Assembly (NCBI RefSeq): GCF_038003525.1
Contig: NZ_JBBOPI010000002.1
Location: 124,001 to 188,000, forward strand
Direction: 5' to 3'
Length of the DNA stretch: 64,000 bases
Source: Solibacillus sp. FSL H8-0538
GTDB lineage: Bacteria > Bacillota > Bacilli > Bacillales_A > Planococcaceae
Position numbers and translations under genes: made by a program
The notes under the pieces: model-generated
Told to the model about the DNA's origin: nothing
What the model saw: the letters and a program-made list of their open reading frames with translations, nothing else
Database searches by the model: none
Shown: piece after piece, positions 1-64,000 of the stretch
Position numbering within the stretch: the stretch's first letter is position 1
Layout of the letters: each line of letters opens with the position of its first letter

Positions 1-948
1 AATATCCTCATATTGCCCTATAGATGAAACAGGGCCCATCGTAATACCAACTTCGATTTTCTTCGCTTCTGCGATTAAATGCTCTAAGGCTTCTTTATAA
101 ATGGCTTCTTCGATGTACACTCGACTAGTGGCAGTACAACGTTGACCCGTTTGCTTCATCGCACCTTCAATTGTCAATCTGGCAGCTAATTTTAAATTGG
201 CGTCTGCTAAAATGATGGCAGCATTTTTCCCACCTAGCTCAAGTTGGATTTTTTTATTCGTAGGTCCAGCTGTATTTAATATACTTTGCCCTACACCATT
301 AGAACCCGTAAACGTAATCGCTTTGACTTCAGGTGCTTCCAGTATAACTTGCCCTACCTTTGAGCCACGCCCTTGCACAACGTTTAAAACGTTTATTGGC
401 ATGCCTGCTTGTTCAAATAGTTCACCAATTAGCTTACCCGTTAAAGCCGTTTCAATGGAAGGCTTCCAAACGACGGTATTGCCATACACTAATGCAGGAG
501 CAATTTTCCACAAAGGGATGGCAACAGGGAAATTCCACGGTGTAATGGCTGCCACAACACCAAGGGGCACACGCTTTGTGTACAATACTTTTGCTTCACT
601 AGCAGAAGGTAATACTTCACCTGTTGCACGCATTCCTTCTTGTGCGTAGTAACGTAAAATGGACGCACCACGTTTAACTTCACCAATCATTTCATTTTTC
701 GTTTTACCCATTTCACGCGAAGCAGTTTCTGCCACTTTATCGATATTTTGTTCAAGTAAGTCAGCCATCACGCGTAAAATTTCTCCACGTGCTACGGATG
801 ATGTATTTTTCCAGCCTTCAAATGCTGCCTGAGCTGCTGAAACGACTGCTTTCGTTTCATCCAGTGTTAATAGCTCTACTTGACCGATACATTCAGATGG
901 TTTTGCTGGATTAAATTGTTCACGAATTTCTCGAATGATTGTTGTCAT
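1..948 (-). CDS. Aldehyde dehydrogenase, NAD(P)-dependent (3' end outside window)
   Basis: This is an open frame from an ATG at 948 that runs off the left edge, so about 316 N-terminal residues are present. GGAGGTG at 953-959 is the ribosome site. Family marks seen are the substrate-channel stretch TPWNFPVAIPLWKIAPAL, FTGSNGVGQ (cofactor turn), the general-base Glu in QLELGGKNA and the catalytic Cys in GQRCTATSR. FTGSNGVG resembles the alpha-ketoglutaric-semialdehyde/2,5-dioxovalerate branch, but the exact substrate cannot be fixed. The gene lies 74 bp behind the transaminase and probably shares its sigma-54 transcript, so it likely oxidises the semialdehyde made by that transaminase. The function pairing is inference. 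Confidence 0.9.
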   Translation of the reverse strand, partial: MTTIIREIREQFNPAKPSECIGQVELLTLDETKAVVSAAQAAFEGWKNTSSVARGEILRVMADLLEQNIDKVAETASREMGKTKNEMIGEVKRGASILRYYAQEGMRATGEVLPSASEAKVLYTKRVPLGVVAAITPWNFPVAIPLWKIAPALVYGNTVVWKPSIETALTGKLIGELFEQAGMPINVLNVVQGRGSKVGQVILEAPEVKAITFTGSNGVGQSILNTAGPTNKKIQLELGGKNAAIILADANLKLAARLTIEGAMKQTGQRCTATSRVYIEEAIYKEALEHLIAEAKKIEVGITMGPVSSIGQYEDI

Positions 949-1022
949 AAAACACCTCCAGGAGTTATTCCTACACGATTTTCATTATTTTTTATTTCTT
1001 TTGGAATCCCACTAATCATCGC

Positions 1023-2354
1023 TCACCCTTCTTTCTCAACAATTGTTTTACGTACATGTTCAAATGTCTCGTCTAAAATACGTAACATTTCATTTAGTTC
1101 TGCTTTAGATAAAATTAGGGGTGGCGAGAAGACAACTGTATCTTGATCGTACGTAACCGTTCGTAAGATTAAGCCCCGTTTCATTGTTTCTTGTACGAAA
1201 ATCGGGCTAAGTAATGTCTCGAAAAGCTCGCCTGTCTCACGGCTTTTTACTAATTCAATCGCTCCGAGTAATCCAAGGGTACGAACGCGTCCGATAAAGC
1301 TATATTTTTCTCGGAGTGCTTTGAAGCCTTCTAACATCGCTTCACCCATATTTGCTGCATTTTCGACAAGCTTTTCACGCTCAATAATTTCAATATTTTT
1401 CAACCCCACTTGGCAGGCAAGTGCATGACCACTGTACGTATAACCGTGCATTAATGTACCTTTTGAAAGCTCACAATACTCTTGATGGATTTTTTCTGAA
1501 ATCACCACTCCACCAAGTTGCACATAACCGCTGGATACACCTTTTGCAAACGACATCATATCAGGTACTACGCCGTAATGCTCCATGCCAAAAAATTTAC
1601 CAGTACGACCAAAGCCAGTAATTACTTCATCTGCAATGAATAAAATACCGTACTCATCGCATATTTCCCGCACTTCTTTAAAGTAATCTTTTTGCGGGAT
1701 GTTTACGCCTCCCGCACCTTGTACAGGCTCTGAAATAAATGCTGCAACGGTTTCAGGTCCTAGCGTTTCAATCGTTTCACGTAAATTACGCGCGGATTGA
1801 TTGTATACATAGTGGAAATCAGGTGCATGTGATTTCGTAAAGTCACGGAATGCTTGTAAACCTGTCGCATTTGTTGCCCCCATTGCCACACCGTGGTACG
1901 ACTGCGTACGTGAAATAATTTTTTGACGCTCCGGCTGCCCTTTTAGTAACCAATAATGACGTGCTAATTTAATCGCGGTGTCATTCGATTCCGAACCACC
2001 CGAAGTGAAAAATACCGTATTTAAATCTCCAGGAGCTAAGGAAGCAATTTTAGTCGCTAAACGAATAGCAGGTTCATTACTAAATGTAGCAAAGCATGAG
2101 CTGAATGCTAATGTAGCCATTTGCTCCTTTGCCACTTCAGCAATTTCTTCACGGCCATGCCCGATATTTACATTCCATAAAGAAGACATACCATCAATGT
2201 AAATATTGCCTTCCATATCTTTTAAGTAAATACCTTTTCCTTCTGTAAAAATAGCAGCTGGTCCTTGTGATTGTTGTTGTTCAATGGACGTAGTTGGATG
2301 GAGAAAATGCTTCTGATCTAATACTTTTAACTCTTCTTTTAATTGAATTGTCAT
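1023..2354 (-). CDS. Class III (omega) aminotransferase, PLP-dependent
   Basis: This is a fold-type I transaminase of about 443 residues. Seen are the N-terminal GQGIYL-type loop region (TEGKGIYLKDMEGNIYIDG), FFTSGGSESNDTAIKLARHY, the PLP-binding Asp in LFIADEVITGFGRTG, and the Schiff-base Lys in SFAKGVSSGYVQLGG. It transfers an amino group from an amine or omega-amino acid to an oxo acid, and the following aldehyde dehydrogenase suggests that a semialdehyde is the product. The start is set at 2354, behind AAAGAGG. An upstream in-frame ATG at 2396 lies between the -12 element and the predicted transcription start of the sigma-54 promoter, so it cannot be used from that transcript. It resembles the beta-alanine/GABA-pyruvate aminotransferase group; the substrate is unknown. 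Confidence 0.92.
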   Translation of the reverse strand: MTIQLKEELKVLDQKHFLHPTTSIEQQQSQGPAAIFTEGKGIYLKDMEGNIYIDGMSSLWNVNIGHGREEIAEVAKEQMATLAFSSCFATFSNEPAIRLATKIASLAPGDLNTVFFTSGGSESNDTAIKLARHYWLLKGQPERQKIISRTQSYHGVAMGATNATGLQAFRDFTKSHAPDFHYVYNQSARNLRETIETLGPETVAAFISEPVQGAGGVNIPQKDYFKEVREICDEYGILFIADEVITGFGRTGKFFGMEHYGVVPDMMSFAKGVSSGYVQLGGVVISEKIHQEYCELSKGTLMHGYTYSGHALACQVGLKNIEIIEREKLVENAANMGEAMLEGFKALREKYSFIGRVRTLGLLGAIELVKSRETGELFETLLSPIFVQETMKRGLILRTVTYDQDTVVFSPPLILSKAELNEMLRILDETFEHVRKTIVEKEG

Positions 2355-2399
2355 AAATAGGAACCTCTTTCCCCTTAAAATTTCATACACTTTCATAAC

Positions 2400-2416
2400 A
2401 GCAATTCTCGTGCCAA
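2400..2416 (-). promoter_or_regulatory. Sigma-54 (SigL) promoter of transaminase-aldehyde dehydrogenase operon
   Basis: On the minus strand the sequence reads TTGGCAC GAGAA TTGCT. The invariant GG (2414-2413) and GC (2402-2401) are exactly 10 bases apart, as sigma-54 -24/-12 promoters require. Transcription would start near 2389. The neighbouring sigma-54 activator gene is the obvious regulator. Confidence 0.88.
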
Positions 2417-2431
2417 CTCCTTAAAGAAATT

Positions 2432-2468
2432 AAAAAAGAGGCATTTTTCTTTTTGAAAATGCCCCTTC
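2432..2468 (-). terminator. Terminator behind the first sigma-54 activator
   Basis: A GC-capped stem (GGCATTTTC with its complement) followed by TTTTTT on the minus strand separates the activator transcript from the sigma-54 promoter of the next operon. Confidence 0.75.
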
Positions 2469-2521
2469 TGTCATCCTAAATGTATTAACAGATGATTATT
2501 AGATATTTTGTTGAGAATCAT

Positions 2522-2620
2522 TGATGTATTTTTTCATTATCGTTGCAATACGACACGAGAAAGCATTGCTGTTTTGCCACTTTTCATGCGTAAATACAAT
2601 TCTGATGTAAAAATGCATCA
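2522..2620 (-). promoter_or_regulatory. Candidate upstream activator sites
   Basis: TGATG-N8-CATCA at 2603-2620 abuts the activator stop codon. A related TGATGTATTTTTTCAT lies at 2523-2538. They sit about 130 and 220 bp upstream of the predicted start of the sigma-54 transcript, which is normal for enhancer sites. The assignment to the adjacent activator is inference from position and symmetry only. Confidence 0.35.
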
Positions 2621-4267
2621 TTAGTCTTCGTATGATATGTGACGCGTTAATTGATATTTTTGTATTTTCCGTACTAATGTAGATTGATCGCAGCCGAGTG
2701 ATTTTGCAGCTTGTCGTATACTTGGATGTTCAGACAACGCTTGCTTGATCATTTGCTTTTCAAACGCTGCTAATTGCTCCTTTAACGTGCCACTCAACAT
2801 CGTAGTTGCCATTTGTTCAGGCACACTTTGCTTATGTTCTGTATTTTCTATATCACGAACAATAATGGGGTTGCTATCTAGCTCCTGTTGTACAGTGTTT
2901 ACGGTTATTTCTGGTTGCGTCGCTAATAAACAAATACGTTCCACCATATTTTTGAGTTGTCGGACATTCCCTGGCCAATCGTAAGCCTCTAATATTTTCA
3001 TTGCCGATGTTTCAATCATCCGATGAATACCATACTTTTCTTCAATTAAAGCTAAAAAATGATTGATCATCGGAATAATATCTTCGCGACGCTGCCTTAA
3101 TGTCGGAATTTCAATGGGGATGATATTTAACCGATAATACAAATCCTCCCGGAAACCACCTTGCCTCACCATCTCCGCTAAGTTTCGATTCGTCGCTGCA
3201 ATAATACGCACATCAATCGGAATAGGTTTTCCACTACCAATACGCTGTACTTCAGATTCTTGTAGCACTCGCAATAATTTCGCCTGCAGCAGCAAGGGCA
3301 TTTCACCAATCTCATCTAAAAATACGGTACCCCCTGATGCGATTTCAAATAACCCAGCTTTTCCACCTTTGACTGCCCCTGTAAATGACCCTGCTTCATA
3401 GCCAAAAAGCTCAGATTCTAGTAATGTTTCAGGAATTGCACTACAGTTAATCGTTAATATTTGCTTATCGCTACGTCTGCTATACGCGTGAATGAGCTTT
3501 GTAATTTCTTCTTTACCAACACCCGATTCACCACCGATTAATACAGTAGATTCTACTTCTGCAACTCTCATGACACGCTTTACTACTTCCATCATGGCAG
3601 GTGACACGGAAATTAAATTACTATTTCTAGACTTTTTATTATGTAAGGCTTGTAGTTTATTTTTAAAATTTTCATTTTGAACTTCTAATTTTTGTACTTC
3701 TTGTTCTAACAGTTTTAGCTCCGTCATATCACGTGTAATCGCTACAACGTATTGCAATTCACCAGCTTCATCGAAAATCGGCTTGCCGGTAACTAAAAAG
3801 CATTTTCCGTTAATGAATGTTTGCAAAATCGTAACTTTTTCTTTTGATTCGATCACTTTCATCGATATTGAGTCACTCATTACCCCTTCAGCTATTACGT
3901 CTTTTGCGTATCTTCCCATTAAATCCATGCCGACAATTTCAATATCATTATCATTTTGAAATAATATTTTACCATTGCGGTCACAAATCGTTATGCCATC
4001 TGAAATGGAGTTTAAAACTTTATTTAATAATGGGTTCATAAAATCAATTTCGCTAAATTGCTTCAATGGCCTTAAATAAAATAAGTTGCCTTGCAATGTT
4101 TCTATTACATGAACAAAGTAGCCTTCTGCCTCAAATGATTCTTTTCCTTTACAATATTTTTCTTTTATTTTTTCAAGGAGCTCTATTTGGATATCATTTT
4201 TCACAATCACTTCATGATTATTCACAATAAAAAATTGTTCCTCTTTATGAAGTTCTACTGTCGACAT
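2621..4267 (-). CDS. Sigma-54-dependent transcriptional activator with PAS domain
   Basis: This is a 548-residue enhancer-binding protein. Order: N-terminal region (1-80), PAS sensor (about 82-190), a coiled linker, AAA+ domain with Walker A GESGVGKE (246-253), a GSFTGA loop (293-298) and Walker B TVFLDEIGE, and a C-terminal Fis-type HTH (SIRQAAKSLGCDQSTLVRKI). The sigma-54-contacting loop has Ser where GAFTGA has Ala; the aromatic Phe is kept. There is no response-regulator receiver, so the PAS domain probably senses a small ligand. The start at 4267 follows GGAAGGGA. It lies directly upstream of, and on the same strand as, a sigma-54 promoter driving transaminase and aldehyde dehydrogenase, as in GabR/RocR-like catabolic switches of Bacillus. 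Confidence 0.93.
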   Translation of the reverse strand: MSTVELHKEEQFFIVNNHEVIVKNDIQIELLEKIKEKYCKGKESFEAEGYFVHVIETLQGNLFYLRPLKQFSEIDFMNPLLNKVLNSISDGITICDRNGKILFQNDNDIEIVGMDLMGRYAKDVIAEGVMSDSISMKVIESKEKVTILQTFINGKCFLVTGKPIFDEAGELQYVVAITRDMTELKLLEQEVQKLEVQNENFKNKLQALHNKKSRNSNLISVSPAMMEVVKRVMRVAEVESTVLIGGESGVGKEEITKLIHAYSRRSDKQILTINCSAIPETLLESELFGYEAGSFTGAVKGGKAGLFEIASGGTVFLDEIGEMPLLLQAKLLRVLQESEVQRIGSGKPIPIDVRIIAATNRNLAEMVRQGGFREDLYYRLNIIPIEIPTLRQRREDIIPMINHFLALIEEKYGIHRMIETSAMKILEAYDWPGNVRQLKNMVERICLLATQPEITVNTVQQELDSNPIIVRDIENTEHKQSVPEQMATTMLSGTLKEQLAAFEKQMIKQALSEHPSIRQAAKSLGCDQSTLVRKIQKYQLTRHISYED

Positions 4268-4746
4268 CTAGATCACATCCCTTCCAAACTTGAATACGCT
4301 AAGATGCTCACTATCTAAGGGTATTCACCTCCAAATAACATTCTACTCCGAAGCTAATTTCCCCTCTATTTACCAGATCGACTTAAAGAGAATATCATTC
4401 TACATCCATAGTGTATTTGTGAATAAAAATAGCTGGATGCAGTAAGGCGTTTCATATTCTGCTGATCTGCTAATGGGCTTTGTTTGTTTTCAGCCTTGAT
4501 TAACTGTTTTAGCCGTTTTTTAATCGATTTTCATTTCATAACTACATGACATTTCATTTCATACTTGCCGTCACAAAAGGAATGTCAGCTAAAATTTCTA
4601 CTTAAATCAATATTTTCCTCAAATAATATAAATTATAAAATTTTCAAATTATTCTAAAATAAGTTTGACTAGCAAACATGCATAGTAATAAAATACACAT
4701 ATACAGAAACAGTTATTATAATGCGGTAAAAAGGAGGAGTTAGGCG
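4268..4746. other. Divergent intergenic region
   Basis: AT-rich spacer between the sigma-54 activator and the acyl-CoA dehydrogenase cluster. No open frame with a ribosome site was found. TATAAT at 4717-4722 could be a -10 box but has no good -35 and would leave only a few bases before AAAGGAGGAG at 4730-4738. No sigma-54 element was found here, so the plus-strand cluster is probably not part of that regulon. Confidence 0.4.
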
Positions 4747-5901
4747 ATGTTTCAATTACCAACTGTGCAATTTACGGACGAGCAAGAACAATTTCGTTTA
4801 GAAGTTCGAGCGTTTCTACAAGAAGAGTTAGCAAAAGGGACTTTTGTGCCAAAATGTGATTCGTGGTTAAGCGGAGACGATCCTACGTTTTCAAAATTAA
4901 TCGGGGAAAAAGGCTGGATTGGCATGACTTGGCCAAAAAAATATGGTGGGCAAGAACGGAGTACAATCGATCGTTACATAATAACGGAGGAGTTTTTAGC
5001 CATTGGGGCGCCGGTTGCAGCGCATTGGTTTGCGGACCGTCAAACGGGACCACTTCTTTTACGTTACGGAACAGAAGAACAGCGTGAATTTTTCCTCCCG
5101 CAAATTATGAAAGGCGAATGCTACTTCGGTATTGGTTTAAGTGAACCAAATAGTGGTTCCGACTTAGCATCCGTAAGTACACGGGCTGAAAAAGTGGATG
5201 GTGGCTGGATTGTGAATGGCCAAAAAATTTGGACGAGCAACGCCCACCTTTGCCACTATATGGTCACTTTAGTGCGCACAAGTCCTTTTGATGGAAAACA
5301 TAAACATGCGGGGCTGAGCCAGCTTATTGTCGATTTACATGCAGAAGGTATAACCGTTGTACCGATTAAGTTTTTAACGGGGGAACATCATTACAATGAA
5401 GTGTTCTTTGACAATGTCTTTGTACCTGACAGCATGGTTGTAGGAGAAATTGGGAATGGCTGGGTTCAAGGATTAGCAGAGCTAGCCTTTGAGCGCAGTG
5501 GTCCAGAACGGATATTAAGTACATTTCCATTAATCGATGAACTCATTCAAGAACTAAAACGCCAAAACAATACAGAAGGATTAAAACAAGCAGCTAAAGT
5601 TGTGGCACGGCTATGGAGCTTGCGTAACCTTTCAATTGGTGTGGCACAGTTGCTAGACTCTGGTGACGGTGATGACGTGTCCATTCCTGCTGCCCTTGTA
5701 AAAGCTCTTGGGACGAAATTTGAGCAAAGTATTCCTGAAATTACACGTTTATTAGTACAAACATATCCAACACTAGATGCTCAGCGTAAAATTGATCGCT
5801 TTATGGCAGAGTCCATTTTACATGCGCCAGGCTTTACGATTCGCGGTGGAACTTCAGAAGTACTATATGGTGTAGTGGCGAAAGGGGTTGTAGCTCAATG
5901 A
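4747..5901 (+). CDS. Acyl-CoA dehydrogenase (first of pair)
   Basis: 384 residues, the usual length of a soluble FAD acyl-CoA dehydrogenase, which introduces a 2,3 double bond into an acyl-CoA. Seen are the N-terminal helical domain with WPKKYGGQ, the middle-domain GIGLSEPNSGSDLAS motif and NGQKIWTSNAH, and the C-terminal GGTSEVLYGVVAKGVV. AAAGGAGGAG ends 8 bases before the ATG. Its stop overlaps the next ATG by 4 bases (ATGA), so the two dehydrogenases are translationally coupled. Such adjacent pairs often form hetero-oligomers in which one subunit is divergent, as in actinobacterial steroid side-chain degradation. Whether that holds here is inference. Confidence 0.93.
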   Translation: MFQLPTVQFTDEQEQFRLEVRAFLQEELAKGTFVPKCDSWLSGDDPTFSKLIGEKGWIGMTWPKKYGGQERSTIDRYIITEEFLAIGAPVAAHWFADRQTGPLLLRYGTEEQREFFLPQIMKGECYFGIGLSEPNSGSDLASVSTRAEKVDGGWIVNGQKIWTSNAHLCHYMVTLVRTSPFDGKHKHAGLSQLIVDLHAEGITVVPIKFLTGEHHYNEVFFDNVFVPDSMVVGEIGNGWVQGLAELAFERSGPERILSTFPLIDELIQELKRQNNTEGLKQAAKVVARLWSLRNLSIGVAQLLDSGDGDDVSIPAALVKALGTKFEQSIPEITRLLVQTYPTLDAQRKIDRFMAESILHAPGFTIRGGTSEVLYGVVAKGVVAQ

Positions 5902-6968
5902 GTGAAATGAAAGATATGATTTTAGATGTGGTAGAACGTATGTTAAAAGAAAATATCGATAAAGATTTAGTCGATACTGTAGAACAAGGCAAATGGGCAC
6001 CAGAAGTGTGGAACTTATTTGAAGAAAACGGGATGACGATCGTAGCCGTTTCCGAAGAAAATGGGGGTGCAGGAGGCGATTTAGAAGATCTACTGAATAT
6101 CGTTCGATTAACAGGGAAATATGCTGCCCCGATTCCGTTTATGGAGACAACATTGGCGAATTATTTACTAGAATATACGAACTTACAAGTGGTCGAGGAT
6201 TTGGCGACGTATATGCTTGCTGCTAATCAAGCCTTTACGCTAGAGGATGGCAAACTATCGGGCGAAGCGATTCATATCCATTGGGCGCGTCATACAAAAC
6301 ACTTAGTTACACTTGCCAATAGCGCAGAAGGCACGCACTTAGTAGAAGTAGAGTTGAGCCAAGCTGAAATTACGCCGAGTACGAATTTAGCGAGTGAACC
6401 ACGTGATACGGTGAAGTTTCATAACGCTACCGTTTCACAAGTATCTGCCGTGTTACCATTTGATGAGATTCACGCAATGACAATACTCGAAACAGCCTTT
6501 CAATTAGCACTGATGGCGGGTGCCATTGATAAAATAAACGACTTAACGATTCAATATACGAAAGAGCGCGAGCAATTCGGGCGTCCGATTCATCGCTTCC
6601 AGCTCGTTCAGCAGCATATCGTGTATTTAGCAGGTGAAACGGCTGTCGCTTTAGCAGCATTTAATAACGTCACTGATGCCCTTCTGACGGATAGTCATAC
6701 GAGCGAAGTAGCCTATGCACGCATTCGTTTTGAAGAAGCCATTCAAGCAGTAACGACGATTTCACATCAAGTACATGCTGCAATCGGAACGACACACGAA
6801 CATAGCTTGCACCAATATACGCGTAGACTTTGGTCGTGGCGCGATGAAGGGGCTAACACTTCTTACTGGACGGATGTTGTGGCAACACAGTTATTAGAAA
6901 TTAGCGGTGATAGTCTATGGGCGTATTTAACTTCATGTAGCAGAAATCCACTACCGCTCAAAGTGTAA
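5898..6968 (+). CDS. Acyl-CoA dehydrogenase family protein (second of pair)
   Basis: 356 residues, more divergent than the first subunit. Recognisable parts are the N-terminal ENGGAGGDLEDL stretch, the poorly conserved middle domain and the C-terminal helical domain with ALMAGAIDKINDL, YTKEREQFGRPIHRFQLVQQ and a C-terminal HQYTRRLWSWRDEG. The middle-domain SEPNSGSD-type flavin motif of its neighbour is not evident, so this may be the subunit that completes the active site of a heteromer. It overlaps the upstream gene by 4 bases. A 57-bp gap with a fresh ribosome site follows before the hydratase. Confidence 0.88.
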   Translation: MSEMKDMILDVVERMLKENIDKDLVDTVEQGKWAPEVWNLFEENGMTIVAVSEENGGAGGDLEDLLNIVRLTGKYAAPIPFMETTLANYLLEYTNLQVVEDLATYMLAANQAFTLEDGKLSGEAIHIHWARHTKHLVTLANSAEGTHLVEVELSQAEITPSTNLASEPRDTVKFHNATVSQVSAVLPFDEIHAMTILETAFQLALMAGAIDKINDLTIQYTKEREQFGRPIHRFQLVQQHIVYLAGETAVALAAFNNVTDALLTDSHTSEVAYARIRFEEAIQAVTTISHQVHAAIGTTHEHSLHQYTRRLWSWRDEGANTSYWTDVVATQLLEISGDSLWAYLTSCSRNPLPLKV

Positions 6969-7025
6969 GGATGAATGGCAAAGGGTACTTACTATTTAGC
7001 AGTGACATTATAAGGAGTGATATTA

Positions 7026-7832
7026 ATGGCTGATTTACTATTTGAAGTGAACGATCATATTGCAACAATTACGTTAAACCGACCGGAAGCGTATAACGCC
7101 TTCAGTGAAGAAATGATTACGGAGTGGATTAAAGCACTTGAAACGGTCCGTGATTCGGATGATATTCGTGTCGTGATCGTGAAAGGGAACGGAAAATCAT
7201 TTTGTGCAGGTGGCGATATTAAAGCGATGCAAGCAGGAGAAGGTTTCTTCCAAAGTGCAGAGGACATCGCTTCGACAGGCTTAGCACGAAAAAATTCACT
7301 TTGGAAAAAGATTCAACGTATCCCTCTTCTGCTTGAGGAAATTGATAAGCCTGTCATTGCACAAGTGCATGGGTTCGCCATGGGGGCAGGCCTTGATATG
7401 GCATTAATGTGTGATATTCGGATTTCTGCGAAATCAACAAAGATTTCTGAAAGCTACATTAACGTAGCCATCGTACCAGGCGACGGTGGAGCTTATTATT
7501 TACCGAAATTAGTCGGCATCGACCAAGCACTCGACATGTTTTGGACAGCACGTGTACTTACGGCCGATGAAGCAAAAGAAAAAGGGGTCGTCACATTTGT
7601 GGTGGAAGACCATGAGCTAGAGGCATACACATTAAATTATGCAAAAGAATTAGCGAGTCGCCCAACAACGGCAGTACAGTTCATTAAGCGTGCGGTCTAC
7701 CAAAGTCAACGGATGGATTTACGTTCTGCGCTTGACTACATTTCATCACAAATGGCCATTGTGACTGAGCTCGATGATTTTAAAGAAGGCGTTAATGCCG
7801 TTGTGGAAAAACGCAAGCCTGTTTATAAATGA
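7026..7832 (+). CDS. Enoyl-CoA hydratase/isomerase family protein
   Basis: Crotonase-fold protein of about 268 residues. Seen are ITLNRPEAYNAFS, the oxyanion-hole segment FCAGGDIKAM and the second oxyanion element GFAMGAGLDMALMCDIRIS. PGDGGAYYLPKLVG follows. The start is placed at ATG 7026, 8 bases after AAGGAG (7012-7017); an in-frame GTG at 7017 overlaps that ribosome site and is rejected. It lies between the acyl-CoA dehydrogenases and the CoA-transferase and would act after dehydrogenation in the same pathway. The exact reaction (hydration, isomerisation or hydrolysis) cannot be read from sequence. Confidence 0.92.
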   Translation: MADLLFEVNDHIATITLNRPEAYNAFSEEMITEWIKALETVRDSDDIRVVIVKGNGKSFCAGGDIKAMQAGEGFFQSAEDIASTGLARKNSLWKKIQRIPLLLEEIDKPVIAQVHGFAMGAGLDMALMCDIRISAKSTKISESYINVAIVPGDGGAYYLPKLVGIDQALDMFWTARVLTADEAKEKGVVTFVVEDHELEAYTLNYAKELASRPTTAVQFIKRAVYQSQRMDLRSALDYISSQMAIVTELDDFKEGVNAVVEKRKPVYK

Positions 7833-7852
7833 TGGTCGGAGGAGGAAATACG

Positions 7853-8995
7853 ATGCAACCTCTTGAAAATATACGAGTGTTAGATTTATCACGTGTCTAT
7901 GCTGCTCCCGCTGGCTCAATGATGCTGGCAGATTTAGGGGCAGAAGTGATTCGCGTAGAACACCCAGACGGCTCAGATAGTATGCGTGACTGGGGCCCCT
8001 TTTTGAATGATCAAAGCACGTATTATTTATGTGCCAATCGCAATAAAAAATCGATGACATTAGATTTAAAAACAGAAGACGCCAGGGAGCAATTTAAAGA
8101 GCTTGTCAAAGATGCAGACATCATCCTTGAAAACTTTAAAACGGGCGACATGGCGCGAATGGGGCTAAGTTACGAGGAGCTAAAAAAAGTGAATCCACGC
8201 ATTATTTATTGTGCGGTAACTGGCTTCGGTCAAACAGGACCTCTTGCTTCTGAACCAGGCTTTGACCCCGTGATTCAAGCGATGAGTGGTTTAATGGACG
8301 TGACCGGCGCATCGGAAGGCGAAGCCACAAGAGTCGGAGTCCCTATTGCCGATATTTTAACGTCTCATCATGTGGTCATTAGTATTTTAGCGGCACTGCG
8401 GATGCGTGATCAAACAAATGAAGGCCAATTTATTGATTTAGCGCTACTCGATGTTCAAATGAGTAGCTTAGCGAATGTAGCGAGTGCTTATTTAAATACA
8501 GGCTTTGCTTCAAAGCGTTTAGGGAACCGCCATAACAATGTCGCGCCGTATCAAGTATTTGCCTGTGCGGATGGCCCCCTAATGATTTGTGCTGGCACAG
8601 ATGGACAATTCCAAAAGCTTTGCGTCATGATGGAACGTGAGGAATGGGCGAAAGATGAACGGTTTGTAACCAATACGATGCGGAAGCAACATGAAGATGA
8701 GCTTGTTGAGATGATTACAGCAGTTACCATAACGAAAACGCGCGATGAATGGCTTGCGTTATTACAACAACACAAAATTCCAGGTGGCCGTGTGAATACC
8801 ATTGCCGAAGCACTCGAACAACCGCAAATGATCGCACGTGACATGATTGGTGAACTCGAGCACGAACAATACGGGAAAGTGAAGTTCGTCAAAAGTCCAT
8901 TAAAGTTCTCTAGTTTAAATATCGACTATAAATTAGCACCTCCGATTCTTGGAGAACATACAAATGAATTCCAAAAGGCCTCTCTCCCGAAATGA
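7853..8995 (+). CDS. Family III CoA-transferase (CaiB/BaiF type)
   Basis: 380 residues with the family's N-terminal IRVLDLSRVYAAPAGSMMLADLGAEVI-like signature, ENFKTGDMARMGL, VTGFGQTGP and GFDPVIQAMSGLMDVTG, which carries the region of the catalytic Asp. It moves CoA between an acyl-CoA and a free acid and so probably activates the substrate for the dehydrogenases upstream. GGAGGAGG precedes ATG 7853. An in-frame ATG at 7829 would overlap the hydratase stop and lacks a ribosome site. It is the last structural gene before the IclR regulator. Confidence 0.92.
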   Translation: MQPLENIRVLDLSRVYAAPAGSMMLADLGAEVIRVEHPDGSDSMRDWGPFLNDQSTYYLCANRNKKSMTLDLKTEDAREQFKELVKDADIILENFKTGDMARMGLSYEELKKVNPRIIYCAVTGFGQTGPLASEPGFDPVIQAMSGLMDVTGASEGEATRVGVPIADILTSHHVVISILAALRMRDQTNEGQFIDLALLDVQMSSLANVASAYLNTGFASKRLGNRHNNVAPYQVFACADGPLMICAGTDGQFQKLCVMMEREEWAKDERFVTNTMRKQHEDELVEMITAVTITKTRDEWLALLQQHKIPGGRVNTIAEALEQPQMIARDMIGELEHEQYGKVKFVKSPLKFSSLNIDYKLAPPILGEHTNEFQKASLPK

Positions 8996-9017
8996 AAGTG
9001 CGTTATAATTGAAGTAG

Positions 9018-9133
9018 TTGTTATCTTCATGTAGCAAATATTCTTATGCTGAAAAGCGTAGCAGCCGTTACTATGAAGATAACGCCCAAGCGGCAAATAC
9101 GCCAAGGCGAATTTCATTTGAGTAGGTGACGAG
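9018..9133 (+). promoter_or_regulatory. Structured leader before the IclR gene
   Basis: Perfect 11-base arms GTTATCTTCAT (9020-9030) and ATGAAGATAAC (9073-9083) enclose an inner hairpin closed by a GAAA loop (about 9045-9060). A further GC-rich stretch with GCCAAGGCG follows at 9101. The fold lies in the 5' untranslated region. It may be a leader RNA, a dispersed palindromic repeat or a regulator site. No match to a riboswitch class that I know was recognised. Confidence 0.4.
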
Positions 9134-9901
9134 ATGAATCAAGAAACGTTCGAAAAAAACTATACAATGTCGTCGCTACACAAAGCGATTAAAGTATTAA
9201 AAGCTTTTACGAAAGAAGAACCAAGCTTTTCTTTAACCGAGTTAAGTAAAAAAACAGGCATTAGTATTTCCAGTTTACAGCGCTTCGTTTCTACCTTTGT
9301 GCATGAAGGATTTCTGCATAAAGATGAACGTACGAAACGCTACCAACTAGGCCATTCGCTCCTGTACTTAGGGAATTTAGTCAAGCAAGAGTCTAGTCTT
9401 ATTCTTGTCGCCGAGCCTATTTTAAAAAACCTGAACGACGAAATGGGCGAAAGTGTTTCGATGAGTATTTTAGATGGCGTAGAAAGACGCTGTATTCTAA
9501 ACTATGATTCCACCTATCCGCTATCAACAAAAATGTATGTTGGGGACACCTCTCCCCTTTATGCCGGTGCTTCTTCTAAAACATTGCTCGCATTTATGCC
9601 CAATGTTTTAGAATATGTAGACAATATAGCGCTTGAACCCATCACAGAGAAGACGGTTCTTTCAAAAGAGCAGCTACTCGAGGAATTACAGCAAATTCGT
9701 TCACAAGGTTATGGGAAAAGTAGTAGTGAGCGTGTACGCGGGGCATGCTCGGTGACAGCACCGATTTTAAATGCTTCTCATCAAATCCTTGCTTCGGTGA
9801 CGATGGTCATTCCAGAAGTACGATACAGTGATTATGAGGAACAACGATTAATTGAAAAAATTACAAAAGCCGCATCTGACATTGAAAAACAACTGTATTA
9901 A
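9134..9901 (+). CDS. IclR family transcriptional regulator
   Basis: 255 residues with an N-terminal winged helix (about 15-75: KAIKVLKAF, LTELSKKTGISISSLQRFVSTF, GFLHKDERTKRYQLG) and a C-terminal IclR effector domain (VAEPILKNLNDEMGESVSMSILDG, SYGKSSSER-like GYGKSSSERVRGACSVTAPI). AGGTGACGAG lies just upstream of ATG 9134. It follows the acyl-CoA cluster in the same direction and is likely its local regulator; effector unknown. The structured leader upstream gives its transcript a 5' region separate from the CoA-transferase. Confidence 0.93.
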   Translation: MNQETFEKNYTMSSLHKAIKVLKAFTKEEPSFSLTELSKKTGISISSLQRFVSTFVHEGFLHKDERTKRYQLGHSLLYLGNLVKQESSLILVAEPILKNLNDEMGESVSMSILDGVERRCILNYDSTYPLSTKMYVGDTSPLYAGASSKTLLAFMPNVLEYVDNIALEPITEKTVLSKEQLLEELQQIRSQGYGKSSSERVRGACSVTAPILNASHQILASVTMVIPEVRYSDYEEQRLIEKITKAASDIEKQLY

Positions 9902-10004
9902 TGAAGCAATCCCTTCGTTCATGATGGAGCGCACTGAAACATTTATGTTATTAAATTCAGTATCTTTCAAAGTACTTCAGGTATGAGACTGGCTTAGCGA
10001 AAGC

Positions 10005-10049
10005 AAATACAGCACAATTCTCTTATGTGAGAATCTGTGCTGTATTTTT
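10005..10049 (+). terminator. Terminator downstream of IclR gene
   Basis: Twelve-base arms AAATACAGCACA / TGTGCTGTATTT with extra pairing (ATTCTC/GAGAAT) inside, followed by T-rich sequence. It lies about 100 bases after the IclR stop. Confidence 0.8.
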
Positions 10050-10052
10050 AAA

Positions 10053-10157
10053 GGACTTGACATGGAGCCTCTGTCGGCATGATCAAACATGAAAAGCTGA
10101 AGCCGTTGTTTCGTATGGCAAACAAGCCTATCGTACCCACCCGTCCATGTAAAGTCC
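10053..10157. repeat. 105-bp element with 14-bp terminal inverted arms
   Basis: The ends GGACTTGACATGGA and TCCATGTAAAGTCC match as an inverted repeat in 13 of 14 positions. Inside are TTGTTT...AAACAA and CATG...CATG hairpins. No gene with a ribosome site covers it. It could be a MITE-like repeat or a structured RNA. Confidence 0.45.
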
Positions 10158-10307
10158 AAACATTGTGTACGTTAAATACTATAAATAATGAATGTCGATA
10201 ATGTTTCCGTAAAGATAAAATTTAGCCATTCTTAGTATCTTAAAATACGATGAAAAAACATACTGTAGATAAGCACAACGATTGCTAACTGGCAACCTTA
10301 TTATGTT

Positions 10308-10430
10308 TTAAACGACTTTAGTGTTACTTACCACTTCTTCTAATGTCCATTTTTTAAATTTGGAAAATTTCTTATCATCGTTGGTTCTTTCGGTTACATG
10401 ATACATTGTAGGTTGACCGAACAACTGAAA
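10308..10430 (-). pseudogene. C-terminal gene remnant, unrecognised
   Basis: The minus strand reads FGQPTMYHVTERTNDDKKFS followed by KFKKWTLEEVVSNTKVV and a stop. This is coding-like composition without a start or ribosome site. The family was not recognised. It is the tail of a lost gene between the IclR terminator and the terminator at 10429. Confidence 0.4.
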
Positions 10431-10477
10431 AAGGCAGTAACGATAAAGGATAACCCCCCCTGTCATTACTGCCTTTT
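10429..10477 (-). terminator. Terminator of the two-repeat secreted protein gene
   Basis: Perfect 12-base arms AAAAGGCAGTAA / TTACTGCCTTTT, with a T run on the minus strand, about 100 bases after the stop of the gene at 10583-10975. Confidence 0.75.
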
Positions 10478-10582
10478 AAATATTGCATATAAAAGAACGT
10501 TTTTTACTTTCTAACAACAGAGCTGTTTCAAAAGATCCCCCTTAACAGAAGTTAACTTTTGTGACACTCCAGTTCCTATAAA

Positions 10583-10975
10583 TTACTTATTGTTTGTTTC
10601 TACTTGCTTGGCCTCTGTTAACTCAGCAGCTTTTGTCAGCTTTCCTTCTTTTTCAAGCTGAGCAATCAGTTCATCTAACGTGACCCCTTTCTCTTTAGCC
10701 ATTTCTTCTAAGTTGACCGGTTCACTGGATGTTGAGTCTTGCGCTGTTTCGGTACTCGAAGTTGGTTCAGCAACTTCTGTTAGCTTTTCTTCTTTTTCAA
10801 GCTGAACAATTAGTTCATCTAACGGGACCCCTTTTTCTTTAGCCATTTCTTCTAAGTTGACCGATTCACTTGATTTCGTAGATTCCCACATGTCGTTGTT
10901 GCTCGCAGCCAATACCGAACCTGCAACAACAGATAACCCTAGTGTAAATGTAGCAATTGTTAATATTTTCTTCAT
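10583..10975 (-). CDS. Small secreted protein with two internal repeats
   Basis: 130 residues with a clear signal peptide (MKKILTIATFTLGLSVVAGSVLAA, cleavage near 24). Two near-identical modules of about 32 residues follow, each built on VNLEEMAKEKGV-x-LDELI-x-QLEKE-x-KLT and separated by a Ser/Thr-rich linker. Each module looks like a short helical pair. No known domain was recognised. GGGAGG precedes the ATG. The module duplication also shows in the DNA. The function is unknown; an exported helical repeat protein is all the sequence supports. Confidence 0.8.
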   Translation of the reverse strand: MKKILTIATFTLGLSVVAGSVLAASNNDMWESTKSSESVNLEEMAKEKGVPLDELIVQLEKEEKLTEVAEPTSSTETAQDSTSSEPVNLEEMAKEKGVTLDELIAQLEKEGKLTKAAELTEAKQVETNNK

Positions 10976-11065
10976 AATAAATTCCTCCCATCTATTTTGA
11001 TGTTACTAGCATATAACAATTTGTGTTAAATCCTTGTTAAGAGAAATTCTTCTTAAAAATTTGCA

Positions 11066-11112
11066 AAAAAAAGGCTTTGAATAACCCGTTTCAACAGCCA
11101 TTCAAACCCTTT
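11066..11112 (-). terminator. Terminator behind histidine kinase remnant
   Basis: TTTGAAT / ATTCAAA arms extended by flanking pairs, followed on the minus strand by an uninterrupted T run (8 bases). Confidence 0.65.
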
Positions 11113-11283
11113 TTCATTTTCTTTTTTATTTTACCAAGTGTAATTTCGAAATAAGTACCGCCGTGTTCATTATCCGTAACGACGCTGTTTCCGTTGTACT
11201 TTGGTTAGGATCCTTTGCACAATGGAAAGTCCCAAGCCTGAGCCCCCCAATTCACGAGAGCGTGATTTATCCACTCTGTAAAA
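11085..11283 (-). pseudogene. Sensor histidine kinase, C-terminal remnant
   Basis: The minus strand encodes [20 protein letters not shown] then IVQRI, the G1/G2 ATP-binding boxes of a HATPase domain. After a frameshift near 11195-11205 it reads [20 protein letters not shown], the usual kinase C-terminus. Everything upstream of the G box is missing and replaced by a palindromic repeat (11301-11345). The partner response regulator is absent, so this is a dead fragment. Confidence 0.75.
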
Positions 11284-11516
11284 CAGGAAAACCCCAGCTC
11301 TACTCGATTAAATGGCCCGATTGTTGAACACAAGATAAACAACACTCTTCTACTATCCTGCAACGTTAACTCAATAAGAAATGATTGTTTAGACAACAGA
11401 TGCAAAAACCATTTTCTTGTTTGTTCAAAGGTTCTATATTCCAGAAAGAAATCATTATAGGGTTCAATTTAGTCTTCAACTAATCTGCGTCGTTCGTAAA
11501 AAAGCCAAACAAAAAA

Positions 11517-11548
11517 GAGCGTTAATCCTTCTCTTAGATTAACGCTCT
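11517..11548 (-). terminator. Terminator
   Basis: Perfect 12-base arms AGAGCGTTAATC / GATTAACGCTCT, followed on the minus strand by TTTTTT. It ends whatever transcript crosses the fragments at 11609-11944. Confidence 0.8.
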
Positions 11549-11608
11549 CCGTTAGCCATCCATGAAGTACAAAATCAACACTTCATCACAAATTGCCTAC
11601 TCAAAAAA

Positions 11609-11749
11609 CTAGTTGAAATTCATGATTTGTTTGAATAGAAATAGCTCAAATAATGCAGGAACCGTTAATGCTAGAACAAGACTGATGACTGCAAAAAATT
11701 TCGATTGTGTTATTAGACGGGCATCTCCATGTTTTAGGTGTTCGAAGTA
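11609..11749 (-). pseudogene. Membrane protein, C-terminal remnant
   Basis: The frame HLKHGDARLITQSKFFAVIS, continued by a hydrophobic stretch and ending KQIMNFN-stop, has one convincing membrane segment but no start or ribosome site. It directly follows the stop of the dihydrolipoamide dehydrogenase fusion fragment. Family not recognised. Confidence 0.4.
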
Positions 11750-11752
11750 TGT

Positions 11753-11944
11753 TCATTTCACAACATGAGTTGGCCTTCCTATCATTAACTTAGCGGCTTC
11801 CATTGTAGTCTCACAGAAAGTATTGGCCGCATGGATTGTTAATGCGATGTCTTCTGCCGTCATCCCCGCTTCGATCGCAAGACCCACTTCAGCGATCATA
11901 TCCGATGCACCAGCACCTATCACTAGCGTATCAATATACTTCAT
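11753..11944 (-). pseudogene. Dihydrolipoamide dehydrogenase reduced to joined N- and C-terminal pieces
   Basis: The frame starts [12 protein letters not shown], the FAD-binding N-terminus of pyridine-nucleotide disulfide reductases, and continues without a frameshift as [20 protein letters not shown], ending in a near-C-terminal dimerisation segment ([20 protein letters not shown]). Roughly 390 central residues of a normal enzyme are gone, including both redox cysteines and most cofactor sites, so it cannot be active. AGAGGG lies upstream of ATG 11944. The gene overlaps the end of the upstream hydrolase gene. Confidence 0.8.
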
Positions 11945-12806
11945 CGACGTTATCCCTCTCATTGCTTAATATAAAATGAAAAACGTACGCCCAAAAATAT
12001 TTATCTTTCACACAATTATGGTGACCTTTTGTTGCAACTTTGATTACTTGTTTAAAATTGCTATCGGTTAATAGGACATCCACATTTGAAATCGGCACTT
12101 TTTTATCCTGAATCGAGTGGATGGCCACCGCTGGGGACTGTTGGTTTTTTAAAATTTTTTCTAGGTTCCATTCTCTTCTCGCTTTAAAAAAAACACCCCC
12201 TCGTACTAAAAACCAACTGACAAATAGCCAGCCAAAAGGAATATAGGGTAGTGTTACTTTTTCAGCCATGGATTTGCTAATACTTTTTAACGAGGTAGGC
12301 ATTGAGTCGGTAATAAGTGCCTGTATCCTGCCATCTGTGGCATTCACAATACTTGCAGCGATCCCGCCCATTGAATGCCCTAACACAAAGATTGCATTAC
12401 GATTAACATCTCGCCTCTCCCTCACATAATCAATCGTTGCTGTGATACTTTGGACAAACGATTCAATGCTCACTTGTTTTTGAGTGGACTTACTTTGCCC
12501 ATGACCAAGTACATCCACAAGTATTACGTCATAACCATTAGCGACTAAGGGATCGGCATATCGTACCATGTCGGATTTATTTGAGCCCCAGCCATGTACC
12601 AGTAAAAAGCAACCTCTTGCCCGCTCACTTTTCATAAGCCACCCTCGAATTGTTCCATTCCCCAGCTCCATTTCAATGTTTTCATACGTCGAATTCGGGA
12701 ACTTTTTTTCCTCTTTCCGTTTCGGTGTAAAAATATAAAGAATGATATAGCGCCTCAAAAATAAAGTGATGGCTATAAAAGCAATGAATAATAAATAGGT
12801 CATCAT
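11931..12806 (-). CDS. Membrane-anchored alpha/beta hydrolase
   Basis: 291 residues starting at ATG 12806 behind AAGGGGGG. An N-terminal membrane helix (about 3-20) is followed by an alpha/beta hydrolase domain: oxyanion loop [12 protein letters not shown], nucleophile elbow VLGHSMGG (Ser), acid in the [12 protein letters not shown] segment and His in TKGHHNCV near the C-terminus. The active site probably faces the cytoplasm or membrane surface. Substrate unknown. The gene follows the TetR regulator and its terminator, and the gap carries a copy of the putative TetR operator (12822-12845), so it is likely the TetR target. Confidence 0.88.
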
Positions 12807-12821
12807 AATTCCCCCCCTTAA

Positions 12822-12845
12822 GAAAGATACCAAACAGTCTCTTTT
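12822..12845 (-). promoter_or_regulatory. Putative TetR operator, hydrolase copy
   Basis: On the minus strand AAAAGAGACTG-TTT-GGTATCTTTC matches 18-19 of 24 positions of the site at the TetR promoter (13479-13502) and keeps the same inverted symmetry. It lies 16 bases upstream of the hydrolase start. Confidence 0.6.
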
Positions 12846-12849
12846 TGAT

Positions 12850-12868
12850 TGTAAAAAAAACGGCATTA
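12850..12868 (-). terminator. Terminator overlapping the TetR stop codon
   Basis: On the minus strand CGGC-GTTAAT-GCCG is followed by eight T. The TAA stop of the regulator lies in the loop. Confidence 0.75.
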
Positions 12869-13468
12869 ACGCCGCTCCGTAGCCATCATTGAAATATGTT
12901 GCCTCAAATTATTTATGATGATCTTCGTTAAGTGTCCATCTTTCTTTAATCGGTCTAATACGAGTCCACCTTCAAGTGTTGACACAATAAATATGGCCGT
13001 GTCGTATGGCTGTACGGACTGCTTCAACTCCTGGAGCAGAATACCATCCTCTATAATGTTATTGATCCACTTCACCATCATATCCATTGCTTCATTAATC
13101 GATGGCAGTAACGCACTCCCGCCTAAATCATCCATTTCTATCGCTGCGTTAAAAATCGGACACCCACCTACTATCGGTTCTCCTTCACTTAACTCTAAAA
13201 AAGCCTCCACAAATGCGATTAATTTGTCCGTTGAATTGTCGTGTTGTGAAACACTCGCCTTTAAATGATTGCGCATGATTTCCGTAGAAAAATGAAAAGA
13301 CTCGACCATCAGCTGCTCTTTATCCTTAAAGTGTCGATAGATCCCCCCTTTTTGAATCTTCGTCTCCTGAATAATGTCACTCATCGATGTTGTCATGTAC
13401 CCTTTTGTGTTAAAAATCGTTGCAGATTTTCGAATAATATTGCGCCTTGTTAATTCACCTTTTTTCAT
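12866..13468 (-). CDS. TetR family transcriptional regulator
   Basis: 200 residues from ATG 13468, placed 6 bases after GGAGGTG; longer frames upstream have no ribosome site. The N-terminal HTH is typical (IIRKSATIFNTKGYMTTSMS, DIIQETKIQKGGIYRHFKDKEQL). The C-terminal domain has PIVGGCPIFNAAIEMDD, the pattern of the YcdC/AcrR-like ligand domain found in many Bacillus TetR proteins. It is autoregulated if the 24-bp palindrome downstream of its -10 box is the operator. The likely target is the membrane hydrolase next in line. Confidence 0.92.
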   Translation of the reverse strand: MKKGELTRRNIIRKSATIFNTKGYMTTSMSDIIQETKIQKGGIYRHFKDKEQLMVESFHFSTEIMRNHLKASVSQHDNSTDKLIAFVEAFLELSEGEPIVGGCPIFNAAIEMDDLGGSALLPSINEAMDMMVKWINNIIEDGILLQELKQSVQPYDTAIFIVSTLEGGLVLDRLKKDGHLTKIIINNLRQHISMMATERR

Positions 13469-13478
13469 GTGCACCTCC

Positions 13479-13531
13479 AAAAGAGACCTTTCAGTCCCTT
13501 TTAATATAATGGAAGTTAGATACAAATACAA
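13479..13531 (-). promoter_or_regulatory. TetR gene promoter with operator
   Basis: Minus-strand -35 TTGTAT (13531-13526), 17-bp spacer and -10 TATATT (13508-13503). Directly downstream lies the palindrome AAAAGGGAC-TGAAAG-GTCTCTTTT (13502-13479), matching 8 of 9 positions between arms, where a repressor would block the start of transcription. Confidence 0.65.
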
Positions 13532-13578
13532 GCGCTTTTTGGCTCAGCACCAAAAATCGGGGATGGCAACTAGAGTAG

Positions 13579-13685
13579 GATTTATGCATCTAAGTATGCT
13601 AGCGCCTCATGATCCAGCATTGTGCATTGGCTATATTCCTTAATTTGGTACTTTTTGTTTTTGATGCAGGTGAGAGAAATAAATT
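13579..13685 (+). pseudogene. Decayed second copy of the hypothetical gene at 57381
   Basis: MHLSMLAPHDPALCIGYIP matches MHLSMLEPHDPGLCIYHIP of the intact gene. The DNA further on (GATGCAGGTGAGAGAAATAA) also matches after an internal deletion. No start, ribosome site or intact C-terminus remains. Confidence 0.65.
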
Positions 13686-13950
13686 GCTCGAGCTGCTGCC
13701 AAACATCCTTTTACGTTTAACTGCTATATTTTCCGTAAGGCATGCTCAAAAAACAGGCTTGTAAAACCGACAAATGGTAGGGGTTTCACGTCTAATTTAT
13801 CTAAAGGGCGCTTTTTGACGCTTACCTATAAAAAAAGCTTTTATATGCCTTTTTCACATCAAAAATTGAATGATTTTATTTTCTCTTTCACTCCGGAAAT
13901 TCTAAAAGAGACTTCAACCACCTCGATTTTTTCAAACGGTCGATTTCGAC

Positions 13951-14026
13951 ATACGACATATTTTTAAATATGTTCCACTTTAGGTCTTAAGTCCCTGTTT
14001 TTCGCTTATTTATATGTAAGTCGTAT
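13951..14026. repeat. ATACGAC palindromic element, copy 1
   Basis: ATACGACATAT at 13951-13961 pairs with a TAAGTCGTAT end at 14017-14026. It is related to the better matched copies at 14203 and 58766 but more degenerate. Confidence 0.45.
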
Positions 14027-14202
14027 ATCAATTTTGACAAATCAGCTTTTTAACGATTGAAAGATATTCTATAGAAAAATATGTTGTTCAGTATTTAAAC
14101 AAATTCGACCTCGCGATTTTGATCTACTTAGAATTCATGCGAATGTTTTGCAAGAACAGGTTTTGGTGCAGCGCTCAAAAAGTAGCTACCACACTTTATC
14201 CA

Positions 14203-14301
14203 ATCACCAAATTTGTGATACGGCTTACCCAAAAATAAGTACGATAGCGATCAACTACAGCCGAATGACGCTTTTTTACAAATAAGCCGTTTATCGATTT
14301 G
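14203..14301. repeat. ATACGAC palindromic element, copy 2
   Basis: GATACGGCTTA (14217-14227) pairs with TAAGCCG (14283-14289). It aligns over about 99 bases with the copy at 58766-58864. The pair GGC/GCC here is GAC/GTC in that copy, a compensatory change. Confidence 0.55.
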
Positions 14302-14454
14302 GAAAATTGTTATGTTTGCGAATTTAAACAACGATGTGAATAATTTAGGTTAAGTTAAATAAAGTAATTGGTTAACATATTTCTAAATTCCTATGCTAGA
14401 ATAATCTATAGATAGAAAGGTATTCCAAAAATAATAATAAGGGGTTTTATTTTT

Positions 14455-16140
14455 ATGTCTATTAGAAAAAAATTATACTTAGGATTCGGTAGTATTATCC
14501 TATTTTTGCTCATGAGTTCTACCATTGCATTCATTCAACTAAATAAGGTTGATGACAAGTACTCATTTGCAATAGAGGACAGGGTCTATAAGCTTTTACA
14601 AGTCGATGCCATCTTAAACGCATCTTCTTTACAAGGTCTTTACATTCGTTCCTATATCCTTGAGCCAAGCGATGAAACCCTTAAAAATCTAGTTACACAG
14701 GAAACACTTGTGAAAGAAAAATCTGCAGAACTCGAAAAATTATTTACAAGTCCTGAAATGCAAAAACAACTTCAAAATTTAAAAGAAAGCCAAGTAAAAT
14801 TTGAACAGGCTGCAAAAGAAATAATCGATACATATAACCCGGAGGATATCCAGTCTTCTATTGTAATACTACCAGCAAAGGTGCGCCCTGCTAACGAAGG
14901 CATTCAACAAGCAGTGCAAGCGATTGCTGATTATCAAAAGGCTGAGGTGGAAAAAACCAACGTAGAAGCCACTAAAATTGCACGTACAAGTTCACTAATC
15001 ATTCTGGTGATTGCGATACTTTCCACAATTCTTGCCCTTCTCATTTCACTATTTATCACTCGTTTAATTACTGTACCTGTCAATACATTAGCTGCTGCAG
15101 CTAAAGTAATTGCTGAAGGTGATTTAAGTCGAGACGACATAAATGTGCGAACAAAAGATGAGATTGGCACATTAGCCAATTCATTTAATGAAATGAAAAG
15201 AAATTTACATTCCCTTATTAATAATGTTGCTGCGAATGTAGAGCAGACAACGGCCGCTGCCGAACAATTAGCTGCCAGTACAGATCAAGTAGCTATCTCT
15301 TCCAATGAAGTAGCGAATCGAACAGAGGCAACATCCGAAGGTGCTAATCAATCGGCTACTACTGGACGAGAAAGTGCTACTGCTATGGATGAAACTGCCC
15401 ACGGGGTACAACGAATTGCTGAAGCAACACAGCTACTTAATTCAAAAGCTTTAGATACACAAGTGATTGCAAATGAAGGTGAAAAAACATTACAGACCGC
15501 AGAAAACCAGATGGCTGTTATTCAACAATCTTCTCATGAGACAAGTGAGCGTATTAAACAACTAAGTGCACAATCTGCGGAAATTGAAAATATTACAAAA
15601 GTCATTACAGATATTAGTGAGCAAACCAACCTCCTTGCCCTTAATGCAGCTATTGAAGCCGCACGCGCAGGAGAGCATGGAAAGGGCTTTGCTGTCGTTG
15701 CCGATGAGGTTCGTAAGCTTGCAGAAGAATCGAAAGCTTCTGCCAATCAAATTGTTGGGCTAACAACGTCTATTCAACAAGAAACAAACGAAGTAGAAAA
15801 GGCAGTTAGTGTCACTGTGCACAATGTCGAAGAAGGTGTTACCTTTATCCAAAACGCACAAGTCTCATTTGATAGTATTTTGAAGGCGATTCAAGAAATT
15901 ACTTCTCAAATTGAAGATGTATCTGCTTCCACTGAAGAAATTTCGGCAAGTACAGAAGAAGTTGCTGCTTCTGTGAGCGAAATGGCTTCTGCTGCAACGA
16001 CTACCGCACAACAATCCGAAATGATCGCTGCTGCAGTAGAAGAACAAACAGCTACTATTCAAGAAATTAATGCTGTCGCCAAATCTTTAAGCGATGGCGC
16101 AACGACAGTACAAGAGGAAATCAATAAATTTAAAATCTAA
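14455..16140 (+). CDS. Methyl-accepting chemotaxis protein
   Basis: 561 residues in standard receptor order: membrane helix 1 (about 8-28), extracellular four-helix-bundle sensor (30-175), membrane helix 2 (about 178-200), HAMP ([34 protein letters not shown]) and a cytoplasmic signalling coiled coil. The conserved tip is [20 protein letters not shown], followed by [20 protein letters not shown]. Ala/Gln/Glu-rich methylation helices are present. It passes ligand binding to CheA/CheW; the ligand is unknown. It stands alone, with a palindromic element and a terminator following. Confidence 0.95.
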
Positions 16141-16193
16141 CATCAATTGGCCTTTAGCAGCCTTAGGTGGACTACGTGATCACGTTGCCATTG

Positions 16194-16276
16194 ATTAGAA
16201 AGACACATCTCGCCCAATATAGGGGGAGATGATGTCCTTACTTATGTAGATAAGAAAGTTATACTTTCTTATCTAC
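16194..16276. repeat. 83-nt two-hairpin element, copy 1
   Basis: A first hairpin is closed by GACA...TGTC around CATCTC/GAGATG (16202-16235). A second is a perfect 13-bp stem, GTAGATAAGAAAG / CTTTCTTATCTAC (16246-16258 and 16264-16276), with a TTATA loop. An equal-length copy at 58948-59030 keeps both stems through compensatory changes. Confidence 0.75.
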
Positions 16277-16308
16277 TAAATATTCACCTTTCTTATCTGT
16301 TAACACTA

Positions 16309-16347
16309 AATCCTCATCGCCCATTCAACTGGCGATGAGGATTTTTT
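16309..16347 (+). terminator. Strong terminator downstream of the chemotaxis receptor
   Basis: Perfect 13-base arms AATCCTCATCGCC / GGCGATGAGGATT followed by TTTT. Confidence 0.85.
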
Positions 16348-17021
16348 GATAGTTGACTTCTTTCACTTAGGATTACTACATAAGGATCCAGGGGTGTTGA
16401 TTAGGGAAATATTAAAATGTTATTTGTTATGAAGGTTCATCATCATAACATGGGGTTGATATTCATTTCGGCTGGGCGCTCTGATAAGACGCTTTGGGGC
16501 AACAGGATGTAGGTCACGAAGGCCTTGTCACAGAGCGTGACGCTTTTAGCTTTAGTTCATTAAGCCTCGAATTTTTATAATTCACTTATTCTACCATTCG
16601 GACGTTCTCAATGAATGAAAAGTTTCATTAAAACATCTCGGAATCTCTAAAGAAGAACGAACGGAAGCCATTTTTGTGGGCGTTGCTAGTAAAGCCTCCT
16701 CAGCCCTTTTCAAAGGAGTCCATTTCTTAAATGCTTATTAATGGGTGGGGTTAGTCGATTTTTACGATATATACATATACAAATATATGCGTATATCCCT
16801 ATATGCATATACGCGAATGTTTGATTAAGCTAGACTTTTGCTTTGCGATGAAAAAATACATAGAAAAGTATTTTTAATAGTGTGATGTTTAATTTAGTGT
16901 ATCAAGACTCTACTTCACTAGGTATTTTAATTGTGATGTTGCATATGAAAAAGACGTAAAAACCACTAATCCTTCAAAAAAACGCTACTCCCGAAGATCA
17001 AAGACAAGCAGCGGTATTCCT

Positions 17022-17082
17022 GTACTCAGACGATTATTTAGACGAGGTGACGGGTAATCCCCCATCTCAATTCGTCTGAGCG
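17022..17082. repeat. CGCTCAGACG palindrome, copy 1
   Basis: ACTCAGACGA at the left pairs with TCGTCTGAGCG at the right around GAGGTGACGGGTAATCCCCC. Related palindromes are at 21294-21353 and 37960-38024. Confidence 0.5.
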
Positions 17083-17120
17083 CCTCTTTTCTGAATGGTT
17101 TTCAAAGAAATAGTACCCAA

Positions 17121-17152
17121 AGAGTAGAAAAGAATAGAAAAGAATAGAAAAG
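17121..17152 (+). repeat. AGAATAGAAA direct-repeat array
   Basis: Three consecutive 10-bp units (AGAGTAGAAA, AGAATAGAAA, AGAATAGAAA) followed by AGATTGCCGCAGAATAGG. The same array with the same kind of 3' context recurs at 34895-34918 and 61185-61215. Confidence 0.6.
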
Positions 17153-17341
17153 ATTGCCGCAGAATAGGATGGGTAGGCTATGGAACAGACGATTTCTATA
17201 GAGCCCTGGTTTGATTAAACGTTCTTCTTGGCCCCCTTTATTAGCGCATAAAAAAGAATCCCATTTAATGAAGGATCGCTCAAATTGGATTCTTTCGGTG
17301 CGATTTAGTATGCAGTTATTAGAAATATTGTACTATGCTTG

Positions 17342-17593
17342 TTAATGATATTTACATTGAATGATATAGATGTTTTTTTCATCAATGGTATAAACAAGGC
17401 GATCCTTTTCATTAATACGTCTCGACCAATAACCTGCAAAGTCAAAACGTAGCGGCTCTGGCTTACCTATACCTTCGTGCCCATTACGCTGGATATCTTG
17501 GATTAACGAATTAATTCGTTTCACTGTTTTTTTGTCTTCCGTTTGCCAAGCGGTGTATTCTGACCATGCTTGCTCTGAAAAAACAACATTCAT
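17342..17593 (-). CDS. yoeB: YoeB family toxin (mRNA interferase)
   Basis: 83 residues of the RelE/YoeB fold: MNVVFSEQAWSEYTAWQTED, HEGIGKPEPLRFDFAGYWSR, RINEKDRLVYTID, IYIIQCKYH. This toxin binds the ribosome and cleaves mRNA. Catalytic-region residues seen are Glu in the GIGKPEPL segment, Arg in KDRLVY and the near-terminal His. E. coli YoeB ends CRYHY; here the stop follows the His, so the terminal Tyr is missing. The ATG directly follows the antitoxin stop (TAAATG), the normal coupled order. Confidence 0.92.
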   Translation of the reverse strand: MNVVFSEQAWSEYTAWQTEDKKTVKRINSLIQDIQRNGHEGIGKPEPLRFDFAGYWSRRINEKDRLVYTIDEKNIYIIQCKYH

Positions 17594-17851
17594 TTAGTCA
17601 ACCTCAAATAATTTGTTATTCACAACAAATCCTTCTACTAACTGTTTCTTCGATTTCTCAAGCATTGCACGGTTTACACCATTACCTAATAAATGAACGC
17701 TCTCCATTAGATTGTTATACTCCTCGGCAGAAATCATGACAACATTTTGCTCATTCTTTCTCGTCACGATGATTGTTTCAAAATCGTTTGTGACACGATC
17801 CATGTAGCCTTTTAAATTATTGCGTAATGAAGAATAATTAACTGCTTCCAT
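17594..17851 (-). CDS. yefM: YefM family antitoxin
   Basis: 85 residues from ATG 17851 behind AGGAAG; longer frames lack a ribosome site. The Phd/YefM DNA-binding N-terminus is clear (MEAVNYSSLRNNLKGYMDRV, TIIVTRKNEQNVVMISAEEYNNLMES), and the acidic C-terminal tail (VNNKLFEVD) would wrap the toxin. It neutralises YoeB and, with it, represses the operon. Confidence 0.92.
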   Translation of the reverse strand: MEAVNYSSLRNNLKGYMDRVTNDFETIIVTRKNEQNVVMISAEEYNNLMESVHLLGNGVNRAMLEKSKKQLVEGFVVNNKLFEVD

Positions 17852-17874
17852 TCGAATCAGCTTCCTTTCTTCTG

Positions 17875-17894
17875 TTGTACGATATTTTGTACAA
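17875..17894 (-). promoter_or_regulatory. Likely YefM-YoeB operator
   Basis: Perfect inverted repeat TTGTAC-N8-GTACAA, 24 bases upstream of the antitoxin start. E. coli YefM-YoeB recognises palindromes with a TGTACA core, so a matching half-site here fits autoregulation. Confidence 0.65.
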
Positions 17895-18193
17895 TACATC
17901 GAGGTTTTATACCCAATTTTGAAAAAGAAATCTTGAACGATGCTGTTCCGTTATTTCGAAAAAGAAATGAAACCGTTTATTACACAGCAATTCATCACAA
18001 AATAATAAACGGTAAGAAGGCGCTGTCCCAAAAGTCATTATAGAGTATTACTTAAATACAAAAAACAGTGTCTTGTTCAGTATAATTTGTCTATATCTAT
18101 TTGAAACTTATTCATAGAATGAAGAGAGGGGGCATCCTATTGATTCCTAGTCATTTCATTTGCCTTCTACAATAATTGATAGGAGGTTATATT

Positions 18194-19294
18194 TTGTCTA
18201 ATCTATTACCAGATTTAAAAAAGTTTATCAATAGAAACATGTTTTTACGCTTAGTCTCATTGGACTCGGTTGAAGGACTTTTGACTCAAGTGAATGAAAC
18301 GAACAGGACAGTATTGATTAGTAATGAAAATGGAATAAACGAGGTTGGAATTGATGAGATTATTTCTTTTTTTGTTATTGCTTTTGCCTACGCTACAGAC
18401 TTCACATTTGATAGGGTACATGTGATTAATACGTTCAACAACACCGCTCTAACTAGTATTCCAGTTATGAGTGATCCTATTGGTGTTGCGATTACTCCTA
18501 ATGGTCTTCGCGCTTATATTGTAAACAATGGTTCTAGTACTGTCTCTGTCATTGATACGGTAAGCAATACTACCATTACCACTATTCAAGTAGGAGTAAG
18601 TCCTAGAAAAATAGCTATATCAGCGAATGGTACCCGTGCATATGTTACAAACTTTGCTTCTAATACTGTCTCTGTCATCAATACAGACACCAACACGGTC
18701 ATGAGTACTATCCCAATTGGAAACAACACCTTTCCCGATGGAATCGCTATCACACCTAATGGTACTCGCCTTTATGTTACGACCGCGGGCACGAATTCGG
18801 TCACTGTTATAAACGCTAGCAATAGAACCATCATCGGTACTATTCCAGTTGGAGATTTTCCTGAAAATATTGCGATTACACCTAATGGTCTTCGTGCATA
18901 TGTTGTAAACTCGGGTTCAAGTACGGTTTCTGTTATCAATACGGCTACCAACACCGTCATCGGTACTATTCAAGTTGGCACTAATCCTGTTAGTATTGCA
19001 ATTACTCCAGATGGTACCCGTGCATATGTTGGAAATAGGGGCCCAGGAACACCTCCTTCCGCAACCGTCTCGGTGATAAACACAGCTACGAACACTGTCA
19101 TTGATACTATCCAATTTGTTGGTCAGACAAACGCTAATGATATCGCGATTGCCCCTGGTGGATTCCGAGCTTATTTTACACGTTTTGGCGGGGGCGTTGG
19201 AAAAATTAATACGATTAACAACACTGAAATCCCACCATTAATTCCAACTGGAAACAGTCTTAGAGGTATTGCTATTACACCGACAATGTTTTAA
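18194..19294 (+). CDS. YVTN-type beta-propeller repeat protein
   Basis: 366 residues from TTG 18194, placed 7 bases after AGGAGG; an upstream in-frame TTG at 18176 precedes that ribosome site. The first 65 residues form a distinct N-terminal domain (LVSLDSVEGLLTQVNETNRT, then VLISNENGINEVGIDEIISFFV). Seven or so blades of about 42 residues follow, each with the pattern IAITPNGTRAYVTN-x-STVSVINTATNTVI-TIPVG. Such propellers occur on cell or spore surfaces. There is no signal peptide, so spore-coat/exosporium association or non-classical export is possible. Ligand unknown. Confidence 0.85.
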   Translation: MSNLLPDLKKFINRNMFLRLVSLDSVEGLLTQVNETNRTVLISNENGINEVGIDEIISFFVIAFAYATDFTFDRVHVINTFNNTALTSIPVMSDPIGVAITPNGLRAYIVNNGSSTVSVIDTVSNTTITTIQVGVSPRKIAISANGTRAYVTNFASNTVSVINTDTNTVMSTIPIGNNTFPDGIAITPNGTRLYVTTAGTNSVTVINASNRTIIGTIPVGDFPENIAITPNGLRAYVVNSGSSTVSVINTATNTVIGTIQVGTNPVSIAITPDGTRAYVGNRGPGTPPSATVSVINTATNTVIDTIQFVGQTNANDIAIAPGGFRAYFTRFGGGVGKINTINNTEIPPLIPTGNSLRGIAITPTMF

Positions 19295-19487
19295 AATTTC
19301 TAGCCAAGTATCTAAATGAATACATCCGGTTATTCCTGTACTATGGAGTAATCGGACCACTATTCATTTTATAAATCTCTATAAACAGTTAAGTCAGGTA
19401 GATCACTTCAACTTTGCTCACTATAATAAGCAGCAGGCAAATTTATTATTGGAGCAAGCACGCAACGAGAAGTATCGGTTTTACTAG
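19295..19487 (+). pseudogene. Gene remnant, unrecognised
   Basis: A plus-strand frame at about 19373-19485 reads NLYKQLSQVDHFNFAHYNKQ then QANLLLEQARNEKYRFY-stop. It looks like the C-terminus of a lost, perhaps mobile-element, gene. It has no start or ribosome site. Confidence 0.35.
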
Positions 19488-19509
19488 GAGTTTCTTCTAT
19501 TATATAGTG
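19488..19509 (-). repeat. TATAATAGAAGAAACTC motif, copy after the recombinase gene
   Basis: The minus strand reads CACTATATAATAGAAGAAAC then TCC, starting 3 bases past the recombinase stop. Related copies lie at 20976, 21692 and 34698. Confidence 0.6.
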
Positions 19510-19512
19510 CAT

Positions 19513-20406
19513 TTATAAAAACGCATCCACATCACTCGTTCGGAGGTTGATGTAATGCTCCATAATCGTCTGGTGTGATTTATGGCCAGACTGTTTGGCA
19601 ATGGTCGGGATATCAGCCCCCTTTTGGTACATGGCGGTGATCTGTGTTTTGCGGAATGTGTACGGCGCAAAGCCCAGCCAGTTGTGAATGGATTGCGCGT
19701 AGCTGTCCTCATGAATTTGCCGACTTGTGTGGTTGCCCCATTTGTCTGCTGCCCCAACAAAGTAATCATCCGGCTGTAGCTCGTACACATTGGTATACTT
19801 CTTCACGGCTTGCACGCATTCCAGTGTGAGGCGTTTTTCTTTCATTTCACCTTGTTTGATCATCATGACATGCACCGAGCGATTGTCGAAATCAAAGTCA
19901 CTCACTTTCAGCCGAACCATTTCGGATGGGCGGTTCGCTGTAATCAAGTTCACAAGGCAAATGGCACGCTTACGAATATCGGCTTTCTTAATCGTGTCAT
20001 ACCGGTCAATCAGACGCAGCACATCATTTTGATTTTCGGCGCGCACCCCTCGTTGTGGTTTTAGGCGTAAATATTGTTCATCGTTATAAAGCTGACGCAG
20101 TAAATGAATTCGTTCTTGCTGCTCCATTGTCATTTGTTGGTCATGCTGATTCATGAGCCAATACTTCACCCCGGCTAGTCGGCGATTAAATGTTGACAGC
20201 TTTACGTGCTGCTGTGTGATGGATTCATGTAAGTAGAGCTCCAATGCATCAAAATCCACTGGCAAATAAAAATCTTCGCAAAACTTCGCAAAGCTTCGGA
20301 AGTTGGAGGCATACATGCGTAGTTTTTTATCTTTTACCGACTGAATGGTTTTTTCTGCCTCTTGCGTCATTTTGAATCGATTCAATGAAAATAAATTCTC
20401 TTCCAT
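19513..20406 (-). CDS. Tyrosine-type site-specific recombinase/integrase
   Basis: 297 residues from ATG 20406 behind GGAGGG. An N-terminal SAM-like core-binding domain (residues 20-120) precedes the catalytic domain: Arg in ANRPSEMVRLKVSDFD, APYTFRKTQIT in the HxxR box (Tyr replaces the first His, Arg kept), SGHKS and the nucleophile Tyr in TIMEHYINL. Such enzymes cut and join DNA via a 3'-phosphotyrosine bond. No phage genes surround it, but it sits in a zone of gene fragments and repeat motifs, so it may belong to a small integrating element. Its start is close to an AT-rich gap before the AbrB-like gene, which is transcribed divergently. Confidence 0.9.
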   Translation of the reverse strand: MEENLFSLNRFKMTQEAEKTIQSVKDKKLRMYASNFRSFAKFCEDFYLPVDFDALELYLHESITQQHVKLSTFNRRLAGVKYWLMNQHDQQMTMEQQERIHLLRQLYNDEQYLRLKPQRGVRAENQNDVLRLIDRYDTIKKADIRKRAICLVNLITANRPSEMVRLKVSDFDFDNRSVHVMMIKQGEMKEKRLTLECVQAVKKYTNVYELQPDDYFVGAADKWGNHTSRQIHEDSYAQSIHNWLGFAPYTFRKTQITAMYQKGADIPTIAKQSGHKSHQTIMEHYINLRTSDVDAFL

Positions 20407-20692
20407 TCTTTTCCCTCCTGCGCAACCTTCCCCCTCCAATTTGAGGGATGGTTCAATTTTTTCACACGAACATACGTTTCTTCAATTATAGCATTCTCAA
20501 CCTAGGATAACCATTATTTTCATAGGTTGAAAGCATATTTTTTTCTTGCTAAATTTCTTTATTCTTAAGTAAATAAAACAAGATAAAATTAAATTATTTT
20601 ATTTAAAATAAAAAATAATATGTATTTATATCAAGAATAAATTCATTTATAATTTAATTACATAATACAGATTCAAGAAATGAGGATTTACG

Positions 20693-20980
20693 ATGAGTGA
20701 ACAAAAAAAGGTAAAGGTTTCTAAGCAACGTCAAATGACCATTCCAAAAATTTATTTTGATGCTTTAGGAATTCAAGAAGAAGTAACGGTCGAGATGACT
20801 GACGAAGGACTGCTCATCAAACCGGTTGTGAAAATCCCCGATGATTTTGCGGAGCAACTATTAGAAAGTATGATTGCCAAAGGATTAAGTGGACAAGAAC
20901 TACTCGATAAATTTAAAGAAGCAAAAAATAATACCGGCTGGACTCGATTCAAACCAGAACAGACAGATGGTACTATATAA
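20693..20980 (+). CDS. AbrB/SpoVT-type DNA-binding protein (antitoxin-like)
   Basis: 95 residues with an N-terminal swapped-hairpin AbrB domain (VKVSKQRQMTIPKIYFDALG, VTVEMTDEGLLIKPV) and a C-terminal helical tail (FAEQLLESMIAKGLSGQELL). This layout resembles PrlF/MazE-type antitoxins. The natural partner would lie directly downstream, but there only the first 30 or so codons of another gene survive (21015), so it is probably an orphan. Its last codons overlap a TATAATAGAAGAAACTCA motif. A GAGGA ribosome site lies upstream. Confidence 0.8.
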   Translation: MSEQKKVKVSKQRQMTIPKIYFDALGIQEEVTVEMTDEGLLIKPVVKIPDDFAEQLLESMIAKGLSGQELLDKFKEAKNNTGWTRFKPEQTDGTI

Positions 20981-20993
20981 TAGAAGAAACTCA
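20976..20993 (+). repeat. TATAATAGAAGAAACTCA motif, copy after the AbrB-like gene
   Basis: Overlaps the stop codon of the AbrB-like gene. The 25 bases after it (TAAATTGGACGTGA region) also match those after the copy at 34698. Confidence 0.6.
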
Positions 20994-21014
20994 ATGTAAA
21001 TTGGACGTGATGAG

Positions 21015-21160
21015 ATGGAAATTATCAAAATCCCCGTCGATGCAGCGCGTATTAGTAGCACCACTAGTAAAGGGGATCAATCAAAGTGCGTACCTTCCCC
21101 CTACTTGCTTCACTTGATATGTAAGTTTACAATCACTGGGGCATTTTACGTATAACACAT
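21015..21160 (+). pseudogene. Truncated HipA-like gene, copy 1
   Basis: The ATG frame reads MEIIKIPVDAARISSTTSKG then DQSKC and continues in unrelated sequence to a stop. The first 25 codons match the fragment at 34736 (METIHIPADAIRIISTSSKG then DQSKWRVGDKW). The KGDQxKW-GDKW-x-GYEG pattern recalls the start of HipA-like kinase-fold proteins of Firmicutes; that family assignment is inference. The gene is broken right after the shared part. Confidence 0.5.
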
Positions 21161-21491
21161 GGGGTTATGGCTGATGATGACATTTGGCTAAGATTTAACG
21201 GGGAATGCTTAACGCATCGTGATGTATGCCTAAGAAAAGATTTGTATTATCCAGAAGAGGTTCCTTTTACTGCTATTCTACAATAATAAGAAACGCGCTC
21301 AGACGTATCGACGAAGACTTTTATGGGACATTATTTCGATGTAGCTGAGCGTTTACTTTTAGTATCTATTTTTTAGGGTTCAATGCAAACCATTTGAAAG
21401 CTGTCTTTTTGTTTTTTACCTTTGAATAATCATTCCTTTTTATATATTTTATGTATCAGAATTATTTACATTTCCTATTTTATTTGTTCCG
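21161..21491. other. Accessory filler with palindrome
   Basis: No intact gene. Short coding-like frames lie near 21165-21285. A CGCTCAGACG...GCTGAGCG palindrome is at 21294-21353, related to those at 17022 and 37960. AT-rich DNA follows. Confidence 0.4.
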
Positions 21492-21674
21492 ATGCTTAAA
21501 AGTTTATTAATCGATTATAATCGATTAATTTTTTTCTATATAGATGATCGATTAATGAGGGTTTTAGATAGAAGTAAATGGACCGTTCGAAAAATCATAG
21601 AAGACCTCATTCAGAATCATCGAATCGTGCGTATTGGCAATGGATCCGCAACCAAATATCAGGTGCTCAAATAG
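21492..21674 (+). pseudogene. C-terminal winged-helix fragment
   Basis: The last 40 codons read MRVLDRSKWTVRKIIEDLIQ then NHRIVRIGNGSATKYQVLK, a winged-helix of the kind that ends AAA_4/AlbA_2 ATP-binding or Fic-type proteins. The N-terminal portion is AT-rich and repetitive (TCGATTATAATCGATTA) and has no ribosome site. A TATAATGGAAGAAACTCA motif starts 18 bases after the stop. Confidence 0.5.
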
Positions 21675-21691
21675 ACGCGCTAGTAACACTA

Positions 21692-21709
21692 TATAATGGA
21701 AGAAACTCA
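21692..21709 (+). repeat. TATAATGGAAGAAACTCA motif, third copy
   Basis: One-base variant of the motif behind the recombinase and AbrB-like genes. Confidence 0.6.
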
Positions 21710-21747
21710 TATTAAATTACGTTTAGAGGAGTTAAATAAACGTCATA

Positions 21748-21783
21748 AAAGCCCGCAGCGGTAGTTTAGCTACGGGCTTTTTG
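21748..21783. terminator. Bidirectional terminator
   Basis: AAAAGCCCGCAGC pairs with GCTACGGGCTTTT, with T runs on both strands. It serves the lipoprotein gene on the minus strand. Confidence 0.8.
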
Positions 21784-21801
21784 ACGTTTGAGGGAGAACT
21801 T

Positions 21802-22887
21802 CTACTTTGCTAATAAAGTTACGTTGTTTGCAGTAGCCCAGTTGTTGATGGGTAGTACTTTATACTTTACGCCTGGTTTCAATGTGGCGTCTTTTACATC
21901 AAAGATACCGGTAGCCCCTTTACGAGACGTGTAGCGATAGTTCGCTTGGATTGTTTTCCCGTCATCTGCCTGTAATTGTACACTTCGTCCAGCAAATAGT
22001 TCCATACCCGGATCTTTGTCTAACGTGATTTGGAATGATTTGCTGTCAATTGGTTCTACCGATTTGATTGTAAGTGGGGGTATCTGAGTTGCGACAAACG
22101 TTGGATTCTTAATGGTTGCCCAATCCGATGTCACAATATATTTCATCCCTGGCTTTAATGTTTGTCCCTCAGGTAAACGGAATTTTGGTGCTTGTCTTCC
22201 ATCTGCAGCTTGTGTAAACAGGACATAATTTGCTTTCATTTCCTCTCCATTATTTGCAGTCAATGTAACTACACGATCTCGTAAGGAAGAGATAATCTGA
22301 TACTGCTTTCCCTTTTCATCTTTATTTTCATCATTTACTTGGAAAGATAGATCACCTCTTGCAGCTTTATACGCTTCAATAATGTTTGAATAATCTGTTA
22401 CGCCCTCTTTTTTAAATGATTCGATTTCAAACGTATCATTTGTGACCTGTTTCGTTTGACTCGCATTAATTTTTTCATCACTTCCCTTAAAGGTTTGTTT
22501 TTCACCACCTTTATAGCTAAGTGAATAGGTTGTCCCAGGATTTTGGATCGTAACAGGAACCAGATACGTGCTTTTTGCGCCAATTTTCAACCTTGGGATA
22601 TTAACAATACTTAAGTTGTTATCAAAGTTAAAGTTGCTCTTTATGGCATCCAAGTTTTCTATAACGGTATCTTCTTCAGGTAGTGGTTCAGAGAATGTTA
22701 CTTGTAACGTCATGACATTTAGTGGTTGTAGCGCTGTTATTTGTGGTGCACTTTGTCCTTCTTTTTGTGTTTCATGGAGGGTTTGCACGAGCTCTGGCTC
22801 CGCTTGTTTATTAAACAAGTTACAGCCTGTTAGAGTTAACGTTACTCCTAAAAGTATCGGTGCGATCATTTTTATCTTATTGTTCAT
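21802..22887 (-). CDS. Secreted lipoprotein of unknown function
   Basis: 361 residues with a lipoprotein signal (MNNKIKMIAPILLGVTLTLT then GC; lipobox LTGC, lipidated Cys near 22). The mature part holds Ig-like modules typical of extracellular Bacillus proteins: TALQPLNVMTLQVTFSEPLP, TIKSVEPIDSKSFQITLDKD and two LKPGxKYxVxxxxWAT segments, suggesting an internal duplication. It is anchored to the outer face of the membrane. GGGAG precedes the ATG. Specific role not recognised. Confidence 0.82.
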   Translation of the reverse strand: MNNKIKMIAPILLGVTLTLTGCNLFNKQAEPELVQTLHETQKEGQSAPQITALQPLNVMTLQVTFSEPLPEEDTVIENLDAIKSNFNFDNNLSIVNIPRLKIGAKSTYLVPVTIQNPGTTYSLSYKGGEKQTFKGSDEKINASQTKQVTNDTFEIESFKKEGVTDYSNIIEAYKAARGDLSFQVNDENKDEKGKQYQIISSLRDRVVTLTANNGEEMKANYVLFTQAADGRQAPKFRLPEGQTLKPGMKYIVTSDWATIKNPTFVATQIPPLTIKSVEPIDSKSFQITLDKDPGMELFAGRSVQLQADDGKTIQANYRYTSRKGATGIFDVKDATLKPGVKYKVLPINNWATANNVTLLAK

Positions 22888-23456
22888 TTATTCGACTCCC
22901 TTTTTCTCATAATTTCATTATTAGTCCAGCGTATCCACCCAAAATATGAATGGATAAAATGAACGTTTCATCTGTACTTTTTCCGAAGCACAGGATGTAG
23001 TAAAGATACTTCCCTAATACCATCACCTCACACGTAGCATAGCCTTAGATAACAAGGCTCAACCGCATAAATTGAAAAATCCCGCCACATTTGTGACGAG
23101 ATAATGATTATTACATGTAATCGATAGCCCCCTCCCCAACTCGTTTCCGAAAATTAGGGTATGCAGGATCTCGTTCAATGTTTTCACGTAACGTTCTGAG
23201 ATGAGCGTTACCGTTGAAACATTCTTATAAAAAGAGAGTTGATTTTCAATTCAATCCTTCTGTATTTGATTGTTTTCTACTCTATTCTTTTCTATTCTTT
23301 TCTATTCTTTTCTATTCTTTTTCGTTTTCCACTCTATTCGAGACCTTCGCACCAGGAATTCTGAATAATTTTTTCTAGCATTCCGTAATACGTATGGGTC
23401 ATCTTCTACCTGAAATGATGTAAACACCGCAAAAAACATGTTAAAGACAATGAAAA
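22888..23456. other. Intergenic region with a remnant and a repeat array
   Basis: A minus-strand remnant at 23119-23223 reads NGNAHLRTLRENIERDPAYP then NFRKRVGEGAIDYM-stop; it is clearly coding-like but the family is not recognised. At 23273-23322 lies the longest AGAATAGAAA array in the window (minus strand, four to five units). Nothing else was found. Confidence 0.5.
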
Positions 23457-23497
23457 AAACAGCTATGTACTAATTCCTAATTAGTACATAGCTGTTT
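23457..23497 (-). terminator. Terminator of the giant SLH protein gene
   Basis: An 18-bp perfect stem (AAACAGCTATGTACTAAT with its complement) with a five-base loop and a T run on the minus strand, ending four bases before the stop codon at 23501. Confidence 0.85.
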
Positions 23498-23500
23498 AAT

Positions 23501-26500
23501 TTAATGCTGAACATGCTCTTTTCCATCCATTATTGCATAGTCATGCTCCACTGCGGCTTCTTGAATTTCATAGTACGCCCAATGCAGTGGTGTCACGTCT
23601 GAAAATTTGTTCGTAATTGTTTCTGTGATTGGTCCTCGCTCGAATAGACGATTTAACACTTTGACTGCCTGTGCACGTGTGAGCGTTTCCTTTGGGCGGA
23701 ATGTCCCGTCAAGTGTTCCTTCCATGAGACCGATTTCCGAGATACGGGCAATATCGTCTGCTGCCCAATGTTTGTCTGATACGTCCGTAAATAGTTTAGC
23801 GTCTGCTGTCGGCTTACAATACCGGGCTCCCTCTGGATTGTCCACACATTGCTTATCAATCCAGCGCATCATAATCGCTGCCATTTGTGCACGTGTGATA
23901 GAAGCGTTTGGTGCGAATGTATCGTTCGTGCCAGTCATAATGCCGATTGAACGAACATATTCGATTTCATCTTTTGCCCATGCCTGCTTCGTATCGCTGT
24001 AGCTAGATGTCGTCGCTCTAGGAATGGTATTATTCGTCAGTTGACGTGCTAGTAAAGCGGCCATTTGCTGACGAGTTACAGAGGCGTTCGGGCGGAATGT
24101 GCCGTCATTGTATCCATGAATGTATGAATTATGGGCGCCTTTCGTTTCCTCTGGCTCTTTCTCTATGGAGGCAAAGTATTCTGCTGCTCCTTCTACATAC
24201 AGCACCGTAAAGGTAGAGAAGTGATTAACATCAAAGGTTACCCCCTTCGTTGTGCTGTTGAACTGTGTGAGACGCCCATGAACCACCTCTTTTGTTCCGT
24301 TGCTATGCTCAATAAAAATTGCTAAATGTTTGATTTGTTCCGCTGTTGCATTTGCTGGTAGTGGTAACGTTAATGTAACAGGGCGATTTTGCATATTCGT
24401 CTCAATCGTCATCGGGCGTCCTAAAATTTCTATCTTGGCGCTATTTGCTTTCACTACTTCTTTTACTTTTTCCTCTTGTTTTGCACGTGTTTCAATCGCA
24501 ACCTGTTCTTCATCCTTCTTCACTGGTACAACACGGAAGTATAGATCATCTGCAAATGTAGCGAATGAAGCGTTTGGAATAAAAATCGTTGCATTGACGG
24601 TACCAATCGAGAGACTCGTTTCACCTTTTCTCAAAACTGAAACTGCTGCTTTTGACACATTAATTGTCGTTTCGGATACTTCATCCTTGTTATCCGGAAT
24701 AACAATTCTCGAAACCTTAGTTTCCTTTCCTGCTAGCTTTTCAACCGACTCCGATGCTTTTTCTGGTGTAAAGGTCACTATATCCTTAACAAGACCATTT
24801 TCTTTTGTGCGCGTAATCGGTGTGCGAACGAGTAATTCAGTTGGATTTGCATCATCGACAACATCGACAACAATTTCTTCTGTAGTTGGCCCAGTTGGTG
24901 GTGGTGCTGGATTCGGAGTAGAAGAATCACCTGAAAAATTTTGCGTCCATTTTGCATACAGTGTCCTGCTGCCTGTAATCGGTTTTGTTGGATCAAATTT
25001 AGTAGTTAAGTTTGTATCTTTATACCAGCCTTCAAAAGTAAAACCTGTTTTTGTTGGCGCTGCAGGAAGTGTAAGCATTTTATTGTGCTCAACAATCACT
25101 GTAGGTACTGCAGAACCACTGTTTGTTTCAAACGTCACGTTGTATTTATTGATCGTCCACTGAGCGTATAGGGTTACGTTCTCTTCACCCATTTTCAGTG
25201 TTCCATTTGGTAAATACGCAGTGCCCGTTCCATCTGCTTTCGTGTTCCAGCCAGTGAATGTATAGCCTGTTTTTGCTAAGTCTCCTGAGTTGCCCGCTAC
25301 CGTTACCGAAGCGTCTTTCGCATACTTGGTGTTGTCTACTGGCACTGTGCCAATTACGCTACCATTGCCATTGTATTGGACAGTATAGCCTGCTAGGGTT
25401 GTCCACTTCGCATACAGTGTCATGTTGCCTGTAATCGGTGTTGTTGGATCGAATTTAGTAGTTAAATTTGTATCTTTATACCAGCCTTCAAATGTATAGC
25501 CTGCTTTTGTTGGGGCTGCAGGAAGTGTAAGCAACTTATTATTCTCGACAGTCACTGTAGGTACTGCGGAGCCACTGTTTGTTTCAAACGTCACGTTGTA
25601 TTTATTGATCGTCCACTGAGCGTATAGGATGATGTTTTCTTCGCCCATTGTCAGTGTTGTATTTGGTAAATAGGCAGTGCCCGTTCCATCTGCTTTCGTG
25701 TTCCAGCCAGTGAATGCATGGCCTACTTTCTCTAAATCGCCTGAGTTCCCCGCTACCGTTACTGAAGCATCTTTTGCATACTTGGCATTGTCTACTGGTA
25801 CTGTGCCAAGAACGCTACCATTGCCATTGTATTGGACAGTATATGTTGGAGTGCTTGGAACGGCAGTCCACTTTGCATATAGTGTCATGTTACTTGTAAT
25901 TGGTGTTGTTAGATCAAATTTAGTAGTTAAGTTTGTATCTTTATACCAACCTTCAAAAGTAAAACCTGTTTTTGTTGGGGCTGCAGGAAGCGTAAGCATC
26001 TTATTGTGCTCGACAGGCACTGTAGGTACTGCGGAGCCACTGTTTGTTTCAAACGTCACGTCGTATTTATTTATGGTCCACTGAGCGTATAAGATGACGT
26101 TTTCTTCACCCATTTTCAGTGTTGCCTCTGCTAGATACGCAGTGCCCGTTCCATCTGCTTTCGTGTTCCAACCAGTAAATGTATGGCCTACTTTCTCTAA
26201 GTCTCCTGAGTTGCCTGCTACCGTTACCGTTGCATCTTTTGAATACTTGGCGTTGTCTACTGGCACTGTGCCACTCAAGCTACCATTGCCATTGTATTTG
26301 ATAGAATAGCCTGGTAGGGTTGTCCATTTTGCATACAGTGTCATGTTGCCTGTAATTGGTGTTGTTGGATCAAATTTAGTAGTTAAACTTGTATCTTTAT
26401 ACCAACCTTCAAAAGTAAAGCCTGTTTTTGTCGGTGCTGCAGGAAGCGTAAGCATCGTATTGTGCTCGACAGTCACTGTAGGTACTGCGGAGCCACTGTT

Positions 26501-29482
26501 TGTTTCAAACGTCACGTTGTATTTATTGATCGCCCACTGAGCGTATAAGATGACGTTTTCTTCACCCATTTTCAGTGTTGTATTTGGTAAATAGGCAGTG
26601 CCCGTTCCATTTGCTTGCGTGTTCCAACCATTGAATGTATGGCCTACTTTCTCTAAATTACCTGAGTTGCCCACTACCGTTACTGAAGCGTCTTTTGCAT
26701 ACGCGCCACTATCTGTTGGCACTGTGCCAATTACGCTACCATTGCCATTGTATTTGACAGTATAGGTTGGAGTGCTTGGAATGGCAGTCCACTTCGCATA
26801 TAAAGAGAGATGACTTGTTACTGGCGTGCTGAAAACGTAGGCTGTATTCAAGTCTGCATCACTATACCAGCCTTCAAAAGTAAAGCCTGTTTTTGTTGGG
26901 GCTACTGGTATACTCACTTTTCCATTCTCAAGTACCGTTTGACTAGCTACTGCACTTCCATCATTTGGGTCAAAATCGACGCTATAGCTATTTACAACCG
27001 TTATGGTTCCATTCACCACATCCGATGTCATAGCTTCTACATTTTCATCACTAAATTCGAGCTTTAATTTATCTGTCTTATCAATAGTTAAGGCGCTGTT
27101 TCCTAGAGAAGACGTGCTTTTTACTTTTAATTTGATGGTAAATAATTGTGTGGCTGATGATAATAGAGCATCTCCTCCTGTCTCATCGAACCAACCTACC
27201 CTTAAGTAACCTTGTTCATTAACGATGTTTTGGGAGAAGTCTCCATCATTAGGCTTAGTAGAAATTATTTCTTCAACTTCCAAAACATTTGGGTCAAAAT
27301 CAATTTGTATTCCATAAGCCCCTATCCCAGTTGAGGGATCATTAATTGACACAGGAATTTCAACTGTCTGCCCTTTACCCGCTACTACGTTTCCAATGGT
27401 TACAGTTATAGCTACTTCGGCTGTTTTCCATTTTGCATATAAAGAGAGATGACTTGTTACTGGCGTGCTGAAAACATAGGCTGTATTCAAGTCTGCATCA
27501 CTATACCAGCCTTCAAAAGTAAAGCCTGTTTTTGTCGGTGCGGTTGGAGCTGTCAATACCTTGTTATAATCGACAGTCACTGTAGATACTGTAGAACCAC
27601 CATTTGTTTCAAACGTCACGTCGTATTTATTGATCGCCCACTGAGCGTATAGGATGATGTTTTCTTCGCCCATTGTCAGTGTTGTATTTGGTAAATAGGC
27701 AGTGCCCGTTCCATCTGCTTTCGTGTTCCAGCCTGTGAATGTATAGCCTACTTTCTCTAAATCTCCTGAGTTGCCTGCTACCGTTACTGAAGCGTCTTTT
27801 GCATACGCGCCACTATCTGTTGGTACTGTGCCAATTACGCTACCATTGCCATTGTATTTGACAGTATAAGTTGGAGCGCTTGGAATAGCAGTCCACTTCG
27901 CATATAAAGAGAGATGACTTGTTACTGGCGTGCTGAAAACGTAGGCTGTTTTTAAGTCTGCATCACTATACCAACCATCAAATATAAAACCTGTTTTTGT
28001 CGGTGCGGTTGGAGCTGTAATTACCTTGTTATAATCGACGGTCATTTTATTAATGGCAGAACCACCATCTGTTTCAAACGTCACGTCGTATTTATTGATC
28101 GCCCACTGAGCGTATAGGGTTACGTTTTCTTCACCCATTGTCAGTGTTGCATTTGGTAAATAGGCAGTGCCCGTTCCATCTGCTTTCGTGTTCCAACCAG
28201 TGAATGCATGGCCTACTTTCTCTAAATCGCCTGAGTTTCCTGCTACCGTTACCGAAGCGTCTTTTGCATACGCGCCACTATCTGTTGGTACTGTGCCAAT
28301 TACGCTACCATTGCCATTGTATTTGACAGTATAGGTAGGAACGGCAGTCCACTTCGCATATAAAGAGAGATGACTTGTTACTGGCGTGCTGAAAACATAG
28401 GCTGTATTCAAGTCTGCATCACTATACCAGCCTTCAAAAGTAAAGCCTGTTTTTGTCGGTGCGGTTGGAGCTGTCACCGTCTCTCCCTGATTGACAGTTT
28501 GACTTGTGACAGATGAGCCTTCATTGCTATTGAAAGTGACTGTATAGCTGTTTATTGGAGCTGGTGTTGCAAACGTCTGGTCAGCTCCGTACGCTATGCC
28601 TTTCGAATTTGTTGCATATGCTCGGTAGTGGTACGTCGTGTCTGCTGTTAGATTACTTAAAGCTACTGAAAATACGCCCGTTGTACCTGCATCATTTGCC
28701 GTTACTTTTGTTACACCTGACGCCCCGATTTCTGGATTAGAAGTTGGTCCGTACACAATCCCACGCTCTGTCACTGTTGCACCACCATCCGCTGTCACAT
28801 CTCCTCCAACAGTCGCTCCTGTTGCCGTAACATCTGTTGCTGGTGTAGTCGTTGTAACAGTTGGTGAAGTAGTACTACTGATAGGATTATCCGAATTCGT
28901 TACAGAACCTGGTCCAGTAATCGCAAAATCAGCAGTACCCGTATCACCTGCATGGTAACTTGTCATAACGATAATGTAGTTTGTCCCAGCTGTTAAATCA
29001 ATGCTAGGGATCGTAGAAAAGTAATTTGTCTCACTCGTATCATCATTTGCCTTTAATATGTTATTTATTGGATTTGTAGAATTAAAAGAATTCTCATAGA
29101 CAAATAAGGCGGTATCATTTATGAAGCCATCAGTTGTAACAACTAATTTTGCATCTGTTACTTCAATAGAATAAGTACCTGTAATACTTGGAGTGAAATA
29201 TTGGATATAGTAATTATATTTAGTATTTTGTGTACCGTAAAAATCCCTTGGATCACTATCCTTTGTGTCGTATACCCATGAAATTGAATCCCAAGGAGCC
29301 CCAAGTCCATTGGTTTCATGATAGAATATCGGTCTATTAAATTTTTTTGAACCATCTAAACTGCCTGTAAACTTAGTAGTTGTAGTTGCTGCTTCCACGC
29401 GGTTTTCTATCAAATTACCATTTGGTAGATACCCGACTATAATCATAAAAATTAACAGTAGCTTCATTATTTTTTGTACCAT
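23501..29482 (-). CDS. Giant S-layer-anchored protein with InlB repeats and a cohesin-like domain
   Basis: 1993 residues. Order: signal peptide (1-31); unique N-terminal domain (about 32-190); FN3-like domain (about 205-305, TTTPATDVTATGATVGGDV, TYHYRAYATNSKGIAYG); five InlB/Flg_new repeats ending LYAKW or LYAQW; a cohesin-like domain (about 690-835, VTIGNVVAGKGQTVEIPVSI, IQIDFDPNVLEVEEI); nine more repeats; a Pro-rich hinge and a beta-rich domain; three SLH domains (about 1790-1985, YNDGTFRPNASVTRQQMAAL). SLH domains bind pyruvylated cell-wall polymer, so the repeats project outward. AAGGAGGGAAGG precedes the ATG. It is the last gene after three tail-collar proteins and likely shares their transcript. 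Adhesion is the likely role. The cohesin hints at binding a dockerin-like partner, none of which is in the window. Confidence 0.93.
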   Translation of the reverse strand: MVQKIMKLLLIFMIIVGYLPNGNLIENRVEAATTTTKFTGSLDGSKKFNRPIFYHETNGLGAPWDSISWVYDTKDSDPRDFYGTQNTKYNYYIQYFTPSITGTYSIEVTDAKLVVTTDGFINDTALFVYENSFNSTNPINNILKANDDTSETNYFSTIPSIDLTAGTNYIIVMTSYHAGDTGTADFAITGPGSVTNSDNPISSTTSPTVTTTTPATDVTATGATVGGDVTADGGATVTERGIVYGPTSNPEIGASGVTKVTANDAGTTGVFSVALSNLTADTTYHYRAYATNSKGIAYGADQTFATPAPINSYTVTFNSNEGSSVTSQTVNQGETVTAPTAPTKTGFTFEGWYSDADLNTAYVFSTPVTSHLSLYAKWTAVPTYTVKYNGNGSVIGTVPTDSGAYAKDASVTVAGNSGDLEKVGHAFTGWNTKADGTGTAYLPNATLTMGEENVTLYAQWAINKYDVTFETDGGSAINKMTVDYNKVITAPTAPTKTGFIFDGWYSDADLKTAYVFSTPVTSHLSLYAKWTAIPSAPTYTVKYNGNGSVIGTVPTDSGAYAKDASVTVAGNSGDLEKVGYTFTGWNTKADGTGTAYLPNTTLTMGEENIILYAQWAINKYDVTFETNGGSTVSTVTVDYNKVLTAPTAPTKTGFTFEGWYSDADLNTAYVFSTPVTSHLSLYAKWKTAEVAITVTIGNVVAGKGQTVEIPVSINDPSTGIGAYGIQIDFDPNVLEVEEIISTKPNDGDFSQNIVNEQGYLRVGWFDETGGDALLSSATQLFTIKLKVKSTSSLGNSALTIDKTDKLKLEFSDENVEAMTSDVVNGTITVVNSYSVDFDPNDGSAVASQTVLENGKVSIPVAPTKTGFTFEGWYSDADLNTAYVFSTPVTSHLSLYAKWTAIPSTPTYTVKYNGNGSVIGTVPTDSGAYAKDASVTVVGNSGNLEKVGHTFNGWNTQANGTGTAYLPNTTLKMGEENVILYAQWAINKYNVTFETNSGSAVPTVTVEHNTMLTLPAAPTKTGFTFEGWYKDTSLTTKFDPTTPITGNMTLYAKWTTLPGYSIKYNGNGSLSGTVPVDNAKYSKDATVTVAGNSGDLEKVGHTFTGWNTKADGTGTAYLAEATLKMGEENVILYAQWTINKYDVTFETNSGSAVPTVPVEHNKMLTLPAAPTKTGFTFEGWYKDTNLTTKFDLTTPITSNMTLYAKWTAVPSTPTYTVQYNGNGSVLGTVPVDNAKYAKDASVTVAGNSGDLEKVGHAFTGWNTKADGTGTAYLPNTTLTMGEENIILYAQWTINKYNVTFETNSGSAVPTVTVENNKLLTLPAAPTKAGYTFEGWYKDTNLTTKFDPTTPITGNMTLYAKWTTLAGYTVQYNGNGSVIGTVPVDNTKYAKDASVTVAGNSGDLAKTGYTFTGWNTKADGTGTAYLPNGTLKMGEENVTLYAQWTINKYNVTFETNSGSAVPTVIVEHNKMLTLPAAPTKTGFTFEGWYKDTNLTTKFDPTKPITGSRTLYAKWTQNFSGDSSTPNPAPPPTGPTTEEIVVDVVDDANPTELLVRTPITRTKENGLVKDIVTFTPEKASESVEKLAGKETKVSRIVIPDNKDEVSETTINVSKAAVSVLRKGETSLSIGTVNATIFIPNASFATFADDLYFRVVPVKKDEEQVAIETRAKQEEKVKEVVKANSAKIEILGRPMTIETNMQNRPVTLTLPLPANATAEQIKHLAIFIEHSNGTKEVVHGRLTQFNSTTKGVTFDVNHFSTFTVLYVEGAAEYFASIEKEPEETKGAHNSYIHGYNDGTFRPNASVTRQQMAALLARQLTNNTIPRATTSSYSDTKQAWAKDEIEYVRSIGIMTGTNDTFAPNASITRAQMAAIMMRWIDKQCVDNPEGARYCKPTADAKLFTDVSDKHWAADDIARISEIGLMEGTLDGTFRPKETLTRAQAVKVLNRLFERGPITETITNKFSDVTPLHWAYYEIQEAAVEHDYAIMDGKEHVQH
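25020..28480 (-). repeat. Tandem DNA repeats encoding InlB-type modules
   Basis: Near-identical blocks of roughly 200 bases recur here because repeats 1-14 alternate two module types (TFEGWY-type and TFTGWNTKADGTGTAYLP-type). The block is interrupted by the cohesin-coding stretch (about 26980-27410). Such repeats favour length variation by recombination. Confidence 0.85.
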
Positions 29483-29515
29483 GCCTTCCCTCCTTTATAT
29501 TGTAGTTGTTACAAT

Positions 29516-30052
29516 CTATCCTTTCACTGGATATTCACCGCCGTTAATGCAAATAATAAAGTTTAACGCTAAATAAGGTTGCATGTTATTATGCGGTTGA
29601 CTTCCTCCAACAGCTTGTAAAGCTAAGGGATTCATAGTAGTATTTGGAGCTGATTCTACATAAGCGAGAACCCCATTCTTAGGTGTTGTATTGGTATCGG
29701 ACCAAATTGTATTTTCAGGGCTATCATTATTTGGTGAATTTTTAGAGTTTGGATAATGCGTATGCGCCGGAATTTCAGTGTGTATCAAAGTGGTAGTCGC
29801 AGTGCCACCATCTTCCGCAAAACCTCTTGGTGTCAAACCGGTTCCTGTCCCCTGATGGAGAGGCGTTTTACCTTGTAAATTCGGTAAAGCGAAGTTTGTT
29901 TCCCCATCTCCACCAAATTTTTTCCCTAAAATTGTATATAGCGCTGTGTTTTGAGTGATTGATAAAAGCTGTCCGTCACACAATGCCCAACCTTTAGGAG
30001 CGTATTTCCCTGTAAATATACGAATTTCACCTATATATGCTTCTGCCATCAT
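29516..30052 (-). CDS. Phage tail collar (microcystin-dependent type) protein 1
   Basis: 178 residues with the collar-domain pattern: AYIGEIRIFTGKYAPKGWAL, CDGQLLSITQNTALYTILGK, FGGDGETNFALPNLQGKTPL, HTEIPAHTHYPNS and a C-terminal PHNNMQPYLALNFIICINGG. These proteins resemble the tip-binding fold of tail fibres and occur as three-gene sets outside prophages. The role is unproved, probably surface or secreted binding. It follows the second paralogue by 12 bp and precedes the giant SLH gene by 33 bp. Confidence 0.9.
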   Translation of the reverse strand: MMAEAYIGEIRIFTGKYAPKGWALCDGQLLSITQNTALYTILGKKFGGDGETNFALPNLQGKTPLHQGTGTGLTPRGFAEDGGTATTTLIHTEIPAHTHYPNSKNSPNNDSPENTIWSDTNTTPKNGVLAYVESAPNTTMNPLALQAVGGSQPHNNMQPYLALNFIICINGGEYPVKG

Positions 30053-30064
30053 CTGTTCCGCCTT

Positions 30065-30565
30065 TCAATAGTTTTGAATAGGGTAAATCCCCGAAATTGC
30101 AATACAGTAATTTAATACCAGGTACGGCTGCATGTTATTATGCGGTTGACCTCCTCCTGCTGTCGATAAAGCATCAGCACGCATATTGGTATTCGATTGT
30201 ATTGAATACGTATTAGTAGTCATTTGACCCCATACATTTCCTGTTGCTGCTTTTTTTGTTGCTGGATCAGACGAAGCCAACGCACTATGATAATGATTGG
30301 GCATTTCATTTATTGTTAACGTATGTTGTTCATCTCCTGCCGATTGACCAAGTGTAATGGACCCGCCAAAATGTACGGGTGTACGTCCACGTAAGTCAGG
30401 TAAGGCAAATGTTTGTCTCCCATCTCCGCCATAAGTTGTCCCTAATACGGCGTATAGCGCTTGGTTTTGATTGATTTGTAAAACCTGCCCTTCACAAAGT
30501 GCCCAGCCTCTTGGCGCGAATGGATATGAGAATAGTTTGATTTCCCCTAAAAATGGTTCAGCCAT
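30065..30565 (-). CDS. Phage tail collar (microcystin-dependent type) protein 2
   Basis: 166 residues, paralogous to its neighbours: PFLGEIKLFSYPFAPRGWAL, CEGQVLQINQNQALYAVLGT, TYGGDGRQTFALPDLRGRTP, MPNHYHSALASS and PHNNMQPYLVLNYCIAISG. An insertion around residues 95-125 differs among the three. No phage structural genes are nearby, so this is a chromosomal set rather than a prophage relic. Confidence 0.9.
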   Translation of the reverse strand: MAEPFLGEIKLFSYPFAPRGWALCEGQVLQINQNQALYAVLGTTYGGDGRQTFALPDLRGRTPVHFGGSITLGQSAGDEQHTLTINEMPNHYHSALASSDPATKKAATGNVWGQMTTNTYSIQSNTNMRADALSTAGGGQPHNNMQPYLVLNYCIAISGIYPIQNY

Positions 30566-30601
30566 AATGTATACATCCTTTCTTTTTCGATCTACTTCTT
30601 A

Positions 30602-31126
30602 CTAGGGTCTTGTTGGGTAGTAACCATTCAAAGCGATTATGTAACTGATACTAAGAAATGGCATTACATTAGTATGAGGCTGGTTACCTCCCACACTTGC
30701 AATTAAATTGGCATTCATCTGATCCGTCGATGCTTCGGTGGAGTATTGCTGATTGCCCACTGCCCAAAAAGCATTAGTTGGGTCATTTTGTGTACCTGTT
30801 GTATTAGAAGCAGACACACGGTGCGTATGATTCGGTAGCATCGTTTCTGTAAGCGTGACGGTTTCTTCCCCACCTATTTGCCCAAGTAAATATTCTTTCC
30901 CTTTTGTTTCTAGTTTTCCTTGAGAAATACCGATTCTTCCACATAAATTGGGTATAGCAAAATTCGTTACACCATCCCCACCATATGTCGTTCCTATTAA
31001 GCTATACAGCATTGCATTTTCTGTAATGTTCAACAATTGCCCATTGCATAGCGCCCATCCTTCAGGAGCATAGTTTCCTGAGAACAAACGAATTTCACCT
31101 ACATAGTGTTCACTCATGCCATTCAC
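30602..31126 (-). CDS. Phage tail collar (microcystin-dependent type) protein 3
   Basis: 174 residues: HYVGEIRLFSGNYAPEGWAL, CNGQLLNITENAMLYSLIGT, TNFAIPNLCGRIGISQG, MLPNHTHRVSASN, PHTNVMPFLSISYIIALNGY. It is the first collar gene of the operon-like run. An in-frame ATG three codons downstream (MSEHYVGE) is an equally good start, since the best ribosome site is AGAGGTG. Confidence 0.9.
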   Translation of the reverse strand: MNGMSEHYVGEIRLFSGNYAPEGWALCNGQLLNITENAMLYSLIGTTYGGDGVTNFAIPNLCGRIGISQGKLETKGKEYLLGQIGGEETVTLTETMLPNHTHRVSASNTTGTQNDPTNAFWAVGNQQYSTEASTDQMNANLIASVGGNQPHTNVMPFLSISYIIALNGYYPTRP

Positions 31127-31204
31127 CTCTATTTTTTTGTTAAAGTCATTTACTAAAGTGCTAGATTATTACTAAATGAAATGGATACCACGTCATCCCT
31201 TTGA

Positions 31205-31675
31205 TCACGAATAATCCGGGTTCCATCGCATCGCAATATAAGGACCTAATTCTGCTGTCATATAAAATCCACATCGCTCATATAAGTGCTGCGCAGGATT
31301 TCCTTGAAAAACCTGTAGCGTGATAGGAAGCCCTCTTTCCATAGAAAAGTTTTGAAGTCCTTTCATTACTTCCGTCCCATACCCATTCCCGCGGTATTGA
31401 GGAAACAGCGAGATATCCACTAAATGAATGCTATCGCTTTGGATATCCGTAATCATCCTGCCGATACAGATCCCTCCGACATAAACTAACTCATGTTTGG
31501 CTTGTGGAAATTGACATTCATAAGCAATTGTTTGTGCCTCATATTGCAGGCGGAGCAGTGACTGTATTTGCTGCTTGGGCAACGGTAATCCCATAAATTC
31601 ATGAATGCGCGTGGAGACAAATAGCTCGTAGTGAAAAACGTCTTCTTGCCTTAGATCTTCTACTATTTCTAACAT
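31205..31675 (-). CDS. GNAT family N-acetyltransferase
   Basis: 156 residues; acetyl-CoA-binding motif A is DISLFPQYRGNGYGTEVMKG, followed by VFQGNPAQHLYERCGFYMTA (motif B). It lies first in the run GNAT, collar 3, collar 2, collar 1, SLH protein, all on one strand. Such GNATs repeatedly accompany triple collar genes in Bacilli (general knowledge), suggesting a modification role in the same system. Substrate unknown. Confidence 0.88.
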   Translation of the reverse strand: MLEIVEDLRQEDVFHYELFVSTRIHEFMGLPLPKQQIQSLLRLQYEAQTIAYECQFPQAKHELVYVGGICIGRMITDIQSDSIHLVDISLFPQYRGNGYGTEVMKGLQNFSMERGLPITLQVFQGNPAQHLYERCGFYMTAELGPYIAMRWNPDYS

Positions 31676-32681
31676 ATAGCATCTTCTTTCTATTTTTCGT
31701 GTGAGTGTTACTCTCGTAGATAATACTAATGAATTTCACCCAACTTTATTATACAAATCAAAACTCTCAGAAAACTCTCAAGCATATAATCTAGCTTGGT
31801 GCTCGGTATAGAAAAAAGCGCTGTCGCACAAATAAATTTGCACGCGACAAGCGCAAATCACAAAAGTTTTTAGTCTTAGGGAAAGGTATTGGAGGAGAGG
31901 GCCTTAAACTTACTTATAAGTGCATGCACAAGAACATTCTTTAGATACACTCGAAAAATTTACAGAAAAATAGAAAAGTTTAGAAAAGGAAATAAAGCAA
32001 GTGGGGGACAATTATGTATCGGATGTCGCGCTATAAATTGGGGAACATCCTATTGAACACGAGGTCCTGCAAACCTTACGCAATGGGGACCTCGTGGCAT
32101 TTGCTAAACAGAAAAAAGATTGGATTTTTCAAAAAAGTTTTCCATTCTGCGCAAACTGGGGTGGAGAAAGAGCGTTTTGTAGTGTTTTTAGAGGCGTATT
32201 ACAAAGAACTGAAAAGAAATACTCTACCGTTGTAAGTGTTCAAAAAGTCTGATTAAAAATAGGGTGAACACGTTGATATTTTTACAGAAGAAAAACGCGC
32301 ATCTACAAAAAGATGCGCGTTCAATATGTGCTTTAGGGCTACCATTTTGTCAAAAAGATTGGTTATTTCGAATTATGGTTTGATCAAATACCGACTTATA
32401 ATATTGATAAACGAACAAAATGAAAAGGCATGTTTCGAAAAAAAGATTGATCAAAATATACTTTTTCTAAATTCAATTGAATCTTCCTTTTATAAAAATG
32501 TTTGATAATTTTTGTGCCCTTGCTACATTAAAGCGCCCGATTGTGGAACAAGTACCCAGATGGAAATATAGACGTACCTACAATAGATAATTATGCTATC
32601 TATATATTAGGGTGAAAACTTATCTGCTCGGGGTTCACAAATAATTGTAATTAAACCAATTATAGAAAACATCTTTTCTTC
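31676..32681. other. Intergenic region with remnant and hairpins
   Basis: A GCGCTGTCGC...GCGACAAGCGC hairpin lies at about 31827-31857. An AGAATAGAAA-like array (31963-31988) is followed by a coding-like remnant listed separately. A terminator-like hairpin AACGCGCATCT/AGATGCGCGTT is at 32294-32321, and a GCGCCCGATTGTGG palindrome unit at 32529-32553. The rest is AT-rich without features. Confidence 0.5.
31996..32251 (+). pseudogene. Gene remnant behind a direct-repeat array
   Basis: With one in-frame stop, the frame reads IGEHPIEHE, then VLQTLRNGDLVAFAKQKKDW and FPFCANWGGERAFC before TGA near 32250. A competing frame at 32014-32235 has no ribosome site. The family was not recognised. It has the same array-plus-ruin layout as at 17121 and 61185. 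Confidence 0.35.
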
Positions 32682-32729
32682 GTGGTTTTTGAGAAGTTGT
32701 GCTATATTCAAAGTGTCAGGAGTGAGTTG

Positions 32730-33149
32730 ATGAAAAAGTTTTTAACAATTACCGTAATAATTCTTGTTTTACTCGGAGCAGCTGGCTATGCTGTGTGGCA
32801 TTTTGGGACAAATATCGCTTCCGAAAAAATAATCGAAAAAGTGGAATCTACTATAGATGACGAAAATCTAGAAGAAGTAAAATCCTATATCGCGAACGAT
32901 TCGAAGGTTCAAGAAATTTTAAGCGAGGCAGCTACTACAAATCCGGATACTCTTCCCTTCCAAACTAAGGAAGAAGCAACACGTGTGTTAATAAAAAAAG
33001 TAGGCGTTAATCGTTTACTTGATATTCAGGAACAAGCGCAAAACGGTTCAATTAGTAAGGATGAAGTATTATCCGAAATTGAAGGTAAACTGTCTGAAGA
33101 TGAAATTTCTGCTTTAAAATATGTTTTATATAAGGAATTGAATAAATAA
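32730..33149 (+). CDS. Small membrane-anchored protein of unknown function
   Basis: 139 residues from ATG 32730 after AGGAGTGAG. One N-terminal membrane helix (about 3-24, TITVIILVLLGAAGYAVWHF) is followed by an all-helical, charged exported or extracytoplasmic domain rich in Glu and Lys (VKSYIANDSKVQEILSEA, FQTKEEATRVLIKKVG). Homologues with this layout are known in Bacillus but have no firm function; some are mislabelled as phenylalanyl-tRNA synthetase subunits, which this is not. It stands alone. Confidence 0.8.
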   Translation: MKKFLTITVIILVLLGAAGYAVWHFGTNIASEKIIEKVESTIDDENLEEVKSYIANDSKVQEILSEAATTNPDTLPFQTKEEATRVLIKKVGVNRLLDIQEQAQNGSISKDEVLSEIEGKLSEDEISALKYVLYKELNK

Positions 33150-33317
33150 AACTAGCCATTTAAAAGTTTAAATTAAAAATGCAGAGAGGCTGAGAATCAC
33201 ATAAGGATTTTCAACACAGCTATTTTTTATTTTCTTACACTAACTCCAACCACGCGACAGCCTCACAATGTGTCGAGTGTATGTAGCAACACATTGGTGC
33301 TGGTGGGTTTAATTATA

Positions 33318-33358
33318 CAGGCTCGATTCCTATTTAGTGGAATCGAGTCCTTTTTTTT
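33318..33358 (+). terminator. Strong terminator
   Basis: GGCTCGATTCC / GGAATCGAGTCC stem followed by eight T on the plus strand, about 170 bases after the membrane protein gene. Confidence 0.85.
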
Positions 33359-33570
33359 CTTATCATTCTTAATAAGAAAATAGGCTCGCCTAAACAATCT
33401 TTTCCTCATCTTACACACACCCGTCACTTAACAAGGAATTGCAGCTTGTCTATTCAGCAGTGGCTGCTACCCTCTTACATAAACTATTTAGGGCATACAC
33501 CCAATCCAAGCTCTGACATTAGGCATAAACTGGTTAAATGTCTAATTTTAATAGGGGTGAATCTTGACTT

Positions 33571-33813
33571 ATGCGATATATGGAAGAAATGCCTTTCTAT
33601 GGCCAAAATCCAAGGGGTCTTGAAAATTGTATATTTCGTTTCACGTATATGTGGCTTAGAAACGGTGATAATTTCTGGTTCTTTCTGACCACTGTTGGAC
33701 AAGAAAGAGCTTTTGGCTACAGGTTTTTCGGTGGAAGATGGAATCAATATTCGATTGCTTTAAGAGACATTGACTCCTTCCATTGTTCTCCTCCGACTCC
33801 TACTCCATATTAG
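33571..33813 (+). CDS. Small aromatic-rich conserved protein
   Basis: 80 residues: ENCIFRFTYMWLRNGDNFWF, VGQERAFGYRFFGGRWNQYS and IALRDIDSFHCSPP. The pattern YMWLRNG-x-FWF...G-R-x-GYR...IDSF-C matches a short conserved family of spore-forming Bacilli that I know only as hypothetical, often near surface or collagen-like proteins. AGGGGTG lies about 10 bases before the ATG. A shadow frame on the minus strand is rejected. Function unknown. Confidence 0.65.
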   Translation: MRYMEEMPFYGQNPRGLENCIFRFTYMWLRNGDNFWFFLTTVGQERAFGYRFFGGRWNQYSIALRDIDSFHCSPPTPTPY

Positions 33814-34304
33814 AAAACTGCTCCTGACCTTTGTAATCCTATCGTTCAGTCTTACTTTAGAAACGTGCGGGCTTTCATAATTAGAGATCGTTTTTTGAAT
33901 CTAATACAGTAAACACCAGATACACTTGTGTGTTCCCTTCCATCATGTATAAAACGTTAATCTTTCGGTTAGCGTTTTTTATACTGAAATTAGAATGAAT
34001 GCCAAAAAGAACATAAGTTTAATCCTTCACAACTTCAATTGCATTATAAAAATATGCTTTTACTTTCCTCAACAAACTGGCCCGTTTGCTGAAAAAGGCA
34101 CAATTCCTTTTCAAGAATTGCGCCCGATTGTTCAATATTGTCTATCCATAATTTCTATCCAAAAACAAAAGCATATAACTACACCATTAACGAACTTGCA
34201 TTTATATACATATTTGACCTATCAAAAAAACTTTAAAAAATGTTGAAACTATTTCTCGTTTTTTCCGTCTGTACAGGGCATTACAAAATAAAGGAGATTT
34301 AACG
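33814..34304. other. Intergenic region
   Basis: Holds a terminator-like hairpin AAAACGTTAA...TTAGCGTTTTTT (33948-33983) and two units of the GCGCCCGATTGTTG palindrome family (34068-34095 and 34114-34140). The upstream region of the SLH gene follows. No gene is supported. Confidence 0.5.
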
Positions 34305-34730
34305 ATGAAGAAAATACTTACGTTCATTAGTGGGCTTGCACTGGCATGTAGCTTGCCTTTAGGCGCTGCAGCAAACACAAAGCAATTTTCAGACGTATCA
34401 ACACAATACTTTGCCGAGGCTGTTTATGATTTAGCTGAGCGTAATATTATTGGCGGCTATGCAGATGGGACGTTTAAGCCTGGAAACACGATTACACGTG
34501 GACAGGCCGCAGCAATTATTGTAAAAATGCTCAAGCTTGATACATCCAATGTAAAAAATCCAGGCTTTAAAGATGTCTCAACAAACAATGGCTATTATAA
34601 GGCGATTGCAACACTTGCACAAAAAGGCATTATTGGCGGCTACAGTGATGGACGCTACGGGCCAAATGATCCGATTAAACGTGGCCAAATGGCATCAATT
34701 ATAGAAGAAACTCAAGTAAATTGGATGTGA
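34305..34730 (+). pseudogene. S-layer-homology protein, truncated at its 3' end
   Basis: A signal peptide (1-24) and two full SLH domains (FSDVSTQYFAEAVYDLAERN, GGYADGTFKPGNTITRGQAA; FKDVSTNNGYYKAIATLAQK, GGYSDGRYGPNDPIKRGQMA) are followed within the second domain's end by the foreign tail IIEETQVNWM. That tail is encoded by a TATAATAGAAGAAACTCA-type motif otherwise found after other genes (20976, 21692). The gene was therefore cut and joined to unrelated DNA. AAAGGAG precedes the ATG. A third SLH domain and the effector part are lost. The product might still be exported and wall-bound. Confidence 0.8.
34698..34714 (+). repeat. ATAGAAGAAACTCA motif at an SLH gene junction
   Basis: ATTATAGAAGAAACTCA, followed by AGTAAATTGGATGTGA, matches the sequence behind the AbrB-like gene at 20976-21010 and marks the recombination joint in the SLH gene. 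Confidence 0.6.
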
Positions 34731-34735
34731 GAAGC

Positions 34736-34888
34736 ATGGAAACAATTCATATACCGGCCGATGCGATTCGCATTATTAGCACGTCTAGCAAGGGTGATCA
34801 ATCCAAATGGCGTGTCGGCGATAAATGGGTCAAGCAAAATACGCGTGGCTACGAGGGACAGGCGGAAGTATTAGCTTCACTTGCATAG
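34736..34888 (+). pseudogene. Truncated HipA-like gene, copy 2
   Basis: The frame METIHIPADAIRIISTSSKG, DQSKWRVGDKWVKQNTRGYE, GQAEVLASLA-stop gives 50 residues. It is the better preserved N-terminal piece of the gene also broken at 21015. GDKWVKQNTRGYEGQAEVLA recalls Firmicute HipA-like proteins (inference). The remaining several hundred codons are missing. An AGAATAGAAA array follows at 34895. Confidence 0.5.
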
Positions 34889-34894
34889 AATCCT

Positions 34895-34918
34895 CTAGAA
34901 AAGAATAGAAAAGTTTAG
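34895..34918 (+). repeat. AGAATAGAAA array
   Basis: Two and a half units followed by AGTTTAGCGTAGAATGG, the same 3' context as the arrays at 17121 and 61185. Confidence 0.55.
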
Positions 34919-35033
34919 CGTAGAATGGCATATAAATGAATGCAAAAGAGGGGCTTACAAGCGTGTAACCGCTAGGGCATTGTACATAAAACAACGTATG
35001 TCCTCCTTACTTGGTAGACGTACTTGCAAATCA

Positions 35034-35757
35034 AAACCACCAGTATATCTGGTGGTTTGCTCTGCGCGTGAAACGCTGGGTTACTGGCCCACGTCTAAAG
35101 ACATACTGAAAGGTCTGCCAACCGCACTCCGTTTCCTCACGTACCGCTGAAGCGGCCTTTCTTATCTTTTACTTCGCTTTATTTCTTCTCCTGTGAATGG
35201 ATCTGTAAATTCTTTCATCGTCATTTGATCTTCCAGGATATCTTCTTGTAACTGATTTTTGATATATTCTTGAATTACTTTTTTATTGCGTCCCACTGTG
35301 TCCACATAATATCCTCTACACCAAAATTTTCGGTTCCCGTATTTATATTTCAAATTCGCATGACGATCAAAAATCATCAAACTACTCTTCCCTTTTAAAT
35401 ATCCTACGAATGATGAAACACTCAATTTCGGCGGGATTCTAACCAACATATGTATATGGTCAGGACACGCTGTGGCTTCAATAATTTCTACACCTTTTCG
35501 CTCACATAACTGACGTAGAATTCTCCCTACATCTGCTTTTATATGACCATAGATTATCTGTCTTCTGTACTTTGGCGCGAAAACAATGTAATACTTACAA
35601 TTCCATGTTGTATGTGCTAAACTTTTGTTATCCAATATTAGTACTCCTTTCGTACGTAGTCGGTTGATCAGACCCAACTACATTCTACGACTGGAGTTTT
35701 TTTTCTGTCCATAGCTAAAAGCTTTTTGGAACCCCTCGCATAGCAAGGGGTTTTCAA
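35034..35757 (-). mobile_element. IS200/IS605-type insertion sequence (tnpA only)
   Basis: A single HUH-transposase gene is flanked by hairpins, as in IS200: ACCACCAG/CTGGTGGT at 35036-35057 downstream and an AACCCC-GGGGTT hairpin near 35737-35757 upstream. There are no inverted terminal repeats or target duplication, as expected. The exact ends are estimates. Confidence 0.7.
35162..35635 (-). CDS. tnpA: IS200/IS605 family transposase TnpA (HUH, Y1)
   Basis: 157 residues starting at TTG 35635, which follows AAAGGAG; the longer ATG frame to 35677 overlaps the ribosome site. It shows SLAHTTWNCKYYIVFAPKYR, the HUH motif in CPDHIHMLVRIPPK and the catalytic Tyr in VIQEYIKNQLQED. It moves single-stranded DNA by cutting at hairpin-guided sites. 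Intact, so possibly active. Confidence 0.92.
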   Translation of the reverse strand: MDNKSLAHTTWNCKYYIVFAPKYRRQIIYGHIKADVGRILRQLCERKGVEIIEATACPDHIHMLVRIPPKLSVSSFVGYLKGKSSLMIFDRHANLKYKYGNRKFWCRGYYVDTVGRNKKVIQEYIKNQLQEDILEDQMTMKEFTDPFTGEEIKRSKR

Positions 35758-35764
35758 CTTATAC

Positions 35765-35797
35765 AAAAAAAAGCGCCTCTATAAAGTAGAGACGCAG
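35765..35797 (-). terminator. Terminator of the TPP riboswitch
   Basis: On the minus strand GCGTCTCTAC-TTTA-TAGAGGCGC, then eight T, 25 bases after the riboswitch core. It would be the expression platform or a plain terminator. Confidence 0.75.
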
Positions 35798-35822
35798 GAA
35801 AAGTATAGACTACATCTATGAT

Positions 35823-35900
35823 TGCTCCCTACGCCAGTGTTAACTGTCAGGTTCTAAGGGTCAGGTTTTACCTTCTCAACACGTACGTGTCCCCCCGCAA
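35823..35900 (-). promoter_or_regulatory. TPP (thiamin pyrophosphate) riboswitch, orphan
   Basis: The minus strand carries the THI-box core: GGGGGGA at the 5' end, a TGAGAAGG segment, then ACCCTTAGAACCTGACAG and ACACTGGCGTAGGGAGC. These are the conserved pyrimidine-sensing and pyrophosphate-sensing loops. A terminator follows, but after it comes an IS200 element and truncated gene pieces, not a thiamin gene. A TTGACG -35 lies upstream at about 36020. The regulated gene seems to have been lost. Confidence 0.88.
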
Positions 35901-36058
35901 ATTCATTTCATTACATTAATTTTAACGGAAATCACCCATTCAATTAGGTGAAATATTGAACGTTATTTCGCTTCCGGTATAAACTAAAAATCTCTTATTT
36001 TCCTACTCTACTAGGCGTCAACAAAAATTTATATAAATTATCATTGCACATACTTCGT

Positions 36059-37573
36059 TTATTTTTTCGAAATCGCATCACCATAAGGTGCATCACTACT
36101 ATCATAGCTACGATGAACGGCCATATAAATTAATCCAATGCCCACAACAATTATACCTGAAACTAGAACGATATAGTTATCATACCAAGGTACACCTGGC
36201 GTTCTTGGCCAGCACATATTAATCATGGCAATGACACCGTATACAAGGGCCGCAATATTGACAATAAGTCCCCATTTACCTAATTGATATTTCCCGCTTG
36301 GTTTCCAGCCTTTTAATCGTGCACGTAGCGCTGCAAGCACTACCATTTGGAAGCCAAGGTACATACCGAATGCTGCAAAGCTTATGATTTTTGTTAGGGC
36401 ATCTTCAGATACTTTTGATCCAATTACAATAATTGCTGGAATGAACGCTGCCAAAATTAATGCATACGGTGGCACACGACGAATCGCTGAAAATTTCTTT
36501 AAATATTTACTACCGATAATCATGTCATCACGACCATATGAATAAGCAAGTCGGCTCGCTGCCGCTTGTAAACTCATTACACAAGAAAGGAAGGAAATTA
36601 AAACAATAATTAATACCGCTTTCGAACCAACAGGACCAAAGGCTTGTAGTAAAATTGTATCCACTGGCGATGCATCCTTACCGGAAATTACGGCTGGAAT
36701 ATCTGCCACTGCGAGGATTAGTGCAAGGCACACAAAAGTTGCTGCCGCACCGCCAATATAAATTGTCCGACGCATTGCTTTTGGAATAAGAACGCCTGGG
36801 TTTTTTACTTCCTCTGCAACGTCCCCACATGCCTCAAAACCATAGTATTGGAAAATCCCGATTAATCCGGCAGCTGCAAAAGCATAAAAGTAACTATTTC
36901 CGCTTTGTGCACCGAAAGAATCAAATAAAACGCTTAAATTTTGGTGTCTTTCTGTAAGAAGTAACCAACCTCCAACGATTAACGCACCGATTAGCTCCGC
37001 AGCAAAACCAAGAATGGCTGCAGCTGCAAGAAACTTTGTCCCAAGGAAATTAATGACCGTCGATAATACAAGAATAGCCAATGCACAAAGAATCGTTGTG
37101 TTGATCGATGATTCAAACCCTAATACTTGTGCAAGAAATGGTCCAGCGCCGTACGCTACACTAGAAATGGTTGTCAAGATTGCCATTAAGTATACCCATC
37201 CTGTCATCCACGCCCACTTACGTCCCCATAATCTACGTGACCATGGATATACGCCACCGGCAACAGGGTACTGTGCTACGACTTCACCGAAAACAAGTGC
37301 CACTAATAATTGTCCAAATCCAACAATGAATAAACTCCAAATCATTGGCGGACCACCTGTCGCAAGCGCAAATGCAAACAGCGTGTAAATACCTACTACC
37401 GGGGAAAGATACGTAAAGCCAAGGGAAAAGTTTGCCCACGGGCTCATGTCACGACTAAATTCAGATTCATATCCTAGCGATGCCAGTTGTTCACTATCAC
37501 TATCATGGACTACTGTTATAGCGTCGATACCCGTTATAGATTCATTACTTTTTGGGATTAAAGTTTCTTGCAT
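36059..37573 (-). CDS. APC family amino acid/amine permease
   Basis: 504 residues with about 12 membrane helices: FSLGFTYLSPVVGIYTLFAF, VAQYPVAGGVYPWSRRLWGR, GIFQYYGFEACGDVAEEVKN and PGVLIPKAMR (APC consensus). It resembles GABA/choline-type or ethanolamine-type permeases, but the substrate cannot be called. AAAGGAGG precedes the ATG. A sigma-54 promoter 45 bases upstream links it to the enhancer-binding protein whose gene lies behind it. Confidence 0.92.
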   Translation of the reverse strand: MQETLIPKSNESITGIDAITVVHDSDSEQLASLGYESEFSRDMSPWANFSLGFTYLSPVVGIYTLFAFALATGGPPMIWSLFIVGFGQLLVALVFGEVVAQYPVAGGVYPWSRRLWGRKWAWMTGWVYLMAILTTISSVAYGAGPFLAQVLGFESSINTTILCALAILVLSTVINFLGTKFLAAAAILGFAAELIGALIVGGWLLLTERHQNLSVLFDSFGAQSGNSYFYAFAAAGLIGIFQYYGFEACGDVAEEVKNPGVLIPKAMRRTIYIGGAAATFVCLALILAVADIPAVISGKDASPVDTILLQAFGPVGSKAVLIIVLISFLSCVMSLQAAASRLAYSYGRDDMIIGSKYLKKFSAIRRVPPYALILAAFIPAIIVIGSKVSEDALTKIISFAAFGMYLGFQMVVLAALRARLKGWKPSGKYQLGKWGLIVNIAALVYGVIAMINMCWPRTPGVPWYDNYIVLVSGIIVVGIGLIYMAVHRSYDSSDAPYGDAISKK

Positions 37574-37613
37574 GTTTTTTTTACCTCCTTTAGAACTGTA
37601 GTTACAATTTAGT

Positions 37614-37632
37614 AAGCAATCTTCATGCCATC
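37614..37632 (-). promoter_or_regulatory. Sigma-54 promoter of the permease gene
   Basis: The minus strand reads ATGGCAT GAAGA TTGCTT with GG (37629-37628) and GC (37617-37616) exactly 10 bases apart. Confidence 0.82.
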
Positions 37633-37696
37633 ATTACAATTATCTAAATATTCGGTAAATTTATCGTAGAATGAAATAGTTCTTTCATAATTTTAT

Positions 37697-37710
37697 ATTC
37701 ATATTTGAAT
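37697..37710 (-). promoter_or_regulatory. Candidate activator site upstream of the permease promoter
   Basis: ATTCATATTTGAAT lies 68 bp upstream of the -24 element. It differs by one base from the perfect palindrome ATTCAAATTTGAAT at 40084-40097, which lies about 60 bp upstream of the other sigma-54 promoter. Confidence 0.6.
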
Positions 37711-37959
37711 TTCCGTTATCAATTTTGAATATATTCACAGTTGATTATTACGAGCTAGCCTTACCTCAACGAAATAAATACTTTTTTTATTAAAAACATT
37801 CACCAGCAGCAACCATTATCTACAAAAAAATGCACTTCAATTTTAGGAAAAACCTAACATTCTGAATGCGTTTAGCATGTAGAGAAATAGTTTACAATTT
37901 TGTGCTCGCTACATCACCATCCACGAAAGAACTATAATATAGAAAAATCCATAAAAAAA

Positions 37960-38024
37960 ACGCTCAGACGATTTGAAAATTGAGATGGCGAAAACCCCCT
38001 CCATCTTGATTCATCTGAACGCTC
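37960..38024. repeat. CGCTCAGACG palindrome, copy 3
   Basis: CGCTCAGACGATTTGAAAAT and GAGATGG pair with CCATCTTGATTCATCTGAAC then GC. It lies just downstream (minus strand) of the HepT remnant and could act as its terminator. Confidence 0.5.
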
Positions 38025-38067
38025 ATTTATCGTTTTCCGACTTCTATAAGTGGGCGTCGTTCCACTT

Positions 38068-38226
38068 TCATTCTTTTGTAAATTCCTTAAAATCAGCCAT
38101 ATGCTTCTCCAAAATCGCTTCTAAAATACTAAGCTCTAACGCTTCATAATCATGTACTGCACTATTGTGGAAGCCGACCATGTTCATCATTGTTTTTGTC
38201 AAATCTGCATCAATGAAGCCCGCCTC
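38068..38226 (-). pseudogene. HepT-like (DUF86) ribonuclease toxin, C-terminal remnant
   Basis: The minus-strand frame EAGFIDADLTKTMMNMVGFH, NSAVHDYEALELSILEAILE, KHMADFKEFTKE-stop carries the HepT RX4-6H-like motif area (GFHNSAVHDY). An in-frame stop precedes it, and neither the N-terminus nor the MntA nucleotidyltransferase partner is present. Confidence 0.65.
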
Positions 38227-38281
38227 TTATAGCAATTTAAATCTTTCACGACTTTTTTTATAAAATAATGACAAAACATCT

Positions 38282-40060
38282 TTATACTTTGACGTTTAAT
38301 TGTCGTCCAAGGCGATCAAGCTCAGCCATAATATATGCATTACTATAATCGTAGCCAATTATCGCTTGTATAGTACCGTCTTCTCCCATCAGTGGCGCAA
38401 AGCAGGTTTTCCACTTACCATATTGATCCTCATAAACAGATGTCACTCCGACCTTCCCTTTCATTGCTTCGTTAGCCACATCCATTACTTCTAACGGTCC
38501 ATTATATGCTTTACCTATCTCAATGATAAAATCGTCACAACACGCAACATTAACGAATTGTCCCTCTGTATCCTTCTTAAAGATATACACCCAGTGAATG
38601 GCCCCTTCAAGACGTTGAAGTTCCGTCAACTTTGCAGATAATACCTCCCTTGTCTCATCTGAGTCCTCATCTATCACTTGCAGGACCTGTTTTATAGGGA
38701 TTATCACTGCTGTTACTACTGCAATCGAACGCAATCTTTTATCTAGCTGTTCTTCTAATACCGCACGCTTTTTGTGCGGTAAAATAGTTTGATTCTCACG
38801 AAGTTTTTGTAGCTTACGACTCATCGTTGGTTGGCTAATACCTAGTACACTCGCTGCCAATGTAGTTGATTTATAACGTTCCATAGCCATTTCAATGAGT
38901 TCTGCTTCAACCAAATCGAAGGCTTCTTTTAAAGGAATTACTTGTGAAAAATGAGTATATACCGAAACTGAGCACTCTTCAGCTTTTAGTAATTGTGCCA
39001 CATCGTTACTTGTTACCACTTCTTCATCAGCTAACACAACTAGACGCTCAATACTATTTTCAAGCTCTCGTACATTCCCTTTCCATTCCTGCACACATAA
39101 AAAATCAATTACATCATTACTAAACACCACATTTAATCCATATTTTTCATTGTATTTACGGATAAAATGAGCGATTAAAGATGGAATTTCTTGTACACGG
39201 TCACGAAGCGCCGGTATATGAATCGGTACAATATTTAAGCGATAGTATAGATCCTCCCGAAACTTCCCTTCTTTGACTAGTTGCGCTAAATTTTGATTGG
39301 TTGCAGATACAATTTGTACATCGATTGGATACGACTTGGAACTTCCAATTGGCGTTACAATACGCTCTTGTAGGACACGGAGTATCTTTACCTGCATAGG
39401 CAATGGTAATTCACCAATTTCATCTAAAAATAAAACTCCCTTTTCTGCTTGTCTGAATTTTCCGATACTTCCGCCTTTTAATGCGCCCGTATAAGCACCC
39501 TCTACATGCCCAAATAATTCATTTTCAATTAAATTATCCGGAATAGCTCCACAGTTAATCGCAACAAAGGGACCATTCTTGCGTACGCCTAACTTATGGA
39601 TTTTACGAGCCGCCATCTCCTTTCCTACCCCTGACTCTCCTAAAAGTAAAACCGTAACACCCGTTTTGCTTGTTTTCATAAGCGTTTTATACACTTCATA
39701 CATTGAAGGACTATTAACAACAAAAGGAAAATCACTTGAAATAGAAGGTATGTATGTTGAAGTTTGGGCGTTATCGACAATTTTTTTATATGCAAACGCT
39801 AGAGAATCATCAACCGTAAAAACCGTTGTCATTACTCCTATTCCCATTTTTGTTCGTTGATAAAAATATTGTTTCTCCTTAGTAGAAATTAAAGGGAAGA
39901 TTTCCTCTTCGAAAATACGTAACTCGAGCTCTTGAAGTGAATATAGCATTTTCCCTTCATATAAAAAGCTACTCGGTGTTACGAAAAAATCACTTATTAT
40001 ACCTGCCAAATCTGTAATTACCACACCATCATACTGCTGTAACAATAGTTGTTGTAAATC
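38282..40060 (-). CDS. Sigma-54-dependent activator with an extra C-terminal sensor domain
   Basis: About 592 residues from the ATG at 40060, which follows GGAGTGG; an in-frame ATG at 40117 has no ribosome site and would place the activator-site palindrome inside the gene. Order, numbered from the longer frame: N-terminal domain (20-125), AAA+ domain with Walker A GESGVGKE (160-167), GAYTGA loop (207-212; Tyr for Phe) and Walker B GVLFLDEIGE, then a Fis-type HTH (TTLAASVLGISQPTMSRKLQ). Unusually about 140 more residues follow, with EGAIHWVYIFKKDTEGQFVN, YEDQYGKWKTCFAPLMGEDG and IQAIIGYDYS, resembling a Cache/PAS-like ligand domain. The enhancer-binding protein probably controls the permease and the ruined gene at 40218. 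Confidence 0.93.
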   Translation of the reverse strand, partial: DLQQLLLQQYDGVVITDLAGIISDFFVTPSSFLYEGKMLYSLQELELRIFEEEIFPLISTKEKQYFYQRTKMGIGVMTTVFTVDDSLAFAYKKIVDNAQTSTYIPSISSDFPFVVNSPSMYEVYKTLMKTSKTGVTVLLLGESGVGKEMAARKIHKLGVRKNGPFVAINCGAIPDNLIENELFGHVEGAYTGALKGGSIGKFRQAEKGVLFLDEIGELPLPMQVKILRVLQERIVTPIGSSKSYPIDVQIVSATNQNLAQLVKEGKFREDLYYRLNIVPIHIPALRDRVQEIPSLIAHFIRKYNEKYGLNVVFSNDVIDFLCVQEWKGNVRELENSIERLVVLADEEVVTSNDVAQLLKAEECSVSVYTHFSQVIPLKEAFDLVEAELIEMAMERYKSTTLAASVLGISQPTMSRKLQKLRENQTILPHKKRAVLEEQLDKRLRSIAVVTAVIIPIKQVLQVIDEDSDETREVLSAKLTELQRLEGAIHWVYIFKKDTEGQFVNVACCDDFIIEIGKAYNGPLEVMDVANEAMKGKVGVTSVYEDQYGKWKTCFAPLMGEDGTIQAIIGYDYSNAYIMAELDRLGRQLNVKV

Positions 40061-40083
40061 CATTCGAACATCCACTCCATTAC

Positions 40084-40097
40084 ATTCAAATTTGAAT
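40084..40097. promoter_or_regulatory. Candidate activator palindrome
   Basis: A perfect 14-bp palindrome ATTCAAATTTGAAT between the activator start and the divergent sigma-54 promoter, matching the site upstream of the permease promoter except at one base. Confidence 0.6.
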
Positions 40098-40153
40098 TGA
40101 TTATTCATCAATCGCATATTTCTTTTTTAAAATGCGAAATTTACAATCAAGAA

Positions 40154-40171
40154 CTTGGCATGAATTTTGCT
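40154..40171 (+). promoter_or_regulatory. Sigma-54 promoter, divergent from the second activator
   Basis: CTTGGCATGAATTTTGCT has GG (40157-40158) and GC (40169-40170) 10 bases apart. It now feeds only a ruined gene. Confidence 0.82.
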
Positions 40172-40217
40172 GTTATTAATATGAGCGTAACAAAAAATAA
40201 TAAAGAGGTTTTGAAAT

Positions 40218-40352
40218 ATGAAAAAATTAAAAGAAGACGTTTTATCTTCATTTCCCCCATCTTTACACAACAACTAGAACAAAATAATCGAGGTATTTGA
40301 ATTAGAAAAAAATATTAGTAACTTCAGTATTAAAAGTACAAGAGATGTTTAG
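40218..40352 (+). pseudogene. Ruined target gene of the sigma-54 promoter
   Basis: AAAGAGG and an ATG start MKKLKEDVLSSFPPSLHNN, then a stop. In the same frame there follows KIIEVFELEKNISNFSIKST then RDV-stop. These look like the two ends of a gene whose middle was deleted. The family is not recognisable. An IS66 element sits 44 bases downstream. Confidence 0.55.
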
Positions 40353-40416
40353 ATATTCATAGCAATTATCACGCACTTCTTTATTATAACAATATTGTAA
40401 GCGCCAAATACAACAC

Positions 40417-40478
40417 ACCTTCTACTAAATCAACTGACATGAGACAATCATGACAATTAATTTAGTAGAAGGTTTTTT
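40417..40478 (+). promoter_or_regulatory. Hairpin over the tnpA ribosome site
   Basis: ACCTTCTACTAAAT (40417-40430) and ATTTAGTAGAAGGT (40460-40473) form a 14-bp perfect stem followed by a T run. AGAAGG, the tnpA ribosome site, is inside the right arm. Outside transcripts would thus be terminated or silenced before tnpA. Confidence 0.7.
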
Positions 40479-40793
40479 ATGAAAAGATCAGAACGTCGCC
40501 TTTTATGGCAGTCTCGTATTCAAGCTTTTCAAACGAGTGGTGAATCAAACGTTGCCAATTGGTGCGCTAAACAGGATGTCCCTGTTAAAAGTATGTATCA
40601 GTGGTTACGTAAATCACGTACGCAAACAACACAGCCAGCACAATGGTTACCTGTTGTCATTCAAGAAACCGCTGCGCCCGAGACCATTCCCATTACGATA
40701 AAACTGAATGGTATTTCCATTGAATGTCCGTCTGACTTTGAAGAAGCTGCTTTGAGTAAAATTCTTCAGGTCGTACAAAATCATGTTCACTAA
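40479..40793 (+). CDS. tnpA: IS66 accessory protein TnpA
   Basis: 104 residues with an N-terminal helix-turn-helix (WQSRIQAFQTSGESNVANWC, VKSMYQWLRK) and a C-terminal beta segment (ITIKLNGISIECPSDFEE). It is the first gene of the element and overlaps tnpB by 11 bp. It is required with TnpB for IS66-type transposition; its precise role is not settled. Confidence 0.88.
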   Translation: MKRSERRLLWQSRIQAFQTSGESNVANWCAKQDVPVKSMYQWLRKSRTQTTQPAQWLPVVIQETAAPETIPITIKLNGISIECPSDFEEAALSKILQVVQNHVH

Positions 40794-41136
40794 TCTGAGA
40801 ATGGATCAAGTATTTATCGCTTGTGGACCAACTGATTTACGAAAATCAGTGGATGGTCTCGCTGCGATTGTACAAGAAAGCTTTCAGCTTGATCCATTTT
40901 CGTCTCACCTTTTTGTTTTCTGTAATCGAAAAAAAGATAAATTGAAAATTCTTCATTGGGATTACAATGGCTTTTGGCTATTTTATCGTCGACTAGAAGA
41001 AGGTGTATTTGATTGGCCAAATGAAGCAACTTCTCCATTGAAGATTTCAGGACGACAGTTTAAATGGTTACTAGAAGGGTTACCTATGAGTCAAAAATCA
41101 GCACATATGCAGGTTTCTGCTAAAGTTGTCATTTGA
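40783..41136 (+). CDS. tnpB: IS66 accessory protein TnpB
   Basis: 117 residues of the IS66 Orf2 family: [56 protein letters not shown]. Full length and intact. It overlaps tnpA and, by 4 bp, the tnpC frame. Confidence 0.92.
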
Positions 41137-41153
41137 GAAAGGAATTCGGCTAC

Positions 41154-42763
41154 ATGGGTCGAATTCCTTTAGCTATGAAAAAAATCGGACAAAACCCTAC
41201 ACTTACAATGGAAGAACTAGCAACGAAGAATGCCGAGTTGGAAAAACAAAATGAAGCACTGCAGGCTAAACTCAACTGGTGGGAGGCTCAATTCCGCCTT
41301 AGTCAACAGAAGAAATTTGGTGCATCGAGTGAAAAATCCAACTTGGATCAGTTGGTCCTAGCTTTATTCAACGAAATGGAAATGACAACAGATTTGTCGG
41401 TAGAAGAACCGTCACTTGAAAGCGTCACGTACAAACGAAAAAAGCGTTTAGGACAAATGGAAGCGATGCTGGAAAACTTGCCCGTCGAAACGATTCACTA
41501 TCGTTTAAGCGAAGAAGAGCAGGTTTGTTTGTGTTGCGGTAAACAGACACATGAAATGAGTACGCAAATTCGCCGTGAATTAAAAATTATTCCTGCACAA
41601 GTAGAAGTCGTCGAGCATGTGCAACATGTTTATAGTTGCCGTCACTGTGAAAAAGAAGGAACGGAAACACCAATTATTACAGCAAAAATGCCGGCGCCTA
41701 TGTATCCTGGCAGCTTAGCTACGCCATCATCGATGGCGTATTTGATGAGCCAAAAATACAGTGAAGGCCTACCACTTTATCGCCAAGAGAAGCAGTTAGA
41801 GCGCACCTGTCACGCCAAACAATGGCGAATTGGATGATGTATGGGGCCAATGCGTGGCTCACATACCTTTATGAACATATGCATCAAAAAATACTGCACC
41901 ATGACATTCTGCATGCGGATGAAACGACCTTACAAGTCTTGAACGAGCCAGGCCGTGCCGCTACAAGTAAGTCGTTTATGTGGTTATACCGGACGGGAAG
42001 AGACGTGCCAGCAATTGTCTTGTATGATTATCAAACGACACGTGCCGGGAAACATCCAAAGGCATTTCTAAATGGATTTTCTGGTTACCTTCATGTCGAT
42101 GGTTATGCAGGATACCATGATTTACAGAAGGTAGAACTTGTGGGGTGCTGGGCGCATGCGCGTAGAAAATTCGATGAGGCACTGAAATCATTGCCGGCAA
42201 CCCCCCAAAATACAGAGCAACCCTGTGCCGCTAAAATCGGTCTACAATTCTGTAATCAATTATTTGCGATGGATAAAAAAATCAATAAAATGGATGAATG
42301 TACACCAGATATTCGTTATCAAGAACGTCTTGACCACAGTAAACCTGTACTTGATGCTTTTTTAGTATGGTTAAAAACAGAAAAGGCGCGCGTGGCACCT
42401 AAAACGAAGTTAGGTGAAGCCATCACCTATTGTTTAAATCAATGGAAGAAACTCGAGGTATTTTTAAAAGATGGTCGTCTAGAGCTAGATAACAACCGAG
42501 GGGAACGTTCCATTAAACCGTTCGTGATGGGAAGAAAAGCTTGGATGTTTTCAACTTCTCCAAGAGGCGCTAAAGCGAGCGCTATTATTTACAGTATCGT
42601 TGAAACAGCCAAAGAAAATCAGCTAGATCCACTTCGCTATTTGACCTATGTTTTAGAGCAGTTACCATTAATCGATGTAACAGATGAAGCAACGTTAGAT
42701 GCGCTTATGCCTTGGTCGGACGAAATACCAATCAGCTGCCATATTCCTAAAAAAACTATATAG
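41154..42763 (+). pseudogene. tnpC: IS66 transposase TnpC, broken by a frameshift
   Basis: The first frame (to 41837) has the coiled-coil N-terminus, the zinc-finger-like [11 protein letters not shown]...CRHCEKEG and [20 protein letters not shown]. The second frame (from 41822) continues with [13 protein letters not shown], then the DDE residues in HADETTLQ, VDGYAGYHDL and LDNNRGERSIKPF. The joint near 41806 should read LSRQTMANW, and a small deletion shifts the frame there. The element is therefore not autonomous unless frameshifting occurs. Confidence 0.9.
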
Positions 42764-42891
42764 AAACTATAACAATAGCGCCCCCTAAATGAACAGGTGG
42801 GCGCTATTTGACGCTTACGAACATATGACCACATTTTCTACTACAATATTAAATTTTCCACCACAATACCACAACAATTAATCATTTGTTT

Positions 42892-42919
42892 CTACAACAA
42901 TCGCGCCCGATTGTGGAGG
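42892..42919. repeat. GCGCCCGATTGT palindrome family, member
   Basis: CTACAACAATCGCGCCCGAT then TGTGGAG. One of about 14 dispersed units, often with arms CAACAATC/GATTGTTG around GCGCCC or TGGCCC. Others are at 11301, 32529, 34068, 34114, 43449, 43731, 44881, 44925, 45975, 47285, 54986, 55619 and 55666. Confidence 0.6.
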
Positions 42920-42920
42920 A

Positions 42921-43430
42921 TTAAAGAGAATACAGTTCTATTACTTTTTCTAAGGGTAATTTATTCGGATTACACATATCAACAAAATAAGGTAACTGCC
43001 ATTTTTGAGTTTTCATCGCTTGTTTACTACTCGGACTATCCCAGCTAGGATAAACTCTTATTGCCATTTTGCCCTTTGTTGAAGAAGACCTAAGAATGTT
43101 CTGTTTTAAAAGAATTTCTTTTGGAAAAATAAATTGCCCAAACTCATTTTCATTTTTAAAGGTAGTTATAACTAATAAATCAGGGGCTTCCTCAAATAAG
43201 TAAGGTTGATTTTGATTATTTTCGTACTTTTCCCAAAATGCAACAAACTGCCCTACTTTGGTAGGGGTTATATTCGAAACTCTGAATCGAACTGTTTTAG
43301 AAGATAATTGAAATGTACCAGCACCATACTTAGAATTTTGCTTTTCTTCTTGAATTGACTTTACAGTTAAGTGATTCGACTCATAAATCATTTTATTTAC
43401 ATAAGTTAATGCTGTAAAAAAATTATTCAT
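42921..43430 (-). CDS. MepB family protein
   Basis: 169 residues from ATG 43430 behind AGGAGTG. The family pattern is clear: SKYGAGTFQLSSKTVRFRVS, NITPTKVGQFVAFWEK, PDLLVITTFKNENEFGQFIF, GKMAIRVYPSWDSPSSKQAM. MepB lies in the S. aureus mepRAB multidrug locus, but its activity is not established and no MepA pump is here. It stands alone between palindromic repeats. Confidence 0.88.
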   Translation of the reverse strand: MNNFFTALTYVNKMIYESNHLTVKSIQEEKQNSKYGAGTFQLSSKTVRFRVSNITPTKVGQFVAFWEKYENNQNQPYLFEEAPDLLVITTFKNENEFGQFIFPKEILLKQNILRSSSTKGKMAIRVYPSWDSPSSKQAMKTQKWQLPYFVDMCNPNKLPLEKVIELYSL

Positions 43431-43487
43431 TTCTTCACTCCTAAATTTCACACAAAATGGCCTGATTGCTGAATAGTCATAATCCAT

Positions 43488-43980
43488 CCTGTCGACGTAA
43501 TTTGTATCAAACTTTATTATAAACTTATCTTAGGGTAACGACATTCAAACATATGTAAATAAAGAGTTCAAACATATTTTATATATCAAATATGTTTGAA
43601 CTCTTTTGTTGTTGCTTTGTAAAAAAAAAATTGATTAAGAAGGTGCTGCAAACATTCATTTAATGACAGAACAAAAGCATATTTTGAAAAAACATTGAAC
43701 AAAATGAGAGCTTTTAAGATAAGAGTCGCTTCTTCCACAATCGCGCCCGTTTGTGGAATAACTAATATATAAGATGTTTCACCATTAAACTGTTTACCGT
43801 AGTGTATCTGAAAGATGAAACAAAATCGATCTTTTGAATGGTTTCAAAAGATCGACTAATCTATAATGTTCAGAGGAGTACAAAGTAATGAAAACTTCAA
43901 TAGGTAGAATTAATTGTACCGTTTAATCTAAAATCAAACTTTGTTAAACAGATCAAACTAGAAAGTAGCTGAGAGATATA
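43488..43980. other. Intergenic region
   Basis: Holds an 18-bp perfect hairpin, AAGAGTTCAAACATATTT and its complement (43562-43605), followed by T-rich DNA, and a palindrome-family unit (43731-43759). No gene with a ribosome site. Confidence 0.5.
43562..43609 (+). terminator. Terminator-like 18-bp hairpin
   Basis: Perfect arms with an 8-base loop, followed by TTTTG. No intact gene ends into it on the plus strand. Confidence 0.6.
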
Positions 43981-44511
43981 ATGAAATTTCGTTTAAAAGA
44001 TGGAAATGAAGTAACGATAAAAGAGGCGACTAAAGAATACGCCCAACATATGATCGATTTCTATAATATCGTGGGTGGAGAAACTGATTTTCTTTCATTC
44101 GGAAAAAATGAATTTAAACGCAATAAAGAGGAATATAAAGAGTTTATAGAATCTACACGCCTGGAACAAAACTCCATCATATTACTTGCAACCATAAATG
44201 ATGAAATTATTAGTATAGCATCCATTAATTCTAGCCAGAAGGACAGAATGAAACATGTAGGTACATTAGGAATCGTTATTAGCGAACAGTTTACTGGACT
44301 AGGCTTAGGCAGAAAAATGATGGAACAAATGATCCAGTGGGCATCCTCAAATGGGATAACTAACAAAATTAGTCTCGTAACTAGAGAAGATAATGTTCTA
44401 GCCATTAAATTGTACGAAAAGCTCGGGTTTGAAAAAGAAGGCCTCATTAAAAAAGACAATTTAATTAATGGAATTTATTACAACACGATTTTGATGGGAT
44501 TATTTATTTAG
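43981..44511 (+). CDS. GNAT family N-acetyltransferase
   Basis: 176 residues. Motif A is VGTLGIVISEQFTGLGLGRK with the Q/RxxGxG loop, followed by TNKISLVTREDNVLAIKLYE and KLGFEKEGLIKKDNLINGIY. It is of the PA4534/SpeG-like ribosomal- or small-molecule-acetylating type. A weak GAGAGA site precedes the ATG. Substrate unknown. Confidence 0.9.
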   Translation: MKFRLKDGNEVTIKEATKEYAQHMIDFYNIVGGETDFLSFGKNEFKRNKEEYKEFIESTRLEQNSIILLATINDEIISIASINSSQKDRMKHVGTLGIVISEQFTGLGLGRKMMEQMIQWASSNGITNKISLVTREDNVLAIKLYEKLGFEKEGLIKKDNLINGIYYNTILMGLFI

Positions 44512-45241
44512 TCTTTATTGGGAGAAATTATAGCGCATTCATACGCTGTAGAAAGCCGATTTTAGGAATATAAAATGAACGAGCATTTGTGCCTTGGAAC
44601 GTACCAGGTGCCAAGCGCTATTATCCACATTCAATAGACAAATATATAAACGCCTTCCGAATGATTAATACAATTACCTGCGCTCGACTTTCTTAAAGAA
44701 GTAAATCCCTCCCTTTAAATTCACAGAAAGACCAAAAGGTAGGAAAATTCTTTTTAAATTCCTACCTTTCAATAAAAATGACTGATCCAGCTACTGAAAA
44801 ATCTCATTTAATTATCATATGGTTCTTCAGAGTTAATTCTAAATTGATAACAGTTTATATTAAAGATTTTATACTTTCACTTGTTCAACAATCTGGCCCT
44901 TTAATGAAAACAGGCGCAGATCCTTGTTACAGAATCGCGCCCGATTGTTGAATATCGTTTTTCAATTAAAGGCCCTGTAATTGAAGTATAGGAACGATAA
45001 AAAATTCAGTTTGTTTTAAAGCGTCAAATATACAGGTTTTTATTCAGATAATACACTCTACATAATCTTGAAAAGTACTATCGTAGCCCTGTTTATATAT
45101 TTGCAAAAAAAAGCTGTATAAACAATATTTTAAAGGAAAATCCAAGAAATGCTGGTTTAACAGCATTTCTTGGATTTCGGTCTCTCTCCAAACTTTGATT
45201 TGGGAACGTTTTCTCATTTATCAATGAATAAGTGTATGTAT
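44512..45241. other. Intergenic region rich in hairpins
   Basis: GGTAGGAA/TTCCTACC hairpin with a T tail (44731-44773), two palindrome-family units (44881-44910, 44925-44955), a 17-bp perfect hairpin AAATCCAAGAAATGCTG (45138-45177) and a CCAAACTTTGATTTGGGAAC palindrome (45188-45210). No gene. Confidence 0.55.
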
Positions 45242-45880
45242 TTATTCATTGATAATAAAGTAATGTAGTGCGTCGTTTACTTTTGTCATAGCTTTTAAGG
45301 ATTCGGTTGTGTTGATTGGTTCAACATCTAAAGAATGATTAGCACGGGCTATTTCAATTAAAGTAAAATTAGGCTTCATTTGAATTTCCCTAATTTTATT
45401 AGGTTCATAATGACCATCATTTGTACCAATTATCATTAAAATTTCATTCGAACTTCGCATTATATTTTCATATAAACCGTCAATTTTTAGTAAAGGTGTA
45501 AACAATACTAATTTAGTATTTTGTGAAGTATTATTATTTGCATATTTAAAACTAATTGGAATTGTCCCTAAAGATTTTCCTAAGAATATAATTTCTTTAT
45601 ATTCCCTTGTAGCAAGAACCTCTTCAATTACAGAATCTACCTCTTCAATTATTACGTTTCTAAAATACTCCACATCTTTCTCAAATAATGTAGGTTCATA
45701 AGAATAATGAACTTGAACAACATCGAAATTATTTTGAAGCATTTCCATTTTTGAATAATACATTAACGGTTTGTCATATAAATAATTTGAACCCGATAAC
45801 ATAAAACAAATTGTTTTAGAATTATTTTCAATATACGTATATTTAATTTTTTTGGGTGTTTCTTTACTGGTTACTTTCAT
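45242..45880 (-). CDS. Alpha/beta hydrolase family protein
   Basis: 212 residues, short for the fold. Nucleophile elbow IIFLGKSLGTIPISF (Ser in GKSLG), acid in IGTNDGHYEPNK and His in IARANHSLDVEP complete a likely triad. The N-terminal TICFMLSGSNYLYDKPLMYY carries the oxyanion loop region. GGAGGGAG precedes the ATG. Cytoplasmic, with no signal peptide. Substrate unknown. Confidence 0.82.
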   Translation of the reverse strand: MKVTSKETPKKIKYTYIENNSKTICFMLSGSNYLYDKPLMYYSKMEMLQNNFDVVQVHYSYEPTLFEKDVEYFRNVIIEEVDSVIEEVLATREYKEIIFLGKSLGTIPISFKYANNNTSQNTKLVLFTPLLKIDGLYENIMRSSNEILMIIGTNDGHYEPNKIREIQMKPNFTLIEIARANHSLDVEPINTTESLKAMTKVNDALHYFIINE

Positions 45881-46127
45881 TAAATCTCCCTCCCTTTAAA
45901 ACCACTTACTTCAACGAAACTATCTTATATCCTTCTTAAATTGATTACCAAAGCGTCTACATATCTTAAAAAATTGTTATTCAATATTATGGCCCGATTC
46001 TGGTATAACGTTGCATGACGGTTGCTCGCAAATGCGAATAGCCAAGATAGTTGCACTGCTGTTTTTAAGCAATAAATCATCCCTTTTACTGAGCGATACT
46101 AAACCTATATTCCTTACCACTCAACCG

Positions 46128-47051
46128 TCACGCACCGGATTTCGCTTCATACATATACAGCTCATCCCCGTCCAAAAACAGCAACTTGCTCTCACGGTTA
46201 TTCACTAATTGCGGTTCGATAGGCTTACCATCCGGCTTCATCAGCTCGATTTTACGGACAGTCTTATATTCATTACCTTCACGTTGTAACTCAAAGAGTG
46301 TACGTTCTCCTCTGCCTTGGTGTGCAACGATCGTCTCCCCATTCACCGCAAACGCCCGAAAATAAATATCTTCGGGTGAATAATACGATGTGAGACCCTC
46401 TCTCCGTACTCCAATCTTCGAATCTGTGCTGAAGAAAAAACAAATTCCTCCATCATCTATACCATTCAGCGCCAAACACTCAAAAATAAAATATTCCTCA
46501 TCCTCTTCAAGCGAATCCTTCTTACCACCAGACGCATCCCAGCCAACTAGCCCGCTTTGGCCAACCGGATTCTCCCAGCCGTAATTGCCGAAAACTCCTT
46601 CATCAAAGTACCCTGTCCAAATCTCTTGATTCTTTGTTACGTACACATGCTCAATACCATCTCCTAAACAAAATGATCGGATAAAACACCCATTTTCATC
46701 ATAGACACGTGCGTTTTCTTCAATATTTTGTGCATCATGGTAATACGACCGTGCACATACAAGTAGAATATGTTCGTTATCAATCGGCTGTATGTAATGA
46801 TAATTCCATGTCTCTTTCGGCAAATCCAGCACTTTCTTCTGTCCATCTTTCAGATGAATGACTTGATATCTATAGCTTTTTTCCGTAACGGTTGCAGGGA
46901 AGCAACCATCGATTAGTGGAATTTGCTCTTCCACAAGTAGGACAAATACATCGTTTTCATGTCCAAGTGCAATCGAAAGAGGCGTCATTTGTTTCAGCTC
47001 TTCGTTCAGATTAGCTATTGGATTCATGGGTATTTTGAGTATTGATTTCAT
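46128..47051 (-). CDS. Conserved hypothetical protein, beta-propeller-like
   Basis: 307 residues without a signal peptide or membrane segment. The sequence cycles through short beta-strand-like segments (DVFVLLVEEQIP, RYQVIHLKDGQKKVLDLPKE, ENARVYDENGCFIRSFCLGD, GKSKLLFLDGDELYMYEAKS-like end), which suggests a propeller. Conserved bits include WTGYFDEGVFGNYGWENPVG and GWDASGGK. I recognise no named family. AT-rich DNA upstream has only a weak GAAAG site. Confidence 0.7.
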   Translation of the reverse strand: MKSILKIPMNPIANLNEELKQMTPLSIALGHENDVFVLLVEEQIPLIDGCFPATVTEKSYRYQVIHLKDGQKKVLDLPKETWNYHYIQPIDNEHILLVCARSYYHDAQNIEENARVYDENGCFIRSFCLGDGIEHVYVTKNQEIWTGYFDEGVFGNYGWENPVGQSGLVGWDASGGKKDSLEEDEEYFIFECLALNGIDDGGICFFFSTDSKIGVRREGLTSYYSPEDIYFRAFAVNGETIVAHQGRGERTLFELQREGNEYKTVRKIELMKPDGKPIEPQLVNNRESKLLFLDGDELYMYEAKSGA

Positions 47052-47579
47052 TTTCTTTCAGCAACCTTTCCTGTATAAAGAATTACTGCACTAAATATCC
47101 TTTTCTTTCCTCGACAGTTTTCATACGCAAAAAAAATTGAAGTAATAATGATTTTAATTCTTTTTCATCCAAATGATTAATCGTATTTTTTTATTTCATT
47201 ATACAATTAATTAACGCCATCAAGAAAATTTTACCACTTTTTAAAACGCACCGAAAGCGTCGTTAGGTAACATTTCTTAAAAGATTGTTACTCCACAATC
47301 TGGCCCGTTTGTGGAACAAGAAAAAATCCTGCATTTCAACTCAGGATTTTCAGTCAAACTTTTTTTAAACGTCGCGACTTTATTTCAAATCTACACGTTC
47401 TTCATCAAAAGACACCTCCCTATAAAGTAAGGATAGAAAAAAAATGAGAATTTCCGTATAATCTTCAATCCAGCTCTTGTGTAAATGATTCGACTGCCGA
47501 ATCAGTAGCTATCCCTCTCCTTTTCAATCATCAAAAAACAGGAATCTTTTAGCTGATACAATGCATCTTCATGAAGGAA
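47052..47579. other. Intergenic region
   Basis: Holds a palindrome-family unit (47285-47320), a terminator AAAATCCTG...CAGGATTTT with minus-strand T run (47322-47352) for the genes upstream on that strand, and a GATTCGACTGCCGAATCAGT repeat (47486-47512) matching one at 48339. Confidence 0.5.
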
Positions 47580-47819
47580 CTAAAATGAGAAGGTGATATT
47601 TTTTTTAGTTTCTTCTTGAACTTCAAAGTTACAGTGTTCAATATTTTCAATTAGGTTTCGTGTATTTTCAACTGCGTCAGGTAAACCAGCCTGTTGATGT
47701 TTGGCAAGCATCAAATTTAAATGGTTCACAACTATTTCTAAGTCCGCTTGATTTGCCTTTCGAATCGGTTTTTTCCGAGCTTGTGCTAACAGGGCATCAA
47801 CTTCTTGTTTACTTAACAT
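47580..47819 (-). CDS. Small conserved hypothetical protein
   Basis: 79 residues, acidic and helical: LSKQEVDALLAQARKKPIRK, VNHLNLMLAKHQQAGLPDAV. No domain was recognised. It follows the interrupted gene at 47831-48301 after 11 bases, and the two are likely co-transcribed. The ribosome site is GGAAG just upstream. Confidence 0.6.
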   Translation of the reverse strand: MLSKQEVDALLAQARKKPIRKANQADLEIVVNHLNLMLAKHQQAGLPDAVENTRNLIENIEHCNFEVQEETKKNITFSF

Positions 47820-47830
47820 CTAATTCTTCC

Positions 47831-48301
47831 TTATATTTTAGAAAGTAACCAATTCTCCATAATTTTCTCCACATTCTCTTCTTTTGGCATCCTTAAGAAC
47901 ATTTTGCTGAGCTGTTCTATATTTGTATCTAAAAAAAGAATCTTTTCATTTAACTCTTTTGCATAAACACAATATCCCTCGTATTCCGTCTCATCAAGAT
48001 ATACGATGGGGTGTTCGTGCTGCATCGTACAAAGAATCATTTCTGCATGCAAATTTGACTAAATGGTTTCAACTTGATGCAAAAAGACTCTATGTACGGG
48101 AATGACCGGAGCGTATATACATTCTCGATGTTCATCACCAAAATCATGTTCTGCAACAAGGATTTGATAATAATCCACTTCTCTAAATGCTTCTTTCTCC
48201 CGTTCCTTAAGAAAAATAGTAATAAATTTTTTCGATAATTTATGCAAATGTCGATGGGGAGGTAGTTTCTCACCAACTACTAATAAAGTGAACGATTCCA
48301 T
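47831..48301 (-). pseudogene. Hypothetical gene with an in-frame amber codon
   Basis: A single frame of 156 codons from ATG 48301 (MESFTLLVVGEKLPPHRHLH) runs to 47831 (MENWLLSKI), with one TAG at about 48059-48061 between HRVFLHQVETI and SNLHAEMILCTMQHEHPIVY. Both halves keep coding quality and there is no frameshift. It could be a recent nonsense mutation, a sequencing error or a readthrough site. Family not recognised. Confidence 0.6.
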
Positions 48302-48338
48302 TCTATACTCCTAACTCATTTTTCTGCCCTCAATTGAA

Positions 48339-48375
48339 CGATTCGGCTGCCGAATAAGTAATCATCGCCCTCTAT
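48339..48375. repeat. GATTCGGCTGCCGAATAAGTA repeat family member
   Basis: Matches 47486-47520 in the palindromic core (ATTCG-C-GCCGAAT) and in the following AT-C-CCTCT. Confidence 0.5.
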
Positions 48376-48654
48376 TATTGCAAAGGCATGAAGGCAACTT
48401 GCCATTTTCGGGAAATAATTTATTGCCAACTTAACTTAGTTCTTGATTTCCCTCAAAATTAATAAACGTGTTCGAAATTAATATTGATTACCCTATTCAT
48501 TAATTTCCTCCCATTGTTCAGTAAATAAAATTTTATATATTAGCTGCTTCATAAAATCTTTGGACGTTACAGCAACAAAGACCTGTTCATGTTCTTTTTG
48601 CCCTACCCTTCCTCCACTTTGATGAATAGAATAATGAGGAAAGGAGGAATTTTC

Positions 48655-48792
48655 ATGGGATACACTGGATATGTAGGTAATAATAATAATTACTGCGGAG
48701 GCAATAACAATGGTTCAACATTCGTTCTAATCGTTGTACTATTCATTCTTTTAATTATTGTCGGCGCTACTTTAATGCATACAAAGTATTAA
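48655..48792 (+). CDS. YjcZ family sporulation-type mini-protein
   Basis: 45 residues: a Gly/Asn-rich N-terminus (MGYTGYVGNNNNYCGGNNNG) and one membrane helix (STFVLIVVLFILLIIVGATL) ending in MHTKY. The layout and YCGG-type repeat match the small YjcZ/CotE-dependent membrane peptides of Bacilli. AAAGGAGGAATTTTC precedes the ATG, so the shorter start within the longer frame is firm. Function unknown, probably sporulation-linked. Confidence 0.85.
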   Translation: MGYTGYVGNNNNYCGGNNNGSTFVLIVVLFILLIIVGATLMHTKY

Positions 48793-49156
48793 CATTTCCA
48801 ATTTTAAGTGTAAAAAAATAGGATTTAACTTTCATTCAGACTATCTTTTAATGGATATGGCTAAAGCCTCCATCATCGTCATAGTTGTTTCCAAAATCAA
48901 ATAGTCTCCAAACCTCTTTCATACGCTATAACCCTACTGTAATTGTAGTGTGAAGCTAATTTATCCCCACCCCTCTTTATTTATTGGTGTGGGCACTTTG
49001 AAAAGGACGTGACCCATCCCCTCCGTATACTGACAATATCTTCCTCAAAATACGTAACATGAATATTTATTTTTCAAAAGAAAGTATTGATAAGATTAAT
49101 GCCATCTCTAATTTTTACAACTATATATCGAATGTCAACACTAAACTGAACAACTT
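48793..49156. other. Intergenic region
   Basis: No gene with a ribosome site. The right-hand 20 bases before the IS3 remnant (CTAAACTGAACAACTTTTAT) may be the end of that element. Confidence 0.35.
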
Positions 49157-49487
49157 TTATAAGGACCGCTGCTTAAACTCAATTGGCGTTAGATAGCCCA
49201 TTGTTTGATGAATTCGAATGTTATTGAACCAGCTCACATAATCCCAAAGTGCAAGATCTAGCTGTTCAAGTGAAAGGAACGTGCGTTGGTACACAAATTC
49301 GATTTTAAAACTCTTGTATGTGGCTTCTGCTCATGTCTATCATAGGGACATCCCTTTGCACTTAGTGAACGTTGAATACCGAATGCCTCAGTTACTTCTG
49401 CCATTAATTGATTATCAAATTCGGAACCACGGTCTGTGTGAAATAATTGTACGTTGGTTAAGTTGCCCTTAATACTGCTCAATGCTA
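49157..49487 (-). pseudogene. IS3 family transposase, C-terminal remnant
   Basis: On the minus strand LFHTDRGSEFDNQLM has the second Asp of the DDE motif and AFGIQRSLSAKGCPYD continues it. After a frameshift comes WFNNIRIHQTMGYLTPIEFK then QRSL-stop, the typical IS3/IS150 OrfB ending. OrfA and the N-terminal half of OrfB are gone. Confidence 0.82.
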
Positions 49488-49555
49488 AATGAAATAATAA
49501 GAAATTACGAAAATGAATGTAATAGGGGCATTCAAAAGTGAGTTAATAAGATAAA

Positions 49556-49600
49556 AAAAGAGCCAATTCTGATTGGATTTCAATCGGAATTGGCTCTTTC
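49556..49600 (-). terminator. Terminator of the first MerR-like relic
   Basis: AGAGCCAATTCTGATTG with its complement and T runs. A related hairpin ends the second relic at 53646-53686. Confidence 0.75.
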
Positions 49601-50060
49601 TCTATTCAACCAGACGTTCGTGATATTCATGTAGCGCATGCGTCTACTGCACTGAGAAATGTTCGTTAATATAGGCAGCAATGTACTGTTTCTATTCGAT
49701 TTCGATTCGCGTAGAACTGAAAAGTTTTCCGAAGAGTTGCCATCCTTTTGTTGTTGCGTATTGCGTTAGAGCTTCATTTTTAAGACGCTTTGTTCAATGT
49801 GTTTTTCTCTGATTTTGATGGCGATGCCCTTACTATTTGATGTGAGAATGCCCTCTATTTTTTCTGCTAGTTTCTGGTTTTTCTGCTCTAGTTGTTTCCG
49901 TTATCGATTGAAGCTTTTCGATTTCTTGCGAAGATTCGGAAGGAAGAGCTGTTATTTTTGATGGAGAAAGTCCTCGTTTATGGTGAGCTTCATTTCTTCA
50001 GTATGTCTGATTTGTTTGAGTGGTTGGGTTATAGTATCTAAACGTTTCGAGATGGGGGAT
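49600..50060 (-). pseudogene. MerR-like/coiled-coil DNA-binding protein, relic copy A
   Basis: The DNA aligns over about 450 bases with the C-terminal half of the gene at 53690-54622 (same LFGKL, YIAAYI and LNRLENEALTQYA-coding stretches) but has several small insertions and deletions, and no frame stays open. Together with copy B it brackets the tryptophanase cluster as direct repeats about 4.1 kb apart. Confidence 0.75.
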
Positions 50061-50172
50061 TTCCGTAAGCTTGATGAAAATTTTTTCATAAGTGTAAAAA
50101 AATTTTCATAATGTCGTTTTTTTTGCATATATATATATCAAAACAAGATGCAAGAAATAAGGAGGGAAAAAT

Positions 50173-51558
50173 ATGAAATTTATGACAGCAGAACCATTTC
50201 GAATAAAGATGGTAGAGAGAATAAAGAAGACTACTAAGGAGGAACGCCAAGGGTGGTTAAAGGAGGCAAACTACAATGCGTTTAAAATAAAGGCTGAAAA
50301 TGTATATATTGATTGTTTAACAGACAGTGGAACATCTGCCATGAGTAGCGAGCAGTGGTCCGCATTAATGTTGGGAGACGAATCTTACGCTGGAAGTAAA
50401 AGTTTTTACAAATTAGAAGAGTCTGTTCAAGATATATTTGGTATGCCATATGTACAGCCAACTCACCAGGGAAGAGCTGCGGATTATATAATGGCCAAGT
50501 TGTATGCCAAAGAAGGAAAATATGCAATTGGTAATATGCATTTTGATACGTTTAGAGGGAATGCAGAAGTATTAGGGGCAATTCCAGTTGACTATGTGAT
50601 TGACGAAGGGAAAGATACTGCAAGTGCTGCTCACCCATTTAAAGGAAACATCGATATTAATAAAATAGAAAATTTAATTGAAGAAAAAGGAAGCGAGCAA
50701 ATTTCGGTTGTCATTATAACGGTTACTTGTAATAACAACGGTGGACAGCCCGTTTCCATGCAAAATATTAGAGAAGTGAGTGCATTAGCAGGAAGATATA
50801 ATATTCCTGTTGTAATAGATAGTGCGCGTTTAGCAGAGAACGCTTACTTTATTCAACAAAGAGAAGATGGATATAAAAATAAGTCAATTAAAGAGATTAC
50901 AAGGGAAATGTTTTCGTATTGTGAGACGGCTACAATGAGTTCAAAAAAAGATGGTCTAGTTAATATTGGGGGTCTCTTTGTTACAAGGGATGAAGAAGTT
51001 CTTCAAATGGCACAGCAATTAGCGATTGTACATGAAGGATTTATCACATATGGCGGATTAACAGGGCGAGATTTAGAGGCGCTTGCAGTTGGGTTGCAAG
51101 AGGGATGCGATCAGCAATATTTAGAGTATCGTATTAACCAGGTGAAATACCTTGGAGATCGGCTTGAAGAAAAGGGTGTTCCTATTGTAAAACCAACTGG
51201 AGGACACGGAGTTTATGTTGATGGTAGAAGGTTTTTCCCGCATATTCCACAACACGAATTTCCTTCTCAACGTCTCGTTGTAGCTCTTTATGAAGAAGCC
51301 GGAGTTCGTGCTGTCGAATTAGGTGCGTGTGCATTTGGCTCAAAAGATCCCGTTACTCAAGAACCTATATGGCCTGACGTAGAAACGATGAGAATAGGTA
51401 TCTCAAGAAGAGTATATACAAATAGTCATATGGATGTTATAGCTAATGCTTTAGGTGAGATATACAAAAATCGAAATGAATATAAAGGAATGAAACTTGT
51501 ATATGAAGGACCAATTACGTCTTTAAGACACTTTACTGCTGGATTTGAATTACTTTGA
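50173..51558 (+). CDS. tnaA: Tryptophanase
   Basis: 461 residues of the beta-eliminating-lyase family, converting tryptophan to indole, pyruvate and ammonia. Seen are LTDSGTSAMSSEQWSALMLG, the VQPTHQGRAAD segment, CNNNGGQPVSMQNIREVSAL, VVIDSARLAENAYF and the PLP Lys in TATMSSKKDGLVNIGG. Against tyrosine phenol-lyase speaks the RAVELGA stretch: that enzyme has Arg in MERG there, while tryptophanases have VEIG. GGAGGG precedes the ATG. No TnaC-like leader peptide with Trp was found in the 110 bases upstream. It is first in a three-gene run with a transporter and a regulator. Confidence 0.9.
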   Translation: MKFMTAEPFRIKMVERIKKTTKEERQGWLKEANYNAFKIKAENVYIDCLTDSGTSAMSSEQWSALMLGDESYAGSKSFYKLEESVQDIFGMPYVQPTHQGRAADYIMAKLYAKEGKYAIGNMHFDTFRGNAEVLGAIPVDYVIDEGKDTASAAHPFKGNIDINKIENLIEEKGSEQISVVIITVTCNNNGGQPVSMQNIREVSALAGRYNIPVVIDSARLAENAYFIQQREDGYKNKSIKEITREMFSYCETATMSSKKDGLVNIGGLFVTRDEEVLQMAQQLAIVHEGFITYGGLTGRDLEALAVGLQEGCDQQYLEYRINQVKYLGDRLEEKGVPIVKPTGGHGVYVDGRRFFPHIPQHEFPSQRLVVALYEEAGVRAVELGACAFGSKDPVTQEPIWPDVETMRIGISRRVYTNSHMDVIANALGEIYKNRNEYKGMKLVYEGPITSLRHFTAGFELL

Positions 51559-51618
51559 ATTTGATTTAAGTTAGAAATACTTTTTGCTATGAAGTCCCCA
51601 AAACAATGGAGGTGCTAA

Positions 51619-52968
51619 ATGAAAAATGGCGAAAGAGAACAATGGTCATCCAGTTTAGGGTTTATATTAGCATCAGTAGGTGGCGCAGTCGGATTAGGGG
51701 CGGTTTGGAAGTTCCCTTATACGGTTGGCCAATATGGAGGAGCAGCCTTCTTTATCGTATTTTTAGTCGTGCTTTTACTGATTGCCACACCCATTTTAAT
51801 GATTGAATTTGGGATTGGTAGAAAGACAAAATTAAATTATACCGGTGCTCTGAAGGTACTATTCCCGCAGAAAAAGTGGTATCTATTTGGAATAGTAGGA
51901 CTGATAGTTTTAATAATTGTATTATCTTTCTATATGGGTGTGTCTGGTTGGACAATTGCTTACTTATTTAAATCCTTATTTGGATCATACTCTGGAAATT
52001 CACCGGATTTGATAGCCAATGATTTTGGAAACTTTTTAAATTCCCCTCTGGAACTATTATTTTGGATGTTTGTAATGGCGGTGCTAACAGGGGTCGTTGT
52101 ATATAAAGGAATCCAAAAAGGCATAGAAAAAGTTTGTAAAGTCTTAATGCCACTTTTATTCATAATGATTATTATCTTATGCATAAGAGCAATCACATTA
52201 CCAGGAGCGCAAGCTGGACTTGAATTTTATTTAAAACCAGACTTCCGTGCACTCACTTTTGAGGGCATTCTTGCAGCAATCGGATTAGCCTTCTTTACGT
52301 TAGGTGTGGGGGCTGGAAACCTTGTTATATATGGAAGTTATCTTGATAATAAAAGGACTATTGCTAGTAATACCTTTATTATCGTAATTGCAGATGCTTT
52401 AATTGCAGTTATGATGGGGTTCATTATTTTCCCGGCTGTTTTTGCTTATGGAGTTGAACCTAGCGCTGGTCCACCGTTAGTATTTATCACATTGCCTATT
52501 ATTTTTGCTCAAATGAAATTCGGTATGCTGTTTGCTGTTATTTTTTATTTGCTTCTAATTTTTGCATGTTTAACTTCAACAATCGCCATATTGGAAGCTA
52601 TCGTAGGCTACTTCGTTGATGAATGGAAATGGAGTAGATTAAAAACTGTTTTAATAACGTTAACGGGTATATATGTTATAGGTGTATTCCAAATGTTATC
52701 TTTTGGCCCTCTGGCGGACTTTACTATCTTCGGGAAGACGATATTTGAGTTCTCGGACTATTTAGTATCTAACATCTTGTTACCTGGTGGGGGTCTCGCT
52801 TTACTTGTATTTGCTGGTTGGCTGCTAAAACCGAAGATGTTACTTGATGAAATAAACACTGGAAATGGTCTTAAAGTAAATCATTACTATACGATAACAG
52901 TGAGGTATCTTGCACCAATAGCCTTAGCGATTGTTTACTTACAATTATTGGGGATATTGAAACTTTAG
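51619..52968 (+). CDS. Sodium-dependent (NSS/SNF family) transporter, probably for tryptophan
   Basis: 449 residues with 11 or so membrane helices, typical of bacterial neurotransmitter:sodium symporters. It begins with WSSSLGFILASVGGAVGLGA then VWKFPYTVGQYGGAAFFIVF, the unwound TM1 sodium/substrate site. TM6/7 show AIGLAFFTLGVGAGNLVIYG. The tryptophanase next to it suggests tryptophan import, as for TnaT beside tryptophanase in Symbiobacterium. GGAGGTG lies before the ATG. Confidence 0.92.
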   Translation: MKNGEREQWSSSLGFILASVGGAVGLGAVWKFPYTVGQYGGAAFFIVFLVVLLLIATPILMIEFGIGRKTKLNYTGALKVLFPQKKWYLFGIVGLIVLIIVLSFYMGVSGWTIAYLFKSLFGSYSGNSPDLIANDFGNFLNSPLELLFWMFVMAVLTGVVVYKGIQKGIEKVCKVLMPLLFIMIIILCIRAITLPGAQAGLEFYLKPDFRALTFEGILAAIGLAFFTLGVGAGNLVIYGSYLDNKRTIASNTFIIVIADALIAVMMGFIIFPAVFAYGVEPSAGPPLVFITLPIIFAQMKFGMLFAVIFYLLLIFACLTSTIAILEAIVGYFVDEWKWSRLKTVLITLTGIYVIGVFQMLSFGPLADFTIFGKTIFEFSDYLVSNILLPGGGLALLVFAGWLLKPKMLLDEINTGNGLKVNHYYTITVRYLAPIALAIVYLQLLGILKL

Positions 52969-53022
52969 GAGACACATTTAACTTCATTGTAGTTCAGAAA
53001 AAAGAAATGGAAGGGTGAGCCA

Positions 53023-53631
53023 ATGGATTTATTAAACTATGTACCATTTGTTGGATTTTTAGCGCATTTTCTAGGACCAGATGTAGAAATAAGATTAAGT
53101 GATGCAGAGAAAGAAGAAGTAGTATATGCGCACCCTTCTGATATTTCGAAAGGAAGTTCTATTCTTGAAATTGAAAAGAGATTTATTGAGGAAGAACGTT
53201 ATAAGGAACGAGATTCAGTGATTGATTATAGAGCTCTTTCAGTTGATGGAAAAAAGCTGAAGTCTGCAACTCATTTTATTAAAAATCATAATAATCAACT
53301 ATTAGGACTCTTAACCATTAACTATCCCGTTGATGAACTAATTGAATTTCGGAATATGTTAAATAATTTAATTAGTGGGTATAGAACTAAAGAAGAAAAT
53401 TACTTTGAAAGTGTTACTTTATCTGTTGAGGAGTTAATGACAAATACGATTCAAGATGCTGTAAATAAGTTCAAAGTCCCGGCAAGTCGGCTTTCTTATG
53501 AAGAAAAGATGAAGCTTATTCAAACCTTAGATGAAAAAGGTACGTTTTTAATAAAAGGATCAGTTACAGAATTAGCAAAGATACTAAACACTTCTGAAAC
53601 GACTGTATATCGTTATATAAATAAATTGTAA
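53023..53631 (+). CDS. YheO/DauR-type transcriptional regulator
   Basis: 202 residues. A YheO-like PAS domain comes first (VGFLAHFLGPDVEIRLSDAE, VYAHPSDISKGS, LLGLLTINYPVDE), then a C-terminal HTH of the matching family (LSYEEKMKLIQTLDEKGTFL, IKGSVTELAKILNTSETTVY then RYINKL). Such regulators control amino-acid catabolism (DauR for D-arginine), so it likely regulates the tryptophanase operon it ends. It has its own GAAGGGTGAG ribosome site. Confidence 0.9.
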   Translation: MDLLNYVPFVGFLAHFLGPDVEIRLSDAEKEEVVYAHPSDISKGSSILEIEKRFIEEERYKERDSVIDYRALSVDGKKLKSATHFIKNHNNQLLGLLTINYPVDELIEFRNMLNNLISGYRTKEENYFESVTLSVEELMTNTIQDAVNKFKVPASRLSYEEKMKLIQTLDEKGTFLIKGSVTELAKILNTSETTVYRYINKL

Positions 53632-53689
53632 TATTATTTTAAAAACAGAGCCAACTTCGATTGAATTTCAATCAGAATTGGCTCAGTTT

Positions 53690-54622
53690 CTATCTAACCA
53701 GACGTTCATGATATTCATGCAGTGCCTGAGTCAATTGCTCTGAGAAATGCTCCTCGATATAGGCAGCAATGTACTGTTTCTTTTCGATTTCAATACGCGC
53801 AGAATTGAAAAGTTTTCCGAAGAGTTGCCATCCTTTTGTTGCTGCGTATTGCGTTAGGGCTTCATTTTCAAGGCGGTTTAAGACACTTTGCTCAATGTGT
53901 TTTTCTCTGATTTTGATGGCGATGTCCGCATTATTTGATATGAGGATTTCCTCTACTTTTTCGGCTAGTTCCTGATTTTTCTGTTCCAATTGTTCCGTTA
54001 TCGATTGAAGCTTTTCAATTTCTTGCGAAGATTCGGAAGGAAGTGCTTTGATTTTTTGTTGGAGAAAGTCCTCGTTTAAAGTGAGCTTCATTTCCTCGGT
54101 TTCTTCATCTTGATCCATTTGAAATAAACCAGTGTGCATGATTTGTGCGAGCGCTTGGCTTAGGGTATCTAAACGTTTGTCATAAGTCGTGTCGGGTAAG
54201 TTTTCTTGAGCCGGTACTTGTTTGATGATATGACCATCTTCATTAATCCGTAAAAGTTGTTTTAATCCTTTCACACGATACTCATCTTTTAATAGCAGAA
54301 GCATGCGTAGCTTCAAAATCGCTTTGAAGTCTAAGCGAATAACGGTTGCTATTGTTGGATTTGATGCTTGTCCATCGAATAGGTATTCTTCAAATGGTTT
54401 AATGTAGTAACGTCGGTAACGTTAAACCAGCTTGCGACTTCGGGTGTTGAGTAGTACTACTTCTCAATCAACTCATCTAAATACGCCTCTGATAAAAAAT
54501 GCTGCTCTGCTGGTGTTGCCTGGATTACTTGATATAATGGATCATTCGCGAGTACCTCTTGTATACGCTTCTCTATTGAAATCGTTTGTAAGCCCGTAAT
54601 CAAATAACGCATATATATGACT
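53690..54622 (-). pseudogene. MerR-like/coiled-coil DNA-binding protein, copy B
   Basis: From ATG 54622 the frame reads MRYLITGLQTISIEKRIQEV, LANDPLYQVIQATPAEQHFL, then DELIEK and a TAG at about 54455. It continues YYSTPEVASWFNVTD, a MerR-like helix-turn-helix, then shifts frame to YYIKPFEEYLFDGQASNPTI. From 54316 it is open to the end: LKLRMLLLLKDEYRVKGLKQ, a long coiled coil (EKLQSITEQLEQKNQELAEK) and a helical C-terminus. The intact protein would have about 310 residues. Phage- or plasmid-type DNA binding is inferred. Fragments of the same gene lie at 17181, 49600 and 61240. Confidence 0.75.
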
Positions 54623-54669
54623 GGCACCTCCCGGTACGATAGATATATCAAATAAGGGAGGTGTTTTCT

Positions 54670-54864
54670 ATGCCAACAACTAAACTAACAATTGTCCCCG
54701 TGACGCTAGCCCCTATCATTGACGAATCTTCATTTACAAATTCACCGCAATTCCATTCTGATCCAAGTTGCGTAATTAAAACAGCTACCGCAGAAATCTC
54801 TTTCTTTAATGGCGTAGATGAGCACATCATCCAAACGATCATGAAGGAGCTGAATAATCAATGA
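54670..54864 (+). pseudogene. IS66 remnant: TnpA-type gene and start of tnpB
   Basis: GGGAGG precedes ATG 54670 (MPTTKLTIVPVTLAPIIDES). The end TAEISFFNGVDEHIIQTIMK then ELNNQ matches the C-terminus of IS66 TnpA proteins of Firmicutes. The stop overlaps an ATG starting MKHDFTSVQNIEL, the usual TnpB N-terminus, which breaks off at about 54900. It is a different IS66 lineage from the element at 40.4 kb. Confidence 0.6.
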
Positions 54865-54932
54865 AGCATGATTTTACGAGCGTACAAAACATTGAACTGA
54901 TATAACAGTGTTTTGAGCTTTTTTGTGTTTAA

Positions 54933-54955
54933 CCAAACTTTGATTTGGGAACGTT
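54933..54955. repeat. CCAAACTTTGATTTGGGAACGTT repeat member
   Basis: The first 20 bases, CCAAACTTTGATTTGGGAAC, equal those at 45188. Looser members are at 56165-56188 and 56797-56827. Confidence 0.55.
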
Positions 54956-55086
54956 ATTTAGGTTTATTTTGTATACTTTATAAATCCTTGTTGAACTAAA
55001 GCACCCGTTAGTTTAAGTACATTTCTTCACAAACTAAAAAAATAGAAAGTAACAAAGAATCGTACTTTCATTTATATTAACATTAC

Positions 55087-55524
55087 TTATTTGATTTCCT
55101 CAGCCAACTCCAAAATAATTCCCTCTGGACCACGAACGTAGCATAATTTATAACTTTCTTCATATTGCTGTATCTCACTAAAGATTTCCGTACCCTTCTT
55201 TTTCAATTTGGCAACAACAGCTTCAATATCTTCAACAGTAAATGCAATATGTCGGATACCCAGTGTATTTGCAAAGGTTTGCTGAATATCTTTTTCATCT
55301 GACGGCGAATAAAATTTGATTAGCTCTATCCATGTCTGACCGTCTGGCATTCCCAATCCTACACACGCTACTTTAACGTCATTAAGCCCAACTGCATATC
55401 CCATCAACTCTCCTTCCATTTCCCATTCTCCTTTCACCTCAAGTCCAAAATCGAGAAAAAACTCTTTAGCGGCAGAGAGATCATTTACGATTACACCCAC
55501 ATGATCTATTCTTTGGATCTTCAA
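55087..55524 (-). CDS. VOC (glyoxalase/methylmalonyl-CoA epimerase-like) protein
   Basis: 145 residues with two paired beta-alpha-beta modules: RIDHVGVIVNDLSAAKEFFL and IRHIAFTVEDIEAVVAKLKK. Candidate metal ligands are His in IDHVG, His in IRHIAF and Glu in GIILELAEE. The start codon is TTG at 55524, 7 bases after AGGAGGT; the nearby ATG is in another frame. VOC enzymes range from lyases to antibiotic-resistance proteins, so no substrate is assigned. It is a single gene. Confidence 0.87.
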   Translation of the reverse strand: MKIQRIDHVGVIVNDLSAAKEFFLDFGLEVKGEWEMEGELMGYAVGLNDVKVACVGLGMPDGQTWIELIKFYSPSDEKDIQQTFANTLGIRHIAFTVEDIEAVVAKLKKKGTEIFSEIQQYEESYKLCYVRGPEGIILELAEEIK

Positions 55525-55735
55525 ATTTCATACCTCCTATGTTCCTGTTATTTTGCAATATCCTATATTCTTGATAAGTTTGTTTGTAATTCTAATTCGC
55601 TAAAAAACAGAAAATATCCTTGTTCAACAAACTAGCTCGATTGTTGAACACAAGTTAAACAACACTGTTCAACTAACCTGCCCCGTTAGTTGAAGAAAAA
55701 AATGTGCCCAAAGCGAGATTTGGGGACATGTTCCT
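55525..55735. repeat. Two tandem palindrome-family units
   Basis: TTGTTCAACAAACTAGCTCG, ATTGTTGAACACAAG (55619-55650) and GTTCAACTAACCTGCCCCGT, TAGTTGAAG (55666-55695). The pair and its spacer resemble the double unit at 11301-11360. Confidence 0.55.
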
Positions 55736-56074
55736 TTAATTAAACCCACCAATCAAATCAATAAATTTTCCAGTATGGGCGTCCATTACAATAGTTGATT
55801 CAATTTCTGAAGACTTTATTGTAACTTCCCACTGCATTCTATTCGTTATTTCATTCCAAAGCCCATACTGTTGCTCCAGATATACACTAATATTTTCATC
55901 TGTAAGTTCCTCTAAACTATTAAAAGAGATTGAATTTGCCCATTCTTCTGGAGGATTCAGCAAATATTTTTCGGCGTTATTTAGTGCTACGTCTGTGCTA
56001 ATAACAGGCGACTTATAAAAGTATAAAAAACATATCATTAGAGCAGCGACTAAAATGATTAATATTTTCTTCAA
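55736..56074 (-). CDS. Small membrane-anchored protein (PepSY-like domain possible)
   Basis: 112 residues from TTG 56074 behind AAGGTGG. One N-terminal membrane helix (KILIILVAALMICFLYFYKS) is followed by an extracytoplasmic part ending WEVTIKSSEIESTIVMDAHT, then GKFIDLIGG. That ending resembles the last strand pair of a PepSY domain (VxxDAxTGxxL). Function unknown. Confidence 0.65.
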   Translation of the reverse strand: MKKILIILVAALMICFLYFYKSPVISTDVALNNAEKYLLNPPEEWANSISFNSLEELTDENISVYLEQQYGLWNEITNRMQWEVTIKSSEIESTIVMDAHTGKFIDLIGGFN

Positions 56075-56225
56075 ATGTGTACCACCTTACATAAAGTTAT
56101 TTCTTTATTAATTCTGTAGCGTGGTTTAAGATCCTGCCTTATTACTATACAGGTAAGAATCGTTTCCAAATCGGTGTTTGGGAAGGTTTGAAATGCATTG
56201 TCTTATTCTCATTAATCTTATTTAA

Positions 56226-56666
56226 TTATGATTCTCTTTTTAGCTTTTCGATTGGTGTAAATACGACGTTAATCCCTAATTGTTCTGAATCATTTTCTAA
56301 TTCTTTTAGCGTCAGTGGACCTTTTACTTCATTTTCATCTATTTCGATGACCCAATAAGAATAATCATCATCGGTAGGATTTTGTGGAGGTTCTTCAACA
56401 CCTCGTTCGTTTGTCTTTAAGTGCAATTGTTTTGCGATAATATACTGTTTATCCCACCATACAGCAGTCACTTCAGCTGGTACATATAAATGGTTGAATA
56501 TATTTTCCTTGCTATCATTTACTGCTTCTTCTCCGTAAATTTGAATTTGATGAGCCGAAAGTCTATCAATTCGATAACCATTATCCAATGAAATTGTATA
56601 ATCTGCTAATCCTGCACATCCTGATAAAATAAAACAGGATACTATCAGTAAAATTAAATGTTTCAA
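56226..56666 (-). CDS. Small lipoprotein of unknown function
   Basis: 146 residues from TTG 56666 behind GGAGGG. Lipoprotein signal MKHLILLIVSCFILSGCAG with lipobox LSGC. The mature part reads YTISLDNGYRIDRLSAHQIQ, AVWWDKQYIIAKQLHLK and YSYWVIEIDENEVKGPLTLK, a pattern seen in DUF3997-type Bacillus lipoproteins. Anchored outside the membrane. Function unknown. Confidence 0.78.
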   Translation of the reverse strand: MKHLILLIVSCFILSGCAGLADYTISLDNGYRIDRLSAHQIQIYGEEAVNDSKENIFNHLYVPAEVTAVWWDKQYIIAKQLHLKTNERGVEEPPQNPTDDDYSYWVIEIDENEVKGPLTLKELENDSEQLGINVVFTPIEKLKRES

Positions 56667-57380
56667 CGGTGTCCCTCCAGTAAAAGCGTTAATTAATAGC
56701 CCTTTATTTTAATACGCTTCCAATGGAAATAAGTTCCTTTTGTTTACGAGAGGGAATGAAAAATATTAGATTAACAAGTTTTTATTATGGCTGAAAAGCT
56801 CCCAAACCCTCGTTTGGGGAAGTTTTTTGCGTCTTAACGTTGTAAATCCGCATAAATCTGACATTAGTGAAAGCAGCTTTAAAAAGGAAAAAAGGAGGCG
56901 TCAGTTTGACGTCTCCTTTCTCACTTATTAAGTCGCTTTTTTGAATCGCTTTTTAAATCACTTGCTTCAACTAAAAGAAAGCAAACAAATAGGTTCCTTG
57001 TGTCATTTTCGCCTTCTATCCTATTCTCCCCTTTTCGAAAATCTAGCCAACTCAATCATGTTAATGAATGAAATGATAAAAAGTAATATTTCAATCTACC
57101 TTTAGAATTATTAAATGATCCTAGAATAAATTTTGAAAATGAAGTAGCACCAGCTATTATACGTGCTACTCCCATATTAGCAGAGCTGATTATTAGATGG
57201 AGAATTGGATTTAAAAGGCGCATTTAGCAGATTTTGAAATGGCTTTCGGTGGTTGAATCGATAAACCTACTTTTTGTAAATTCTTTCACCATTTATGTAA
57301 GAAAATAACGGTATAATTGTATCGATCAACATGGGTATATAGAGGCGTAAAAAACGTAATAGTAAAAAGGAGATCTAGTT
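56667..57380. other. Intergenic region with remnant
   Basis: A hairpin AAAAGCTCCCAAAC...GTTTGGGGAAGTTTTTT (56797-56830) and a terminator-like AAAGGAGGCGTC...GACGTCTCCTTT (56890-56920) are present. A plus-strand coding remnant at 57106-57224 reads LLNDPRINFENEVAPAIIRA, TPILAELIIRWRIG and stops after FKRRI; family not recognised. Confidence 0.5.
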
Positions 57381-57854
57381 ATGGCTATCTTAAAAGAGTA
57401 CTTTGGTCATTCTGGTTGTGAAGTCGAAATAAATTTAACATTAGTTAATAATTCGAGTGTGAAATTTAATATTTATTTCCGGTCCGGCAAAAGTTTTCCT
57501 GATGTTCATTCAGAAATTCTTTGTATGAAATGCGATTTTTTAAAACTGGTAGATGATTTGAAACAAATTGATATTATGCATCTAAGTATGTTAGAACCTC
57601 ATGATCCAGGATTGTGTATTTATCATATTCCTCAATTTGGTACTTATTATTACCCTGGATATGGTGTTCATCAATTACCTGAACATGAAAGAGAAGAAAG
57701 AGAACTTTACTATAAATTAATTTTTGTGTTAGATGCAGGTGAGAGAAATAATAAAAGTGCAACAGAATCTGGTCCCGCATTATGTCTAATCGTAAAAATG
57801 GAACAAATTAATGAATTCGTAAACAGTTTAAAGTCTGAGGTAAATAGTTTTTGA
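57381..57854 (+). CDS. Conserved hypothetical protein
   Basis: 157 residues, no signal or membrane segment: EYFGHSGCEVEINLTLVNNS, SEILCMKCDFLKLVDDLKQI, IMHLSMLEPHDPGLCIYHIP, QFGTYYYPGYGVHQLPEHER. The central HDPG...Tyr-rich stretch is distinctive. AAAAGGAG precedes the ATG. A decayed second copy at 13579-13685 shows that it belongs to a family duplicated in this genome. Function unknown. Confidence 0.72.
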   Translation: MAILKEYFGHSGCEVEINLTLVNNSSVKFNIYFRSGKSFPDVHSEILCMKCDFLKLVDDLKQIDIMHLSMLEPHDPGLCIYHIPQFGTYYYPGYGVHQLPEHEREERELYYKLIFVLDAGERNNKSATESGPALCLIVKMEQINEFVNSLKSEVNSF

Positions 57855-57927
57855 CAAGCGTCGCACTAAAAAGGCCAATCATCTCTTGTTATATTTAAAC
57901 AAAGGCTAACACAAAAAACATACATAC

Positions 57928-58011
57928 TAGTTATTTGAGGTGGGAAAGGTTCCCCACGCGCTCCCTATACTGTAGGTACCAAAGATCAAGATTCCCACCC
58001 TGCTAATAACT
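57928..58011. repeat. Imperfect 84-bp palindrome
   Basis: AGTTATT and GGTGGGAA on the left mirror TTCCCACC (57992-57999) and AATAACT (58004-58010) on the right. It lies between convergent genes, so it may serve as a terminator or be a repeat. Confidence 0.4.
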
Positions 58012-58032
58012 GTTAATCAACGAACCCCCACT

Positions 58033-58617
58033 TTACTTTTGAAGTTGTGAGTCTTTTTCTTGTCTTAAATCAAATTCTTGCTCTAATAAGGAATACATAA
58101 ATAAATTATCAAATTTCCCATTTGTGTATTCATAGTTTCTCAAAAGTCCTTCTCTTACAAATCCCTGTCTTTCGAACAACTTTTGTGACGATAGATTTAG
58201 TGGTTCAATTAATGCTTCAATCCTTTGTAAGTTCATTTTTTCAAAGCCATATGTAACCACCGCTTCAATAGCCTCACTTGCTATCCCTTTTCCCCAATAG
58301 TCTTTGCTTAGTTCAATGCCAATTTCTGAACGAAAATGCTTTGAAGCCATATTGAGGAACCCGCAACTCCCGATCATCTCGCCCTGCTGCTTTAACGTAA
58401 TTCCCCACCTGATGCCCGTTTTCTTTTCAACTATTGATTCATACCATGAAATTTCATCTAACGCCTCATTCACTGTTTTAAATGGCGCTAGACCAATGTG
58501 TTTCGTTACTTCTTCCTGAGATAAATACGTCAACATACTTTTGGCATCCTCTTTCGTCACCTGTCTTAAAACCAATCGTTCTGTTTCAAGAATCGGAAAT
58601 GAATTGACTTCTATCAC
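58033..58617 (-). CDS. GNAT acetyltransferase, RimJ/RimL type
   Basis: 194 residues from GTG 58617 behind AAAGGAGAG. It begins FPILETERLVLRQVTKEDAK (hallmark of the RimJ/RimL branch). Motif A lies in EIGIELSKDYWGKGIASEAI, and MNLQRIEALIEPLNLSSQKL, FERQGFVREGLLRNYEY follows. It likely acetylates a protein N-terminus or small amine. It stands alone. Confidence 0.92.
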   Translation of the reverse strand: MIEVNSFPILETERLVLRQVTKEDAKSMLTYLSQEEVTKHIGLAPFKTVNEALDEISWYESIVEKKTGIRWGITLKQQGEMIGSCGFLNMASKHFRSEIGIELSKDYWGKGIASEAIEAVVTYGFEKMNLQRIEALIEPLNLSSQKLFERQGFVREGLLRNYEYTNGKFDNLFMYSLLEQEFDLRQEKDSQLQK

Positions 58618-58765
58618 AATTTATCTCTCCTTTTTATTTTATGCGATTTTTAACTTTGAAAAATGAACCATTGATTTAGTAGCGGTGTTCGAGTATTTTA
58701 GGCCCTTTACTATAATCAGTACGTGATAAAATGATCTCCAAAAATAAATCAAGCGGAATTGTAAA

Positions 58766-58864
58766 ATCACCAAATCGATGATACGACATATCCAAAAATA
58801 TGTGCAAAATACATAAGATATCGCTTGCTGACGCTTATTACCGAATAAGTCGTATAGCGATTTG
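58766..58864. repeat. ATACGAC palindromic element, copy 3
   Basis: AAATCG-ATG-ATACGAC at the left (58772-58787) mirrors GTCGTAT-AG-CGATTT at the right (58849-58863). It aligns with 14203-14301 over its whole length. Confidence 0.55.
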
Positions 58865-58947
58865 CTCGATCTTGCACATCCTGCATAAAAAAATGCAGCG
58901 ATATAAAACGAAACGCCGACAGATTCGAACGATTAAGAATTTATAAC

Positions 58948-59030
58948 ATTAGAAAGACACAACTCGCCCAAAACAGGGCGAGTTGATGTCCTTACTTATG
59001 TGGTTAAGAAAGTTATACTTTTTTAACCAC
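58948..59030. repeat. 83-nt two-hairpin element, copy 2
   Basis: First hairpin GACA-CAACTCGCCC / GGGCGAGTTG-A-TGTC, second GTGGTTAAGAAAG / CTTTTTTAACCAC with loop TTATA. Same length and joint sequences as 16194-16276, with compensatory changes in both stems. Confidence 0.75.
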
Positions 59031-59815
59031 TGAAAAAAGAATGCGTCTCGTCGCAACAACCGATTTCGGTATTGAGCCTCATAGTAAAAAAAGACTTATC
59101 TCGATTCATTTAATGGCTCCCATTAGAGTACGCTTCGCTAAAATTAGTAGAAATGATGAACTTGTCAATCCAAGTATTGATTTACATAAAATCGAAGAAA
59201 AAGTCCAAGCACTACAGCATTCAAAAACGAAATACTTCGCTGTTGTGCAGAAAACTTTTCTATTCTTCGCAACTTTAGATGGAAAACCGTTATAGACCGC
59301 TCTCTAAATGGACATTTCCCGTGCAATAAACCGCTTGCGCTCCAACTAATATGACTAACTAAAGAAACAAAATAATGTGGTATAAATTCCCTTTTTGATT
59401 GTTTATTTTATTATACACGTGAACAATTAGCAAATTGCACAATAGATTGATCGCAACAGCCGATATTGTTTCTACAGGCTGAAATGGAATATAATAGAAA
59501 AGAAACGGCATGCTTTAGGCGTTTTCATAGGTCTAGGATGATGCCATTTACATGGGAGAACAAAGAGGAAAGGCGTACTAAGGGGAATTATGCGTATTAG
59601 GTAACCAGGTAACATTGAAATCGAGTTGTCGGGGATGGTGCTGGGACGGTCGTTGTAATGGCCGAAAGATGAAAATAGAGATTTTATTACATTGAAACTT
59701 TTTATGCTAGGCATCAGCAAATATAATTATTTCCATATTATTCTTGTATTCTTTTAAGTTTATATTGCATAATATATTCATGTATTAGAGATTTATAAGG
59801 AGAGGGGTCAAACCA

Positions 59816-60940
59816 TTGAAGACAGTTCGTATTTTATTAGTTTTACTTGTTACTTTTGGTCTTTTTTCTATAACACCTGCTTTTGCAGCAGAAAAAACCA
59901 TTGATCAATATTACATAGATGATGTAGATTATGGGCATGGGGCATATGAACAATTAGAACGCTTCTTGTATGCAGATATCATAGATGGATATGAAGAAAC
60001 AGAGGTTTATGAAGAAGATGGAGAAGAATATGAATATACATCTATTCTTTTAAAACCAGAAAATAATATTACCCGTGCACAATTCACAAAAATTTTGGTG
60101 AATGCTATGAATTTAACAAGTGGTGAGATCAAAAAATCGTTCCCTGATGTAAATTCTTCAGCTTGGTATTATAACTATGTCCAAATTGCTAGTAGCAGAG
60201 AGATTATTACTGGAAAAGAAGATGGAACCTTTAAACCAAATGATAAGATTACACGTGCTCAAATGGCTACTATGATTTATCGTGCATTTAATGAGACGGT
60301 GGATTTTTCAACGACAGGAAAAACTTTCAAAGATGTAACTCAAAATAGCTACGCTTATGAAGCAGTTGTAAAAACAGCAGGTGTCGGAATCGTAAATGGT
60401 TATGGAGACGAGTTCAAACCGAATAATTCCGCTAAACGTTCCCATGCCGTATTGATGATTGACCGTGCATTACATCTAGAATCTGGAACAGCTGAAGACG
60501 AACTTTCAGTGATTCAAACTGTAAATCGTAACGTCACAGAAGAGTTGTCACTATACTCTGAACAACAAAATCTTGAAGCGTTGGAAGCTCTTTATCGCGA
60601 AACAACAACGGGTTATTATCTAGCTTATTCACTTGATAACCAGAGTCTACTAGATGACCCTGAATATTCATTTGGTTCCACTACAATCGAACAAGTGGGT
60701 GAGCATTCAAGCAGAATTATTTCATTAAATAAGCGTTTTGCAGAAGTTAAAGTAGACAATCTAAAGGTTCATGTTTCCTTTAGTGAACCAGACATGGACA
60801 TGAAATTTGAAGTGACAGTGGATATATCAGGAACTGCATATTTAAAGAAAACAGACGGCGGAACTTGGAAAATTTATAACATTGTCCATGATGAAGAGGA
60901 CTATGAAGATACGCTAACTGCAGCTATGGCTGGTAATTAA
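59816..60940 (+). CDS. SLH-domain surface protein
   Basis: 374 residues from TTG 59816, placed after AAGGAGAGGGG. Signal peptide (about 1-25, ending PAFAAE), then three SLH-like repeats (30-215: LLKPENNITRAQFTKILVNA, GKEDGTFKPNDKITRAQMAT, GYGDEFKPNNSAKRSHAVLM) and a C-terminal domain of about 150 residues (LSLYSEQQNLEALEALYRET, MKFEVTVDISGTAYLKKTDG, GTWKIYNIVHDEED). That domain resembles a nuclear-transport-factor-2-like or lumazine-binding fold by its ending. It is bound to the cell wall through SLH. It stands alone with its own terminator. Confidence 0.9.
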   Translation: MKTVRILLVLLVTFGLFSITPAFAAEKTIDQYYIDDVDYGHGAYEQLERFLYADIIDGYEETEVYEEDGEEYEYTSILLKPENNITRAQFTKILVNAMNLTSGEIKKSFPDVNSSAWYYNYVQIASSREIITGKEDGTFKPNDKITRAQMATMIYRAFNETVDFSTTGKTFKDVTQNSYAYEAVVKTAGVGIVNGYGDEFKPNNSAKRSHAVLMIDRALHLESGTAEDELSVIQTVNRNVTEELSLYSEQQNLEALEALYRETTTGYYLAYSLDNQSLLDDPEYSFGSTTIEQVGEHSSRIISLNKRFAEVKVDNLKVHVSFSEPDMDMKFEVTVDISGTAYLKKTDGGTWKIYNIVHDEEDYEDTLTAAMAGN

Positions 60941-60944
60941 CCTT

Positions 60945-60989
60945 AAAAAGATTCCCAACTCTACTTTAAAGAGGAGGGAATCTTTTTTT
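60945..60989 (+). terminator. Terminator of SLH protein gene
   Basis: AAAGATTCCC / GGGAATCTTT stem followed by seven T, 7 bases after the stop codon. Confidence 0.82.
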
Positions 60990-61028
60990 CTAAATTTAGA
61001 TATAAAAACGAATGGAACAAAATAGATA

Positions 61029-61092
61029 TGAACTGAACCCCGAGTAAGTCCATTTTTTTTAAAGTGTCCACTATTCGGGGTTCAGCTCAGAG
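61029..61092. repeat. IS3-like end pair or palindrome
   Basis: TGAACTGAACCCCGAGTA and, inverted, TGAGCTGAACCCCGAATA face each other across about 25 bases. It may be two ends of a deleted IS3-type element or a plain hairpin. Confidence 0.4.
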
Positions 61093-61184
61093 TTGCTTTT
61101 TTTTCTCCTCTTTTTCAAGAAAACTAGCATAAAACCGCCCACAATAGGAAAGAAAAAAATAGAGAAGAAATTTTGAGCGTAGCA

Positions 61185-61350
61185 TAGAGTAGAAAAGAAT
61201 AGAAAAAATTGGCGCAGAATAGGCGAGGGTAGGGTATAGAACAGACGATTTCAATAGAGGAGCGTATACAAGAGGTACTTGCGAAGGATCCCTTATTTCA
61301 AGTCATTCAGGAAACAACAGCTGAGCAGCATAGGACTAATAACAGATGAC
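61185..61350 (+). pseudogene. AGAATAGAAA array and N-terminal fragment of the MerR-like gene
   Basis: The array (61185-61208) runs into ATTGGCGCAGAATAGG, then the frame EQTISIEERIQEVLAKDPLF, QVIQETTAEQH, which matches TISIEKRIQEVLANDPLYQV of copy B near 54.6 kb before diverging. The array is thus part of the 5' region of that gene family. Confidence 0.65.
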
Positions 61351-61413
61351 GGCTATTGTACACAGCCAAGAGCATATTGTGCATATTGGCAAACTTATTC
61401 CTACAAAGGTAAC

Positions 61414-61450
61414 CTAAAAAACACGCGATGAGCAATAGTCGATCGCGTGC
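61414..61450 (-). terminator. Terminator of the ferredoxin reductase-aldehyde dehydrogenase operon
   Basis: CACGCGAT / ATCGCGTG stem with TTTTTT on the minus strand, 14 bases after the aldehyde dehydrogenase stop. Confidence 0.82.
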
Positions 61451-61463
61451 TACTGATTACTAG

Positions 61464-62954
61464 TTAACTTGTAAACCAGTTAATTGGTTGTACATTTAGT
61501 TGAACATTAATTTGTTTAATTTCTTGGAAGTCGTCTAAACCATATTTCCCTAAGCTACGACCAATACCACTTTGCTTATAGCCACCCCATGGAGCTTCTA
61601 CGTAAGTTGGGTGGTAATAGTTGATCCAAGTAATACCTGCACGGATTTGCTTGATAACTCGTAATGCTTTTGCACCGTCATTTGAGAATACAGCACCTGC
61701 TAAACCGTAATCTGAGTCGTTCGCTAATCGAATAGCTTCTTCCTCAGTGCTAAATTTTTGGATTGTTACCACTGGTCCAAAGATTTCTTCACGTACAATA
61801 CGCATATCGTTTGTAACATCTATGAAAACAGTCGGTGCGATAAAGAAACCTTTATCTAATCCATTTTCTGTTAATCGGTACCCCCCCGTTGCTAACGTCG
61901 CACCTTCTAGTTTACCAATTTCGATGTATTCTAAAATGCTGTTCATTTGTCCTTCGCTTACGATTGCCCCTACATCGATACCTTCTTGTAAACCAGGTCC
62001 TACTTTAATATTTTTTGCACGTTCAACATAGCGTGCCACGTACTCATCGTAAATACTTTCTTCGACTAGAATACGGCTACCTGATGAACAAACTTGCCCG
62101 CTGCCGAAGAAAATACCGAATAAGCCGTAGTCTACTGCTGTTTCTAAATCTGCATCTGCGAAAACGATATTCGGTGATTTCCCACCAAGCTCTAATGAAA
62201 TTTTCTTTAAATTACCCGCTGCTGCACGCATAATTTCACGGCCAACTTCTGTACTTCCAGTGAACGATACAAGATCAACATCTTTACTTTCTGCGATTGT
62301 TTGACCAACCACTGAACCACGACCCATGACTAAGTTGGCTACCCCTTTTGGAATACCTACTTCTTCCATAATTTCGAATAATTTAGTTGTTGTAATCGGT
62401 GTTAATTCTGCTGGTTTGTAGACAATTGAATTCCCTGCAGCTAGTGCTGGTGCAATTTTCCATACACCCATTAATAACGGGAAGTTCCAAGGAACGATTA
62501 GCCCCGCAACCCCCACCGGCTCTTTTACGACCATTGATTGCACCGTATCAGGCACTTGGTATGTTTCGCCTTCTGGATGTAAAATTAAACCTGCATAGTA
62601 ACGGAAGCAAGTTGCTGCGTCGGCAATATCAAATGCTGCTTCGTCTTTACGCTTGCCGTTATCCATTGTTTCAAGCACTGTAAGCTCTTCAGCACGTTCA
62701 TCGATTTTGTCTGCAATTGCATTTAGGATCGCTGCACGCTCATGTGTTGTTTTGCTTGACCAAATCCCTGAATCGAATGCTACACGTGCTGCCCGAATTG
62801 CCTCTTCTGTTTCTTCCTTACTTGAACGCGGTGCATATGCGATGATTTCTTGGTTTGCTGGATTGATGACAACGTTTACATCTTCTGAAGAAGTTGAACG
62901 CCACTCTCCGTTAATATAGTTTTTAAGCTTTAGCACTTGTGTTAATGTTTTCAT
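61464..62954 (-). CDS. Betaine-aldehyde-type NAD-dependent aldehyde dehydrogenase
   Basis: 496 residues, full length. PWNFPLLMGVWKIAPALAAG, FTGSTEVGREIMRAA (cofactor turn), catalytic Glu in SLELGGKSPNIVFAD, catalytic Cys in FGSGQVCSSGSR and a C-terminal NYYHPTYVEAPWGGYKQSGI then GRSLGKYGLDDFQE. The ending INVQLNVQPINWF and the HP-x-APWGGYKQSGIGR stretch resemble betaine- and trimethylaminobutyraldehyde dehydrogenases. It follows the VanB-type reductase by 23 bp with AAGGGGG as ribosome site, so it probably oxidises the aldehyde released by the oxygenase system. That link is inference. Confidence 0.92.
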   Translation of the reverse strand: MKTLTQVLKLKNYINGEWRSTSSEDVNVVINPANQEIIAYAPRSSKEETEEAIRAARVAFDSGIWSSKTTHERAAILNAIADKIDERAEELTVLETMDNGKRKDEAAFDIADAATCFRYYAGLILHPEGETYQVPDTVQSMVVKEPVGVAGLIVPWNFPLLMGVWKIAPALAAGNSIVYKPAELTPITTTKLFEIMEEVGIPKGVANLVMGRGSVVGQTIAESKDVDLVSFTGSTEVGREIMRAAAGNLKKISLELGGKSPNIVFADADLETAVDYGLFGIFFGSGQVCSSGSRILVEESIYDEYVARYVERAKNIKVGPGLQEGIDVGAIVSEGQMNSILEYIEIGKLEGATLATGGYRLTENGLDKGFFIAPTVFIDVTNDMRIVREEIFGPVVTIQKFSTEEEAIRLANDSDYGLAGAVFSNDGAKALRVIKQIRAGITWINYYHPTYVEAPWGGYKQSGIGRSLGKYGLDDFQEIKQINVQLNVQPINWFTS

Positions 62955-62977
62955 TTACAATTCCCCCTTATTTCCCT

Positions 62978-63946
62978 TTATATTTTGATTGCAATCCTGT
63001 CAGATTTTGCACGTGAGCAGCATGGTAAAATGGCTTTACGCTTAACTCGATCTTCATCCTTTAAGAAAAAGTCTCGGTGATCCACTTCTCCCTCGGCTAC
63101 CTCTAGCTCACAGCTACCACAGCCACCAATTTTACATGCATGTGGTGCGTCAATGCCGGCCTTTAGCAATGTGTCCAACAGTGTATCTTCTTCGCTCACA
63201 TAAAGCGTTTTATTGCTCTCTGTTAGCTCCACGGTAAATGGTTTCCTTTGCTTTGCATTATCCGTAGAATTTGAAAAAATTTCAAAATGAATCGAATGCT
63301 CCGGATAGCCGTAGCTACCTGCCACCTCGCGATACTCTTTTACCATCTCAATCGGTCCACAGAAATAGACATGAGAACCGACGCGATGTTGTTGCATTAT
63401 GTCTGGCGTCATACGATTTGGCTCTTCCATACGTGTAAAATAGAACGTACAATAATCGCCATATTCCGTTTTTAACAGCTCATAGAAGGCACATTCCTCC
63501 GGTGTACGTGCTGTGTAGTGTAGTTCAAACGTTTGCCAATCCTCTAAATCTTGTATAATCGTTAAAAATGGTGTAATGCCAATCCCAGCTGCATACAGTA
63601 CATGATGCTTTGCGAGGAAACTTGGGGAAAAATGATTACGCGGGAAACTAATTTCAAGTGTATCCCCGACGTGCACTTGCTCATGCCAATAGCGTGATCC
63701 CCCACGCGATTGTTCATCTTTACGAATCGCAATCTCATAGTAGTTGCGCTCTGTTGGCGGACTAATAAGTGAATAGCTTCGCTCAAGCACATCATTTTGC
63801 CCTTCTATAAATGTTTTAATGTGTGCGCCACCTCGAAAACTTGGTAGCAGGAACCCGTCGATTGATACTAAGCGGAAACGTTTTACATAAGCCGTTTCCT
63901 GAACAATTTTTTCAACGCGTACTGGAATATTACCTGCTACTCTCAT
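62978..63946 (-). CDS. VanB/PDR-type ferredoxin reductase (FMN, NADH, 2Fe-2S)
   Basis: 322 residues in phthalate-dioxygenase-reductase order: flavin domain with RSYSLISPP (FMN site) and AIRKDEQSRGGSRYWHEQV, NAD domain with LYAAGIGITPFLTIIQDLED and FCGPIEMVKEYR, C-terminal 2Fe-2S domain with HACKIGGCGSCELEVAEGEV then DHRDFF and a final CC. It passes electrons from NADH to a Rieske oxygenase, as CntB, GbcB or VanB do. AGGAGG precedes the ATG, which overlaps the stop of the upstream gene by 4 bases. Confidence 0.93.
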   Translation of the reverse strand: MRVAGNIPVRVEKIVQETAYVKRFRLVSIDGFLLPSFRGGAHIKTFIEGQNDVLERSYSLISPPTERNYYEIAIRKDEQSRGGSRYWHEQVHVGDTLEISFPRNHFSPSFLAKHHVLYAAGIGITPFLTIIQDLEDWQTFELHYTARTPEECAFYELLKTEYGDYCTFYFTRMEEPNRMTPDIMQQHRVGSHVYFCGPIEMVKEYREVAGSYGYPEHSIHFEIFSNSTDNAKQRKPFTVELTESNKTLYVSEEDTLLDTLLKAGIDAPHACKIGGCGSCELEVAEGEVDHRDFFLKDEDRVKRKAILPCCSRAKSDRIAIKI

Positions 63947-64000
63947 ATGACTAAACCTCCTACTTTTTGCTGTTGTTCAACTGGCACAAAGGGATATCCA
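63943..64000 (-). CDS. Upstream gene, last 18 codons only
   Basis: The minus-strand frame from the right edge reads GYPFVPVEQQQKVGGLVI and stops in ATGA shared with the reductase start. It is too short to identify. Translational coupling to a VanB-type reductase makes a Rieske oxygenase subunit one reasonable guess. Confidence 0.55.
   Translation of the reverse strand, partial: GYPFVPVEQQQKVGGLVI

Follow-up and report, generated by a model that had tools for sequence, protein, structure and literature searches.

In Haemophilus influenzae, Martin et al. (1998) are said to have described an acquired tna cluster with direct repeats of adjoining sequence on either side; that cluster is reportedly chromosomal, with short repeats that carry uptake signals and with a tnaC leader. 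The locus described here likewise appears to be an acquired tryptophanase cluster between direct repeats, but it lies on a plasmid-like contig, its repeats are hundreds of bases long and derive from one gene, and it includes a symporter and a YheO-type regulator. The same three genes in the same order are found in tnaA-tnaT-yheO-type clusters of Clostridia (e.g., Anaerotruncus colihominis, L041), but their symporters and regulators are only 54 to 60% and 39 to 45% identical, respectively, and no relic gene stands alongside them among the matches kept. The ssrA-specific genomic islands of Dehalococcoides (PMC3146451) are places where cargo has been captured repeatedly at one gene, as may also have happened here; by the abstract, these islands carry a module of integration genes next to their insertion point, whereas none was recognised at our locus. 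The Lysinibacillus plasmids pG5.M11b_2 and pFN9B carry a full-length homologue of our relics under the name 'DNA primase', but with a single intact copy each in the stretch shown and no tna match in the record. A literature search on plasmid-borne tryptophanase and on mobile modules entering by single crossover at gene fragments found no account of such an arrangement. As a cargo site the locus is mildly novel; the enzyme itself is ordinary.

A putative tryptophan-use operon on a plasmid-like contig

The window analysed is a stretch of 64,000 nucleotides from Solibacillus sp. FSL H8-0538 (C2:124001-188000); positions without a prefix are window coordinates, and the prefix 'C2:' marks contig coordinates. 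C2 is a 191,584-base contig, assembled alongside a 3.74-Mb contig of the same genome. It has blocks in common with G079:C7, a 74-kb contig from another genus (C2:88464-91334, 96639-98881, and 106664-107714, among others), and full-length homologues of the relic gene stand on complete circular Lysinibacillus plasmids, which is why we take C2 to be a probable plasmid. An end-overlap test found no overlap between the ends of C2.

The operon comprises three intact open reading frames on the plus strand, at the positions and with the family assignments given in the initial annotation. These are tnaA (50173..51558; tryptophanase-family lyase, 461 amino acids [aa]), a tnaT-like sodium:neurotransmitter (SNF) symporter gene (51619..52968; 449 aa; PF00209, E 5e-53), and a gene for a YheO-type regulator recognised by PAS_6/HTH_22 family models (53023..53631; 202 aa). 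The best solved chain for the symporter is 4us3 (E 4e-91), which we take to be MhsT. The 5′ region of tnaA (50048..50172, plus strand) contains a ribosome-binding-like stretch, and its promoter-like matches (22, versus 20.4 in shuffled sequence) reveal no promoter above chance; no leader peptide of the operon was established. At the other end, the stop codon of the regulator gene (53629-53631) falls within 15 bases of a hairpin, against which the operon fits closely.

Distribution of the tnaA type and possible donors

Matches to tnaA at E 1e-120 or better are present in 24 of the 261 family genomes, including our own, which has one. The same tnaA type (85% identical) occurs in a single one of the 260 other family genomes (G228), while the remaining 22 matches, all in one genus (g3), are 49 to 52% identical, and the one homologue from that genus that was checked (L098) is a tyrosine phenol-lyase by model. 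Weaker matches (35 to 54%) are found in some other relatives. Homologues from outside the family have identities of 86 to 90% in Bacillus, Peribacillus, Neobacillus, and Oceanobacillus and also in Tissierella and Maledivibacter. With the type so patchy within the family, the operon looks acquired, as had been proposed, probably from a source outside the family. Between tnaA and six Bacillota homologues plus that of G228, dN is 0.07 to 0.10 and dS is 2.0 to 2.3 in two pairs and saturated in five; such low dN relative to dS indicates purifying selection across that span.

Among the 86 to 90% homologues, the regulator gene, where found, lies upstream of tnaA and the symporter gene was found beside just one (L060); therefore, no single donor cluster was found. 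The order tnaA-tnaT-regulator recurs at L019 and at several Clostridia loci. The donor scan looked for the relic gene, the symporter gene, and the regulator gene around 56 of the 64 extra-family tnaA loci and 5 of the 12 family loci other than our own, dropping matches with E above 1e-4 and those of 60 aa or less; under these rules no match to the relic gene was kept near any of these loci.

Two relics of one gene bracket the operon

The operon stands between two relics of one gene that share the same orientation (minus strand), are 83 to 86% identical, and lie about 4.1 kb apart, which bears out the arrangement first noticed by the initial annotation. Five direct repeats (D1 to D5; 49535-50047 and 53623-54178) are spaced 4,088 to 4,131 bases apart, with identities of 80 to 94% per block, and blastn aligns the relics at 85.8% over 457 bases (E 3e-132). 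The left relic (49535..50047) is the 3′ part of the gene, from about codon 139 to the stop, with its hairpin, and is interrupted by several stops and frameshifts. The right relic (53623-54589; gene 53690..54589) lacks little more than the first two codons of the gene, reaches its stop codon, and has one nonsense codon and one frameshift. Each ends in a related hairpin (49551-49605 and about 53640-53695), which is common to both relics and missing from the L. fusiformis copy. The right hairpin lies between the convergent regulator gene and right relic and may end the transcripts of both; a consensus scan did not include it in its list.

The gene had been called MerR-like. That resemblance is weak: PF13411 matches 4 of 14 homologues, with a best E of 0.017 that lies below the gathering score, PF00376 matches one (E 0.01), and with neither model above its gathering score in any of the 14, the gene does not qualify as a MerR family regulator. 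Intact homologues are about 302 to 306 aa long and are named 'DNA primase' in plasmid records, a name that we also set aside, as no primase family appears among the matches listed (25 of 54 families in one search). At the DNA level, the Lysinibacillus copies on pG5.M11b_2 and pFN9B are 79.5% and 74.9% identical to the right relic, respectively, and no relatives of the gene were confirmed in viral contigs.

Divergence of the relics and a possible origin by recombination

In a tree of 16 copies, the left and right relics group together as sisters, with an UFBoot value of 88 for the left relic's columns and an SH-like value of 0.999 for the whole alignment. Their branches measure 0.17 and 0.04 changes per site, respectively, and of 79 differing ungapped sites, 54 are assigned to the left relic and 18 to the right, with 7 ambiguous. 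The left changes are spread evenly over the codon positions (17/17/20; chi-square P 0.85). Over the whole gene, the intact homologue at G079:C7:13445-14359 has 4/2/19 (P 3e-5) and the broken copy that adjoins it 12/11/20 (P 0.18); the left relic differs from the intact homologue, counted over its whole gene, with a Fisher P of 0.0016. The even left changes, unlike those of the intact homologue, suggest that the left copy was probably broken early, and it seems to have decayed freely from then on, like noncoding DNA. The right copy may have been under selection part of the time, although its figures over the whole gene (10/9/18; P 0.14) are no proof by themselves. A left branch of about 0.17 together with this neutral look makes the arrangement seem old. 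If, as we assume, the operon entered when the two copies separated, its three frames have stayed open through about 17% neutral change, and this would imply selection on them.

We give an even chance to the reading that this is an acquired, plasmid-borne operon for tryptophan use that was placed at a plasmid gene by an old recombination, leaving a partial duplicate. The TnaT-like symporter would import tryptophan, TnaA would cleave it to indole, pyruvate, and ammonia, and the YheO-type regulator would control the operon. From a donor outside the family, the operon would have reached the resident plasmid gene on a circle that also carried the 3′ part of that gene, and a single crossover between the two would have left the operon between a near-full copy and a truncated 3′ copy; the crossover, the circle, and the donor are inferred. 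The signature expected of such an event is present as direct repeats of the target gene at the ends of the insert, one near full and one partial. What is observed is the architecture, the sister relationship of the copies, the neutral-looking decay of the left one, the open tna frames, and the patchy distribution. The idea of capture is a reasonable one, supported by the sister copies, by the early-broken left copy, and by the gene's reappearance next to other cargo. Counting against the reading as a whole are the failure to find an exact empty site or a circular form in the stretches compared, bracketing statistics that are near chance at short distances, low match counts in most of the genomes chosen for holding the gene, TnaA scores below the equivalog cut-offs, and a search that turned up no single donor cluster.

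Flanking elements and the order of events

Insertion sequence (IS) remnants lie outside both relics, as the initial annotation had stated. On the left is an IS3-family transposase remnant (49130..49486, minus strand; NF033516, E 2.5e-7, below the cut-off), which is 94.7 and 95.0% identical over 357 bases to two chromosomal copies. On the right, an IS66 leader remnant (54588..54878, plus strand), identified by its match to the part of an IS66 element that leads up to the tnpB start, stands where the 5′ region of the right relic would be expected; sequence matches identify positions 54896..55017 as a dispersed intergenic repeat of about 115 bases from Bacillota plasmids. A composite transposon was rejected because the two ends differ, with IS3 on the left and IS66 on the right, and a site-specific element was rejected because no recombinase gene was recognised in the operon or at the inner junctions.

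It is rather unlikely, in our judgment, that a tandem duplication of the gene came first and that an illegitimate or IS-driven event, its traces since lost, later inserted the operon between the copies. Such a history would suit the IS3 and IS66 remnants close outside and the fact that the same gene has been hit elsewhere, with breaks at a resolvase gene in L155 (by Pfam) and at an IS21-like gene pair in L156 (by eye); the L155 break presumably also carries a Tn3-like end motif. With two broken copies ending at mobile elements, the pattern may partly reflect a gene often hit by insertions. Against insertion into a tandem pair, inspection by eye shows neither an IS nor a target duplication at either inner junction, and the left copy seems to have been broken early.

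The relic gene does stand full-length apart from the cluster elsewhere, on the two Lysinibacillus plasmids and in G080 and G192, neither of which is among the tnaA matches, but with other flanks. Among the stretches compared, none has the flanks of the window without the insert, no circular form was seen, and the 61 relatives fully listed include no second genome of the same genus.

Fragments of the same gene beside other cargo

The gene is repeated, as proposed, with 14 pieces on C2 in a DNA profile search. Twelve are on the plus strand; the two on the minus strand are the pair beside the operon, which are longer than most of the others. G079:C7 has nine matches at eight places, all on the plus strand. 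On G018:C7, two plus-strand 3′ pieces are separated by 5.3 kb, and a full copy has the opposite, minus orientation. Reversed targets gave no profile match at E 1, and the own-genome matches listed (23 scored of 46 candidates) are all on C2. In a comparison of open reading frames of at least 100 aa (151 on C2 and 62 on G079:C7), the relic gene has the most other places on each contig, with five; the runners-up on C2, with four, are the right relic itself and ABC-type ATPases (by eye), and on G079:C7 they are the gene's own broken copy (four) and then a frame with two. Of 19 genomes chosen for holding the gene, 3 give 8 to 12 matches and 16 give 0 to 2; with another query, G282 gives 3.

Several pieces adjoin other genes. 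The window has a 5′ piece at 17016..17204 (nhmmer, E 4e-19), a 3′ piece at 32021..32208 (E 6e-16), and a 5′ piece at 61071..61330 (E 3e-64) next to an aldehyde dehydrogenase gene (61464-62954; PF00171), all on the plus strand. The MFS gene at C2:2814-4547 has a 5′ piece on one side and an intact copy on the other, the two being 95% identical over 431 bases. On G079:C7, pieces alternate with genes for an AMP-ligase plus hydrolase, a Schlafen/AlbA-type protein, a transporter-like protein (called by eye, with no family model above the cut-off), an aldehyde dehydrogenase, and DegV. The DegV gene is also on C2 (89.6% over 931 bases), where it is not near any piece, so this cargo is found both with and without fragments of the gene alongside.

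Bracketing was compared with a model in which pieces are placed at random into intergenic gaps, with distance thresholds chosen after seeing the data and the tna operon counted among the bracketed blocks of C2. C2 has 3 such blocks versus 1.3 expected at 200 to 300 bases (P 0.13 to 0.14) and 5 versus 1.4 at 500 bases (P 0.008). Leaving out the pieces at C2:7541 and 42714 gives 2 versus 0.9 to 1.0 (P 0.24 to 0.25) and 4 versus 1.0 (P 0.014), and G079:C7 gives 1 versus 0.9 (P 0.64) and 3 versus 0.9 (P 0.049), respectively; an earlier version of the test, on C2 only, returned the same counts. The statistics are weak at short distances and moderate at longer ones. Strand bias has a P of 0.013 on C2 and 0.004 on G079:C7, counting matches, so that copies made from one another are counted separately. 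Several 3′ pieces begin at almost one place in the gene. With up to 3 mismatches, the motif at these starts has 11 matches in three genomes, each coinciding with a copy or piece of the gene, and none on our 3.74-Mb chromosome; when 4 mismatches were allowed in a search of C2 and G079:C7, 1 of 11 matches lies outside any piece (C2:183245). These matches fit coding conservation as well as they fit a site.

The abundance of pieces on both contigs, the near-chance bracketing at short distances, and the nearly shared start point of several 3′ pieces would all be expected if the gene were a dispersed plasmid repeat and the operon were bracketed merely because copies stand everywhere between genes. 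We regard this as unlikely, since the pair that brackets the operon are sister copies, are the sole minus-strand pieces on C2, and are longer than most others. A wider, tentative idea, which we consider rather unlikely, is that this one plasmid gene is a standing recombination anchor in the bacterial family, at which repeated entry of cargo leaves 5′ and 3′ fragments and builds a cargo array without an integrase.

The lyase and its likely product

TnaA scores well above the cut-off of subfamily model PRK13238 (657.8 versus 285 bits); the tyrosine phenol-lyase control L098 passes it too (663.7), and the assignment therefore depends on residues. The protein is below the tryptophanase equivalog cut-offs (TIGR02617, 512.0 of 825.8; NF053783, 600.1 of 750) and also below that of the tyrosine phenol-lyase model TIGR02618 (571.8 of 720.7), on which L098 scores 844.4. 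Five positions separate tryptophan from tyrosine lyases in an excerpt of the published comparison (PMC5805759). At these positions TnaA has Asp, Phe, Val, Leu, and His, agreeing with E. coli TnaA at four (Asp137, Phe304, Val394, and His463 are kept, and Leu replaces Ile396) and with phenol-lyase at none, while L098 has Thr, Met, Met, Arg, and Phe. A tyrosine phenol-lyase was rejected on the TIGR02618 score and on the Leu that stands where that enzyme has Arg381. Judged from these active-site residues, tryptophan is the probable substrate and the indole production predicted by the initial annotation a likely phenotype.

It is quite improbable that the lyase acts in the cell on another beta-substituted amino acid, a reading that draws on the scores below the equivalog cut-offs, on the Leu for Ile396, and on the G228 homologue, whose neighbours are, by eye, sugar-metabolism genes and whose 14-kb surroundings gave no symporter match, and that is opposed by the four kept residues, by the 4us3 match of the adjoining symporter, and by A. 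colihominis, whose 78% homologue has the same gene order and which is listed as indole-positive, yet has a second, 41% homologue.

If the gene does serve as an anchor for repeated capture, environmental plasmids would gather metabolic genes without a transposase or integrase, and such arrays would be recognisable from the remains of a single gene. The operon itself would give a genome with no other match to the lyase a plasmid-based production of indole, a signal molecule.

Several short fragments from the 3′ part of the relic gene, the plasmid gene whose two broken copies bracket the tna operon, begin at almost the same base of that gene, at a palindrome-like stretch. Four of them are on C2, the plasmid-like contig that contains the window (C2:41393, 64971, 65757, and 67562), and the others are in loci L176 (3185 and 8533) and L177 (4014). 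Their surroundings are unrelated to one another. C2, the contig that also carries the tna operon, additionally has a copy of the gene that is intact although divergent (L086:5256-6167), sharing ~55% protein identity with the Lysinibacillus fusiformis copy. By eye, the region upstream of this intact copy is rich in AGAATAG.

In G228, the one other family genome with the same tnaA type, no symporter match was found around tnaA (L148, G228:C1:1927000-1941000), and the neighboring genes resemble, by eye, those for an iron-alcohol dehydrogenase, an epimerase-like protein, a class II FBPase, and a transaldolase.

Long tandem repeats were located at window 24945-28476, inside a 1993-aa ORF, and at C2:107885-111023. 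A dispersed intergenic repeat of ~115 bases (window 54896-55017) occurs three times on C2 and in many copies on G079:C7, a plasmid-like contig of another genus, and has counterparts in Listeria and Solibacillus plasmids that are 80-87% alike. The bcrABC genes lie near this repeat in one Listeria plasmid, and a P-type ATPase gene lies near it in pSSIL1.
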